Shown in pieces: positions 1-64,000 of a stretch of 64,000 nt of DNA; position 1 is the stretch's first letter; each line of letters starts with the position of its first letter. A model generated the notes under the pieces. That model had not been told where the DNA came from. It did not search any database and saw only the letters and a program-made list of their open reading frames with translations. The stretch is taken from contig NC_092804.1 of NCBI RefSeq assembly GCF_040954645.1, positions 43,119,753 through 43,183,752 of the forward strand. Direction: 5' to 3'. A program made the position numbers and the translations under genes. The DNA is from Diabrotica undecimpunctata (lineage: Eukaryota; Arthropoda; Insecta; Coleoptera; Chrysomelidae).

Positions 1-598
1 CTTGAAGTCCTAATCTCTTCTTTAATTTCACTCCACTTTTCCAGCGGTGCATTGTTATTTTTAAGGATTTTTGATATTTCGGTATTTAAATTCTCCTGCA
101 TCTGTTGTTTAATATTATTGTTGGAAAGCTTCCTAATATCTAGCGTTTTGGGCCTGTTCTTTACATTTGGCTTTTTTAACTTTACTTCAAACTTACATAC
201 TACCGGATTGTGGTCTGATGCTACGTCCGCACCCGGGTAAGTTTTTACGGCTTTGATGGAGTTTCTAAACCTGATTGGTGCAGCGATATAATCTATTTGA
301 TTTCTGATTATTTTACCAGGTGACTCTGCAGGTGATTTCCAGGTATAGAGTCTGCGGTGAGGGAGCTTAAAGAGAGTGTTAGTAAGTACTAGGTTGTGTT
401 CTTGGCAAAATTGAACTAGACGATCTCCTCTTTCGTTTCTTTCACCAAGTCCGAAATTTCCCACTATCTTTCCTGTTTTGCCTCGTCCTACTTTCGCGTT
501 GAAATCTCCCATTATAAGTGTTATTTCATTCTTTTGGTTGCATTAATTAAGATTTCTAGTTGTTCGTAGAAGTCTTCCATTATTGTTTCCTCTTGCAT
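1..598 (-). mobile_element. LINE endonuclease fragment
   Basis: Read on the minus strand, this encodes an APE-type (exonuclease-endonuclease-phosphatase) domain of a non-LTR retrotransposon. Visible motifs are LIMGDFNAKVGRG near 520-480, QIDYIA near 300-280 and ASDHNPVVCKFEV near 230-190, which are the expected catalytic Asp/Asn and Asp-His positions. The frame is open from about 530 down to the window edge. It breaks by one base near 533, where upstream residues (METED-like stretch, about 600-535) are in another frame. This domain nicks target DNA before reverse transcription. The reverse transcriptase part would lie left of the window. The clade is uncertain; RTE-like is my guess. Confidence 0.75.
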
Positions 599-725
599 GT
601 TTGCAGATCTGTAATTTGTCGAAGTCCCTGTTTTTGAGGTATGTTTCATGTTCGTTTATCCTGACACTTAGTGGTCATGCGGTATGTCTCACATAGAAAT
701 TCTTGCATTCACATGCAGTTTTTAT
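599..725 (-). mobile_element. Possible Penelope-like GIY-YIG fragment
   Basis: Minus-strand translation gives a short stretch with ECKNFYV, RINEHETYLKN and KLQICKHA. This matches the layout of a Cys-containing GIY-YIG-type nuclease tail, as in Penelope-like elements. One in-frame stop is present. It abuts the LINE endonuclease fragment on its left. It is too short for firm assignment. Confidence 0.45.
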
Positions 726-890
726 GTAATTATCATTAAAATCAATTCTGGTTTAATCCCATATAAACACAATGTCTAACTTAACTAACGTATCTGTTAG
801 TGTTTGATTACTTAACAAGCATTAAACCTTAACAGCATTACTCGTTAAAATAACTCTTTTTAGAAAAAAATACAACTTCAAGAATTAATT
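720..890 (+). repeat. Dispersed repeat copy (possible Penelope tail)
   Basis: Contains a segment reading CTGGTTTAATCCCATATAAA (about 750-770). The same layout recurs near 36030 (GTGGCTTAATCCCGTATAAA) and 50200 (GTGGCTTATTCCCATTTAAA). It is therefore a diverged copy of a dispersed family. Edges are not defined. Confidence 0.4.
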
Positions 891-2090
891 TTCAAAAATC
901 ATGTCACTACACTTCTCAAAACTACAAACTCCCAGTGAGTATTGTGTGAATTAATCCTTCGTCATAGTTCTGTCTTTGGTGTACTATCTATTCTATTTTG
1001 GACGGACAATAGGCTTATTTTATGGTTTTAGTTCTAGTAGAAGTAGAAAAGGAACATAATATAAAAACAATATAGTCTTGAATAATGTCATAAAGGTGCA
1101 AAGAGCCAGCAGGCATACCTTAAGATATTATTTTATTGTATATATTATTAGAACACAGAATAATGTCTTTGAGAAGTTGCAAAAGAATAAATTTTTGCAT
1201 CATCGCTAAACTTGATCTAAGGATCCAACTATTTTACTTGCCGTTATAGTTTATAATTATTTATTATTAATTATAATTCCAATAATGATCTAACAAGTTG
1301 TACAATTTCTAAAATACTTTCGTTTTTAAATCTTTCTCACTTTAAACTTCTATCATAAGTAATTGTAGTTATTTAGACACAATATTACTAATAAAAAAAG
1401 TACTTGCAGTTTTATGACCGTAATTTATTTAAACATTTTCCCCATTTTTTCCTGCTAGTTTACTTCATCGTATTTACGAAGTACAAATTACTATAGGCAT
1501 AACTGTTTTAGTCACTCGTATGTTTCTGAATGTAAACAGCTTTTCCGATCGACTATATATATTATTTTTTACATCTTGAAAACAAGCTTCACCGTAAATA
1601 TTTTATGGATAAACAAAAACATGATTAAACTACCCAGATGCGTACACAGGTCGAGAGGTTAAAATGTTACTGCACTGGCATAATATATTAAGATCAGGGT
1701 CGGTTTGGCCTTAGATTACTTGTAACAATGATAAAGAAACTGTGTTTTTTTTAATTTTTGCTTATATTATTTGTTTTAAATTCTTTTTATTGTTTCGTAC
1801 TCTTTTTTAATAAATTGAGGTAATTTATTTCTTTCGCTTTCTTCGAGAGATGTTCTTCATTTATAAGCATTCCTGTTAGTTTCTTTTACCAGTACTTTAG
1901 TAATTCAATTTCTATTCTACATAACTATATGGATTTATCAGGATATTGAAGATTTTTCGTTTTTTTAAATTTTCTTCGTTAACGTATTTTTTTTATTTTA
2001 CCTTGGTTTTTTTTTTATTGATCTTTTGTATTGGTATTTTCGTTGCTAACTTGTATGGCTTTTGCTCAGTGCTAAAAATATTAGGTATAG
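891..2090. other. AT-rich stretch, nothing recognised
   Basis: No credible reading frame, RNA gene or repeat structure was seen. The segment has many homopolymer A and T runs. Confidence 0.6.
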
Positions 2091-2094
2091 TTGT

Positions 2095-2785
2095 ATGGAA
2101 GCAGGTCTGGATCTAAATACACGGAAAATCAAAATAATCATCATAAGTACACAACAGAATATAAACCCGTCTATGTATGTAAATAGTACCAAACTTGAGC
2201 AGTTGATCACATTGTTTACCTTGGATATCAGCTAAACTGTAACGCAGAGAGTCACGGTGAGATTTGATCCAGAATTGAGCAGACCAGAGCCGCTTTTAGA
2301 AGGATGTCTAAGGTATTATGTAACAGAAACCTAAAATTGGCATTGCTGATCCGCCTGCTTCGCTGCTACGTGTTCTCGGTGTCTTGGACTATGAATAAAA
2401 GTCATCTAAATCGCCTTAAGGCTTTCGAAATGAGGTGCTATAGAAGAATTTTAAAAGTTTCTTGGGTGGAGAAGGTTCGTAACTCCACAATACTAGAGCA
2501 TCTCAGCAAGACTACTGAGATTATCAAAAGCATCAAGAAGAGAAAGCTGGAGCACTTCGGACATTTAATGAGAGGTCCCAAATATAGATTGCTACAAAAT
2601 ATTATGCAAGGAAAAATAGCAGCAAACGCAGTCCAGGACGAAGAAAGACTTCATGGTTGAAGAACTTGCGAGATTGGTACGGTATTGATACAAGCATGCT
2701 ATTTAGGGTGGCAGTGGATAAAATTAAGATAGCTATGATGGTAACCAACGTTCTGAAAGGTCATGCTACACGAAGAAGAAGATAG
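2095..2785 (+). mobile_element. LINE reverse transcriptase C-terminal fragment
   Basis: The + strand encodes the thumb and C-terminal tail typical of insect non-LTR retrotransposons: RLKAFEMRCYRRILKVSW, then KRKLEHFGHLMRGPKYRLLQ, then AVDKIKIAMM. The 2304-2660 segment is open (118 codons) and continues in another frame to about 2785 after a frameshift near 2640. It ends in a purine-rich GAAGAAGAAG tract, probably close to the element's 3' end. The upstream polymerase core is missing (5' truncation, typical of LINEs). A sibling copy is at 30830-31150. Confidence 0.75.
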
Positions 2786-3410
2786 GTCTCTAATCTCATT
2801 ACTTCTTTTTCTATCTAGAAGTGTTTTTCTGGTTATTTTTCCTTGAATTCTCAGTTCATTTGGTCTCGTTTCTGCAGTATATGTCGTGACAGGTCGGATT
2901 ACAGACTTGATTCGCGCTTTTGTTTCCTTTTTGAGTGTCCGTTTCTTCACACTGTGTCGTTAAGACATCCAGCTGCTCTGCTTGCTTTTGCCACTTTCTT
3001 CCTTATTTTTTCTTCGGTGTTATTGTCGCTCGATATTTAAATTTCATTACTTGGTCTATCATTTGCTGTTCAACCTAAAGTTTGCACCTTATTGGCTCCT
3101 TTGATATTACTAAGCTTTTCGTTTTATGTGACGAAATTTTCATGTTAGATTACTTGGCTTTGATATAAACTGGTGTAGCGTTGTAAATCATCTTTATTAT
3201 CTGCAATCAGAACTATGTCGTCGTCATAACATATTATAGTTATTTATTTGTTTTCCATTTCCTATCCCTTTTTCATTTTTACATGTTTTGTAACCTCGTC
3301 CAATATGAGATTAAATATATGTAAGTGGGCTCAATGAATCCCCTTGTCTGATTCCGGTTGTAATGTCTATCGGTTCCGTCGTTTCTGTTTAGAATTTTAG
3401 TTCAAAGTAA
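2786..3410 (-). mobile_element. LINE reverse transcriptase fragment with YADD-type motif
   Basis: Minus-strand reading shows GIRQGDSLSP near 3360-3330 and DDDIVLIADNKDD near 3225-3190. These are the conserved RT palm motifs (RQG and the catalytic acidic pair). Downstream, toward 2790, there is a thumb-like region (KVAKASRAAG) with several stops. It is a dead fragment placed tail-to-tail with the preceding + strand LINE. Confidence 0.7.
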
Positions 3411-4480
3411 ATTTACTTCAAGTAAATTATTAACTGCGAAATCTAAAAACGTTGTTCTATTGATTATTAAATCAGATTTTCAAAACCGCTTTTAATAAGG
3501 TATATATTCTGATGATCTCTGACATTCGTTAGAGTGCCACGCTAAGAGAAATATTATTGATTTTATTTAATTACTTTTGGGCTATTATTATTTATAATTA
3601 CCTATCAGCCATTCTTAAATTGGATTCTTTGATTTTATCTTTTGACTGGACTACGCGGAATAGTGAAATTCCTGTTTAAAACTAAATTTATGGTATAAAC
3701 CACATTGGAATGAAAACTTTATCTACGTCTATGTACAACACGGAAGTAGGTTGGTGTCTTTTATACTTTTTGAAAATAAATATACCAAGAATTCGTAAAA
3801 GTAGAACAATATAATCAAGAATTCTTTGCAGAGTCGTAAAAAATAAAGCAGATTCAACATTTCTCACGAGACACTTAACCGAATCCAAGAAACGATTTCA
3901 AAGCAGCAAAATGTTTATACAATACGAATTGGCATTATTTTTTTATGGCTAGAAAGTGCACTATTTCTAGTTATTTCCAATTTTATCATTTTTACTAAAC
4001 TGTATAATCATACGTCAATTCATTTGTACATTGTTTTTTTTTTATTCTAAATAATATTTCTGTATGAATTACTTCTAAGAGCATCAGATGATTATATTTT
4101 CTTTCTTATTTGTATTACCCTTTTTAAACTTACGAATCTACGTTCGTCTTCGATTACTCCTCTTTTTTTTTTGTTTCTTCTATTTACTTAAACTGTCTTA
4201 TTTACGTCAACTACTTATCAATTTAATTTTCCTAGCTGCACTTAAAGCGAAGATCTTTACAACTATGTTTATTACCAATTTCATCATCAAGACATACAAT
4301 CACGTTGCGTTTATTAGCCATAAAGTAAAAGGAGTAATACTTGTCATGTTTACTATTACTCTAGCTAAAATATGGGCCGAATAACTTAAACAGTTGAGTG
4401 TTTGACTATCACCTGGAACGTCCGGCTTTGAGACTATACTCTGCTACTTATCTCAGAGATTTTTTTAAAAATATACAAAG
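3411..4480. other. No gene recognised
   Basis: AT-rich with one hydrophobic 98-codon frame at 4088-4384. Its composition (Phe, Leu, Ile rich, low complexity) is what AT-rich noncoding DNA gives. No family resemblance was seen. Confidence 0.55.
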
Positions 4481-4599
4481 ACATAGGCCGATTCATCCCG
4501 AATGAAATAAGTACCAAGGTAAAACCAAGAATAATAATAGGCGGCTAATGCTTATCACTGGCTCTGTTAATTATGTACCGTAAAAAATGGTAATTTTTG

Positions 4600-4650
4600 G
4601 TTACGAATAGGTAAATATTACTCAGAGTTATTACAAGAAAAAAGATATCT
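4600..4650 (+). mobile_element. Left part of the LINE interrupted by the LTR element
   Basis: Just left of the 5' LTR the + strand reads KYYSELLQEKR, which resembles the region ahead of the LINE RT domain. The LINE resumes immediately right of the 3' LTR at 11037 with ILSQLEIKGK and the conserved RMKNRAPGPEDLP. The LTR element therefore seems to have landed in a pre-existing LINE copy. Confidence 0.5.
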
Positions 4651-4654
4651 ATAT
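4651..4654. repeat. 4-bp target site duplication, left copy
   Basis: ATAT directly precedes the TG of the 5' LTR and recurs at 11037-11040 directly after the CA of the 3' LTR. A 4-bp duplication fits Ty3/gypsy-type integration. Confidence 0.85.
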
Positions 4655-5045
4655 TGTTACGATAATTATCCTGGCCTAAAATAACCGTAAATATTATGAC
4701 TAATGTGTTCTGTTTTTAGATTTTACGAGAGTATTCTATTAGCCGGCAGAAATTTACCTGAATGAACCTTCCAGAAACGGTCGAGCCGATGTAAAAATAC
4801 CCGTTTGCCTTACCGTTATAATTTCACCACTAATCGAGAAGGCTGTTCGATGATTCTAGCGTAAAGGCAATGGCATATATAAAGGACATTTTATTTGGAA
4901 GGAACAGTTAATTCTCAAGACCCGCGCACGCGAATTTGTTACGTACGGATATAATAAATTATTGTAAGATAAGTTAAAATAAATAAAGAAATAAATTAAA
5001 TCCGTAAGTGTTATAAATATTGAACCTTTTAATAAATTCACAACA
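4655..5045 (+). repeat. 5' LTR of Ty3/gypsy element
   Basis: A 391-bp terminal repeat beginning TGTTACGATAATT and ending TTCACAACA. It matches the 392-bp 3' copy at 10645-11036. The only difference I see is one extra A in the 3' copy near 10668, which implies very recent insertion. A TATATAAA box lies at 4876-4883, and AATAAA-like polyadenylation signals lie near 4975-5035. Confidence 0.95.
4876..4883 (+). promoter_or_regulatory. TATA box in 5' LTR
   Basis: TATATAAA inside the LTR, followed about 20-30 bp later by a plausible start region. It would drive the genomic RNA. The same box is at 10867-10874 in the 3' LTR. Confidence 0.6.
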
Positions 5046-5047
5046 AA

Positions 5048-5066
5048 TGGTGTCAGAGTGAGATCG
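5048..5066 (+). other. Candidate primer binding site
   Basis: TGGTGTCAGAGTGAGATCG begins two bases after the 5' LTR. The TGG matches the complement of a tRNA CCA end, and the next bases resemble the complement of a tRNA-Leu acceptor stem (GTCAG start). The tRNA identity is inferred from memory of leucine tRNAs and was not checked. Confidence 0.65.
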
Positions 5067-5120
5067 AACATAAATTAGACTTATAATAATAATACAAGTG
5101 AATATTTATAAATTGTGAAA

Positions 5121-8100
5121 ATGACGACGATTTATGAGCTGACAGTGACTAATTTAAGAAGACATCTTGAAGACAGAGAATTAGCTTCTACCGGAAAAAA
5201 GGCTGAGTTAGTCCAACGACTAAAGAACGCTTTGCTAGAAGAAGGACTAGATCCAGAGACTTATATATTTGAAGATGCTGTCCTCTCGTCGATTTCGAAA
5301 GTTTCTGGTGACATCGCATCATTAGAGAACAAAGTTTCTGGCGATATTTCGAAAGTTTCCGGCGACATCGCATCATTAGAGAACAAAGTTTCCGGTGACA
5401 TCGCATCATTAGAGAACAAAGTTTCCGGTGACATCGCATCATTGGAGAACAAAGTTTCTGGCGATATTTCGAAAGTTTCCGGCGACATCGCCTCATTAGA
5501 AAACAAAGTTTCTAACGAGATTTCTTCTCTGGAAAGTAAAGTTTCTGCTAACATCTCTAAAGTCACTTCTGAGATGTCTGCTCTTGACGATAGAGTGTCT
5601 TCATTAAAAAACCAAGTTGCTGCCGATATGTTGGCCTTCGAAGAAAAGATATGGAAAGAGATGGAAAGGAAGATGGAGGAAACAGGGACAGCAGAGAGAG
5701 GAAACAATCCAATTACAGCAGAGACAAAAGAAGACGAGACGAAATGTAAGTTGGAAACACGGCCGAAATTTGAAGGAAGTGGAGGTTCTGTCCATGTGAA
5801 AGTCCCAACTTTCGATGGAAAATCGTCATGGAACAACTACATGAAACAGTTCGAATCAGCCGCAAGAGCAAATGGATGGTCTGAAAAAGAAAAGGCGGTA
5901 AACCTGACTATCGCTCTTCGAGGAGATGCCTTAGATGTGCTTCAGACCATAGCAGTAGAGGAGACCGATGATTTCGAACAACTGAAGAAGAGGTTAAATA
6001 TGCGATATGGCCACGAACATTTGGAGCATGTATATCAGTCGCAGCTTAAAAATCGTAGACAGAAGAAAGATGAGGCTCTTCAAGAATATGAGGTAGATAT
6101 TGCCAGATTAGTACGATATGCTTATCCAACAGCTCCCGAAGACATGATGGAAAAATTGGCCGTTCAAACGTTTATTGATGGTCTTCGTGATCATGAAATG
6201 CAGAGAACACTACGATTAGCTCGTCACAAGACGCTGGTTGATGTCTTATCCGCCGCCCTCGAATACGAGTCAGCTACGCAGGCCTCTGGCGGGTACAGTA
6301 AAGTTAGGACTGTAAAAGAGGAAGGAGATGAAGATAAACTTGACCAGCTCTTTAATTTGATGAAAAGCATGACATGCAAGAAAAAGAAGACCATAAAATC
6401 AAGAAACTCACCATCAGGAAAACCAGAACGAGTCAACCTTAGGGGGGCAGCTTCGACCCGGAACTCTTCCAAAGACCCTCTTATACTAATAGCTTCTTTG
6501 AAATGTCGGGAAGATAGTGTATATGTAGATGGAGAAATAAATGGTAAAAGACATACGTTTTTGGTGGATACCGGAGCGACCAGAACCATTATACGCCCGA
6601 CAGTTATAAACAGCCGAAAGAAACTGTTACCAACAAGGTTGCGACTTCGGACCGCTACAGGTGAAAATGCCAACATTCATGGAGAAATCCAGGTACAATT
6701 GGGAATTGGAGCAGAAAAGTTTGTCCATACTGTTATAGTTGCTGACATCGAAGAGGATGTTATATTAGGAATGGACGTAATGAATATGCATGGATTCCAA
6801 TTGGATTTTAAGAATAAGGTAATCAAAGTTGGCAACGAGGAAGTATTTCTCCATCCACATAATGACAACACTGTGCAAGCAGCCATTAAAGAAGATACAG
6901 TCGTGCCTGCGAGAAGCGAAACGATCATAGTAGCGCGGCTACAGGGAATTGTGGACGAAGGGAGACCTGTTATGATGGAGCCTTGGAACCACGACGATGA
7001 GGTTGGCCGTGGAATCATAATTGGAAAGGAATTGGTGACTTCGGCTAAAGAAATTCCTGTGAGACTTATCAATGTCAACGACTACCCAGTGACCATCAAG
7101 AAAGAGACAAAGGTAGGAACTTGTGTACCTGTGACATCCATAATCCGTCAGGCGACAACATCTGATAATTCCAACGACAAATTCGACCAAATGGTTGCAG
7201 TTGCAGGACAGTCTCTAAATCAGATGGAGAAAAGGAAATTAAGGGAATTTCTTCGGCAGTATCGTGATATTTTCGTACCGAAAGGAGGAAAGACGGGAAG
7301 AACTACCGTTGTTAAGCATAAAATTGATACTGGTAATGCTAAGCCAATTCGTCAAACAGCTCGACGATTACCACAGGCGAAGAGAGAGGAAGCTGAAACG
7401 ATTGTTCAGGAAATGAAGAAAGACGGGGTGATAGAACCTTCTACGAGTCCATGGGTCTCCCCGGTGGTCCTGGTTAAGAAGAAAGACGGAACGACGAGGT
7501 TCTGTGTGGATTACCGTTTGCTGAACAACGTTACCAAGAAAGATAGTTATCCTCTGCCTCGGATCGATGACACATTGGACACATTGGCTGGAAGTAAATT
7601 GTTTTCTACTTTAGATTTGAAGTCTGGATACTGGCAGGTAGAAATGGACCCAGTCGATAAAGAAAAGACAGCCTTCACCACAGGATCTGGATTGTGGCAA
7701 TTCAACGTTATGCCATTTGGACTTTGTAATGCTCCTGCGACATTTGAGAGGCTTATGGAAAATGTGTTGAGAGGGTTATCTTGGAAAACATGCCTGGTTT
7801 ATTTAGATGACATAATCGTCTTGGGGGAGACATTCGAAGATCATTTGAGGAATTTAGAAAACGTTTTTAATCGACTTAAAGCTGCCCAATTGATGCTAAA
7901 CCCCAAGAAGTGCCAGCTATTTCAAGGTAAAGTCAATTATCTGGGTCATATAGTCAGTAAAGAAGGAGTGGCCGTGGATAAGGGAAAAATCGATTCTATT
8001 AAGGAATGGCCAAAACCAACTGACAAACATCAAGTGAGAAGTTTTCTTGGACTATGTACTTACTACCGGAGGTTTATTAAGAAGTTTGCAGATATCGCTA

Positions 8101-10655
8101 AGCCATTAACGCGACTTACAGAGGAAGCAAGAGAATACCGCTGGGATATAGACTGCCAAAATGCCTTTGAAACGTTGAAAAAGCATTTAATAACAGCACC
8201 AATTTTAGGGTATCCACTGCCAGAAGGAGAGTTCATCTTAGATACGGATGCAAGTAATGTGGGAATTGGAGGAGTGCTGTCTCAGATTCAAGGAGGACAG
8301 GAACGAGTCCTCGGATATTTTAGTAAAGTTCTTTCAAAACCTGAGCGGAATTATTGCGTCACGAGAAGAGAACTTCTGGCAGTAGTGAAATCAGTAGAGC
8401 ACTTCTATCAATACCTCTATGGAAGGAAGTTTTTAATCCGAACCGACCATGCCGCCCTTAAGTGGTTGATGCAGTTTAAGAATCCAGAGGGTCAGATAGC
8501 CAGGTGGATCGAACGACTCCAAGAATACGATTTTAAGATTGAGCACCGAGCCGGAGTTAGCCACAGAAACGCTGATTCTCTTTCCAGAAGGCCATGCCCA
8601 GCAGAGTGTTCCCACTGCAACAAAACGGAATCCAAGGAAGCAGCAGTGCTAAGAACGACGATTCTCAACGACGACTGGACGCCTACTAAGATAAGGGAAG
8701 AACAAGAGAGAGATCCAGTTATACAGAAAATCCGAAAATGGAAAGAGGAAAACCGTCGACCACCTTGGCAGGAAATATCGAACCTATGCTCAGTAGTTAA
8801 GACGTATTGGGCCCAGTGGGACTCATTTATCATCGAAGATGGCTTGCTCAAACGAGTCCTGGAAAATGATGACGGTTCAGAGAAGAGAAGACAGTTGGTG
8901 ATCCCAAAGAGCAGAATAGCCGAAGTACTTCGTCAGTTACACGACAGTCCATCGGGAGGGCATTTTGGTGTAAGGAAAACCCTTCAGCGAATTCGGGAAC
9001 GGTTTTATTGGATGAACAGTTCCGACGATGTAAAAGACTGGTGTAAGAAATGTACTATTTGTGCCACGAGTAACGGGCCTTACCGAAAAAGGAGAGCTCC
9101 TATGAGACAATATAATGTTGGAAGCCCGTTTGAAAGAATAGCTTTGGACATCGCTGGGCCATTTCCAGAAAGTGAAAATGGGGGCAAGTACATGTTGGTA
9201 GTAATGGATTACTTCACTAAGTGGGTCGAGATTTATGCACTTCCAGACCAGAAGGCCGCCACCGTTGCAGATAAGTTGATCCAAGAATATATCAGCCGAT
9301 TTGGAGTCCCTTTGGAGATCCATAGTGACCAAGGCAGGAACTTTGAAAGTGATCTATTCCAAGGAATATGTGATAGACTAGGCATGAAGAAAACAAGAAC
9401 TACCGCGTATCATCCGCAATCGGATGGTATGGTAGAACGAATGAATAGGACAGTTGGCAAGTATTTGACAAAGATGGTGTCCGATCATCAGCGAGACTGG
9501 GACCAATACCTTCCGTTCTTCACAATGGCCTACAGATCTGCTGTTAACGAATCAACGGGCCAGACACCAGCCAGAGTCCTATTCGGACGCGAAATGCGAC
9601 TACCTTGTGATCTAGAATTTGGGTGTCGACCTGGAGAAGATGTAGCAGGTGAAGATTATGTGATCGAATTACGAAGAAGAATGGACGATGTACATGAGTT
9701 GGTCCGTTCCCACCTTCAGATCGCTAGCGACCGAATGAAGAAACGGTACGATACACAAGCCGAAAAGGGTTGCTTTAAGAAGAACGACAAAGTATGGCTG
9801 TATAATCCCAAGAAGCGAAAAGGTTGTTCTCCCAAATTGCAGCAGTTTTGGGAAGGTCCATACCTCATCATGGAGAAGATCAACGATGTCATCTACCGAA
9901 TAAGCAAGATTCCGAGGGGAAAGCCGATGATAGTACACCATAACCGGCTGGCGTCTTTCGAAGGTGACCACGACGTAGATGAAGAAGTGGAAGTAAACCA
10001 AGTCCAAGACGTGTCTGACCTCACGTTTGAGGAATTCATGGGTGCCTATGGAGGTACCGGTAAAGCAAGACATGGTGTTACCACTGAAGAAAAGCAAGAT
10101 CTACTCGCGCTCCCCGATGACTACTCGCTGGCCCTTACCATCCCGGCCAGTATCAAAGACGCACCAGGGTTGGCATCCGTCTTTCGAAGGAAGTTTGGTC
10201 GAGTTGCAGAACTTCAATGCCAGGTGCCAGCTCCCGGTAAAACCTTGAAACTCCAAGATGCATCACGTTACCTTTTCTACCTGGTAACAAAAGACACTGC
10301 CCGTGACCAACCTACCTACCGAGATGTGTGGGAAGCCTTACTTCAATTGAGAGAGCACGTACTAGAGTCCGACGTGCAAAAGTTAGCCATGCCAAAGTTG
10401 GAGTGCCGCCAATTAGATTGGAGGGTTATCCGAAATATGGTGGAGGAGATCTTTAAAGACACCGAAGTCCAGGTGTTAGTCTGTTGCAATCCGCATAGTT
10501 ACTGGTGCGGAGAGAAAACCGTCCCTTGTCATTTTTATACAACTGGAAGTTGTAAAAGAGGGTCCAGTTGCCGATACCAGCATACAGTTCCGGTTTCAGT
10601 CCCGACAAGGTTCCAGGAGGAACCATCTTTTAAGAGGGGGGCAATGTTACGATAA
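5121..10655 (+). CDS. Gag-Pol polyprotein with C-terminal macrodomain and CCCH finger
   Basis: A single uninterrupted frame of 1,844 codons from the first ATG (an open GTG lies two codons upstream). Order of domains: SAP-like domain (about 5-41); tandem coiled-coil repeats (58-136) built on KVSGDIASLEN; Gag core (about 229-400); aspartic protease with VDTGA (Asp483); reverse transcriptase (about 735-925) with YLDD at 894-897; RNase H with DTDAS (Asp1043); integrase zinc module (His1274, His1281, Cys1308, Cys1311); DDE core Asp1343, Asp1403, Glu1439 with 35-residue spacing; GPY motif at 1579-1581. Unusually it continues with a macrodomain (about 1655-1790) resembling TARG1/OARD1, and a C-x7-C-x5-C-x3-H zinc finger (Cys1803, Cys1811, Cys1817, His1821). 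No env and no Gag CCHC knuckle were seen. The stop codon lies 11 bases inside the 3' LTR. All catalytic residues I checked are present, so the copy may be active. Confidence 0.95.
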   Translation: MTTIYELTVTNLRRHLEDRELASTGKKAELVQRLKNALLEEGLDPETYIFEDAVLSSISKVSGDIASLENKVSGDISKVSGDIASLENKVSGDIASLENKVSGDIASLENKVSGDISKVSGDIASLENKVSNEISSLESKVSANISKVTSEMSALDDRVSSLKNQVAADMLAFEEKIWKEMERKMEETGTAERGNNPITAETKEDETKCKLETRPKFEGSGGSVHVKVPTFDGKSSWNNYMKQFESAARANGWSEKEKAVNLTIALRGDALDVLQTIAVEETDDFEQLKKRLNMRYGHEHLEHVYQSQLKNRRQKKDEALQEYEVDIARLVRYAYPTAPEDMMEKLAVQTFIDGLRDHEMQRTLRLARHKTLVDVLSAALEYESATQASGGYSKVRTVKEEGDEDKLDQLFNLMKSMTCKKKKTIKSRNSPSGKPERVNLRGAASTRNSSKDPLILIASLKCREDSVYVDGEINGKRHTFLVDTGATRTIIRPTVINSRKKLLPTRLRLRTATGENANIHGEIQVQLGIGAEKFVHTVIVADIEEDVILGMDVMNMHGFQLDFKNKVIKVGNEEVFLHPHNDNTVQAAIKEDTVVPARSETIIVARLQGIVDEGRPVMMEPWNHDDEVGRGIIIGKELVTSAKEIPVRLINVNDYPVTIKKETKVGTCVPVTSIIRQATTSDNSNDKFDQMVAVAGQSLNQMEKRKLREFLRQYRDIFVPKGGKTGRTTVVKHKIDTGNAKPIRQTARRLPQAKREEAETIVQEMKKDGVIEPSTSPWVSPVVLVKKKDGTTRFCVDYRLLNNVTKKDSYPLPRIDDTLDTLAGSKLFSTLDLKSGYWQVEMDPVDKEKTAFTTGSGLWQFNVMPFGLCNAPATFERLMENVLRGLSWKTCLVYLDDIIVLGETFEDHLRNLENVFNRLKAAQLMLNPKKCQLFQGKVNYLGHIVSKEGVAVDKGKIDSIKEWPKPTDKHQVRSFLGLCTYYRRFIKKFADIAKPLTRLTEEAREYRWDIDCQNAFETLKKHLITAPILGYPLPEGEFILDTDASNVGIGGVLSQIQGGQERVLGYFSKVLSKPERNYCVTRRELLAVVKSVEHFYQYLYGRKFLIRTDHAALKWLMQFKNPEGQIARWIERLQEYDFKIEHRAGVSHRNADSLSRRPCPAECSHCNKTESKEAAVLRTTILNDDWTPTKIREEQERDPVIQKIRKWKEENRRPPWQEISNLCSVVKTYWAQWDSFIIEDGLLKRVLENDDGSEKRRQLVIPKSRIAEVLRQLHDSPSGGHFGVRKTLQRIRERFYWMNSSDDVKDWCKKCTICATSNGPYRKRRAPMRQYNVGSPFERIALDIAGPFPESENGGKYMLVVMDYFTKWVEIYALPDQKAATVADKLIQEYISRFGVPLEIHSDQGRNFESDLFQGICDRLGMKKTRTTAYHPQSDGMVERMNRTVGKYLTKMVSDHQRDWDQYLPFFTMAYRSAVNESTGQTPARVLFGREMRLPCDLEFGCRPGEDVAGEDYVIELRRRMDDVHELVRSHLQIASDRMKKRYDTQAEKGCFKKNDKVWLYNPKKRKGCSPKLQQFWEGPYLIMEKINDVIYRISKIPRGKPMIVHHNRLASFEGDHDVDEEVEVNQVQDVSDLTFEEFMGAYGGTGKARHGVTTEEKQDLLALPDDYSLALTIPASIKDAPGLASVFRRKFGRVAELQCQVPAPGKTLKLQDASRYLFYLVTKDTARDQPTYRDVWEALLQLREHVLESDVQKLAMPKLECRQLDWRVIRNMVEEIFKDTEVQVLVCCNPHSYWCGEKTVPCHFYTTGSCKRGSSCRYQHTVPVSVPTRFQEEPSFKRGAMLR
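5289..5528 (+). repeat. 33-bp tandem repeats in Gag coding sequence
   Basis: Near-identical units encode KVSGDIASLEN (11 residues), interspersed with 7-residue KVSGDIS units, followed by degenerate copies (NEISSLESKV, ANISKVTSEM). Alternating 11- and 7-residue periods suit a continuous coiled coil, probably for Gag multimerisation. The DNA-level similarity shows recent expansion. Long antisense frames here are by-products of the repeat. Confidence 0.85.
10632..10644 (+). other. Polypurine tract before 3' LTR
   Basis: AAGAGGGGGGCAA abuts the 3' LTR start. It is the expected primer site for plus-strand DNA synthesis. It is also coding, giving the residues Lys-Arg-Gly-Ala near the C-terminus of the polyprotein. 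Confidence 0.8.
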
Positions 10656-11036
10656 TTATCCTGGCCTAAAAATAACCGTAAATATTATGACTAATGTGTT
10701 CTGTTTTTAGATTTTACGAGAGTATTCTATTAGCCGGCAGAAATTTACCTGAATGAACCTTCCAGAAACGGTCGAGCCGATGTAAAAATACCCGTTTGCC
10801 TTACCGTTATAATTTCACCACTAATCGAGAAGGCTGTTCGATGATTCTAGCGTAAAGGCAATGGCATATATAAAGGACATTTTATTTGGAAGGAACAGTT
10901 AATTCTCAAGACCCGCGCACGCGAATTTGTTACGTACGGATATAATAAATTATTGTAAGATAAGTTAAAATAAATAAAGAAATAAATTAAATCCGTAAGT
11001 GTTATAAATATTGAACCTTTTAATAAATTCACAACA
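10645..11036 (+). repeat. 3' LTR of Ty3/gypsy element
   Basis: A 392-bp copy of the 5' LTR with one extra A. It begins TGTTACG and ends ACAACA. It contains the last codons and TAA stop of the polyprotein (10653-10655), a TATATAAA box at 10867-10874 and several AATAAA signals. It is followed by the ATAT target duplication at 11037-11040. Confidence 0.95.
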
Positions 11037-12210
11037 ATATACTCTCCCAACTTGAAATAAAAGGCAAACAAACACAAATTTTAGATATATCTAAATACGA
11101 AATAAGAAATGCCCTAAATAGGATGAAAAATAGAGCACCTGGCCCTGAAGACTTACCTGTAAAACACGCCCCTTTGGACTTAATACAAGAATTAAAACAA
11201 TTTAAGAAATGCTTATTTGATGGAAAAATGCCGAAATAATGAAAAATGAGCTCTATACATAAAATGGAATATGCGTCACACCTTCTGTGGATAGGTTATA
11301 GGGGAAAATCATTAAAGAAATCATGGAGGAACAACTGCCGACTTCAGAAAAACAGAGTTACCGATAATAGTTTATTATTGGACCTCCAAAAGGCCTTTTA
11401 CAGTGTCCCAGCCAACAACCTGTAGAAAGGAATGGAAAATCACGGAGTAGATAATACTTACATGAATGGCGTAAAATCAGTTTACAAAGACAATGAATGT
11501 AGTATAAAAATCGTACAAACTACCCAGAACCGTTTAAAGAGAGCCGATAAAGGACTTCGACAAAGATGCTGCCTGTCACCAATCTTATTTAAACTTTATA
11601 TAGGTAAAACACTAAAAAACTGGAACAAGAAATGTAGAAAGATTGGTAGTAAAAATTGACGACAACTATATCCACAGCCTTTTATTTGCCGGTGATCAAA
11701 ACGCACTACGTGGTCATTGGAAACACGGCAGAAAACTTGGAGGTGAATAACAACGCAATAAATAAACACATGAATATAAATACTTTATAGGGTAACTTTA
11801 AGAAATACAGTATCAGATCAAACGGGTATAATAAAAATAAAGAATGGAAAGACAATAACAAGACAATTACATTCGATTCGATTGTATAGAGCGACGATAT
11901 TAAAAGCTAAATTGAACACCAAATATTTAAAACAAATCTGGACAGCTGTTCGTTCACTGTATGGCTCAGAGATGTGGGTGATAAATAAAAGGATGGCAAA
12001 CCGAAGGAACGCAATGGAAATGATGTTTTGGAGAAGAAGCTGCAGATTAACGATAATGTACAAAGTGATAAAAAGCAGTTAGAGAACTAATAAAAGTGAA
12101 GCAGACACTAAATGAAATGGAAAAAAGAGACTTCACTGAATAAGGTATATATGACAATAAGAAATGGAGATTAGGATGTGCTAAACAACAAACAGAAAAT
12201 GCTGTGTAAA
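11037..12210 (+). mobile_element. Decayed LINE RT interrupted by the LTR element
   Basis: Successive + strand frames read ALNRMKNRAPGPEDLPV (RT start), LLDLQKAFYSVP (motif A), KGLRQRCCLSPILFKLYI (motif B), FAGDQ (changed catalytic motif, normally xADD) and SLYGSEMWVINK followed by AMEMMFWRRSCR (thumb). Many stops and frameshifts and the lost Asp show it is dead. Its left part lies beyond the LTR element, near 4600-4650. Confidence 0.75.
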
Positions 12211-12486
12211 GCCACCGACAAGTAAGTGTTACTTTTTAACAATTTCTCTTATTTGTAAAAATACTGTCCCAGTAATTATTCTTGGTGGATGGAAGATTGA
12301 CAACTAGTACCTAATACTATTGTTTCTATTATATGCTAATCTTTCTAAGATTGGTGAATCTGTTAAATTAAACCACTACTTAAGATAACGCAGGCTTGAG
12401 AAGAATTTTCTTCTGATTTTCCTGGTTTCAACAATCTTCCGTTTCATTACTAACGTAATAATCATTCTTTCGTCTGTTAGTAGTGG
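12211..12486. other. Spacer without recognised features
   Basis: No coding or repeat signal seen between LINE fragments. Confidence 0.5.
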
Positions 12487-13093
12487 TTAACAGTTTGTGT
12501 TCTGTGTACATTCCTTTGTCATTTTCTTGTGGATAATTATATAAACCCACGAAACTTTTATTTTTCGTTTAAACATCCATATTCCAAATGACTTCTTTCT
12601 TATTCTTCTTCTTCGGCATTTTCCCATTATGAGTTTTAACCCTCCACAGCTTTCTATTATCCCAGTCTTCCATCGCATAGCTGGTCGTTCTCTCCGTCTT
12701 CTTCCTGAAGATATCTTTCCGGCCACCTATAGCCTGGCATTCTTTGATCATGACCATACCATCGTTGTGCTCTGTTTCCTTTTTTTTTGTTGTTGAGCAT
12801 TTTCCAACTTCCATCCGATTCCATATTTCCTCAGTCCTTATTCTGTTCCTTCTGGTAATTTGAAGACATCTCATAAAGTCCAATTCCACTGTTTTTATTT
12901 TATTTCGTATTGTTTTTGTCAATGATCATACTTCTGCTCCGAATAGTGAAATTTTTTCTACGAAGCTGTGAAAGATTATTTGTTTGTTTTCTTTGGTGAG
13001 AGTATTGTTCCATATCAACCCATGAAGTGCTTTTATAGCTTCCTTTCCCCGAGCTATGTTCATTTTTATGTCTCGTAGGCATACCGTCTCCAA
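12487..13093 (-). mobile_element. LINE RT C-terminal fragment
   Basis: Minus-strand reading gives DIKMNIARGKEAIKALHG, NTLTKENKQIIFHS and LFGAEV (13090-12930). Then, in a shifted frame, it gives VELDFMRCLQITRRNRIR and RKKTERTTSYAMEDW (12920-12600). This is the RT thumb and tail of a non-LTR element, with at least one frameshift near 12925. It meets the next LINE head-to-head at about 13093. Confidence 0.75.
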
Positions 13094-14675
13094 GATGAAG
13101 AAATAATTCACCACATAGCAGAACAACTAGTTGAGCAACCAACATTGGAAGAAACGACAAACGTCATAAAACATCTAAAAAATAACAAAGCACCTGTCAC
13201 AGATGGAATAACTGCAGAACTGATAAAGAATGGTGGACATGCGCTATAGAGGCGTATCCATAAACTAATCGACCGCATATGGACACTAGAAGTCATCCCA
13301 GAAGATTGGAAAGTAGGAATCATACTTCCTATGTACAAAGGGGGAAACAAACGACTCTGCAAAAATTATAGGGGCATAACAGTTTTGAAAGTCGTCTACA
13401 AGATATTATCAAGAATTATATACAGCCGCCTGGAATCGTTTTCGGAGGAGATGATTGGTGAATACCAATGTGGCTTCAGACCAAAGAGGTCAACTATAGA
13501 TCAAATACATATGTTAAGAGGTATACATGAAAAATGTGTTGAATATAACATACCTATTTACAATTTGTATATCGATTTCAAACAGGCGTTTGATGGAGTA
13601 GATCGACAAACGATGTTAAAGCAACTATCTATGTTAGGGATACCCAATAAGTTGGTTAAACTTATACGAATGACTCTGGAGGGTTCCAAAGCTATGGTGA
13701 GAATAGATGGAGATATGACGCGGGTCTTTGTTATTGAAAATGGAGTTAGACAAGGTGATGCCTTATTAACAACAATTTTTAATCTAACTTTAGAAGCTGT
13801 TGTTAGAAAACTGGATATAAACGGCTGTATTAATACAAGATCAATACAAATATGCGCATATGCGGATGATGTTGCCATAATAAACCGCAACAAAAAGGTA
13901 TTAAGCGAAAAAGGTATAGAACTGAAACGAGAAGCTGCTACGTTTGGTCTATATATAAATTAAAGCAAAACAAAATATATGGAGTGCACAAAATGGAATC
14001 AATATGAGAATCTGAAGGTAGATAACCATACCTTCAAATATGTCTCCACTTTTGCCTACCTAGGCTCAATAATAAATGACAACAACAACATCAGTCAAGA
14101 AATACAAGCACGGATTCTTAGCATTAATAAGTGCTTTTATGCATATAAAGAATTAATGAAAAGTAAGTTACTGAATCGTAAGACTAAGCTTAGAATCTAC
14201 AAAACAGTATATGACCGGTGCTCACATATGGATATGAAACGTGGACCCTCTCAACCACTGATGAAAATCAACTGAGAATATTTGAGCGCAAAATACTAAG
14301 GAAGATATTTGGACCAACCCAATGCAGCGATGGTTCGTGGAGAATTAAAATGAACCACGAGCTGGATGAACTAATGCAGAGCGCAGATATTGTTAGATTT
14401 GTAAAGTCACAAAGACTAAACTGGCTTGCTCACCTAGAAAGAATGCCAGATAATCGAGCTGCAAAAGTAGTCCAGAGATGGAAGCCCCAAGGAAACAGTA
14501 CAAGAGGAAGACCCCGTAAAAGATGGATAGACGACGTAGAGAGGGATCTTAAAACCATGAACATCAGACAGTGGCGAAGGAAAGTATTCGACAGGACAGA
14601 ATGGAAGAACATTTTTAAGCAGGCCAAGAATCACAAAGGCTTGTAGCACCATTAAAAGAAGAAGGAGAATATTAT
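13092..14675 (+). mobile_element. LINE with nearly complete RT domain, defective
   Basis: The + strand encodes an almost full reverse transcriptase: LKNNKAPVTDGITAELIKNG, NYRGITVLKVVYKILSRII, GEYQCGFRPKRSTIDQI, LYIDFKQAFDGVDRQ (motif A), ENGVRQGDALLTTIFNL (motif B), ICAYADDVAII (catalytic YADD near 13855) and FAYLGSIINDN. It then continues with GYETWTLS and LNWLAHLERMPDNR to a stop at 14644. Defects are a TAG near 13248, a stop at 13961 and a frameshift near 14215. The longest intact piece is 13331-13963. It ends in AGAAGAAGGAG. It is close kin of the copy at 48240-49520. The clade is probably RTE-like, but this is unproven. Confidence 0.85.
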
Positions 14676-14711
14676 CAAAAGTCCAAATATAGAATAGAAT
14701 GTTTTATTGAA

Positions 14712-15240
14712 AATTGGAAGACACTTCTTAGCCTTCTATCGTCCATTTGTGGACATAGGCCTCTCCCAACTAGTTACATCGAGCTCTATTCTACGCAAAA
14801 TACTTCTAATTTGTTCCGGATATTTTTTTAATGTCATCTACCCATCTGATCTGTGGTCGTCTACCTTTGTAAGATCTCCAATGTTGTATTGTGGCGTTCT
14901 AACGTTGGTCTTTTTGTCTAGTAGTGCGGCCTGCGAAGCTCCATTTGAGTTTGGCAATTTTTGTTGTGATATCCTCGACTTTTGTTTTTAATCTTACCCA
15001 GTCTTACCATATATCGGTCAGTCGTTCCTCTTTCTATCTGACAGTAGTATACCTAACATTGTCCTTCCTGTTGTAATTATCTAATGATTTCCGCACTTTG
15101 GTTCTCTTTGTTAAGTTTTAGAATTTGGCCTAGGTAGATATATTCTTGAAAATTTTCAGTGTTTGTCATTGCTCTTGGTTATAAGTTTTGTCATCATAGT
15201 TTGTAGTCCCTCGAGTGTGCTCGCTATAAGATACATTGGT
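14712..15240 (-). mobile_element. LINE RT C-terminal fragment
   Basis: Minus-strand frames read FQEYIYLGQILKLNKENQ (about 15150-15100), then KTKVEDITTKIAKLKWSFAG and RNATIQHWRSYKGRRPQ, RWVDDIKK (about 14995-14820). This is the conserved terminal region of insect LINE RTs, including the FAG and GRRPxRW motifs. Stops interrupt the upstream half. Confidence 0.75.
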
Positions 15241-16600
15241 GCCAAAATGGGAGATCATGGGTTAAGATGGTTATGGCACAGTGAATTCCGTAACGATAAT
15301 CACCCAATATGATTATCACAATTGAGCCAATTTGAGTGGCACATTCCTGAAAGGAGTAGGAAAGGAACACCTAGTGTTCTTACCGATTAGACAAGATATG
15401 TATTTGAATGAAATTAATATTTTTATGGTCATGATAGAAACTTGTGGAGAAATATATTTAGAGAAGCGATGTCGAAATTTATATCCTATAGATTATGTTT
15501 GTCTGTCCATCCGTCCGTCTGCGCAGTCTTAGATAAAAAAAACTGTAATAGATAGAGAAAAACTGACGACTGATTCCGATTGAGCACTAAGTTATTACAA
15601 CAAAAATTTTCAAAACGGAAATGCTTCCGGTTTTGAAAAAATTATAAAAATGATAAACTCACAACGGAGTAGTGATCAGCATGCAAAAATACGTCCAAAA
15701 ACTTCTGGTGAAAACTTTTATTGATTTCCAGTTTATTTTCGGTCTCTTTAGATGTAGACTAAGTCGTGGAACTTTAAAAAGTTATTAAAATTCTGTTTGA
15801 AAAGATTCCTTATTTAATCGAAATAATTTCGATCTACAACCCTCCTTGCAAATTAAATATTCGCATAGAAAAACTGTTATAATATATCCCCTTATCTTAT
15901 TATTATTTTACTACACGTGTGAATCTGTAGTTTTGCTAAAAATAAAATATCAACAAAATAACAAAAAGTTGTTACTTATACTAGGTTGATATTCGTTTTT
16001 ATGGGTGTATATGTACAGTGTACTAGATCAAACCTATTTTTGTTTATTATATAATATGGATTATTTGCAACCAGATAGCCATGATATTTTACCGGCGTTT
16101 TTCTCATGACGACTTGTTATTTTCACGTTCAAATTTGGCACAGTGACAACAGAATCATGTTTTGAAAATAACGAATTGTTCGTGTTTTCGTGGAAATAAA
16201 TTTCCATTAAAAGTTATCCCTGAATGTCAGCACTACTTTATGGTGCATGTCGTTAATACAATGCTGCCAAACTTTAGGGTATCTCAGCTGAATATAAATT
16301 TTAAAATAGTGGTGGTGCTGACATTTATAAATATCAGTATTAGAAAAACTTACGTGTAGAAGAAACGGTTGTTTATTTCTGATGGCTCATTTAAGCTTCA
16401 ACCGGAGGACCAGGGAAATGACTAGAACCACACACTAGATAGACGAAGTCTATCATATATCATTGTTGAATTCATTTATTCAGTCCGATTTTTATTTAAA
16501 TCAATTGATTTCCTTGTTTGTACTCTCCAGTATTTTTTAAGTATCGTAAAGAACTTTATCAAGTTCAGTTATTTAAAAGGGTATAGAAGAAATATATTGT
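15241..16600. other. No gene recognised
   Basis: AT-rich. A short run of GTCCATCCGTCCGTC near 15508 is low-complexity. Frames of 65-66 codons show no family motifs. Confidence 0.5.
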
Positions 16601-16604
16601 GTTC

Positions 16605-16990
16605 TGAGATAGACTCTGAAACAGAAAAAAAGAATAGATGCCTTTGAGATGTATATATGCAGGTGGATGCTGAGAATTCCATGGATACAAAAACTTGAAA
16701 ACATTGATTTACTTTGGCGCATGAGTAAACAAAAAGAACTGCCAAACGCAAACAAAGAGAGGTAAATACAATTCTTGGGTCATGTGTTGGAAGGTAAAAA
16801 ATATGAATTACTCCGAATCGTATTAGAAGGTAAAATACAGGGCAAAATATCAATAGAAAGACGCCAGAACTCATGGATGAAGGACCTGAGGAGATAGTTT
16901 GACCGCTCACCCGCAGAAATATTTCGTTCAGCAATTTCCAAAGCTAAATTACAAACCTTCGAAAGTTAAAGAGCGCCTTAAAAAGAAGAA
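16605..16990 (+). mobile_element. LINE RT C-terminal fragment
   Basis: The + strand reads KKRIDAFEMYICRWMLRIPW, FLGHVLEGKKYELLRIVLEG and NSWMKDLRR, FRSAISKAKL. This is the same tail architecture as the fragments at 2095 and 30830. Stops at a few positions mark it as dead. It ends in AAAAAGAAGAAA. Confidence 0.75.
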
Positions 16991-17384
16991 AACCGATGAA
17001 AACCTATCACCGATTTGTCACCCATATTTCGATGATTAATACTCTGTAGATAAATGAATACTTTTTTGAGCTTATACTGATAGATTAGATATATTTATTA
17101 ACATCAACAGGTTCATTTACTACGTTATCAATTAGTTCCACGTAATTAGCACTTGCATTTTGCCACGGTCGTTACATTTTTATAAACGTTTACTACATTC
17201 CTCGCTTCCTTTTAATGCATTACTAAATTATTATAGAAATTTAAACTAATGGGTAGATTGTAATTTAGTTCAAACGAGTTATATTCAAATGTTCTCTGTA
17301 AAATACAAATATGTGACATCCTAAAAGTAGATATTGTTATAATTATAGACGTACAGATCTGAATCTTAGATCCTACGATAAGCG

Positions 17385-17785
17385 AAAAGAAGAAAGATAG
17401 ACACTACTGAAATGTTGTTTTGAAGAAGAATGTTACGAATTACGTGGACCGACGGCAGGACAAATAATTCAATTCTAAATGAGCTAAAAGGCAGCAAACG
17501 GCTATCCAGCAAAGGCTATCTCTAACAATAAAATAATGTGCACATGTTACGAGAGCAGACACAGAAAACATAGAAAGACTCATTAAACAAGGAAAGGCAG
17601 AAGACCGAATATCTCGAGGAAGATCCCCAACAAGATAGATCGACCAATTTACAGGAATATGCAAAAGACTTATGTATGAATTAAAAGAAAGGACCAGAGA
17701 CAGAGATCTTTGGAGACGGACAATACATGGCACATCGATGACCAGTACACTCCCTCCAGGTAGGATTGAAGAGAGATAAGATTTT
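17385..17785 (+). mobile_element. LINE RT C-terminal fragment, decayed
   Basis: Shifting + strand frames give RRMLRITWTDGRTNNSILNE and a closing RDLWRRTIHGTSMTS. The order fits a LINE RT tail. Several stops and frameshifts are present. Confidence 0.6.
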
Positions 17786-17869
17786 AACAAATGGAGTATT
17801 TACAAGTGGTTATTTAAATTTATTTTACATTATAGCGTTAGGATATAGTCGCTCTTGAGATTAAGTATT

Positions 17870-18835
17870 TTGTAGATGATCCTCTTCTTGCAAATTCATC
17901 AGCTCTTCCATTGTCATGTGTTCCTTAATGACCTGGCACCCTAAAAGTCTGACACTGTTAAGTTTCGCTAGTATATTGAGTTTTTCTCGGCATTCCCACA
18001 CTGTCTTAGTTCTTAGTAATTTGTCTTGCATAATGCAAGATTATATAAATCTCTACCTGGAATACAAATGCATTTTCCCCTAGTATATTCCCCTATCTAT
18101 GTAAATAGAAATATTTACATTTCTACTACTTTTGTATATTCTCACATCCGACTCTTCTGCAGATTTAGACCTGTCTAGAGCAGAAATAACCCTGCAACCT
18201 GAGTTGTGTGTTCCATCTCTCTTCTTTGTAGATGCCCATCTGAAAAGGTACTTAAGGCGTGTATGTGGGTACCATATAGTCAAAAATCATCATCCAATAC
18301 ATCGCAATGTATAGAAAGGAGTTCCAATAGTGCCTCTATAGCTGCTGATGATATGCCCCTCAAAACACCTGTAATTTCAAGGCAAGTAAGTATTTGCACC
18401 TTGCTTAATTTGAGGATGGCACTTTTTTTGCTACATCTCTGGCCACTATACCACTGACGCATATGTGACTGTTGTTTTTACCACCATGTTGTAAATCCAA
18501 TATAGCATGTCTTGTTTTAAACCCCTCATTTTTTGTATAAGTACTTCTGGCTATCATTAGGGTAGTCACCGCTCCTTTAGTTAATCGTTTTATCTGCTGA
18601 TTCCAAGTAAGCCTTGAATATAATATCACCCCAAGGTACTTTACTTCACTCTCCAGGTTTAGATTTTTCTCTCTAAATTCTCACCACTAAAAATCACTCT
18701 AAATTCCTCTTTCTGACAATTTTCATAAATTGGTACATCTGGTGCTTGTATTAAGCTCTATCTTTGAAGTCCGTTCTGTAACCATAGCCAGAGCCTGTTG
18801 CATTCTATCTCTGACTATGACATTAAATTTGCCAT
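17870..18835 (-). mobile_element. R1/jockey-type LINE fragment: RT end plus RNase H
   Basis: Minus-strand frames read VRDRMQQALAMVTERTSKIE (about 18830-18770), VILYSRLTWNQQIKRLTKGA (18630-18570), LKLSKVQILTCLEITGVLRG (18420-18360) and finally VPGH-x-GTHDNGRADEFARRG (17940-17880). The last is the closing Asp-containing motif of an RNase H domain. The order is RT thumb, connection, RNase H, as in R1/jockey/I-group LINEs. Frameshifts and one stop inside VPGH show it is dead. Confidence 0.75.
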
Positions 18836-19117
18836 GGGAAAAGATGGCACTGTGCCACCAAACAATATTTTGAAGAAAACATCATTTTTAACTTATTTTT
18901 AAACCGTGAAATCAATTTTTACATTTTTCTCGGAAGTTAGGTCCAAAATCGGTTGGAAATATGTAATTAAATACATAATAAAACTAATACAAATGTTTAT
19001 TTAACAGTTTTTGAGTTTTTGAACATTTTTTGAAAAAATATGAGGCTTATCCCATCCCCTTTTATACAAAAAAAAATATTCTAACAAACGAAGATAAAAT
19101 GCAATAATAAAATAATT

Positions 19118-20358
19118 CAGTTGTCAAAATTTTCAATATCTGAAAAATCATCCAAATGTTCAATGTCTTTCAGTGGTTCATTATCAGTATCTGGTAGAAT
19201 CTGTTGGCAAGCACAAATTTCTTCATACAATTTTAAGAAATCTGACGGAATAACTGTAAGAGCTAGGAAATATTTTCAATTTTTTTTGTGTAGTGGAATA
19301 GGTTCACTATATTTTTATTTTAAATCTCTGAAAAGTAAAATTGACTTCCACAAATCTTTTTTGAGATGAAAACTTGAAGTTTGATATTTTGGAAAAGTTA
19401 ACTTTTTCTTACTCATCTTTCTTTAATAATTTCGCTTTGTAGCCCTTTAAAACAAAAAAAATGGTTTTAATGATATACTTTTCAATTACTGCGAAATCAC
19501 GATCACATGGTAATATCGTATCTCCTACTGCCAAGTATTTATGCTCAATAGAAGTAAAAATGACTTCTATAGTAAGCTGTTGCCATAAACAAATTAGAGA
19601 CCAATTTTTGTTTTGGTCGTTACAATTATCTGTATACACTATGAGCTTATCAGCAGTGGTCTATTAGTTTTAAAATGTTTATATAAAATGCTGGCAATGT
19701 CATCGCTACTTCGCTTGGCAATATTTTCTGGCCACGTGTACATGTAGACCTTTCCACTAATACAGTCAAAGATGTCGAGGTTATAAACCCATGCCTTTTA
19801 CAAATAAAACGCTGCTCCGACTGTTAAATTTGGCACTGGCATAGCCTGTTGTAGATCAAAGCTTGTAACGATTGAATTTTACGTAGCTGTAGCCACTTAT
19901 GTTTCCTGTTTCATTAGATCCTGCATAACCTGGGCACGTCTTTGATGTAACTCCAAATCAATTTTCAATGTCTTTGCAATTTCTTTGTCAGCTTCATTAC
20001 TAATTTTCATATTCATTGAATCGCACACTTTACAGGTATCGCTTTTAGGTAACTTGGAGCTTATATTAAACTCGGAACAGAATATGCGCCTATATTTTGC
20101 CACAAAATTATTTTGACGGTACCAGTCAAGATAATGATCGTGATATAAACTGGAAATTGAAAGATCTGAATCTAGGTAGACTCTTGTTGGGTTTTTTCCG
20201 TGCTATAATGACTTGTGATTTTGGTGATATATTAATAAACTGTCTAACATTATCACAGTGTACTTTTGGTATCTTCTTCTTTTTGTTGTATCTACCTCTT
20301 TCATTTGACTTTGGAGGTAGACGTAACTCCTTTATTTTGGTCAACCAGTCTTTCAATA
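19118..20358 (-). pseudogene. DDE-like transposase gene, C-terminal part
   Basis: Minus strand, continuing from 21136-21627 after removing an inserted LINE. Frames read GISKKRIERLVDQNKGVTST across the insertion point, DLSISSLYHDHYLDWYRQNN, KYRRIFCSEFNISSKLPKSD with TCKVCDS, LIVYTDNCNDQNKNWS (likely catalytic Asp of an RNase H-fold nuclease), then LAVGDTILPCDRDFAVIEK. It ends IPSDFLKLYEEICACQQ and DDFSDIENFDN before a stop at about 19118. The family is one I have met only as 'uncharacterized' insect repeats; calling it a transposase is inference from the DNC/CDxD pattern and copy number. Several stops and frameshifts are present. A second copy is at 47215-47990. Confidence 0.6.
20347..20358. 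repeat. 12-bp target duplication, left copy
   Basis: AGTCTTTCAATA, repeated exactly at 21136-21147, brackets the inserted LINE. Confidence 0.85.
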
Positions 20359-21135
20359 GTTATAGTAGGCAGAAGTATGTGAAACATGGCGCAGTGTTTT
20401 ACAGGGCTTGCGGACGCAGCAAGTGAATTAGGACTTGTGGTAAACGAGGAAAAAACCAAATATATGTTGGTTTCTAAAAACCCTCGAAATATCCAACAGA
20501 GAATTCAAATTAACAACCATACCTTTGAGCAAGTCAAATAATTTACATATCTTGGATCGCTAGTAAACTCAACAAACACGACAAGCGGCGAAATAAAAAG
20601 ACGCATAGCAATAGCAAACAGAACTATTCACGGCCTCCAGAAACATTTAAAAAATAAAAATATAAAACGTGCAGTAAAGCTTAATATATACAGAACCTTA
20701 ATAAGACCGGTTTTGATATATGGGGCTGAAACGTGGATCTTATCTCAAAATAATAAAAGACTTCTTGGTATTTTTGAGAGAAAAATTCTTAGAAAGATTT
20801 TTTGGGGCCGTAAATAAAATGAGCTATGGCGTCGAAGATACAACTTTGAACTATATCAGTTATACACCGATCCAGATATTGTGAAATTCGTTAAATTGCA
20901 GAGACTTAGATGGGCTGGACACATTGCTAGGATGTCAGATCACGAATACACGAAGAGATTAACATTTTCAAAACCAGAGGGCATAAGAAGCAGAGGACGA
21001 CCACGAATGAGATGGATTGATACAGATTCTAAGCGTTAGAAGATGGAGGGAAGTTGCCAGGAATCGACAGGAGTGCCGACTTCTTTGTGAGCAGGCTAAG
21101 ATCCACAACGGATTGTCGAGCCACTTATGATGATG
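20359..21135 (+). mobile_element. 5'-truncated LINE inserted in the DDE-like gene
   Basis: The + strand begins abruptly inside the RT with VIVGRSM, then FTGLADAASELGLVVNEEKT, FTYLGSLVNSTNTTSGEIKR, IYRTLIRPVLIYGAETWILS, RKILRKIFWGRK, KFVKLQRLRWAGHIARMSDH and SRGRPRMRW. It ends in TGATGATG. Exact 12-bp target duplications on both sides and the 5' truncation are hallmarks of target-primed reverse transcription. Only a few stops are present (near 20540, 20817 and 21039), so it is younger than most copies here. Confidence 0.88.
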
Positions 21136-21627
21136 AGTCTTTCAATACGTTTTTTTGAAATGCCGTGAGTGGCAAGAAACTCTTTTTTACAAATTTCAAA
21201 TTTATCTCCATTTACTTTGACTCTCTATTTAACCGATACATTTCTGGATGAATGAACTCGTTTTGTTTTCTTTGGGTAACTTAGCTTCTTTGGAATTACC
21301 TTCATACTAGAGAATAGGTTAATATTTTGCTTGTCGTAATTACCCAGGTTCCAAAAAGCAATAAATATATCATTTTCCTTGCCCGCCAAAAGCTCTCTAC
21401 ACTGTTTTGAGCAAACCGCAAGATCCACCTAATGTTTTTGGTTCTATTTTCGTGCCTTTTGTATTTACGTAACAGGAACCTAGATTTCTTTTAGTCTTCC
21501 GCTTAATTTTTGTAGTCGTTACCTTGCCTAAGTTTATATTTTCCGAATCACGGCTATTTCCGCAAACTGTATAGTCTTTGTCATCTTCGTTTTCATTTAA
21601 AAACGGATCTTGGTTACTGTCTTCCAT
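21136..21627 (-). pseudogene. DDE-like transposase gene, N-terminal part
   Basis: The minus-strand ATG at 21627 opens an acidic start (MEDSNQDPFLNENEDDKDYT), then KTLGGSC. After a frameshift near 21425 it gives LAVCSKQCRELLAGKENDIF and FIAFWNLGNYDKQ. It then runs to KRIERL at the LINE insertion point, where the gene resumes at 20358. A 12-bp target duplication copy occupies 21136-21147. Confidence 0.6.
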
Positions 21628-21854
21628 GATTACGTAAATAGATTAACATGATAAAGTAAAAAATAATGTGATACAACGGGACTTCCTACAGCGGCACCAT
21701 CTATGAAAGAATAGCTGAACTTTTCCGGGACATCATAGGGTCTTAAAGTATACGATTTCAATTATTTTAACTCATTTTTGAGGAAGTTGTGCCTTGTTCT
21801 CCACAAGGTCTTCATATATCGTGAAGCCTAAAATTTTTTTTCCCGGTTTTTTAT

Positions 21855-22408
21855 AGCGTTCTCCGCCTTCCGGTTCCCAGTTTCCAGCTACGTCGGTCAT
21901 TCCATTCGCCAGGGTAAAGGTTTCTTTCCGACATTGCCTTCTGAATGCCGCACAGCCAGGATTGTTTTGGCCTTCCTCTCTTCCTTCTTTCCCTTGGCGT
22001 CCATTTTAAAATTTGGTTTGGTAGCCTGTCGTCGTCCATTCTTTTCACATGACCATACCAGATCAGTTGTCTCCTTTGAATTTCGTCAATGATGGTTGAC
22101 TTGACTCCCATTATATTTCTGATATGGTCATTTTGTATTCTATCAAGCCTTGATTTTCTAGCTGATCTTCTCCAGAAGTCCATTTTCAATGCAAGTAGGC
22201 GTCGCTCAAGGGATTTAGTAAGTTGCCATGTTTCGCATCCATAGAGCACTATACTTTTAAAGATGGAGTTAAAGAGGAGATGCTTTCTTTGATTTGATAG
22301 TTCTTTTGACCATAGCATCGGGTTTAGGCATCCTATCACCCTTTTTCCTTTCACGATTCTTTGCTCTATCTCTTTTTCGGTACGCCCACTCTTGTTGATT
22401 GTTGTTCC

Positions 22409-22479
<71 letters not shown>

Positions 22480-22630
22480 CTCACAGTTTTTTATTGTTTC
22501 ATGTTCGTTGATCATTAGATCTTCTACTTCATTCCCGATGCATAAGTATTGCGTTTTGTTTCTATTTACAGAGAGGCCCCATTCTTCATATGTTTTAAAC
22601 AACCGTCTCGTCATGAATTCTAAATTCTAA
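21855..22630 (-). mobile_element. LINE RT C-terminal fragment carrying an AT microsatellite
   Basis: Minus strand: TYEEWGLSVNRNKTQYLCIG and ENDLMINEHE-like residues lead into a run of Tyr-Ile codons made by the microsatellite at 22412-22478. Then follow TTINKSGRTEKEIEQRIVKG, SIVLYGCETWQLTK, WYGHVKRMDDDRLPN and RKRGRPKQSW to a stop near 21853. The segment after the repeat is open for about 180 codons. The microsatellite sits where related LINEs have a YLG motif. Confidence 0.85.
22412..22478. repeat. (AT)n microsatellite, about 33 units
   Basis: A pure alternating AT run within a LINE coding region. The reading frame of both strands through it gives artefactual Tyr-Ile repeats. Confidence 0.97.
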
Positions 22631-22639
22631 GCCTAAAAT

Positions 22640-24090
22640 ACCTGCCTAATTTGTTAGTATTACTCAAGTTACACCGGCCATATCAAGGAAAACTCTTATT
22701 ATTATTTAATATTTATAGACAACATCACTTTGAATTATTTTGCAGATGTAACGAATTACAGTTTTATTTTATAGTGTCAAACCAACAATGCGCCCAAAAA
22801 TTTTACAGTAGTAAAATATTTAGTCACAACTAGTTATAGGACCATTAATTTTTAATTGACGTTATCGATTATAATTTCTGCGTATTTAAAACTGCACTGA
22901 ACATAAAATCGTCATTAATAGAGATTTCTATAGACATTCAACAACCGTGACTGCTAATTCAGCGTGAGAAAGTGTATCATAAATCGTAGCTGTCTAGAAA
23001 AAATTACGAGCGCCATGACCATAAAAATAAATTCATTAAAACTGCTTGTCTAGGAAATTAAAAAATATGTATTTGCACACAAAGTAAATGGCAGAAGTGT
23101 TAAAGAATGTGAGTGTAATAAATCTTAAATTAACAGTCCTCTCGTTTATTTATTTTAGTTATTTCGTTGTTTTATGATGCAGTTTGATGTACTTTTTTAC
23201 CCCATCTTTGATACCTGTCTGTGTATCCACTTACGAATTTGCCTCTATATACTGTTCGCATATCTAAATGCAAATTTTCTTCCTGTCAATCTTGATACAC
23301 CCATTTCATGCATTAGATTACATCTTTTCAAATTATTTATTCACGATTCGTATTAAAACAGAATCGGACTTCCCTTATATTTTAAGTTATTTGGAGACTT
23401 TCATTTAGTTCTCCACTAAATATTAGGTAAATAACATCAAAGCAAATTAAACAAAATCGATACACAATCAGTGTATCAACAATATTTGTCAAAGAATATA
23501 TTACATCTCGAAGATGCATAACTTCTCTCTAAACCGTTTTTATTTTACAAATTCCCAATCGTCAATAGAACCACGTGTAAGCCAAACAGGGACGTACTGA
23601 TGTACGACCTATGTATCATATGATTTTTAAAAATATTTACTTTTGAAACTGTTAGTGTAAGAATTTCTTGAAATTTAATCATTATATCACAATTAAACCA
23701 AACTCTAAAAAATAACACGACCAGTAAATAACTTAACAATAACTATAACATAAATATAACACAATATATTAACTTAAAAATCAACACGATACAATTTGAA
23801 TTTAAAATGCTGGCAAGTTTGGATCTGTAACATGAGAATCTGTCTGACTTAAGGTAATTAATTATATTTAATAGCCTCTTGACGAATGAGACGGCGAATA
23901 TCAACACGTGCTCATGTTTACTGATGGGAATTTGGTGAACGAATGTACTTTAATATCAGATTATGATTTGGCCACGCTTGGTATCATAGTCATATGTGTA
24001 AAATAAAAGTTCTGCAATTATTATATTATTTATCGTATGGCATACAATAAGAACACATAATTAAAAATCAATATAAAACGTTACATGGAG
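22640..24090. other. AT-rich stretch, nothing recognised
   Basis: No coding motif, structured RNA or repeat boundary could be supported. Frames of 60-64 codons look random. Confidence 0.55.
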
Positions 24091-24094
24091 TATT

Positions 24095-26830
24095 ACAAAC
24101 GAACATCTAATGTATTATTAATATAATGTAAAACATCTTCGGTCGCATTCAGGAACTCATCAAAAACTCCAGTGAATCTGGGAACCAGGGCATTCTTCAA
24201 CAATATGATGTTGTTGCGCACCAGTCATACTCAGGAGTAATGACTTTTCCCCATCTATGTAAGCTGTCAGCACATCTACCGCCACTTGTTCTTATTCTGT
24301 TTAGCGTTGTCCATGGATTGCGGGTCTGTTCAAAGCCTGGCGGTTTCTGATCGATACAGGTCATTTGGTGTGCTTCCTGTGGTGAGTTGCTCTTCCATTG
24401 TCTTCTCCAAGCGTTGGTGAGGTTGAAATGTTCTGATGTAACTGGAGCGCAGTCTGTTTATTTCATTATCAAGCTTATCATGGTGGATGGCTAGTTGATG
24501 GTTTGCCTCGATTTTTCGATACTCTCTGAGAAGAGAATTTCTCTTTCGCAGTTTCGGCGGTGGAATGTGACTCAGAATGGGAAGCCAATAGTTCGGTGTG
24601 GGTCTAATTGTACCTGAGATCATACGCATTGTCTGGTTTAATTAGGTGTCAATAATCTCCGTTTGTTTGCTATTGAGCCATACCGTGGAAGCATATTCAG
24701 CCGCCGAGTATACAAGTCCGAGAGCGCATGATCTGAGTACGGAGGCTGAGGACCCACTTGTAGTGCCACATAGCTTTTGGACTATATTATTTCGCGTTTT
24801 CAGTTTTGCTGCCGTCCTTTGTAGGTGTTCTTTAAAATTTAATGTTCTGTCCAGAGTCACTTCAAGATATTTTGGTGTTGAGTTATGAGTGAGCAATCTG
24901 TTTTCAAAGTGAACGGAGAGTTATTTGTTGGCTTGGGCATTATTCAGATGGAAACAGCACACTTCGATTTTTGTTGCATTGGGCCGTAGCCTCCATTTGC
25001 GAAAGTATTCTCTCATAACGGCAAGGTCATCCGTTAGTATTGTTTCTGTAATATCTATGTTATTATGTCTTGCTGCAATGGCCAAGTCGTCAGCGTAGCC
25101 AAATTTCTACCAAAGTGAGCGTGCTATCAATGAATGTAGTTACCTTTTGACACGAGATAGCATGGATTAGTTTTCAGATTAGTCCTTGTCTCCAGACACT
25201 ATCGTATGCAGCTGATAGGTCAATGAAAGTAACGGATGTTTTTTCCTTTCTTTGAAAATCTGCTTTAATATGTGTTGTTCGGGATAGGAGCTGATCTGTG
25301 CAGCTGTGGTTAGATCTGAACCCTGCTTGCTCAATAGGTATTAATTCAAATATGTTTCTACTAATTCTGTTGTAGATTAAGCGTTCCACCAGTTTATAGA
25401 CACAGCTCAGCAGTGCAATCGGTCGGTAGCTTTGGGGCTGATCATTTGCCTTTCCTGGTTTTAATATGGCTATAATGGAGGCCTTTTTTAGTGAATGGGG
25501 GATTTCTCCTGATTTTAACATATCTGTATAGAAATCAGCCAACCATTTCCTAGAATATTTGCCAGTGGAGTAAAAATTCGGGATTAATTTTATCGGAGCC
25601 GGGTGCCATTCCAGACTTAATTTCTGATATCGCTGAAATAATTTCTTCTGGAGTAAACTCGTGAGAGTATTTAGATGTAGGAGTATTCGATCTCTAGGTG
25701 CTCTTGAGGTTTCTACAATGTGGGAGGCCACTCTGTTAGGAGCTATTGGTACTTTGTCCCTAGTTGGGAGTCTGCTACTACCAATTTTTCTAAATAAAGA
25801 CCAAGGCTTTCTGCTTGATTTACTAAAGTCTTATTTTTCCACAGTTTCCATCCATTTTTGTCGTCTGGCTGCATACAAACTGTGCAGTAGTTCGTCCGCT
25901 ATTTCTCGGTCTTGGTTTTCGTTTTATTCTTAATACAATTTCTCACATTTTTCATCCCATTCTAGGACATACTCTTTACGATATCCTCTGGGTATAGTTT
26001 TCTTTGCTGTAGAGATAACGGCGGCAACAAATCTCATGTAGTTTGCACGTGTTGGGATTATCCATCCCAGACATTTGTATAATCTCTCAGTAAAAGTCGC
26101 CCGGTCTGCTTTTTGAAAGTTCTACCTAGGTCGAGGAAAAGATGATATTATTGGTATTTTGATGCCAACTTCTATTACAACTGGTCTATGTTGGCTATGT
26201 GGAATATCTGAGAGTACTGTACGTGAAGCTGCCATTGGTTGATTGTTTTCATTTATGGAAACAAAACATAGGTCTGGGTTGTATTCTCGCCTCCAGGGTG
26301 CAGATCGAAAAGTTCCCCGATCTTTAGCGTCAAAGACTAAATAAGTGTCAGCCTCTTCGCTCCACTTTAGCAGAGCCTCGCCGTTTTGATCACTGTGCCT
26401 ATATTTCCAGAGTTCATAATGACTGTTGAAATCTCCAACATAAACTGAAGGGTGTGGATGGGCGTGAATAACATGCGGAGGCCACAGGACTGTCGGAGGT
26501 TTATAAATATTGCTGACAGTAATTTCGCCAATTTGTATAGTAACCGTATGAATGTTATTTATGACTGATGTAGAACATAGGTGTGCATTTTCTAGTTTGT
26601 TTCGAACATAAGTTGGATGGTAAGTTGCACCCAATAAATCATAGCCATGAATTCTTCCTCTAGCGAGAATTTCTTCTTCGTTTTTTACATGGGTTTCCTG
26701 AATTGCGACCTTGTCGATATTATTTTCAATGCGTACCTTTTGAAGGTACTCACATTTACTTCTACTAATACCTTCTATATTTAAATGGCAGATTCGGATG
26801 CTTGGTCCAAATCCTTCTGTCGCTTGGTCC
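24095..26830 (-). mobile_element. Jockey-like LINE, long but decayed ORF2
   Basis: Minus strand, running through endonuclease then RT. The endonuclease starts RICHLNIEGISRSKCEYLQ (about 26800), followed by IQETHVKNEEE, VGDFNSHYELWKY (about 26440), NPDLCF and SDIPHSQHRPVVI (about 26190). The RT has ISEIKSGMAPGSDKI, YRPIALLSCVYKLVERLIYN, IPIEQAGFRSNHSCTDQL and VTFIDLSAAYDSVWRQGL (motif A, about 25220-25175). It continues with TLDRTLNFKEHLQ, LGLVYSAAEYASTVWLNSK and ending residues near 24150. Intact pieces are 26634-26122, 25731-25174, 24896-24642 and 24629-24330; frameshifts join them. It lacks a visible ORF1. It is the longest LINE in the window. Confidence 0.85.
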
Positions 26831-26834
26831 TGAG

Positions 26835-28020
26835 AAGGTCATATAAATTGTTGGTTGGTGGCATATCTTATATTCGTGATGTGTTCTTGCGAGGAGATCT
26901 AGAGATTCTAGATTGTCTGGCTGCCTATTGTGCTAGTTCATTTATCATTACCCAGGGTGCACGTGTAGTATTCTACTACGCACGCGAACTAGCTTTACAC
27001 CCCTAGTTCTTCAATTCAGTCTATATAATATATGTAACGGCGAAGTGTACTTTCTTACACTATCAAGGTACAAGCTCAATGAAATTTAATATCTACTATC
27101 TCGCGAGGTTTATGACGCCTTAATAATTTTATTATTAATAACGAGTTAGCTATTATTTTTTCACCTATTATTTTACTTTTTAGTAAGTAGCTTAGGTTGG
27201 AAGCGAAGTTCTCCGTTTATTCCCTATTGTTAGAGCTTTGCTCTGCATTTAAAAATACCGATGCTTCCAGCTTCTATTCAGTGTCAACGTACTCTCCTTG
27301 TCTGGAGCTGAAAACCGGCTTCTATCCAATACATTCATTGTCGCGTATCGATGTTTAAATAAACTTTTGTTTTTCTAAGAATGTGCAAAACACTTTTTGA
27401 ACAGTTTTATGATTATGCGATTTTAATTCTCATTGATAACCATCATTGAGGTTTGCGATAAACACTAAACCTTTATTCTGTTTGCAAATTCAAAATATAA
27501 CTCAACTATCACTGTTTTACAATCAATTTGGTTAGCAAACTAATCATAGGAAGTGGTCGTTGGTCATAAATGTTACCATTACACGTTTTCCTTTATCGAA
27601 TAGGCAATACCTATTTTCAGAAAGAAAACAATTGTAATTTTACTTACAAGTAACATTTATTTATTTCACGAAATATACTACGAAAATTAAAGACAGCTTC
27701 ACACGAAAACTCAACATTATTCAAAGATTGCTATCAACTTTATTAACTGGGTTATTTTTGGAAAACATTTAAATGAAAACACAATTATTTTTGTATAAAC
27801 TAAATTAGGTTCATTAAGTACACTTTGAATAACATGGTGAAATATATATCAAAGTAAACAATGAGTATGGAATCAACTTTAATTAATTTTTAATCAGTTT
27901 TATCGAAAAGTAAGTAACTGTAGTAAAACCTAAACTACTTAGAAAATGGAGAAATAATGAAAAATGGAAAAAAAAATGCGAGATCTGACTAAGATATTTG
28001 GTTCTAAAATTAAAATTAGT
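26835..28020. other. No gene recognised
   Basis: The part next to 26835 may be 5' sequence of the jockey-like LINE. The rest is AT-rich without support for any feature. Confidence 0.45.
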
Positions 28021-28029
28021 TAAAAAAGG

Positions 28030-28665
28030 GTACACGTAAACTCATCACCAATTAGCATAAATGCCCTCGTAGATGGTACCAACTCATCACCGCAGTAAAA
28101 GCAGGGATTTTAAAATAGACCCGGAGAGATTTGCAAAGTGATCACTGGTCTACCTGCACCCCGTGGCAGGTAAATGGTTGCAAACCGTTAATATTTCATA
28201 ATTTGAAAGAATAATCCAAGTCCGAATGCAAATAAAATATCGAAGTTGGGGACTATTTCAGATATAACCGAAAATACACGTATATTTTCATTAAAAAGTT
28301 CCCTATTAAAAACCATGGAGCTGAATTTTCAAATTTTAAATCCATTTAGATTGGCAGATACGTCTAATAGGCCACTCACTGGAAGACACCCGATATAAAT
28401 ATACCGGTTAAATTTTAAAGCAATTTGCTTAAAATAATTCCTTAATTTAATAGATTACCAAGTAAACAAGAAAGTTAACAGGTAACAGGCAATCGTCGGC
28501 TTTAGAAACCACCGCCGTGGGGCAAAAATGCTGGTGATGAGTTTACCTATGTACGGTGATGAGGTCGCCGATCTCCATATGATACCGGTGATCAGTTTGC
28601 TATATATCGGAGGGAGTAATAATTTTATGGGGGGCTGTAAAGTGATGAGTTCGTACACGTTCTTA
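28030..28665. mobile_element. Candidate non-autonomous inverted-repeat element
   Basis: The left edge reads GTACACGTAAACTCATCAC (28031-28049). The right edge, reverse complemented, reads CGTGTACGAACTCATCAC (about 28640-28660). The core motif ACTCATCAC occurs in forward orientation near 28041 and 28081, and inverted near 28531, 28557 and 28637. No reading frame was seen inside. It is probably a MITE-like element; the superfamily is unknown. Confidence 0.45.
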
Positions 28666-29123
28666 TAAAACACACATTACAGAACCAAGAAGACAAACTA
28701 GTACACAATTATCCGATCAAAAAGCATTTTAAATACATTTGTACACTTTCAGTACTATGGATATATATCTTTAAAGTCTCAACCATATCGAAAAGTTAAA
28801 GAATATCCTACATAGATTTACATGAGGCCGTTAATTCTCGGGAGCACATCTCTCTTTTTGTTCTCTGTTTTAAAACCTGTTCCGATACCAGTCAAAGATT
28901 GTATGATAACAATTTCGTCATATAAGGAACTCGTCGGTTTTGGGTTCAGGTTTAGGTCATAGACTCAAAATTATTGTGACATAGTATGCCCTCTGATCTA
29001 TTTTTCTATATTAGTGGTCCTACAATAGTAGTCTACAAATGGGCCATCTTCTTTATGTGATACCTTGTGAGATACAAAAAAAACAGCATCAATACATAAA
29101 TTACAGATAAAATGATGATGAAT

Positions 29124-29124
<1 letters not shown>

Positions 29125-29176
<52 letters not shown>
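29125..29176. repeat. (AT)n microsatellite
   Basis: Alternating AT run followed by ACATCATACTATCATTTTCG. A related flank occurs, inverted, beside the AT run at 35243-35306. Confidence 0.95.
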
Positions 29177-29183
<7 letters not shown>

Positions 29184-29639
29184 CTATCATTTTCGCATCG
29201 ATACATTATGCTTTTACCATCAATTTAGCATCGTCTTGCAAAGTAGCATCTGTATATCGACGCTACTTTACAAGACCTTAATAACTTTTTTCCTGTACTT
29301 GTTACAAGAATTTTAACCATCTCATTGATTAGAGTGTTGATACCGGGTTGATATTTTAAAATATCCGCTTTCTCTTGTTATCCCTTATTGAGTTATACAA
29401 GTTTATTCCAGAAAATGTTTGAGTCTAAAATGATGGTACAGTGAAAATATTATATATATTTAGTTCAGGGTTTTACCGTTTACTCGCTGCCATTATATAC
29501 ATGAAAATGTATATCCCACTTTCATTATCAATCATTTTAGCATCAGAAATTTGGCATCGCTGTTGAATATAATATTACCCACAATGAAATAGTAAATTTA
29601 AGAATATATATATATATTCTTTTCATCCACAAATCATTC

Positions 29640-30720
29640 TGGCATCATGGTTGGTTAAAAGTAACGGGATATGATATATTGCAACTACCTATGGTATCTT
29701 CGCTCCAATTGGTCCAGTCGCGACGTACAGCCCCTCAAATGATAGGATTTAACCAATAAAATACAATAAGACAGAAAAATCAAATATAGCAGCATGTCAA
29801 AAAGGCCTTAATTATATATCTTCGTTTCTATAAGTCCAATCGTGACGTACAGTATCTCAAATGACAGGATTTAACGAATTGAAAACAATGAAATAAAAAA
29901 ATTAAATATAGCAACATGTCAAAAGGGCCGTAGTCACGTATCTTCGGTCCTATTAGTCCAATCGTGACGTATAGTACCTCTAATGATAGGATTTAACATA
30001 GATAATACAATGAGATACAAAAATCAAATACAAAACAATGTCAAAAGGGCCTTAGTTGTGTATCTTTAGTTCTATTAGTCCAATCATGACGTACAGTACC
30101 TCAAATGAAAGGATTTAACAAATAAAATACAATGAGGTATAAAAATTAAATAAAGAAGCATGTCAAAATGGCCTTAGTTATGTATCTTCGGTCCTATTAG
30201 TCCAATCGTGACGTACGATACCTCAAATGATAGAATTTAACTAATAGAATACAATGAGATAGAAATCAAATACAGAAAAATATTAAAAGAGCCTTAGTTA
30301 CGTATCTTCGTTTTTATTAGCCCAATCGTGACGTACAGTACCTCAAATGATAGGATTTAACCAATCGAATACAAGACATAGAAAAATAAAATACATCAGT
30401 TTATCAAAAGGGCCTTAGTTATGTATCTGCGGTCCTATTAGTCCAATCGTGACGTACAGTACCTCAAATGGTAACATTTAACCAATAGAATACTACGACG
30501 TAGAAATCAAATACATCAACACGTCAAAAGGACCTTAGGTATATATCTTTGCTCCTATATATGTTATGTCAAAAGAGCCTTAGTTGCGTATCTCAGGTCC
30601 TATAGGTCTAATCAGGATATATGGAGCCTAAAATGATAGGATTTAACGAAGATAATACGATAGTGGAGAGAAATTCAACATGGCTGCATCTAATAACACC
30701 TTAAACTGGCAGCAATAAAA
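29640..30720 (+). repeat. Satellite-like tandem array, unit about 122 bp
   Basis: The anchor GTCCAATCGTGACGTAC (with variants) recurs at 29712, 29834, 29956, 30078, 30200, 30320 and 30441, giving spacings of 122, 122, 122, 122, 120 and 121. Each unit also has GATAGGATTTAACNAATA, a caAATACA-rich stretch, AAAAGGGCCTTAGTTA and a TATCTTCGGTCCTATTA end. The unit after 30560 is rearranged and shortened. The array has about 8.5 units with moderate divergence. It is noncoding. Confidence 0.9.
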
Positions 30721-30830
30721 CGAATTTACGCACAGAGGTATGTGGCATATTACGTGACAGAATTTATCAAATACCATACGATTACGTCATACATCTCTTT
30801 GCATACGTCCACTTTTAGTTAACTACTTAG
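30721..30830. repeat. Degenerate satellite edge
   Basis: Shows GTGACAGAATTTATCAAATA, a diverged match to the GATAGGATTTAAC-AATA part of the unit. This suggests the array once continued here. Confidence 0.4.
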
Positions 30831-31150
30831 TATGTATTCAGTACTTAGCTTTACGGTGTTGAGGCATGGACTCTTAAACAGAAGAATGTTACAAATCTTG
30901 AAAGCTTTGAGATGTGGTGCTACTGCCGTATACTAAAAATAAGTTGAGTGGATAAAATTACAAATGAAGGGGTAATACGTAGAATACATAACGATCCAGA
31001 AGTTATACTGAATATAAAAAAGAGAAAACTTAAACACTTTGGCCACCTGATGAGTTAGTGATGAGTGAATTATTCAAAACAGCAGTAAATAAAATTAGAA
31101 TCGCCCTAATGATATCCAATCTCCGATAGGAGAGGCACTCAAAGAAGAAA
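30831..31150 (+). mobile_element. LINE RT C-terminal fragment within the satellite
   Basis: The + strand reads STLLYGVEAWTLKQ-like residues (one shift), then NVTNLESFEMWCYCRILKIS, DKITNEGVIRRIHNDP and KRKLKHFGHLMS. It closes with AVNKIRIALMISNLR as in the fragment at 2095-2785. A stop replaces the Trp after KIS. Satellite-like sequence resumes to the right at 31236, so the LINE probably inserted into the array. Confidence 0.75.
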
Positions 31151-31235
31151 ATATGAAAGACTCGAAAAATCTCCAACGTTCACTGTTAAACATATTCCTC
31201 CCGTTCACTACACACATTTACTGCTCCTTGACGCT

Positions 31236-31312
31236 GTGACGAGAATGAGATAGAATTTAACAAATAAAATGACAGAAAACTAAACAAGACAGTGTGTCAA
31301 ACGTGGAATGCA
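31236..31312 (+). repeat. Detached satellite unit remnant
   Basis: GATAGAATTTAACAAATAAA followed by an A-rich stretch and GTGTCAAACG mirrors the middle of the 122-bp unit on the other side of the LINE fragment. Confidence 0.5.
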
Positions 31313-31549
31313 TCGTAGAACGTGAAATAGCGTCAAATTATATGATGGCCATAGACGTTTCTTTAATACCCAGCAAACGACTCGCTTTGTAAAGTTACAT
31401 AGGCGGGATCTGTGCGAGAAAAAGTCGATCATTCGTTTTATAATCCAAAGGGGACCATAAAATATTCAACATATGGGTGGGTTAGTATATACAGTGCATT
31501 CCGTACGTTTTTTAAACATGATTAGGAAACTGTTGACTGGAGGCTATTA

Positions 31550-31855
31550 AAGAAGTTCTTAAAATTTTTGCGGGTCACCCCCTTTTCTGTAAATGGAGTG
31601 AATATTGTTATCCGTTTAATTTTTTCCCCAGTTGAATAATTCCTGCTGGTATTTGGTCTAAGCTTACTTCTTTTCTCCATTTAAGCTGTTTCATAGCTAA
31701 TTCTACTTCCTCTTTATAGTACCCTGTTCACCTGGCAATTTCGGACTATTTCATCTCTTATAACATAAAACAGTTGTTTCAGATATCTTTATCGCGTTTC
31801 CTTTTTTTATGGATGAATATGCTGCCGTTTTCATCTTTTACTATTTCATATGGAG
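31550..31855 (-). mobile_element. LINE RT N-terminal fragment
   Basis: Minus strand: EVELAMKQLKWRKEVSLDQI followed by PAGIIQLGKKLN. This is the start of a LINE RT domain (the KAPGxDxIPAELI region). It is short and isolated. Confidence 0.55.
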
Positions 31856-31864
31856 CTACACGAT

Positions 31865-32245
31865 TAACAATTCCAAATCAAGAAAACACAAGTAACACTC
31901 CGAATTATATTATACAACTAATAGTCGAAAAATGAAGAGCAAGAGTTAGATGACCAAGAAGCCGAAATCTTAATGACGAACACAAATATAATCGACTAAT
32001 CAGACAATTAAGATCAGCGCTACATGACGCACGCAATGCCACATTTGAACACTACATTAGTACATTGTCTAAAGAAGATCATTCAGTATGGATACCAACA
32101 AAAACACTTAAAGAGACCTGAACAACACAACCCACAAATTAAGAAAGATGACGTTAGTTGAGGAAGATCAGACCAGGAAAAAATGTCAATATTTTCAGAA
32201 TACCAGATGATAATAATCAAGCAATAGAACACTGAAAACTTTTGT
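31865..32245 (+). mobile_element. Jockey-like LINE fragment before the RT domain
   Basis: The + strand reads NRLIRQLRSALHDARNATFE, HYISTLSKEDHSVWIPTKTL and KRPEQHNPQIKKDD. This matches the linker between endonuclease and RT in jockey-like LINEs. Stops are present upstream and downstream. Confidence 0.6.
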
Positions 32246-32640
32246 TTTTAACTCTACGCCCGTCGTGAATGACATACCATTTTTTAAATAACACTTAATA
32301 TTGCACTTTTTTAGTGTATTTATTTCATGTTTCAAGATAATTCTTTTAGGAATATATTTATTTATAACATACGGTCTTATGGTCTTATTACGGCTTTCAG
32401 ATTATACGACATAAATGTATCTTGTACCGCACTGCTAATTAAGAATCATGTTTGTAATGCGATAAGAGGTCCGGATATACGAGACACCAGTGACTCATGA
32501 CGCACTGATAAAAATCCGACAGGAATCTGCATTTCTATAAAAAAAAAATAGATTAATTTGTTTTGTGTATTAATTTAGTTTAGGTCGAACAAGAGTTGCA
32601 GTAAAAGATTTTTCTAAATATAGAGTGTAAACCATATTTC
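32246..32640. other. No gene recognised
   Basis: AT-rich spacer. Confidence 0.5.
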
Positions 32641-32769
32641 CAATGCTTTATGAAAGAGAACCAGTTTATAATATTCTGGACGACGTAATAACACCTTATT
32701 TTAGAATATTGGTCGATGAATTGAAATCATTGTTCAAGAAACGAATTATTCATGTACAGATGTTTTACT

Positions 32770-33427
32770 CTAAAAACATGTAAAAATAAAATCTCGATTA
32801 AAAAAGTTGCAACCAGTTACTCTCGATGAAATTTAACCCCATTATTGATTTTACGAGTGATAAAATGGGTCGACAAAAGACTAGTTTTAATCCTTGCAAC
32901 ATTTAAACATAATAGTTGTATCTTGGTTTAATCAAATAAAAAGAAAAATTATACACAAGTACTAAAACCACAAATTATTCTCGATTATAACTTGGTGAAA
33001 AAGAGTGTTGATTTTAGTGATCAAGTGGCTTCTTACCAAAGCCCAATACGCAAAATTCTGAAGTGGTACCGGAAAGTGGCAATGGAATTAATATTTAATA
33101 CCGCAGTAGTCAATGCTTAGTTGCTAAATAATAGAAAACGTAAAAAAAGCGACAACCTATCCTTGAGTTCAGACTGGAGTTCGCGAAGGCGTTTACAAAT
33201 AAAGAAATGTTGTAACCCTCATGACCAGTTACACCCAAAAATACCATCTAAGGCAAAGCGATGTAGATAATACAAAGAGAAGAAAGTGTACAAGATGTTA
33301 CAAAGTTTTAAGAAGAAGCATGACTAGTAGAAAGGCCGATAGAAAAGTTAAAAAAGTTAAAACATACTCTGAAGAATGTGATGGCAAAACTGAAATATAT
33401 CTAGTGTGCTTCAATGAAGCACATTAA
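32770..33427 (+). pseudogene. piggyBac transposase C-terminal remnant
   Basis: The + strand frames read FSDQVASYQSPIRKILKWYR, KVAMELIFNTAVVNA and then a Cys-rich end with KRRKCTRCYKVLRRS, DRKVKKVKTYSEECDGK and YLVCFNEAH. The GVDxxD-type region, the KWYRKVAIELIFGTAVVNA-like helix and the CxxC...CxxC...H tail identify piggyBac. Frameshifts and a stop after VVNA are present. Left of 33000 the match is weak. Confidence 0.75.
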
Positions 33428-33457
33428 AAAACAATTTTACTTATACAGGAACTATTA

Positions 33458-33930
33458 TTGAGTAAAAACGTATTGTGGCTCAAGTGGCCTTATAGTATTG
33501 GAAGTCGTAAGTTGATAGTTTCCAGTAGAACGTTTTTATTGTTAATTACCTCCGTAAAAGTGAGTTATAGTATTTATAAAGAAATGGATGTAAATAATAT
33601 GCCTTCGACATCTAAAAAAGGTAGATGTGAACATAAACGTAGATTGACCACTGCTGAATTACAATCATTGTTAGAAGCATCGGGCGAGGACGATGTGGAT
33701 TAAATGAATGGTGGAAGTGACTGACAAAATACTTGCACAAAGTCGTTCAGAAAAATCGAGGATTGCGTTTTGGAAAGAGACAACACAAACAGAATTTAAG
33801 ACTTTTCTCGAGCTTAAGTTCCATATGGGGACAATTAAAATGAACCGTCTGCATGACTACTGGAAAAGTATAGGTTACTATAATAGTGTTGACTTGACTA
33901 GACAATTGTTCATAGCCCATATGAAGAAAT
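33458..33930 (+). pseudogene. piggyBac transposase N-terminal remnant
   Basis: An ATG at 33584 gives MDVNNMPSTSKKGRCEHKRR and SLLEASGEDDVD, then a stop. A further frame (33708-33932) gives FWKETTQTEFKTFLELKFHM followed by GTIKMNRLHDYWKS, the conserved early piggyBac core. It stops soon after, so most of the catalytic domain is missing. It may be a second copy or a rearranged part of the preceding remnant. Confidence 0.65.
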
Positions 33931-33944
33931 AACCTAATCCTCAC

Positions 33945-35160
33945 TTGTCAAAGAAACTAAAAAAACGTTAAGTGGTATAAAAACTAAAAAGTCCCCTATT
34001 CAAACTGGTTTTTAATAAAAAATTTAATAATATGTTAAAAGTTTTTTTAATATACCCTAAAACTGAAAGCGCAAAGAATCGATTGCAAGTTACAAAATAC
34101 TTATAGTCATACGAGTTTGGACAAGTACAGTTGTTTAAATAATTGCTTTCTGTGATAAACAAATTGAATAAATTGTAAAATATTTTTTGATCTGCTTGAT
34201 ATTTAGCACACTTTAATAACTCATCAATTGCCATGATTTCAAGTAGCTATATTATCTGTCGTTAGTCACAAAACAGAGTTATTAACATTTATAAATTACT
34301 ACAAACATATATTATCTTAGAGTTTATGGTTTTTTGGAATTATCTCAATTATTTATGTATTTAAATTTGGTATTTCTCTACATAGAAAACTTTTTATGGT
34401 CTACAACTTTTATTTAAATTATTTTTCTTTAGAATGTATACAAAACGTTTTATAAGCAAAATTTTTTATTTTGCCTTTTAAGATTGTTTAAGAAAACAAA
34501 GCAAAATCAACTGTACGTCTTTTTCAAAATTACATTTTTAATTAACTAATATTTAACGATACGATTTCCAATATTTAACCTTGTTTATTGTACAAATTAT
34601 GTAAAAATGTGTATACACATTTTGTACAAAAAACGTTTTTTGAGAACGATTTTCTGAATTGAAATCAAAATGTTAAACATTAAATAAATAAAAATGTGAT
34701 TCTCATCCCAATCACAACCAATATTTTTGACTTAATCCCATAAAAATCTAATATTTATCTTAAACTATTCACTGATAGCTTCGATTAAACAGCTTGGAAA
34801 TATGTAAAATATTCCTCTACACAACTCTCTGGGAAAAAATATCTAAATTGAATAAATATAACAACTGAACATTGATATAAAAAAACTAGTTGGTTGACCC
34901 CAGCCGGTCGGCAGGTAGTTTCAATGTGTTCATTTGAACTTGACCCAAAACCGATCGATACTTTTTTTGTTTTCAAATATTATTTAAGTATTAACACTGG
35001 CAACATCTATTGGCTTTAAAATGATACCAAATACAGTAATTTTACCTCCCAATGTTAAAATGATGGTTTGATGTAAAAAATTGAATTTATAAAAAAATCG
35101 GATTATTGAAAAACCGACAACGGTGCCAAGCCTACAAAGGTGCACTAAACGAACATACAC
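33945..35160. other. AT-rich stretch with one dispersed-repeat trace
   Basis: Near 34640 GAGAACGATTTTCTGAATTG resembles the family also at 35940, 50150 and 53385. No gene was seen. Confidence 0.45.
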
Positions 35161-35239
35161 GACTTGTAAATAGAAAATGATAGCATTTCTTGGTGATGCT
35201 AAATGACTGCAACGTGAAAAGAGCTTAAAACGATAGTGG

Positions 35240-35242
<3 letters not shown>

Positions 35243-35306
<64 letters not shown>
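35243..35306. repeat. (AT)n microsatellite
   Basis: Alternating AT run. The left flank (GATAGTGGGATGTATAT) is the inverse of the right flank of the run at 29125-29176. Confidence 0.95.
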
Positions 35307-35308
<2 letters not shown>

Positions 35309-35935
35309 TTTTATTCGTTTAATATTAAAACTTTGTAAAGTGGTGTTGCCTTTGTACCAATTAACACATCATCAGATGTTAGTTGTACTACATTTTAGGA
35401 CAAATAAATTTTAAGTTATATTTTCACTCGAAAAAAAAATCTTACAGTAAAATATAACATACTTTTTAGAAGATAATACGTTTGTAAAAACACATGATTG
35501 AAATCAGAACATAAATAAGCTTATGACGCTTGGACTTTGACACATTATTTACTTTTTAAAATCTCAAGTAGTGCCAATTGTAACAAACAATGCCAAGAGA
35601 CAAAGGGCAAACTAATTGTATGTCTTATAACCTTTAATCGTTCAGAATATGTAAGTAGTATATATACGAGGTAAAAACAAACGACAAACTAAAAAGTGCA
35701 TTAAAACTTGAGAAAGTTGTTAATAAGTATAATATTGTGACATTTGTATATCTTCTTCTTCTTCTCCTTTCGACTTATATGTTATAGGCTCTTAAGACAT
35801 GTTTCTTCTTTAATATTAGCCTCCTGCATTGTTTAAATTATCGCACCATCTCTTCCTTGATCTTCCAACAGTTCTTCAACCATTTCTGACAAACACTCTT
35901 TAACAACTTTGGCAGTTTTTTTTAACACAATTCTT
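35307..35935. other. No gene recognised
   Basis: Contains a CTTCTTCTTCTTCTCC run near 35753 but no supported feature. Confidence 0.45.
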
Positions 35936-35937
35936 AA

Positions 35938-36105
35938 ATAATCTTTTTTTGAATACGACTTCCTGAGTGGAAAACGAAACGTAAAATTTTCACTTAGAAA
36001 TGTAATTTGCATTACAATTAATTGTGGCTTAATCCCGTATAAACACAATTTGTAACTTAGACATGCCACAAGAAAATAGTTTCAGAAAAAAATGCAAACT
36101 GTTCA
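35938..36105 (+). repeat. Dispersed repeat copy
   Basis: Contains CGACTTCCTGAGTGGAAAAC, AATTGTGGCTTAATCCCGTA and GCCACAAGAAAATAGTTTCA in order. The same three blocks are at about 50150-50270 and 53385-53515, which defines a dispersed family. Confidence 0.65.
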
Positions 36106-36275
36106 ATTTAACGTAAGCATGACACTAGCGTTTGAATGTATACGGAAATGAGTGCTCGAGTTTTTTCAAAATTCCTTTCCTAGATTTACACCAATAAGTC
36201 GTATCATAGTTATTAAAATAATAGGTCAATTATGAAAAATATATTATTTGATTATATTGAACGTCTTCTATTTAA

Positions 36276-39032
36276 CCCATTCATGCTTGGGTATTCAAAT
36301 AATATGTTTAAAAAATGAAAAACTTAAATTTTTTTGATAATTGGCACTGGGCAGTTAGGATGTAAAAAAAAATTTAAATACGTTGTTTGCAATGTTTTAT
36401 TAAATCATATAAAAGAGTTTTAAATAAACTGACATTAAAATAACAATTATTGCGTATTACTATGAAATTTATAAAACATTTTTCATGTAAGGCAATCTTA
36501 CATTTAATACATTTTTTATTGGTTGTTGAGTGACAAAGGACGCATCGGGTTCGTTTTTCTTGGGTATAAATAAGATGGCCGATTTTGTCGAATCGAACAT
36601 CTTGTGTAATGTTATTTATGGAAGATTGGGATGAACCAGGTCTTCTTGGAGGAGTTTCGAATATAGTCAACAACGCTTTGGCTATATTTCGACGAAACTG
36701 CAGCAAATCCATTTCGGGTTGTTCAGGGATAATATGTCTCATTCTACGGTAAATTAACCAAGCATTTTGTATGGAGACATCAAGACCCCAGATAAATAAA
36801 GGCCAATACTGTTTCTTAGATCTTATATTTGTTCTGTAATAGGCAACATTTTGATCCATCCGATCAGTTCCTCATATAATGTTCGTTATATGTTTGGACA
36901 AAGGAGTAAGTATCTGTTCGCTTGATACACTGGCGTCTTTTTATGGTAATTCGATGCCAAAGTAACTATGCTGTTGTCGTTCCATCCACATAAAAGCACC
37001 GTATTTTTCTCGTCGTACCAATTTTAATGAATTGCACGAATGGATTTTTTAAACATTTAAATAAATGGACAATTTTCTGTTCTATTTGATTGTACGGTTC
37101 CTACCTAACCTATTCCCTTCGATGTTAAAAAATCAATTAGTTTCATATAGGTGAAATAATTATCAGCAGTTAAGCAATGATGCATAACCTTAACGCATTG
37201 AATTTTAGGAACAAGTTGAGCAAACTGCAATATTATTTCACCTTCATGACCAAATTCTTTTTTGTATTCATTGGATTTTCCCTTGGCTCCTTGATAAATA
37301 TTGAAATCTATGAGGTAACCAGATTTTTTATTCCAACACAACTATTTACACCCATGGCGTATGGGCTTACCGTTGATATGTTGTTTCATACCATGACGCC
37401 CATAGTATGGTATCATGGCCTTATCCACGCCAGATTCGGTTTCCTATGCAGTTTTCCCTTGGCTCCTTGATAAATATTGAAATCTATGAGGTAACCAGAT
37501 TTTTTATTCCAACACAACTATTTATACCCATGGCATATGAGCTTACTTTTGATATGTTTTTTCATACCATGACGCCCGTAGTATAGTATAATGGCCTCAT
37601 CCACGCCAGATTCGGTTTCCTATACAGTGTATTCAGTAAATGATTTGCGGAGTCTTTAAAAGCTATGGAGAAATTTTGTATGTTTTTTTTCTGAACGATC
37701 TATGTTTAGGATATCTCTAAATAAAAGAAATCTTATAATGATTTCAAATCGGTTACGACGCATGTTACTTGAAATCAGTATATTTTAACGTCATCAGATT
37801 CTTCTCAGTACATGCGTCTTCTTGGATTCGTGCTGTACCCACTAACTAGTAAAATCCCTATAAAGGCTTTTAACTCGTCTACTTCAAATACTAAAGTAGT
37901 ACTTTTTTGAAGAGCGTAACGAACTGTCTTCTTTACAATATTTGTTAAAAGCTCTTGATTGAAAAAAAAAATCTGTAAAGTAGTGAGTGGTCGTGAATAA
38001 AATGAAGGAGTGTACGTTTTCCATTGAATTTTTTTATGTTCAATATCCAAATAAAGGAAATTTTTATCTAGTAAATCTCCCTGAATCCATTTCCGTGTTA
38101 GGAGAGTTACACTTTTGCACGAATCTCAGTAGATGACACTTGAATATCTTAAATTTCTTCATTTTATGTCTCTATTTATCTTTCCATCTCAATCTCTTCC
38201 GTATCTTCTTCTTCCTGAACTTGTGTCACACTTTGAAGAGCTGTTTTTTTTTATATAGATTTATATTTTCTTGGCCTTCTTTCTTCTTCTTGGTGAATTA
38301 CAGCTTCTGGTTCCGCATCTAACATATTTTTCTTTAGGTTATTGAATGTTCCTCCACAATCTTCATCTCCACTATCTTCATCAGTTAATTCAGTTGGGTC
38401 AGGAGGTGCTAGGAAAACATCTGCACTGGAAGCGGACTCCATAAGGTTCGATTTTTTCAGCAAGGACATAATTTGATGTGCCCTTAATTCTTTTTCCGCC
38501 TTCTGCCTTCTTGATTTTTTTTAGGACGACTATTCTTACTACGGCCAAAACTGATCGAGCCAAGTTAATTTGACATTTTATTTCCAACTTCTAGAACAAA
38601 AATGATTTTATGTACTAATAATATGCCTTGCGCCCAGTGTTGCCAAAACGCAGCACTGATAACTGAACAGTTGTACCAACTAGCACTGGTAAAATAATAG
38701 CACTTACTTGATAGATATATCTTTTTCAATGATTTAACAATACGTTGCTACCAAAAACCAAATTTTTATCCAGTTAATTTATACACAAACGACTTATTAC
38801 TAACTAAAAACACGTGTTCACATAAGTCAAAATTAACCTACAACTTTCAATATGCCATCTGTTAATAGAAACCTAAGTTTTGCCACCAATTCCCATTCAA
38901 ATATACATAGAAAACTGTTGTGAAATAAATCTGAACTTTGACTGCTAAAATAAGTCATGTCATTTTCCAAAAGATGACGCCATAGTGAGCTATATCAACT
39001 GTTGCGAAAAGGCAACGCTGGGCATTAATGCG
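36276..39032 (-). mobile_element. piggyBac element with TIRs and TTAA sites
   Basis: TTAA lies at 36272-36275 and 39033-39036. The ends read CCCATTCATGCTTGGGT (left) and, reverse complemented, CGCATTAATGCCCAGCG (right), giving imperfect inverted repeats. The minus-strand transposase is broken. It has an acidic N-terminus (MSLLKKSNLMES, DPTELTDEDSGDEDCGG, 38469-38251), then YTPSFYSRPLTTLQIFFFNQ and VDELKAFIGILLVSGYS (38050-37805). The middle is AQLVPKIQCVKVMHHCLTAD with NYFTYMKLIDFL (37341-37105). The C-terminus is YRTNIRSKKQYWPLFIWGLD ending in a Cys-rich CVLCHSTTNKKCIKC and HEKCF (36859-36374). A 176-bp tandem duplication interrupts the middle. It lies about 400 bp upstream of the first host exon found. 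Confidence 0.85.
37276..37627. repeat. 176-bp tandem duplication inside piggyBac
   Basis: The block starting TTTTCCCTTGGCTCC at 37276 is repeated from 37452 with a handful of substitutions, through CACGCCAGATTCGGTTTCCT. It breaks the transposase reading. Confidence 0.9.
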
Positions 39033-39440
39033 TTAATAATGTCTACAATTTTATGCGCCAGTAGATGAAATTTTGATAAAAATAGAAATGAAATAAAGTA
39101 TATTTGGTAACAAAAAAATTAAAATATTAAGGTTTAGAAGATTATCTCTGTAGGAGATAAAGATAAATGCCAACTTGGAATCGAAAGAAATGAAACTTTT
39201 TAGTCCGATCTAGTACTTGTATATAGTCTTAAAACCTTCTAATAAAGATTTATATTTCTGTCAGTTATCTCCGGACGGTTATTTATTACCTAATTATTTA
39301 AGTAGACTAATAAGCGTCTCTATATATTCTCTATTTAAGTAGATGAAACGCTGTTAGAAGTAGACCTAATTTGCTATATTAATAACAACAAACCTCCGTA
39401 AACAGAATATAGTATATAAAATTTGTTTCTTTTCTTTCAG

Positions 39441-39597
39441 GTAAAGGAATGACCGAGGTTGGGGTAATCCGGGGCAGCCCGGATTCCGACTGCAACAGCA
39501 ATCATCATGGATCAGCCAGTTACCTCAGCAATACCTCTTCCCAAGACATCGACTTCATACAAGACAATTCTGACTACCAATGGTTTATCGACTACGG
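39441..39597 (+). CDS. Host gene, internal coding exon A
   Basis: Bounded by a polypyrimidine tract ending TTCTTTCAG and by a strong donor GTAAGT at 39598. The frame after two leading bases reads KGMTEVGVIRGSPDSDCNSN, then SASYLSNTSSQDIDFIQDNS and DYQWFIDY, leaving two bases that join exon B to make Gly. It is Ser/Asp/Asn rich with a compact aromatic motif (YQWFIDYGYRDG across the junction) that looks conserved. I do not recognise the protein. The exon itself begins GTAAAG, so the acceptor abuts a donor-like sequence. Confidence 0.8.
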
Positions 39598-41385
39598 GTA
39601 AGTAGACTTGAAGTCCATTATTACTTTAATAAGATACGAAATAACAACATTAAAATTATATGATCAAATCAACTGTTTTCTCTTCGTCTAGACAGTATTT
39701 AAAAAGAGTGTGGCCTCCATTTTGTCTAGGTAATAATATCTGGCTATTTTCGACCTTGACTTATTTCTTCTTTCGTAAATAGTTCTTCTTTAAAAAATTA
39801 TTTGGTGTTTATTCCTTAAAATAAATTTTCTATTATATTTTTCATACTGGAGACCCACTTCTTTAAGAAGTTTTCATAGTATAATACTAGAAAATTTGGG
39901 ATAATCCGTGACTTCTTCAATATATGTCATAATTGTATCAATCGTTAGAATCGCGTTCTTCAAGTAAAAAGCATGTACTTACTTTACGCATTCGACTTTG
40001 TTGCAGTATCTCATCAATTTGAATTTGTCGTCTGCCTGAAGAATTTTCAGCCAGTTTAAATGCTCCACTTGTTTTCTTTAATTAATTATTAAATTGTATA
40101 TTTGGCAGCAGATATCGTAGCACTTTTGTGCTACCTTTAATAAAACTAATAGCGGGATTAAATCCGAAATGTTTTCTACACGAATCGATCTATACAAAAA
40201 AGAAAATAATGTTTACTATAGAGCGTTCCACGTTAAGAAAATAACATTGCGGAGATAGGGCCATGTATTTCTTATGGATGATAGAAGCGCAGCGATGCCA
40301 GGATGAACACAAGCACGATTCAGGGTTGTATTATTTGTATTTTCGTTTCCACAGACATGAATTAAAATTAATGTTTTTTAACGTAATTGACCAAAAATGC
40401 CCATTCGAAAAAAGAGATGAAAAGTAGGGAAAATGATTTTAATTAAATAAATAGTATTTACAAAAGATCATTTTATTTTATATTATTTTAATTATAGTAA
40501 CGACAGTTTATTAATTTTTCGGTGAGAATACCATATGCCATTAATCATGGAAATGAGTAGAAAATATTTCTTAGCTAAATCATGCATTTTGCCGGCTATT
40601 GAAAGATAAGCAATTAAACGGACCGCTTTGCATATATCTAATTACTAATTGCAACTTAAAATAATACGGTGTGTGTATGTCAGCGATTTTATGTCGTTCT
40701 CTGACTACATAATGATAATAAGGCTTTGCGGTTCTTTTTATAGTACGTATTACAACTAAAATATACATATTGCCCCGCCTATGAAATTCATTCATGTGAT
40801 TGGTTTTTTACGCGTAATTATTTTATAGATTTTAGCTACTGAAATGCGGAGTACTTTTATTTTATATCAAGCTGAGTGATGACAAATTCCTAATAACACC
40901 AATGTCATACCTGCAAGTCTTTCTGTAACTCTTAAAACAAAGATTATTACAAAAGTTAATATCAAACTCAGTTAATTCTTAGGAGAACTGCGTCTACTGT
41001 GAAAAAAATAAAAAGGATATTACGAAGCATCTAAACAACTTCATTTATCGTTGGAAGGACTTATATCCCGATAAACCTATTATATCTCGATCGATCAAAT
41101 GGATACGTTATCCTCTTTAAGGAGATATACGGGTATCTTCGGATACTCTATTGATGAAAGAAAAGCTCATTAAGTTATTCTCCGATAACTTTTTAAAAGT
41201 TATTTTTACATCATTTTTTAATGGGCTCTTGATAGAGTGTATGAAATGAATGTCATGTTTTAACGGAAAAGGTCACTAAGCTGTTATGGGTGTAGTCCTT
41301 TAATGTGAGAAATACTGATTGGCTCGATGGAGTGGTTGAAAGATGCAGACATTTTAATTTAAATTCTGGTATCTTTAGATCAGAA
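39598..41385. other. Intron 1, left part, nothing recognised
   Basis: AT-rich intron sequence without a supported element. Confidence 0.5.
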
Positions 41386-41389
41386 TCGT

Positions 41390-41705
41390 CTTCTTAGTAT
41401 GCCCCATTTCTTAAGGACATTGGCATTTATCACGGTCCATTTTACTCTGTCTTCAACAGTTCTAAAGAGTTCTATGGTTATTTTCCACTCCACTGCTTTA
41501 TATTTTTTAACTAGGATGTGCGTTATCTCCCCAGCTGTGTTTCGTAGTATGTTTGCAAGCTTTCTGTGTTGTATTTTGTCGAAGGTTTTCTCAAAGTTAA
41601 CTAGACAAATTAATATGTCACAGTTCTATGACTGTTTGTACAGTAAATAATGCCTCTCTAGTGCCAAAGCCTTTCCTAAATCCCAGATTTTTTGTAGACA
41701 CGTTC
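41390..41705 (-). mobile_element. LINE RT fragment
   Basis: Minus strand frames give GFRKGFGTREALFTVQTVIE, KTFDKIQHRKLANILRNTAG and EITHILVKKYKAVEWKIT. This is RT motif A and surroundings, with stops. It is the same type as 42750-43310. Confidence 0.6.
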
Positions 41706-42745
41706 ATGTTTCACTCGCAAGAAGACTTTTGAAACATGGTGGATCATTTTTAATAAAATTATGTTATATTTTAGTAATGTTTAATAAATAAACAGTAAAA
41801 ATTGGAAAAGCTGCGTGAAAAATGGCGTGGAAAACTAAAATGAATAATCTGCTCTCTCCTCTGTAATACGATTAGATCTGGCAGCGTGTGAATGAATGAT
41901 TTTCTTGGCCGCTAACTGAACAAATGGAGATTAATCAAAATAAGCAAAACGCCAATGGGAGTAAAAGATGTTTAAGAGAATTAAGTACACGTTGAAATAC
42001 GAAATCTACAAGAGCCAAATTTGAGGACAACCTTTTAGGAGCTGTGGTTGAGGATGAAGGAAATTTTACGATTGCAAACTGTAAAAATATACCTGTATCT
42101 CGCTGATCCTTTTGGTCGTGTGTTTACTCTACCTTGTCATCACACTTATTGTATTGCTATCCAGGCTAAGATGATAGATATTTTTTGGTTTTTGTTGTTG
42201 AATTTTTTTTTAATTTGTGGTGCATTAGAAAATTTTATAGTTCTGTTCGTAAGGCCAATCGTCTTAGAGGAAGATCAAAAAAGGTATTTATGGTTACAAG
42301 CTGTTCTTCATTTGCGAATTCAATTTTTAAACAGTCTCTTTTCTTTCGTTACGTTGACTTAGCCCAAAGGGTCCTACAGAAACTACATTTTGGCCTTTGC
42401 CAGCTCCTGATCCTTTCGACAAATTAAAAATATCGCAATATCGTCTTGAATGATGCTGGTTCCTATAGAAGTTGTATTTATCTGTGCTAAAAGCATTCTC
42501 TAACACAGCTTTTATTAACGTGGAATCACACTTATGTTGGTCGGCTCAATTTGCATTACGATCGGTCTTCCTTTGTACATAATATTAACTCATTTTAATT
42601 CAAATATAACAGAAAAATTAAATATTCATAACTATTTAAATATTCTACTAAAGAAGTTTAAAAGTTGATACAAATTTGTAGAATTAAATAACCATTAATA
42701 AATCAATACTAGCTTATTTATTATTAACTTCCAATTAAGTTACAA
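41706..42745. other. Intron sequence, nothing recognised
   Basis: Two overlapping frames at 42048-42427 (80-104 codons) have no recognisable motif. Confidence 0.45.
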
Positions 42746-42749
42746 GTAC

Positions 42750-43310
42750 GAAGTTGTCAGTTTTTTGTTTTGTAGTTTGTTAATTTTTAGTTCCATCTCT
42801 CGTCCCACCGTGTTAATGGACTGTAAAAAACATTTAAAACCCTTTAAGTCATCGCTCAATATAACTGCATCATCTGCGTAGCTGATGGTATTTATCAGTT
42901 TTCCATTAATTTTTACACATATTCCAAGTTGTCCAAAGCATGTTTAAAGATTCTCTCTAAACATAAATTAAACAACAGTGGGGATAGCACACAACCTTGC
43001 CTGACTCCCTTTAGAATCTTACACTCTTCTGTCTACCCATTAATACGAACGGTCAATGCCAATATAATTTTTTAATGATCCTGACGTCGAGGCTATCAAT
43101 TCCTTTATCTCTTCATATTGTAATTAACTCGTCATGATGTACTGCATCAAATACTTGTTCATAATCAATAAACAGCGAAGACATATTTTACGTTTATCTC
43201 GATATTTCTGTAGCAAAACATTACATGAAAAAACTGCTTCTCTAGTTCCCAACCCAAAACAATTTTTTTTGTCCAGCAGTATATATTTATTTCGAAGATA
43301 TTTCCCAACT
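42750..43310 (-). mobile_element. LINE RT fragment with YADD
   Basis: Minus strand: FGLGTREAVFSCNVLLQKYR, FAVYIDYEQVFDAVHHDELI (motif A, about 43190-43130), then RQGCVLSP-like residues in shifted frame (about 43010). The catalytic block is TISYADDAVILSDDLKGFK (about 42890-42835), then INTVGREMELKINK. Stops and frameshifts are present. Confidence 0.75.
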
Positions 43311-43319
43311 TTTAAGAAA

Positions 43320-44550
43320 CCGTCAACTATCTTTTACATTGTCGGTATAAACACAAACATGATTGTCTTTATAATAATTATTGTGATATTTACGTAAAAA
43401 TACTTGTGTGAATCATATCATTATTATGAAGGTTATATGTCTATAAATTCTGGGTTTCCATCCATATAATGCTGATAAGAGACGATGCATCACATCCTTA
43501 GTACGAAACTTCAATACGATCTGTGTAGTATAAAATTTAAATGATTTTAGAAAAGTTTAAGAGTGATTGATTATGGGCGGGGTGAACAAGAAAAGGTAAA
43601 CATATTCCTTATAGCCAAAACGTAAAGAGTTTACATAGTATTTTTTATCAATTTACGTAGGGTGCGTGTGCGTGTGTGTACGCGATTTGGACTGTAGTGT
43701 ATGTGGTATGTTTACAATTGGGTTATCTCATTCAATAAATTATTATTAATGTCAATTACTATTACTAAATTAAGTTTTTAGGATACAACTCATATTATAT
43801 TTAAATTTTTATTATGGTCTAAATTCTAAATGGTTTTTTTATACCCAGATCTTGATTTCAATTGTTTCATATTCATAAAAAAATTATTTTTATATGACGA
43901 GTGTTTTGAATATTTCAAATGAGAATACCTGACCCCATCGATTGATCTTCAAAATAGGGTATATTATATTAGATTTGCAAGTAAAACATACTATGAAAAT
44001 TTGAGTATTAGCCATCGATATACGAACGGAAAAATATCCTATTGTTTCTTAATTTTAATAAGAAATATTTCTGAGCTTCTGATGTTCAAAAAATAGAATA
44101 AATACTTAGTAAAATAAAATAAATTCATAAATAACTAATAATTAATTCAATTTAAAAATCTTGTAAGGTAACACTGGCAGTGTGTGTTAGTCTTGGATTT
44201 GGTTGAGGTCTCGTGAGGTTCTGTGCAATATTTTTGTGGGTAATTAGAAATTGTATTCTTTAACAATTATTGTCATTTGAAATTCACGAGTTAATCCTCA
44301 TAGTTGGATTCCATAACTCCACACTGGCTTTATGACTGATTTATAAAAAAAGATTTTGGTTTTATGAGTCATTTGTAATCTTTTACTTATGAACCAGTAG
44401 AGTCTACTGGATACTTCAAGTTGTTATGTAGGTTCTAATTACAAGTGTATCTCGTTCATAATATCAAGGTTTTTATCTGGAGGGTATGATCTATCTAATT
44501 GAATAGGAGGGTTGAGTAACCGTTTTGCCTTCTAAAGTTAGTACTCTTGC
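43320..44550. other. Intron sequence, nothing recognised
   Basis: AT-rich, with a short GTGCGTGTGCGTGTGTG run near 43663. The right end may belong to the Tc1-like copy. Confidence 0.45.
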
Positions 44551-44559
44551 TGATAAATG

Positions 44560-45270
44560 TTTCAGGTAATTTTTATGCGTATTAGAGTACTGTCAACAAC
44601 CGTGCGTCCATGCGTCCACCTGCCATAATACCTGACCAAAACATAACACTGCCACCAGCGAAAGGAAGTATGGGACGGGCATATGCTAGTTGTGCACCTT
44701 TTGGTGGCACGAATTCGCCGGCTATTACTATTTAAACAAATTCTGGTCTCGTCTAAAAAAAGTACAAAATTTCAAAACTGTTGAGCGAGCTGTATGTGTT
44801 CGTAAGCCCACTGGAGACGATGCAAAACATGTCTAGGTTGTAGCTGAGGAACTCTTGGTCGACGCCTCCTCAAACCTGACTCTAAAATTCTTCTTCTCTA
44901 AAAGTCTCTTTAGAGGGTTGGTATAGACATAGAAGAATTTCTCCTAATGGAAATTCTGCTTTTTTTATTTTGTTGCTCATTGGTAACTATGCCTGAAATC
45001 TCTTTGGAGTGCTGGTACAGACAGAAAAATTTCTCCGAATGGAAATTCTGATATATCTATTCTGTTTCTCATTGGTTACTCGGGGTCTACCAGAGCGACC
45101 TCTATTCTGTATCGACTTTGTCTCCAGAAACCTATTTCATATCCATGAGAAATCACTCTGAGAAACACCCACTCTTTTCTAAGCGAACCGCTGTGAATGG
45201 CCTTCTTCAACTACAGCTATAATTCTTTGCACAGTCCAACTCAGAAATTAAATTACGATTCATTATAAAT
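44560..45270 (-). pseudogene. Tc1-like transposase remnant
   Basis: Minus-strand frames give LDETRICLNSNSRRIRATKR (middle catalytic Asp, DExRF-like region), then HTSFRWWQCYVLVRYYGRWT (the GGGSVMVWGGI region). Upstream are RVRFEEASTKSSSATT and a GRP-type segment near 45080. A tandem duplication of about 104 bp is at 44917-45120. It is heavily mutated. Confidence 0.65.
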
Positions 45271-45274
45271 CACG

Positions 45275-46040
45275 TTTTCCCAAATTTTACCAGAATACAT
45301 TTTTCAAATGTTTACACCTTGGCAAAACCATATCAATTACCAAAAAAGGTGTAAAATATGAAAAAGGCGTATGACATAATTATGTGATAATGATACGGGT
45401 TTATAAAAGTGTATAAATCGTGAATACGAGGGGTGATACATAATCGAAATATACGATACATAGATATATACATAGATATCGAAATTATATTTGGTGAGTG
45501 GTCGGATGAGAGTTTAATACAACATAGTGCTACTTGAAATTTGGATGGAATTCCCTTAGTAGTGACACAAAAATCGACTAAATCTGGAATTCTGTTTGTA
45601 TTGGTTTGTAAAGCAATAGTCCGAAATACGTATAAGAAAATGGCAGATGGGAGAAAATTTGAATATTACTTTTTTAGTTATCACTGTTTTAGTAACATAC
45701 ACCAACAATAAATTGTAAACTAGTTTTTGAAGCTATGCTTGGTTTAGTGAACATAAAAATCATAACATACGTACGCATTTTGTCGTCCTGTTAAAACTTT
45801 TCGCTACCATTAAAACCATTATATAACTCACTTATAAACGGTATATTTAATATTAATTGCCATGGAAACAAACACAAATTAACTCTATTGTACACTGTCC
45901 ATTCAATGCAACTATAAAGACTACTTTAAATAAATCAAAACAAACAATTTTGACAGTTGTTAGTCACTTTGATTCACACAGGCAAATAGTAAGCCTGTTG
46001 TCAAGAACATTTTGGGGTATTGTGGATGCACATGTGGAGC
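45275..46040. other. Intron sequence, nothing recognised
   Basis: AT-rich; short GATACATAGATATATACATA run near 45458. Confidence 0.45.
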
Positions 46041-46047
46041 AAAATTG

Positions 46048-46106
46048 AATGTGGATGATGCATCCTTGCCCCATCTTTCATACGGCAAGGATGCATCATC
46101 CACATT
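46048..46106. repeat. Perfect 23-bp inverted repeat (hairpin)
   Basis: Arms 46048-46070 and 46084-46106 are exact reverse complements, with a 13-base spacer. The arm contains GTGGATGATGCATCCTTGCC. Confidence 0.97.
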
Positions 46107-46559
46107 TAAAAACTGCATTACCTCGACTCTTTTTACTTACCATGAAGGACTACCACATTATGTAAATGTGTCCCACAATTCTGGATGTACTTTGTCACTT
46201 ACGTGATTGGTGAGATGTGTGGTGTGTAAATTTATTCAATTTGTCAAAGTGTTCCTGTGAAACAAAACAAATATTTAAAGATATTTTATAAGGATTATTT
46301 AGAAATATAAAAAGTTATGAAATCTTTTATCTTTATTATCACATAAAATATGTACTTATAAAAATACTTTCTTCAAAGGATTTCCCAAGATAAGGCCAAT
46401 CCGATTGTTTGTAAACTATTACTTAAAATGGATTAAACGGAATTGGTTTTAAAGTTGTTTAATAATTTTTTCTAATGGGTATTTCATTTTTATTAATTTA
46501 CTATAACACATTTTAACTTGTCAAACCCGTTGACAACAGTTTTCAAAAGTAAAAGACAG

Positions 46560-46900
46560 GACTCCAACTCTTTTATAAAACTAATGTTATCTACAAGCTG
46601 CCTTGTTCGGAATGTCAGAGTTGTTATGTCGGCCAAACTTCACAATGGCTCAAATAGAGAATAAAACAACAAAAAAAGTGACTGTACAAAAAAGACAAAT
46701 ACGTGTGCAGTTGACCACAATTTAAAAACTGGGCAGCATTTTGACTACCCAAATGTCAGTATTTTAAGGCAAGAAAATAGTTTCATAAAAAAGATTGTTT
46801 TTGGAAATGTGTCACAACAATAAAGAAAAAGAGTCAATAAATTACAAGGCAGGTACGGGACAGTTAAGCATTATTTACTGTAATGTTCTAAATAATTTAA
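46560..46900 (+). mobile_element. Penelope-like element GIY-YIG fragment
   Basis: The + strand reads YKLPCSECQSCYVGQTSQWL then RIKQQKK. After a frameshift it reads VDHNLKTGQHFDYPNVSILR and QENSFIKKIVFGNV. The Cys-Cys-YVGQTSQ-R-H layout is the GIY-YIG nuclease tail of Penelope-like retroelements. It is truncated and frameshifted. Confidence 0.75.
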
Positions 46901-47214
46901 GTTAATATTAGAGAGCAACTTTTTTTTAGTGAAACAATATTTTAATAAAACATTCTATCTATTGTTATTTACATAACTCATTTGTTCTAATTAAAAAACA
47001 AATTTTTGCCTGTGTTTTTTAACCCTTTTAATGGACATGGGTTTATATCCCTCTAATAAAGTTATTGTACTGTAAGATTTAGTATGGGGTATTCAATAAC
47101 AACTACAACACTATTTGACTTACAAAATTTATTTAACCGTACAATTCACCTTTACAAATACAAATAATATATCTATGTATTTAACCAAAATGGAATTTTA
47201 GGTACAATCCACTC

Positions 47215-47990
47215 AGTCATCATCAAATAAGTCTCCTTTTGGATAGTCACTATTAGTATTACTAGTGTGCTTTAAGTTTTTATAAAAATCATGGCAAAAT
47301 GTAGGAACATATGGCAGTAATGCCAATAGATCATTATACTTTTGTTGTAATATAGGTATTGGACTTTGTGATACCAGTTGCAAATCTTTTGGCTATATGT
47401 TACCTTCGAAATCTAACAAGGTCAATCTCCTGGTTTTCATCATGAAAATTACTTTTCAAAAACAGAGTTCCCATGCTGTTTTCATTTACTTGCAGTTAAA
47501 CACAGTTTGACATAAGAACTTGTTTTTTGTTAATGTCTCTTTTCTTAATCAAAGGCAAATTTTTAGATGTTTTGACATCATACAAAGACCTAAAATTTGT
47601 AAAATCTTATAGTTTCATATTATGTACGATATATTTCATTGAGGTTTGTCTGACTAACTGCTGGCAGTCCCAGGGCGTTAAAATAGAAATTTTTGTTTTC
47701 TCTTTCGCTCTATCAGCGCATAGACAGTGTCCGCCTCCATGTGGGTGTGACCGTTTAGTAGAAACTTCTGAATGATGATTTTTACTTGAGGATACTTATT
47801 GAGTATGCAAAAGAAACACCATTTGACCATTTCAGTAATGCAGATCCGATTTCATTTCCAGCATGAGTAGTTCATCATAACTTTTGTCTATATCAGACTC
47901 ATCTTCTTCATCAAAACTCAAGGCATCTCTAATAATATGCTCTTCATTTAAAACATTATTGCTTGGTGTATTATTTGATTCTGAAATAAA
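47215..47990 (-). pseudogene. Second copy of the DDE-like transposase family
   Basis: Minus strand: an acidic segment (DALSFDEEDESDIDKSYDEL, about 47935-47880), then IIIQKFLLNGHTHMEADTVY, ALIERAKEKTKI, LTPWDCQQLVRQTSMKYIVH and a terminal LLALLPYVPTFCHDFYKNLK to a stop near 47215. The GHTHMEADTVYALIE block corresponds to LAVGDTILPCDRDFAVIEK in the copy at 19118-20358. Internal sequence ahead of the catalytic half is missing. Confidence 0.6.
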
Positions 47991-48179
47991 ACAAGGCTTA
48001 TAATATTGGTTTGTAAAATATATTTAATAATAAGCTAGTCTAAGGTTGGTATCAAATCACTACAATCACTTTTTGAGGTTATGTTTTTTAATAATTTAAA
48101 AATAATGAGCAAAAAAGGTAGCTTACCTGTAAATGCAGTAGAAGGATTCGCAGAAATTTTTCAGTAGTGCAAGAATCTT

Positions 48180-49520
48180 TCTCCCACGATAATTATGGTT
48201 CATTATTCTTATTATCAGTAACAAACAACTGTAAACACATCATAAATGGCAAAAGTACTATTATTAGATCACTACCTGTCTACCTGTCAAGAGACGCCAT
48301 TTCAAAACTGAAAAATAACAAAGCCGGCTTGGACAATCTTCCTGCTGAACTCTTTAAGAATGGTGGTGACACCCTTTTTAAATACATGCATAAATTAGTA
48401 ACCGAAATCTGGCAACGGAAGGAAACGCCCGCGGACTGGAAATTAGGTGTAATGTATCCTCTTCGCAAAAAGGGAGATATGATGGTGTGTGATAATTATA
48501 CAGGCATCACCCTACTTAACGTGACATATAAAGTATTGTCCAACGTATTGTACAGAAGATTGATCCCATATGCTGAACAAATAGTTGGGAACTACCAGTG
48601 CGGTTTCCGACCCAATAAATCAACAACGGATAAAATCTTCACAGTCAGGCAGATTCTTGAGAAAACGCTTCGGTTCGGAGTCGACACCCACCACACCCAC
48701 CACATATTCGTCGATTTCAAAGCTGCATACGACTCAGTCAACAGACAAAAACTTCTACAGGCTATGGTGGAATTTCAAATGCCGCTTCATCTTGTTCAAT
48801 TAACGGAACTTACACTCACAAGTTTAGAGAGTGTAGAATCCAAAACGACTTTTCAAGACCCATCCATTGTAAAAATGGACTGAGACAGGGAGATGGACTG
48901 TCGTGTCTCTTATTTAACCTTGCACTAAAAAAAGTAATTCGAGAGTGCCATATTAATACGAATGGCACCATCTTTAATAAATCTGTACAAGTGGTCGGAT
49001 ATGCAGATGACATATACATTATTGCTAGGTCCACAGAATCTCTGATCGAAGCATTTCGATCACTAAGGGCGTCTGTACTGAGAATGGGATTAAAATTAAA
49101 CGCACAGAAAACCAAGTATATGTAATATACTAGATCAGGCAACCAGATATCTAGACTATTAATTGATGATCTGCAACTGGAAGGTGTGGAAACCTTCGTC
49201 TACCTGGGCTCGCTGCTGACTAAAGACAACAGTGTCAGCGAAGAAATTAAAAGAAGAATAGTGCTTGCCAATAAGTGCTATTATGGCTTGAGGAAACAGA
49301 TGGCCCCAAAGCTACCCAGAAAAATTAAACTTACCATATATAAAACACTAATAAGGTCGACGAGCCAGAGGAAGACCAAAACTTAGGTATTGAGATAACA
49401 TAGAGGATGATTTAAAATCCATCGGAGTTAAAGCATGGAGAAGAGTTGCCAGAGACAGGGGCAAATGGAAGATTGTTCTGAAGAAGGCTTTGGCTCATAA
49501 CGAGCTGCAATACCACTGAT
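48180..49520 (+). mobile_element. LINE with large RT portion, defective
   Basis: The open frame 48167-48883 carries ISKLKNNKAGLDNLPAELFK, CDNYTGITLLNVTYKVLSNV, GNYQCGFRPNKSTTDKIFTV and HIFVDFKAAYDSVNRQKLLQ. It then shifts frame to GLRQGDGLSCLLFNLALKKV and VVGYADDIYIIARSTESL (catalytic YADD near 49000), and VETFVYLGSLLTKDNSVSEE. After IYKTLIRS (about 49358) sequence jumps to RGRPKLRY, so the YGxETW and thumb region is deleted. It ends ALAHNELQYH and TGATGATGATG. It is related to the LINE at 13092-14675. Confidence 0.85.
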
Positions 49521-49529
49521 GATGATGAA

Positions 49530-50140
49530 CAGTCTACCTGTTACCATCATAAAGATACGCAACACTATGTGCGGCGGTAATTCACATGCGTAGAAGGATA
49601 AAACTGTAAGTCCACATACCACATGGTGTTCTATACCTCTAAGTGAAAATGGACTTGGTGTTCTTTTAAAGGTCACTGTCTCTATTAGCAAATGGTTTAG
49701 GACCTTGTGGTGTATTCCTTTAAATAAAGTGATAAAAGTTGATTATTAATGTGTAAAAATGTCAAAATTGAAAAAAATTGACATCGTGTTGTATCAATCC
49801 AAGATACAGATATATAAAAACTTGTCATCTATAAAAATTTACTGTCATCATGGCATGTGTTTGTCTTTTTAAAGACGAATTACATGCTATGCTTTTTTCT
49901 GACGGATATTCTCAAGTTAAAGTTGATTTCATGTAATCGAATGAACTATCTTACAAGTAAAGCCGTCCCAGGAACGCAACTCAATAATATTGGCAATATC
50001 ATTTTAAAGTCGTCTACTTTAAAATGTATAATGTATGTCTGAATTGTCAATATAAATGAGTCAGATAAAATTAAATTATTAGAAGAATTTTTCACCAAGT
50101 AACAAAAAAACAAAATTTGTTTAATTTACTATTTATATGT
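49530..50140. other. Intron sequence, nothing recognised
   Basis: No supported feature. Confidence 0.45.
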
Positions 50141-50149
50141 TTGTATTTT

Positions 50150-50320
50150 GAGAACGATTTCCGAAGTGGAAATTGAAACGTCAATAAATGTACTTTAACC
50201 TTTAATTGTGGCTTATTCCCATTTAAATAGTAATTAGTTTAACATGACACAAGAAAATAGCTTCAGAACAATACTGTAACTGCAAAGTGCAAAACCAGGC
50301 AGTTTTAATTTAACATTTAT
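50150..50320 (+). repeat. Dispersed repeat copy
   Basis: Blocks ACGATTTCCGAAGTGGAAAT, AATTGTGGCTTATTCCCATT and ACACAAGAAAATAGCTTCAG occur in the same order as at 35938-36105. The first block is, from memory, typical of the tail of some Penelope-like copies in insects. Confidence 0.65.
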
Positions 50321-50606
50321 CGGTCAACTACAGGCTACTACATTATAATGCAAAATCATTTTATTTAACTTTATCATGGAAGAGGTCAAATTGATTGATT
50401 AGTAGTTGCGTCAGTTGCTCTCGACAGCTAGAATATACCTTATAAAAAATATTTATCTGTTTGCATTGTTTATGCAGAAAATTTAATTTGTTTGTCCGAA
50501 AAATTTGTCTTATTTGAAGCGAAAGTTTTTTTACTATTAATTTAGATTTTTAAAACTGGGGTAACTTATTATCCTGAAAAACCATGTACTTTTCATTAAC
50601 GATGTA

Positions 50607-50623
50607 CCCCCCCCCCCCCCCCC
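50607..50623. repeat. Homopolymer C run (17)
   Basis: Pure C tract in otherwise AT-rich DNA. Its length is likely unreliable in assembly. Confidence 0.95.
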
Positions 50624-51179
50624 GTAAAGCGTTAAACCTTTTAATACCAGTAATAAATGTTTTCACCTCTTTTTTTTCCTAGACGGGTGTATATCCCATC
50701 CCTAGATAGAAACTTAATTGAAGTGTAATTAACGAGAAATGTAATTAACCTAGGCAACCCACACAAGAATAAAGGCAAAGAAAATGATGATAAATTAGAA
50801 AGGTTTTAGAATTGACTTCTCACCTGAAAAAAGGTATCACTAAAAGAGCTAAGAAGATAATGATAGCTGAGACGTCTAGAAATGTTAGTCATTACTTGTT
50901 CAACAATAAAATGTATACACTGCTCCAAGAACTTAACGCACCAATTAATATTTTTAGAAAATTATCAACAATTTAAATCAACTGTACAGTATTTTACTAT
51001 ATTTTAAAAGTCCCTTGTATAATATTCCTTTTAATAATAAAAGGCGTTTTAACCGGCTTTGATAATTTTTTGCTGTTGAATTTTTATCATTATCAATAAA
51101 ATTTCCATTAATGGTAAATCGACTTTTATGTCAGTTTAAGGTTTGATGGTTACGCGTTTCGGAATTCTTTTGTTTAAAC

Positions 51180-51900
51180 TGATAGTATCCAGAAATATAA
51201 CACCTGCGGATTGCCGTCGTATTAGGTACACAAAGAAGGTTGGAGTTATAGCAGAATAGCTGAAAAATTCGATGTGTCCCATACATCGCCATGCGTCCCC
51301 AGTATCGCGAATGATTGAACGATACAGGGTAACTGAATATCAGAACATAATACCAGAAGAGATGGGCAAGACACAAAAGACAACAATTTGTAACAAACCG
51401 ACGGTTGCAATCTGAGTCTCAAAACACAAGTGCCATACAAATTACGTCTGAGCATAGTACAACAACGTTGCGTCGACTAGAAGGAACTATGCACGTAGAG
51501 CACGGTGAAATTTTGGTAAAGAGCTTATAAATTGAAGGTTGAATCTTATTAGAAACGAGTTCTGTGGACAGATAATTCATGCTTTTGCTGGCATACAATG
51601 AGTTTATGTTTTAGAAGATACAATGAACGATATGCACAATTTAAAATAACGAATACCATTTTATTTGGTGCAGGCTTGCTTATGGTGTGTGGAGACATGT
51701 ACTGATATTCACGAAATTTTTTTTGTTAATGTGTACGATAATGCTAGATCTTATGCAGCCCGAGAAGTTTGAGACTATCTCTTTGAAGTTAACAATGAGC
51801 TGGCCAGCACGTAGTCCTGACCTTAATTTCATAGAACTTGTCTGGGATATGCTGTTATGCTTTCTGGGAATCTTAGTTATTAGCAATCAGTAGTACCCAT
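51180..51900 (+). pseudogene. Tc1-like transposase remnant
   Basis: The + strand frames read RRWSYSRIAEKFDVSHTSPC, VSRMIERYRV, then ICNKPTVA, and after several frameshifts NVYDNARSYAARE (second catalytic Asp region) and MSWPARSPDLNFIELVWDML (final catalytic block). The WPARSPDLNPIEHVWD-type signature is diagnostic of Tc1/mariner. Many indels are present. Confidence 0.8.
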
Positions 51901-51904
51901 ATAA

Positions 51905-52960
51905 AATTTTAATTATACGCGGTTACCTTTGAATGGGCTAGAGTTTTGACGAGCGATATATAATGATACTGAGAGAGGTGAAAAACGCAATAATAGCAGA
52001 ATTAATCTTGCATTATGCCACTTATACCAGCAAACAAGGATTGCTCTTTAGCATCACACAAATACTAGAATACATTCGAAACTTAAAGCTTTATCAGAAT
52101 CAAACGGGATGGAGATATTAAGTTAGTGTAATTTAAATTAACCTGATGGATTATTTATAATATCGCCAGACTTGTGGCGCCAGGTTTCAGGGTTTTCCAC
52201 TTGATTTGTTAATATGTACTACCTTTAGTCGTTAAAAAATGTTATTGTACTACAACTAATATCTTTGACTACTATATTTTTGATATTTCCATTTTCGGTC
52301 CGAAAATAGTTCCCGACGGCTCTGGTTAATATTTGCTTTTGAAATAGATGAGTAATCGGGAGTGGCTGATAAAGAAGGGGGTCCTTGTTTTAAGCTTTTT
52401 CAAACACCTTCGAATAATGGAATCCTTAACTGGATTAAGTTGGAGAATTGATTTGTAAAGGCTCATGCAATAAGATTACTGCTCCGGATACATCACAACG
52501 GAGACGGTTCCGTTTGCTTTAGTAAACGCATCTAGTATAGCTGTGGCTATGTCCTTACTTAGGGCAGGTTTTATTGTACAATGACATTGGAAAACTAAAC
52601 TTCCGCTTTCCTTTGTATGTTAGCAATACTCTTGAGTGTATTCGGGAGAGTTACATTTTTAAGGAAGCATGTTGCCGACGGAGATCGGTAGGAGGACAGA
52701 GAGTTTAGGGTTCAAAAGAATGGATGCCCTCTAGGGGGTACCTTGCTTATGGATTGGTGTAACGGGGATTTAATAGAAATTTTGGTAAACTCTATTATTG
52801 TTGGCTGATTATGAAATTGCTTGTTCAAACATGTGAGCAAATTCGTTACAGCTCCGTCATAATTCTTTTATCAGGGAAGACGTTAAAAAGAATCATGATT
52901 ATGATGTTGTTCGCAGATTGTGATCTTTTGTGTGCCTTCTGTGTGTAATGCCCAGTTTGG
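51905..52960. other. Intron sequence, nothing recognised
   Basis: Less AT-rich than its surroundings between 52350 and 52950, but no frame or motif was identified. Confidence 0.4.
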
Positions 52961-52970
52961 CGGCATCTCG

Positions 52971-53046
52971 AGTAGTACATCATCCGAAGAGGATGATGTA
53001 CTACTCTCAACAAATATGCGCTCCGAAGAGGGAGCGCATATTTGTT
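52971..53046. repeat. Two adjacent perfect hairpins with the same loop
   Basis: First: arms 52971-52985 and 52991-53005 (15 bp, exact) around loop GAAGA. Second: arms 53009-53024 and 53031-53046 (16 bp, exact) around loop GAAGAG. Only three bases separate them. Confidence 0.97.
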
Positions 53047-53379
53047 TATTCCCGTAGAAAATGATACATACCTCTTTCTACCTGAGTTTCTCGTTGTAAT
53101 TATTGGTTTCAGAGTTTGTAAAAGCTCTGACGAAGATTGTGTGGATATTCCTGGATTTTGCTGTTATGCGGGCGACTTATTGGAATTTTGACTCTATAAC
53201 GCTAACCTTGTTATTATCGTGGGTGTTTTTTACTGTTGACAAGTTATTGCCACATGACAGTTGGTTCGGAAATTTTTAGGTGCTAGGGCGAGTTGTTTAG
53301 TGCCGTTTCGGGTCACTCTGTAAGAGACGGAGACTTTTCTGTCTTCGATGATTTTTCGATAATTGTGTTCAAATAAAAA

Positions 53380-53520
53380 TAATTGAAAACGATTTTTGAA
53401 CTTTAATTAGCAACGTCAAAAAATATATAATTTTAATAAAAACTATTGTGGTTATTTCCACAAAAATATATAGCAATGAATGTACAACGTGCCACAAGAA
53501 AAAAATAGTTTCAGACCTTA
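53380..53520 (+). repeat. Dispersed repeat copy, diverged
   Basis: GAAAACGATTTTTGAACTTT, TATTGTGGTTATTTCCACAA and GCCACAAGAAAAAAATAGTT line up with the copies at 35938 and 50150. Confidence 0.55.
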
Positions 53521-53524
53521 TGTC

Positions 53525-54300
53525 GTATTTTTGAAACCCATGAGAACATTTCTTTTGTCGTTTGTGTTACTTCTTCTAGTAAAAGGTGCGCAGTTCTTGA
53601 ATGTCTTGTAATGACAACTATTCTAATAAATTTTGCTTTATATAATTTATTTATATATGTCATTTCTTATATAATATTCATGATTGAAAATCAAGCAGTT
53701 ATGTTAACAAAACCAATAATCTAACTTTAATATTTATCATTTTATATTCGAGAATATTAATAAATATAATATGCTGATATAAACATGTTAATTAAATCCA
53801 AATTGCAGTGGTTATCTATTTAAAATATATAACAAAATATAAACGTTTACCAAACTAATTTTGGGTTTCATTAATTTTTTATAAAAACACATAAATTAAA
53901 CAAACATCCCGAAATATGTTTCATAACTAATGTCTATGTGTATTCATATTAATATTATATATTTATAACTTTTTTTATATATTTAAGTAAATTAAAAACG
54001 AAAAAATTCAAGTTCAATAATTGTATGGTTGTGTATGATGTCCGCTTTTTTACTGTGGGCTTATTTCTTTAGCCGAATTATGTGATAACAGTAAACATCT
54101 GGCGATTTTATAAGAATTCGATTGGGGGTTCAGAAGGGCCTTGGGTCACTTTTACGCCCAATTTTATTTTTCCCAATTAGAAATAAAAATAAAACATTTA
54201 TTCTGCATGTTTACAAACAAAATACAAATTTACACATAGGTATACACACATCATATAACAATCAAATGCTGTGTATCATCCATTTATAATAATTATTATT
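53525..54300. other. Intron 1, right end, nothing recognised
   Basis: Very AT-rich; leads into the acceptor at 54307. Confidence 0.5.
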
Positions 54301-54307
54301 GTTTCAG

Positions 54308-54515
54308 GTATAGAGATGGAGGAACCAATAACCACACTAGTATTTTATCTCTACCCGAATCATACGAAGCCGGCGATCTCAACTATTACGACGCTTTCTC
54401 GAAAAATATGGACGCAAATTTGGCAGAGGCTGACATGGAAAGCTTCCGAACCGAAGATATCCACGCTTTGTTGACGAATCTACCACCGATGTGCACGGAT
54501 CATTTAAGTCAAGAG
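54308..54515 (+). CDS. Host gene, internal coding exon B
   Basis: Acceptor TTGTTTCAG ends at 54307; donor GTAAAA follows 54515. With one base completing a Gly codon from exon A, it encodes YRDGGTNNHTSILSLPESYE, AGDLNYYDAFSKNMDANLAE, ADMESFRTEDIHALLTNLPP and MCTDHLSQE, and ends in phase 0. It is acidic and polar, with a likely short helix (ESFRTEDIHALLTNLP). No domain is recognised. The clean phase fit with exons A and C supports a single gene. Confidence 0.85.
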
Positions 54516-54689
54516 GTAAAAATTATTTATATTTTCACATATAAACTTACATTAAAATTGTTTAGACAATATTTTGGAAATGGCATGCTAGTCTAACAGT
54601 TGCGGAATTCCAATGTTAAAACCGGTTGTAGTATTTTAGCTTCATCTGCTTCGTAGTAATGAACCGTACGACCATAAAGAGAAAATAGA

Positions 54690-55640
54690 TATACTTTCTT
54701 TCTTTCTTTCTCCCCTTCCTTTTACCCTAACAGGGTGTCGGATTTGGGCTAGCTATTTTAATTTCCATTTACCCACCACTTCCATTCCTTTCTGTTTCCT
54801 GCCATTATTTTCAATTCCTCGAGTGATTTTTGTTTAAGTTTTCCCACCTATACTACTTGTTGTATCCATTTTTTTCTTGGTCTGCCTCTTTTTCTTTTTC
54901 CGATGTTTTTTGCTTCATAAATTTTTTTTGTTATTCTATTGGATTGCATCCTCATCAGATGCCCATATCAGTTCATTTGTCTCTTTGCTATTTTGTTCAT
55001 TATCGGTTCCTGGTTGGCCATTCTCCTAATAGTCTCGTTGCTTAATCTATCCCATTTTGTCTTTCCAACTATCCTTCTTAGATGTCTCATCTCCATTGCG
55101 TTTATCCTGCTCTTATGTTTTTCCAGAATTGTCCAGTTTTCACTTGCATAGAGCACAGTCGGTATCACTATTGTGTTATATATTTTTATTCTTGTTTCTC
55201 GTGCAAGTTCTCTTTTTCCCATTATTGGGGCTAACGCATAATATAACTTGTTTGATTTCTTTGCTCTATTTGTTATTTCCCAGTCTATTTTTCCATCATT
55301 AGTTATTATACTTCCCAGGTATTCGTAAGTTGTTACTATTTCCAATTCTGAGTTTTTACATTTTATCTTTATTTGATTATCTTCCTTATCTCCTTTGCCG
55401 CTGATTATCATTATCTTACCTTTTTCCTCGTTTATCTCCATTTTAAGTTCTTCTATTTGTTCTACCCATATATCCATTAGTTTCTGCATTTTATTCTCGG
55501 AATCTGCTATTAGTACTATGTCGTCTGCATACATTAAGGACTCTATTGTTACCGGTTGTAATCTGCGGTAACCTATTATTGTCTGTAGTTGATTAGTTCT
55601 GACTCTAGTGTTTCTTATCAATTCGTTCATTACTATTATG
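54690..55640 (-). mobile_element. LINE RT fragment with long intact frame
   Basis: Minus-strand ATG at 55630 opens 220 codons to 54968: TIESLMYADDIVLIADSENK (catalytic YADD), TYEYLGSIITNDGKIDWEIT, TRIKIYNTIVIPTVLYASEN and INAMEMRHLRRIVGKTKWDR. It continues in another frame to about 54690 with SNRITKKIYEAKN and KRKRGRPRKKW. It is 5' truncated. It is a relatively young copy in host intron 2. Confidence 0.85.
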
Positions 55641-56195
55641 AATATTATGAAAATAGATATACATATTTAATATTACACCCATTTAATATGAATTGAAAAA
55701 CACAAGTTTGTTTATTTTTTGTTATTAGATATGCCTTGTGGTTCTTTTAAATATTCAATTGTGTTTTTTGTGTTTACCTCCTATTTTCTAATAAATATTA
55801 CTAAAAAGTTTAGACTCAATTACGTTATCAGAAATCATCAAAGTGGCGCGCCCCTATAACAAAATATAAAATAATATTCTTTATTTAAAGTTATAACTTT
55901 TTTCAAAGTTTGGTAAGAATTTATAAATTATAAATATGCAGTGAAATTATTATGAAAAAACGAAAAAAAGAATTATCTTCAACACACTGTATTTTTTCCC
56001 ACTGCCACATTTTATTAAGGCATTGGGCATAAGACAATGGGTATTGTATCCCTATGAGTTTATGGGTTGAAGGGAATTACATTATATTTTGGCCCAAATA
56101 ACCTAATAGACTGTAAATAACCTGTAGACAACATAAAGAAAGGATCTAAAATAAAACATAACGAAGAAATGTATCTTGATAACAATAATATTTTC
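55641..56195. other. Intron 2 sequence, nothing recognised
   Basis: AT-rich spacer between LINE fragments. Confidence 0.5.
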
Positions 56196-56199
56196 AAAT

Positions 56200-56820
56200 C
56201 TTTTTGTATATGTAGAAGATCTGATATTGGTTACCGAAGCTGAAGATAAAATGCAAAAAGGAATTACCAACTACAATTTATCTGTAAGACCTATGAAATA
56301 AAATTATCTCAAACAAAGCAAAAAAAAATGAGTTCTATTGGCACAATCCCAGTTAGATCAAAAAGTCTCATTAATAATCGAACAATAGAACAAATAACAA
56401 AGTTTAAGCACTCAAAGTGTGACCTAATCTATGATTACAGAGTAAGGGTATCAAAAAAAAAATTAAACAAAATTCAGTAGTAACTACGGAGTTATTAACA
56501 AAAGTATAAGAAATAAAACAAGAAAGGACAAACAAATAAAATTTTACAAAATAATTTCTGTACCAACCCTGACATACTAACGGGAGGTACGGGTACAAGA
56601 AATGATATTTTCTAAGACGGTTTATAGTTTGTTCTCTACCGGGTGGGATAAGAAATGGTATAAGTATTTACATTATAAATATGTATAATCTAAATGAAAG
56701 AACGTGCCAATACAGAAATAGGTCAAATGCGTAGATGAAATATTTCTAAAAGCTCTCAAATACAAATATTCAAAGAGAGGTGCAGCATGTCCAAGAAATC
56801 AATGGCTAGCATAACAAACA
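56200..56820 (+). mobile_element. Decayed LINE RT C-terminal fragment
   Basis: Shifting + strand frames read LVTEAEDKMQKGITNYN, GTIPVRSKSLINNRTIEQIT, KFKHSKCDLIYDYR and RNKTRKDKQIKFYKIISVPT. This is the LINE RT region after the catalytic motif, with many frameshifts. Confidence 0.65.
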
Positions 56821-56879
56821 ACAGTGTCTTAAATACATCAAATGAAAAATAAGTTCGAATTCAGAATATAGTATAAAAG

Positions 56880-58130
56880 AGAATTGGTGAAGATTACGTT
56901 AAATATGGTAAAAGCAAAGTACTTCTAACGATCATCAATGAAAGACTAAAATCAATTCTCTTACCACAAGTTCCCCAACAACAATGCGGATTCGTTCCAG
57001 GTAGAGGAACAAGAGAACATATTCTTAATATTCGTCAAATTATCGAAAATCTCGAGAGTTTAACATAGAAACATATTTATGCTTTGTTGACTATTCCAAG
57101 GTCTTCGATACCGTAAAATGGGATAGAATGTGGCATATACTTAGAGAAATAGGTACGCCAGAACATCTAATCTATTTATTACAAAAACTATATGTAACTA
57201 ATACTGCTAATGTAAGAGTTAATAACGTGGTTTCGAAAAACTTCAAATTAAAATCTGGAGTTCGACAGGGATACATAATATTCCCTATTATATTCAATAT
57301 ATATAGTGAACATATGCGTCAAGCTTTTGAGGAATGGCAAGATGGAGCTACGATAGGAGGTAGAAAAATTAAAAACCTACGTTATGCTGATGACACTGTT
57401 ATATTGCCGTCATCACCAGAAGAACTGGAAGAAATTATGAATAGGCTAGGCACGGTGAATACGGAATATAGTTTGAAAATAAATATGCAGAAAACAGAAA
57501 CAACCAAGCCGAGATAAGAAACATGGCAGGTTACGAAGTGGTCAAGTGGTTAATTACTTAGGCTCCGTTATTACTAACAGTGGAGGATGCGAAGAAGAGA
57601 TCCGTCGACGCATCACAATGGCCAGATCGGCAACAGCTAAACTCACAAAAATTTTGAAGAACAGTGACATCAGAAAAAACAAAAAATTACGCCTTGTTCG
57701 AGCATTGCTATTTCCTATCGCCACCTATAATGGCATTTGAAATGTGAGTCTACCGTAGAAAGTTTGCTCATACCTCATACCATGGACCGCTGATCGTACA
57801 ACTAACTCAATTCTAGCAAAACTTAACATAAAAACTAGACTTATCACAACTATCATCCAAAATATACTGAGATATTTTGGACATATAACTACAACTAGAA
57901 GAAGAGAAGGCATAGAGCGAATGATAGTTGAAGGTAACGTAGCGGGTAAAAGATCCAGAGGAAGATCTCCAGTACGATGGTCGGACCAAATAAAGGACAT
58001 GACTGGTTACTGATTCTCCGAAGCAAAATAATACGTACAGGAGAGAGATAATTGGACAGAAATAGTTTTAAAAAAATTACATGACGCCACTACATCCTTA
58101 CGAAGGAGAAAAGATAGAGGAGGATGTTAA
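56880..58130 (+). mobile_element. LINE RT, defective, second type
   Basis: The + strand reads VPQQQCGFVPGRGTREHILN-like residues (about 56975-57040), then MWHILREIGTPEHLIYLLQK, KSGVRQGYIIFPIIFNIYSE and KIKNLRYADDTVILPSSPEE (catalytic YADD near 57385). Next come VNYLGSVITNSGGCEEEIRR and RLVRALLFPIATYNGI. The tail (KRSRGRSPVRWSDQIKD-like, about 57950-57990) ends in GAAAAGATAGAGGAGGATG. The longest intact block is 57128-57517. Stops and frameshifts are present elsewhere. Confidence 0.8.
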
Positions 58131-58134
58131 ATAT

Positions 58135-58557
58135 ATGGTCGGCCGCCAAGAGCATTTTTGCTTTTATTCTTACAGATAGTGTAACTTCTGCCAAAAAGAA
58201 TTTTGCCTCTCTTAATCTACTTTATACATCTTCTTCTGGTCATCTGCTCACTGTTACCAGGTTCCCATGATATACAATCATGGGAAAAACAATCATTTTC
58301 AACAAGCTTTCCTTCAATATTCAGTGAATCATACCTTCGTTATCTTTTCCTAATGCAATATATTGTATATTTCGCTGACACAACATTATAATGACTTTTT
58401 GTAACATTTCTTTAACATGTAACTAATAGACAATGGTATCAAGTAAAAATAGCCGATGGAAAAAGAAAAAATAATAACAAACCGTCTTTTATATCAAATA
58501 GTGTGATTAATATAAAAATGATTAATGATAATTATTAAAAATATTTTTCTGTTTTAG
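58135..58557. other. Intron 2, right end
   Basis: No element recognised; ends in the acceptor CTGTTTTAG at 58557. Confidence 0.5.
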
Positions 58558-58879
58558 AATAATCGACAAGGAGAATGCTACGCCAGCGTGTCGGGCTCAA
58601 TGATGGCTAAATTCGACTTGGACAGCTCCATCAGCCCGCACAGTAGCTCTCAAGGTGACGAATGTTCAGCCAACTCTAACTCCATGTCGATTTGCAAATC
58701 GGAATTGCTTTTTAGTCCAGTCAAGGAAACACCTGTGCCTGTGAATTTTAGCGTAGATTCTTTGGATTGTGACTTTCATGATATGATGTTAACGTGCCAG
58801 GCTAATAAAGATAACTATACCATTGCGTTTGAAGGATCAATTACCATGTATTCGGAAGATAGTGATTACAATGAAAAAG
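58558..58879 (+). CDS. Host gene, internal coding exon C
   Basis: Acceptor TTTTAG at 58557 and donor GTGAGT at 58880. The frame starts in phase 0: NNRQGECYASVSGSMMAKFD, LDSSISPHSSSQGDECSANS, NSMSICKSELLFSPVKETPV, PVNFSVDSLDCDFHDMMLTC and QANKDNYTIAFEGSITMYSE, then DSDYNEK. One base carries over to exon D. Codon use and GC content are clearly higher than the flanks. It is serine-rich with SP and TP sites suited to phosphorylation. No known domain. Confidence 0.88.
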
Positions 58880-59730
58880 GTGAGTTTCCCAAATAATGTG
58901 CGGATAAGTTGCTCCAATTAAAAGGGTTAATGGTACCATTTTTTATATTAGGGTAGCTTTAAACTGAAATAAATGGGCTCCCTCACTTTTTTTGTCCCTG
59001 AAAGCAAGTCTGTTCTTTTTTTGGTTGTGTATCTAGTAAACTCGGTTCGCTAATCCCAGTCCGAACTGTCTAGTGAATTTAGTAATTATTTTTTTGCGAA
59101 GTTAGTTACTTTTTGACAGACTAAAAGTGGCTGGAAATTACTATACAACCAAGCACCCGTACTCATAGCCCATATTAATAGTAAACAAACTAAATAGTAA
59201 ATAAAATAGAACTTTGCGAATTACCGACAATCAATATTTATTTATCTGCACCATATAATAAATAGTTATGTTAAATTATAACAACTAAATATATATTTTT
59301 TAAATACATACCACCCATAAAATTTGATGGGTTTAGTATACACTTCGACTATTTAGAATAATTCTTCTTTTTTTCGGGCAAAATATGCCCGAGCTAAGCG
59401 AATGGGGTTTATCTATGTTATTAATGGTATAACACTTTTATTCATGGTTGTAACAATATTACTTCATACATTTATACAGTTTATATATCGTTATCTATAC
59501 ATATACCCAAGTGTATATACCCATAAGTAAATTAAAAATATAACGGGTGTGCCATTACTCCAAGACAACGTAAACTATTTATTTTTTTAATGGTTCACAT
59601 TGTATTTTTTGATTTTTCATAATCTACTAATACATTAAAATACAACCGTTAAACCAGTTAGAACTAATGAGATTCAATATTAATTATTATATATCGCTAA
59701 TATCACAACTCTTTATGTTACTACAACTTC
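58880..59730. other. Intron 3, left part, nothing recognised
   Basis: AT-rich. Confidence 0.5.
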
Positions 59731-60116
59731 TGATCTACTTAAAATAAAAACCTGGCCCGACTCTAATTTACTCTCTTTTAACGTGGATAAGACAGTATCA
59801 TTTTACTATTAAGAAGCTCTTTACTTGCTTCTTAATAACAGCCAGATCAGTATCAGTTGATTTAATGTAAAATTTCATGGTATTCTTATAGACTGCAACC
59901 TTAAATGGTCCCTTCATATCGATTTGAAACTAGCCTCAGCCTACCATGCAATAGGCATGATGTTTCGAAGGATATCAATTTAACATCTTCCAAAATAATA
60001 TATTTTTCTTTGTTCGAGTCTCATCTTTGATATGGTCTTCCTTTTTGGAGTTCTAGTATAGCTTCCGAATCTAATGTTTTTTTTTAATTAAAAAAAAAAG
60101 AGCAATACGATATCTG

Positions 60117-60124
60117 TTTGGCAT
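60117..60124. repeat. 8-bp hAT target duplication, left copy
   Basis: TTTGGCAT, repeated exactly at 61125-61132. Confidence 0.92.
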
Positions 60125-61124
60125 CAGGGCCGCCCAGAGCCAGGCCGGGCCCCGGAGATGAGAACCGCCCCCCCCCCCGCAAACCCAGTTGAACGAAAAT
60201 TCCCAAAAATCTGATAACTCATAAACTGGGATATGTAATAGTGAACACTCATACTATTGACACAGGAAGGAAGAAAATTAAAACAGTTTTAACACTTAAA
60301 CTTTGTTTTTAATTATTTACAATAGAACTGTTAGTTACAACATAACTTTTCTTGCTTTCATATCCGCAAAGTTTTGGATCACGTGGTCGAAATCAAGAGT
60401 TTTTGCAAGTTTCGACTCCATGCTTAACAGTCCCAAATCAGATAATCGTTGTTGACCCATAGTAGATCTTAAACAAAACTTAATTCGGCTCAAAACACTA
60501 AATGATCTCTCGGCCTGAGCAACGGATACTGGTAGGCAACAGAATATGCGAAGAGCAATGCACACATTGGGGAAAAGATTTGTCACATTAAGGGACACGA
60601 GCTTGTTCAAAAGTTTTGCTGGTTTCAGCGACGTATCTGAGATGTTTGATTTACTAACAGTTTTCAAGTAAATCATTTCATCAACTAGATCCCTGCTTAC
60701 ATCTGAATTGTACTCTTCGGCGAATCTTACACAACTTTCTGAGATCGTATTCTCGTCCATTTCGTTATACTTCCATAAAAATGAAAATTTCATTTCGATT
60801 TCTCTCAGTGCTGTGAACCTCGTTTTCAGATTGGCCACCAAAACATCAATTGCTCTCATGCAATGCTCCCACGCGCAATGTATTCCCGATATATTTTTAT
60901 TAATTGTAACTTATGCAAAGAAATAATTTCTTGCATATTGCCTTTTCCAAATGCATAATATTCCTTATAATAATTTCATAATTAAAACCGCAAGCAAATT
61001 CAATCTGTTGTAAAATATTTTAATAAAAGGAATTTTTTTAAATTTGCTAACGGTCGGGCCCGGGGCCCAAGGGGGCCCGGGCCCCGGGGATTTTGCCCCC
61101 TTGCCCCCCCTCTGGTCGAGCCTG
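60125..61124 (-). mobile_element. hAT element remnant, 1,000 bp
   Basis: The left end is CAGGGCCGCCCAGAG and the right end, reverse complemented, is CAGGCTCGACCAGAG, a typical hAT inverted repeat. It is flanked by 8-bp duplications. Both ends are strikingly GC-rich (GGCCCCGG, poly-C and GGGCCCGGGGCCC blocks) in AT-rich surroundings. It contains only the transposase C-terminus at 60335-60859. It is an internally deleted copy that could move only with enzyme supplied elsewhere. Confidence 0.9.
60335..60859 (-). pseudogene. hAT transposase C-terminal part (dimerisation domain)
   Basis: The open minus-strand frame has 174 codons. It includes EIEMKFSFLWKYNEMDENTI and NVCIALRIFCCLPVSVAQAE followed by RSFSVLSRIKFCLRSTMGQQ, RLSDLGLLSMESKLAKTLDF. 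The PVSVAQAERSFSxLxxIK-LRSTMxQxRLxxLxLL signature is the hAT dimerisation region, as in ZMYM1-like transposases. The catalytic domain and zinc finger are absent, so this is a truncated relic even though the frame is open. The first ATG in the frame is internal to the original protein. Confidence 0.88.
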
Positions 61125-61499
61125 TTTGGCATCAGAAGAACAACACATTGCAGAAGCTACTTAAAAAATCACGGGATTTTAACGGTTCCCTTCTTATATA
61201 TTTTAGAAACTGTTTGCTTAATTCGTAAACACCCACACTTACATGTTTTTTCAGCAAGACATAATCATGACTACTCCATCAGAAATTCAACCTTTGATGT
61301 TTATTTACCGATCTCGTCCACTGAGCTAGTAAAGAAATCTATATTATATTCGGCAAAATAACTATACAACAATTTCCTTTTACAACTTAAATCTGCAACA
61401 TCTTTCCTCAAGTTCCGTAAAATGGCAAAAGTCTATCTATTTGAAAGACCATATTATTCAGTAGAAGAGTTTCTCATCAAATAATTAAGAAATTACAGT

Positions 61500-61960
61500 A
61501 CCTTTATGTACAAGAAACCAAAGTATTTTTATCTATATTTGGATATCATACGCAGCCACTGTAACTTATTAGTTCGTAAGGTAAATTTTAATTGTTATTG
61601 TTATTTTCTGACTTTTTATAAGCTTTGTCCATAAAATTGTACAATTTTCAGTGACAATGAAGCATATTTCTATTATATTCTAGTTTTTGATCAACAACCA
61701 CTTTCTCTTTTTTAATCTTTTTATTTGGGTATATATTTGTTTGTTTGTCTAAAGAAATAGCCTAATAAAAATATGCAAATGAGCATCAGGTACTTTCATA
61801 AACAATGCACATTTGAAACCCCGGGTAACTTATTATGAACTTACTCCTAATGACTCATTACAGCTGTTGTAAAGGAATGTTTACAAATTTATCTCTTTAA
61901 ATAAACATTTCTAATATCGTCTTCTAAATAACAAGGGTTCTATGACTTAATTACTTTTAG
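61500..61960. other. Intron 3, right end
   Basis: No element recognised; ends TTACTTTTAG at 61960. Confidence 0.5.
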
Positions 61961-62280
61961 ATAAGAGCCCGAATTCCCATCATTCAGACAGTGCACACTG
62001 GTCGAGTAACTTGAACGTTCCGAAAAAGAATCTGAAAGTGCTAGACAACTCGATGACGAAGTCGGACTCGAGCAGTTTTACCACGTGGAGTAAGTTGAAG
62101 AAGCGCGGCAGCGAGAACCTTCTTCGACGACATCCTTCGGGAAACAATAATAATTCAGGAAGTGAAGCTAGTCATTTAGGTTTAACGGATGTGGGAGCTA
62201 AGAGCCAAAGTATGCCCAATTTGTACAAACAGAAGCTGAAAAATCTGTCGCTCGTTAGTGAATATTCCAAAAATAGTTCG
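61961..62280 (+). CDS. Host gene, internal coding exon D
   Basis: Acceptor at 61960; donor GTGAGT at 62281. The carried-over G makes Asp, then KSPNSHHSDSAHWSSNLNVP, KKNLKVLDNSMTKSDSSSFT, TWSKLKKRGSENLLRRHPSG, NNNNSGSEASHLGLTDVGAK and SQSMPNLYKQKLKNLSLVSE with YSKNSS, ending in phase 0. The basic Ser-rich blocks (KLKKRGSENLLRR, SQSMPNLYKQK) resemble phospho-regulated binding motifs of scaffold proteins; function is not inferable. The frame runs on to a TAA at 62302 if unspliced, but the strong donor argues for continuation beyond the window. Confidence 0.85.
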
Positions 62281-62965
62281 GTGAGTACATTTTATGATGT
62301 TTAAGTAATATAATTTTTTTAAATATTCAAGTAAGATAACACACTGATCTGTATTTCCATGGAAATTTCAATACGTCATGGCCGCCATTTATATACAACT
62401 TTCTGATCTCTTTACATACACATACATACATTTTATTGCTTATAACAATAATATATACAATACATACATATTTAATATTTTTACAGAACTATATACATAC
62501 TTCATAAAAGCTGAAACCAACTTCTTTCAATATTTTCTTTCCTGTAACATTTTATACGCTTACGTGATCTTTGCTATCTATTTTGGGTCAAATTGTTTCA
62601 AATTATCTCTTATGATAGCTTTAATATTATTAATTTTTATTATATTGTGGATTTTTAAGAATATGGGACTAATAGATGTTCATGGTCGTGATCTATATCA
62701 TACTAATTTTTGTTATTGTTTGCATTGATTTAAAAATTAATTGTATTAGTCCAGTCGTCAGAGACGAAAATCACTCAACCTCTAAAAATCATACGATCAA
62801 GCTGAATTTTGCTGATAATGTCAATTTTGGAACTCAAAAAAGTTTGCTACTCTTACCCCAGGGCTTACCAATAAAACCCCTCTTGTAGGGAGGAAAAACT
62901 AAAAACATAGATTTTCTAACAATCTGTAGGCTGTAGAAAGAAATGTTTAAAGCAAGAAATGTAAT
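62281..62965. other. Downstream intron sequence
   Basis: Two hydrophobic frames (62378-62728, 62676-62888) are low-complexity and unsupported. No feature assigned. Confidence 0.45.
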
Positions 62966-62970
62966 TTTTC

Positions 62971-63997
62971 TGTAGAATGAACCGTTCTCTCAGAAAGAAC
63001 GCTTGAAGCGACCGGCGATTTTGAATGTCAGTTACGCGCGCGAAAGCAATTTGTTAAATAAAATTCGCATTAACTTGACAGTAAAAATTTGATACCGTTT
63101 GACCAGTGTTTCCTATCGACATAAATCAAAATGCGTTTTAAAGGTGGAGAGTGCAGCTTTCGTATGCAGTTTTTGCATGTTAAATAAATTTACTACTACT
63201 ACTATCGGTTTACAGCGTTCTTCGACGCCTTCCGACTCCTAACCGCCATTCTTCTCTATTCAGCCATAGGCCTGGAGGGATTTCTCTTTCAGGTTAAATA
63301 AATTTGCAGCTGTTAAATAAATAAACGTTGCGCGATTTTTGCCATTTTTTATGATTTTCATGAGATCAATAAAATGTATTACCTCTATTGACCGGCCGCT
63401 GTAGAATTTCAATTGTTAGAGCCCAATTTTCAAAACCTATAACATGAAATCTTGACTTTATATTTTGGCAACAAATATGAGGCACTTGAATTATGCCTAA
63501 AAAGCGCGGAATTAAACTTTCACATTAAAAACGATCTCGCGTCACGGGAAATGCTTCCTCGAAGACTGCATTAGGTGGAATTTATTGCTGAAGTTGTGTA
63601 ATTTTGAAACTCGTACTTGTACATTCGAAAAAAAGCAGTTTTAAACGTTTTATTTGAATATAAGGCCGCTGCGAGAATTGTAACCCACAGGCAGTACTCG
63701 AGCTGAGCGCTGAGACTCACCTGCATAAAGCTCACCTGCAATCAATAGTAAAAAAGTTGTGCAATGTTTATATATTTAATAGCTTTATAGAAACTGTCTT
63801 CATTTGCGACAAAATGCAAGAATTGAGTAAGAAAGTTGCACTTTCCAACTTTAAAACGCATTTTGATTTTTGTCGATATACACTCTGATAAAAATATCGA
63901 ATTTTTACCATCGGGTTAATATAAATTGATTTCGCGCGCGTAACTAAAATCGCCGGTCGCTTCAAGCGTTGTTTCTGAGAGAACGCTTCATTCTAGA
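62971..63997. mobile_element. Element with long inverted repeats
   Basis: The left arm (about 62975-63160) and right arm (about 63828-63994) are inverted copies with indels. Both contain CGCTTGAAGCGACCGGCGAT, GTTACGCGCGCGAAA, ATCAAAATGCGTTTTAAA and a GTGCAGCTTTC/GTGCAACTTTC block when read inward. No transposase frame lies between. The interior has a CTACTACTACTACTAT run and a less AT-rich block near 63210-63290. It is a non-autonomous DNA element, possibly foldback-like. The end may be cut by the window edge. Confidence 0.8.
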
Positions 63998-64000
63998 CAA

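Follow-up and report, generated by a model that had tools for sequence, protein, structure and literature searches.

Human TARG1 (OARD1, C6orf130) is an ALC1-like macrodomain hydrolase. It clears ADP-ribose from the ends of nucleic acids and from proteins (PMC7050489 and PMC6582358). Lys84 and residue 125 of TARG1 work as a dyad, and mutation of residue 125 leads to a covalent intermediate in vitro; of this dyad, the DarG antitoxin has the lysine alone (PMC7050489). In chromoviruses, which are Ty3/gypsy elements, integrase ends in a chromodomain, a ligand-binding domain captured from a host, and fish epsilon-like endogenous retroviruses have acquired a macrodomain (Basta et al. 2009, as cited in PMC4977317). 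Likewise, the retrotransposon of Diabrotica undecimpunctata described here has acquired a host domain of this kind, which, unlike TARG1 itself, is fused to integrase. In the fish retroviruses the macro domains form additional open reading frames, unlike this fusion, and these viruses are the nearest published precedent that we found (PMC4977317). Among the papers listed by searches of open-licence literature, none describes an integrase-macrodomain fusion in LTR elements, judging by titles and the beginnings of abstracts, which is weak evidence of absence.

The element lies within a 64-kb stretch of DNA that is called here the window; all parts of the element given below are on the + strand. 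Pairwise alignment defines a 5′ LTR (TGTTACG...ACAACA, 4655–5045) and a 3′ LTR (10645–11036) of 391 and 392 nt, whose sole difference is one 1-nt indel. The last A common to both LTRs was excluded at the 5′ LTR boundary, so that the LTR ends in CA. ATAT directly precedes the 5′ LTR and directly follows the 3′ LTR, consistent with a target duplication of only 4 nt. A single Gag-Pol-tail frame of 1844 residues from its ATG (5121–10655) stops 11 nt within the 3′ LTR. The polypurine tract AAGAGGGGGG (10632–10641), to which this role is assigned by position only, is in frame and three bases 5′ of the 3′ LTR. Pfam matches identify an aspartic protease (6525–6785, PF13975, E = 8.3e-13), a reverse transcriptase (7473–7955, PF00078, E = 1.9e-39), an RNase H (8142–8528, PF17917 and PF17919), the H2C2 zinc domain and rve core of integrase (8901–9416; PF17921, E = 9.8e-22; PF00665, E = 4.8e-14) and the C-terminal GPY/p58_C module of integrase (9858–9953, PF22938, E = 2.5e-12). 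The LTRs and the order of protease, reverse transcriptase, RNase H and integrase fit a Ty3/gypsy-type LTR retrotransposon. Together, the near-identical LTRs, the ATAT flanks, the polypurine tract and the full set of Pfam domains in order indicate that the element is complete and recent. No further copies of four protein pieces were detected elsewhere in the window (E up to 1e-3), and scanning it for tRNAs and for Rfam families (gathering threshold) gave no matches. By eye, open stretches in the adjoining region (11037–14200; for example, 13331–13963) resemble a non-LTR reverse transcriptase, and the element was probably inserted in or beside older retroelement remains.

The Gag portion begins with a SAP domain (5139–5234, PF02037, E = 9.5e-7), a type of domain that usually binds DNA. 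It is followed by a coil region with imperfect coding repeats (5298–5537, repeat family D2), which consist of 33- and 54-nt units encoding KVSGDIASLEN-like segments, and by the Retrotrans_gag match (5907–6191, PF03732, E = 3e-8). A pattern search of the 453 Gag residues, which include just two cysteines, found no C-x2-C-x4-H-x4-C (CCHC) knuckle. The combination of SAP domain, coil repeats and missing knuckle is, we think, unusual for Gag.

A sequence-only reading of this DNA had proposed that the frame runs on beyond the GPY module into a TARG1/OARD1-like macrodomain, and both points hold: the one frame 5121–10655 carries the domain behind p58_C, and its residues were confirmed there, at 10074–10490. 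The tail matches TARG1 in a phmmer search (E = 2e-22), and its macro fold is closest to that of human TARG1. The Pfam Macro profile suggested in that reading as a check gave no match in the tail (PF01661, E up to 1), so the assignment relies on phmmer, fold and tree; one relative, P0011, does pass the PF01661 cut-off (24.1 versus 22 bits). The likeness to DarG is lower, with 18–24% identity and an NCBIfam DarG score of 30.3 of 250 bits, far under the cut-off. DarG is also bacterial and lies outside any element, unlike the macrodomain of the window.

The sequence-only reading had suggested looking for other gypsy copies with the same tail, and such elements were found. In the first search a single match, P0002 (1339 residues), was as long as a pol protein; it is 77% identical to the window across integrase and tail and has the same order of protease, reverse transcriptase, RNase H, integrase, macrodomain and CCCH finger. 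Two further protein searches contributed 36 matches and the best 120 of 2034 matches. A profile of the macrodomain matches all 143 sequences to which it was applied, namely the window and 142 database proteins. Simple patterns assign at least 46 of the 142 proteins integrase, CCCH or element-end marks in addition to the macrodomain. The macrodomain sits straight behind integrase p58_C in the window, P0002, P0057, P0075, P0003 and P0006. Behind the finger, 10 of the 31 element rows used for the tree (see below) contain LRRGQC, and we read it as a putative translation of the polypurine tract and the LTR start. A chance joining or an assembly chimera of a host gene and an element can be dismissed with near certainty, given the shared order in P0002, the element marks in those 46 or more proteins and the near-identical LTRs that enclose the macrodomain. 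Because the protein database contains nothing but open frames, it favors intact tails, and absence of stops was not counted as selection. An IMG/VR scan with the reverse transcriptase piece returned no relative.

Source names among the matches listed are Diabrotica virgifera, D. undecimpunctata, Psylliodes, Gonioctena, Callosobruchus, Acanthoscelides, Aromia (many), Molorchus, Exocentrus, Brassicogethes, Pyrocoelia, Nilaparvata and Macrosteles. We take Nilaparvata and Macrosteles to be Hemiptera and the other eleven to be beetles. Among the listed matches with a source name, Diabrotica provides the two most similar to the window: P0007, with 84% identity across 56% of the query, and P0005, with 76% across 68%. 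P0005, P0007, P0018, P0016 and P0077 carry the name "ADP-ribose glycohydrolase OARD1-like". The first three match letters of the integrase-macrodomain interval of the element and therefore look like pieces of it, while P0016 and P0077 are assigned to the element by tree position only. This suggests that some public insect gene models of that name are fragments of retrotransposons and would distort counts of gene families.

The tree was built from 102 macrodomains (31 element rows and 71 non-element TARG1-like rows) over 138 columns, which are few for that number of rows. A branch supported at 98/95 separates all 31 element rows from the rest, requiring one label change, and TARG1-like proteins of a coccinellid (P0096), a flea (P0019) and a cockroach (P0068) are among the rows outside. 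The nearest row outside the element group is P0120, a TARG1-like protein of 302 residues (96/80). Six rows, including those from Nilaparvata and Macrosteles, are nested with P0057 among other element rows (99/86). The simplest reading is one capture from an insect TARG1, at the end of integrase. Sequence, fold and tree thus agree with the proposal that the element captured a host macrodomain, and we hold the identity of the tail as a TARG1-type macrodomain, together with its host origin, with very high confidence.

Other arrangements were seen among the TARG1-like proteins. In P0034 (206 residues, source "ena"), which lies outside the element group, a gag-type aspartic protease directly follows the macrodomain; a retroelement may here have taken up such a domain a second time, independently. 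Precomputed labels join the macrodomain of P0029 to PF08719 (presumably NADAR) and that of P0084 to PF00035/PF14709 (which we take to be double-stranded-RNA-binding). By eye, P0086, P0068 and P0120 seem to continue after the TARG1 domain with another macro-like half that has diverged; in P0068 and P0120, Pfam detects just a single Macro stretch. A scan of IMG/VR with query A2 located a TARG1-like ORF of 173 residues (L001:512-1033) on a viral contig of 78.8 kb, perhaps from a large DNA virus, and no element signs were noticed among ORFs of at least 80 residues in the 6 kb of this contig that were examined.

Behind the macrodomain, the tail contains a CCCH zinc finger (C-x7-C-x5-C-x3-H, 10527–10583, PF00642, E = 7.9e-7). 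Its best match in the PDB is CPSF4/CPSF30, with finger 2 of that protein scoring highest and GEKTV preceding the finger in both; the window tail has one finger only. Assigning the finger to CPSF30 was considered, but some 25 residues are too short to tell origin. Of the 31 element rows, 19 have the finger, 5 lack it and 7 are too short to judge, with three changes on the tree. P0075, P0080 and P0090 have no finger although their tails reach its end, so the finger is not indispensable. In P0010 one of its cysteines is replaced by serine, and in P0066 the region looks broken.

Residues were scored on an alignment to TARG1, with the element rows divided into the clade of the window (the window, P0002, P0003, P0004 and P0006; group support 100/98) and 26 others. 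Lys84 is present in the window copy and in 30 of 31 element rows (4/5 in the window clade, 26/26 elsewhere). Asp125 is absent from the window copy and from all five rows of its clade, versus its presence in 26/26 others; one change on the tree suffices for this. The sequence-only reading had placed the tail in a family that binds or hydrolyses ADP-ribose, and it is borne out in part: macrodomain, host capture and the Lys84 equivalent stand, and the catalytic acid Asp125 is missing. Compared with TARG1, the window copy lacks Gly123, Leu124 and Asp125, and its first loop is changed. The loop around position 125 is two residues shorter in four of the five clade rows; in P0006 it has full length with different residues, and arginine replaces Lys84. 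Two Diabrotica fragments outside the tree, P0005 and P0018, have the Asp-less motif as well.

All five clade members retain Asp20 (which we take to be an adenine-site residue), Leu21, Gly43, Phe52, Leu58, Gly66, Tyr80, Leu81, Thr83, Leu100, Pro118, Trp129 and Phe140, and all five have lost Asp37, Met40, Ile44, Lys90, Gly121, Gly123, Leu124 and Asp125. Over the 34 columns with at least 90% host consensus (gaps scored as lost), 106/170 residues are retained in the window clade versus 771/884 in the other element rows. In our reading of the alignment, the clade appears to have kept the fold and rebuilt the active-site loops. Since eight residues are lost in every member and 106 of 170 are retained, ADP-ribose binding is uncertain in this clade. 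An accidentally captured passenger, kept just for frame or folding, would fit the lower conservation of the macrodomain between the window and P0002 (69%, compared to 91% for reverse transcriptase/RNase H and 83% for integrase), the loss of the Asp loop in one clade and the missing finger in some rows. Such a passenger is nevertheless improbable, as the tail is retained across 31 tree rows (in a database that favors intact tails), all 26 element rows beyond the window clade have the catalytic pair, and host-conserved residues including Phe52, Leu58, Tyr80, Pro118 and Trp129 persist in 5/5 rows within it.

The reading we prefer, with a probability of roughly 0.37, is an ancestral ADP-ribose eraser borne by integrase that became non-TARG1-type in the window lineage. 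Being fused at the integrase end, the tail moves along with integrase and would travel with the cDNA as well, unless the protease cuts it off. The ancestral job may have been to strip ADP-ribose at the integration complex so that integration does not stall. PARP1 and PARP2 are active at LINE-1 integration sites, which favors this reading, but they aid LINE-1 (PMC8535693), so ADP-ribose erasure need not benefit an element. Possible targets of the eraser are DNA or RNA ends modified by host ADP-ribosyltransferases, or proteins at the nick. The LINE-1 parallel is loose, because the integrase of LTR elements does not use target-primed synthesis, unlike LINE-1. Relatives outside the window subclade, with both Lys84 and Asp125, could use the TARG1 mechanism. 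The window lineage is most likely without TARG1-type turnover, and its domain might be an ADP-ribose reader, a Lys-only DarG-like enzyme or a scaffold. The CCCH finger is probably an RNA or single-strand binder and may replace the absent CCHC knuckle.

An alternative is a counter-defense function, in which the tail would remove restricting host ADP-ribosylation from nuclear silencing proteins or from cytoplasmic Gag or RNA, as proposed for viral macrodomains. This is a serious rival, because mammalian SIRT6 silences LINE-1 by mono-ADP-ribosylation of KAP1 (PMC4695847). Both TARG1 and viral macrodomains can strip ADP-ribose from RNA ends in vitro (PMC6582358), the macro-domain ORFs of fish retroviruses (PMC4977317) point the same way, and so do the Asp and Lys of the 26 element rows beyond the window clade. 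The catalytic loss in that clade, however, would require an altered host target or a binding-only mode, and we consider this function somewhat unlikely.

A targeting module is the other main rival, because chromoviruses have their chromodomain in the corresponding position, at the C-terminal end of integrase (PMC3605345 and PMC2774666). The macrodomain would then guide integrase to ADP-ribosylated chromatin or proteins, with hydrolysis secondary or lost. No Pfam match to a chromodomain was found behind the window integrase (E up to 1), where the macrodomain and CCCH finger are present instead. The window clade has core residues without the TARG1 dyad, as a reader would. However, two loops are altered in this clade, and the other element rows all (26/26) have both catalytic residues, neither of which a pure reader needs. 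We regard targeting as unlikely. A broader reading can also be formulated: an insect Ty3/gypsy-type family with an integrase-tethered eraser from one TARG1 capture, acting on cDNA or RNA ends, the integration nick or silencing proteins, with a leaf-beetle-like branch that is a Lys-only, non-hydrolyzing reader or a covalent trap. In this detailed form the proposal is tentative and rather doubtful.

The fusion would connect the integration of insect LTR retrotransposons with ADP-ribosylation, a signal in DNA damage and antiviral responses. It also provides a natural series from a host enzyme, through an element enzyme with both catalytic residues, to an element domain without the acid. If the reading of the family as passing from eraser to reader is true, the macrodomain would resemble the chromodomain as an accessory and connect retroelement integration with ADP-ribosylation.
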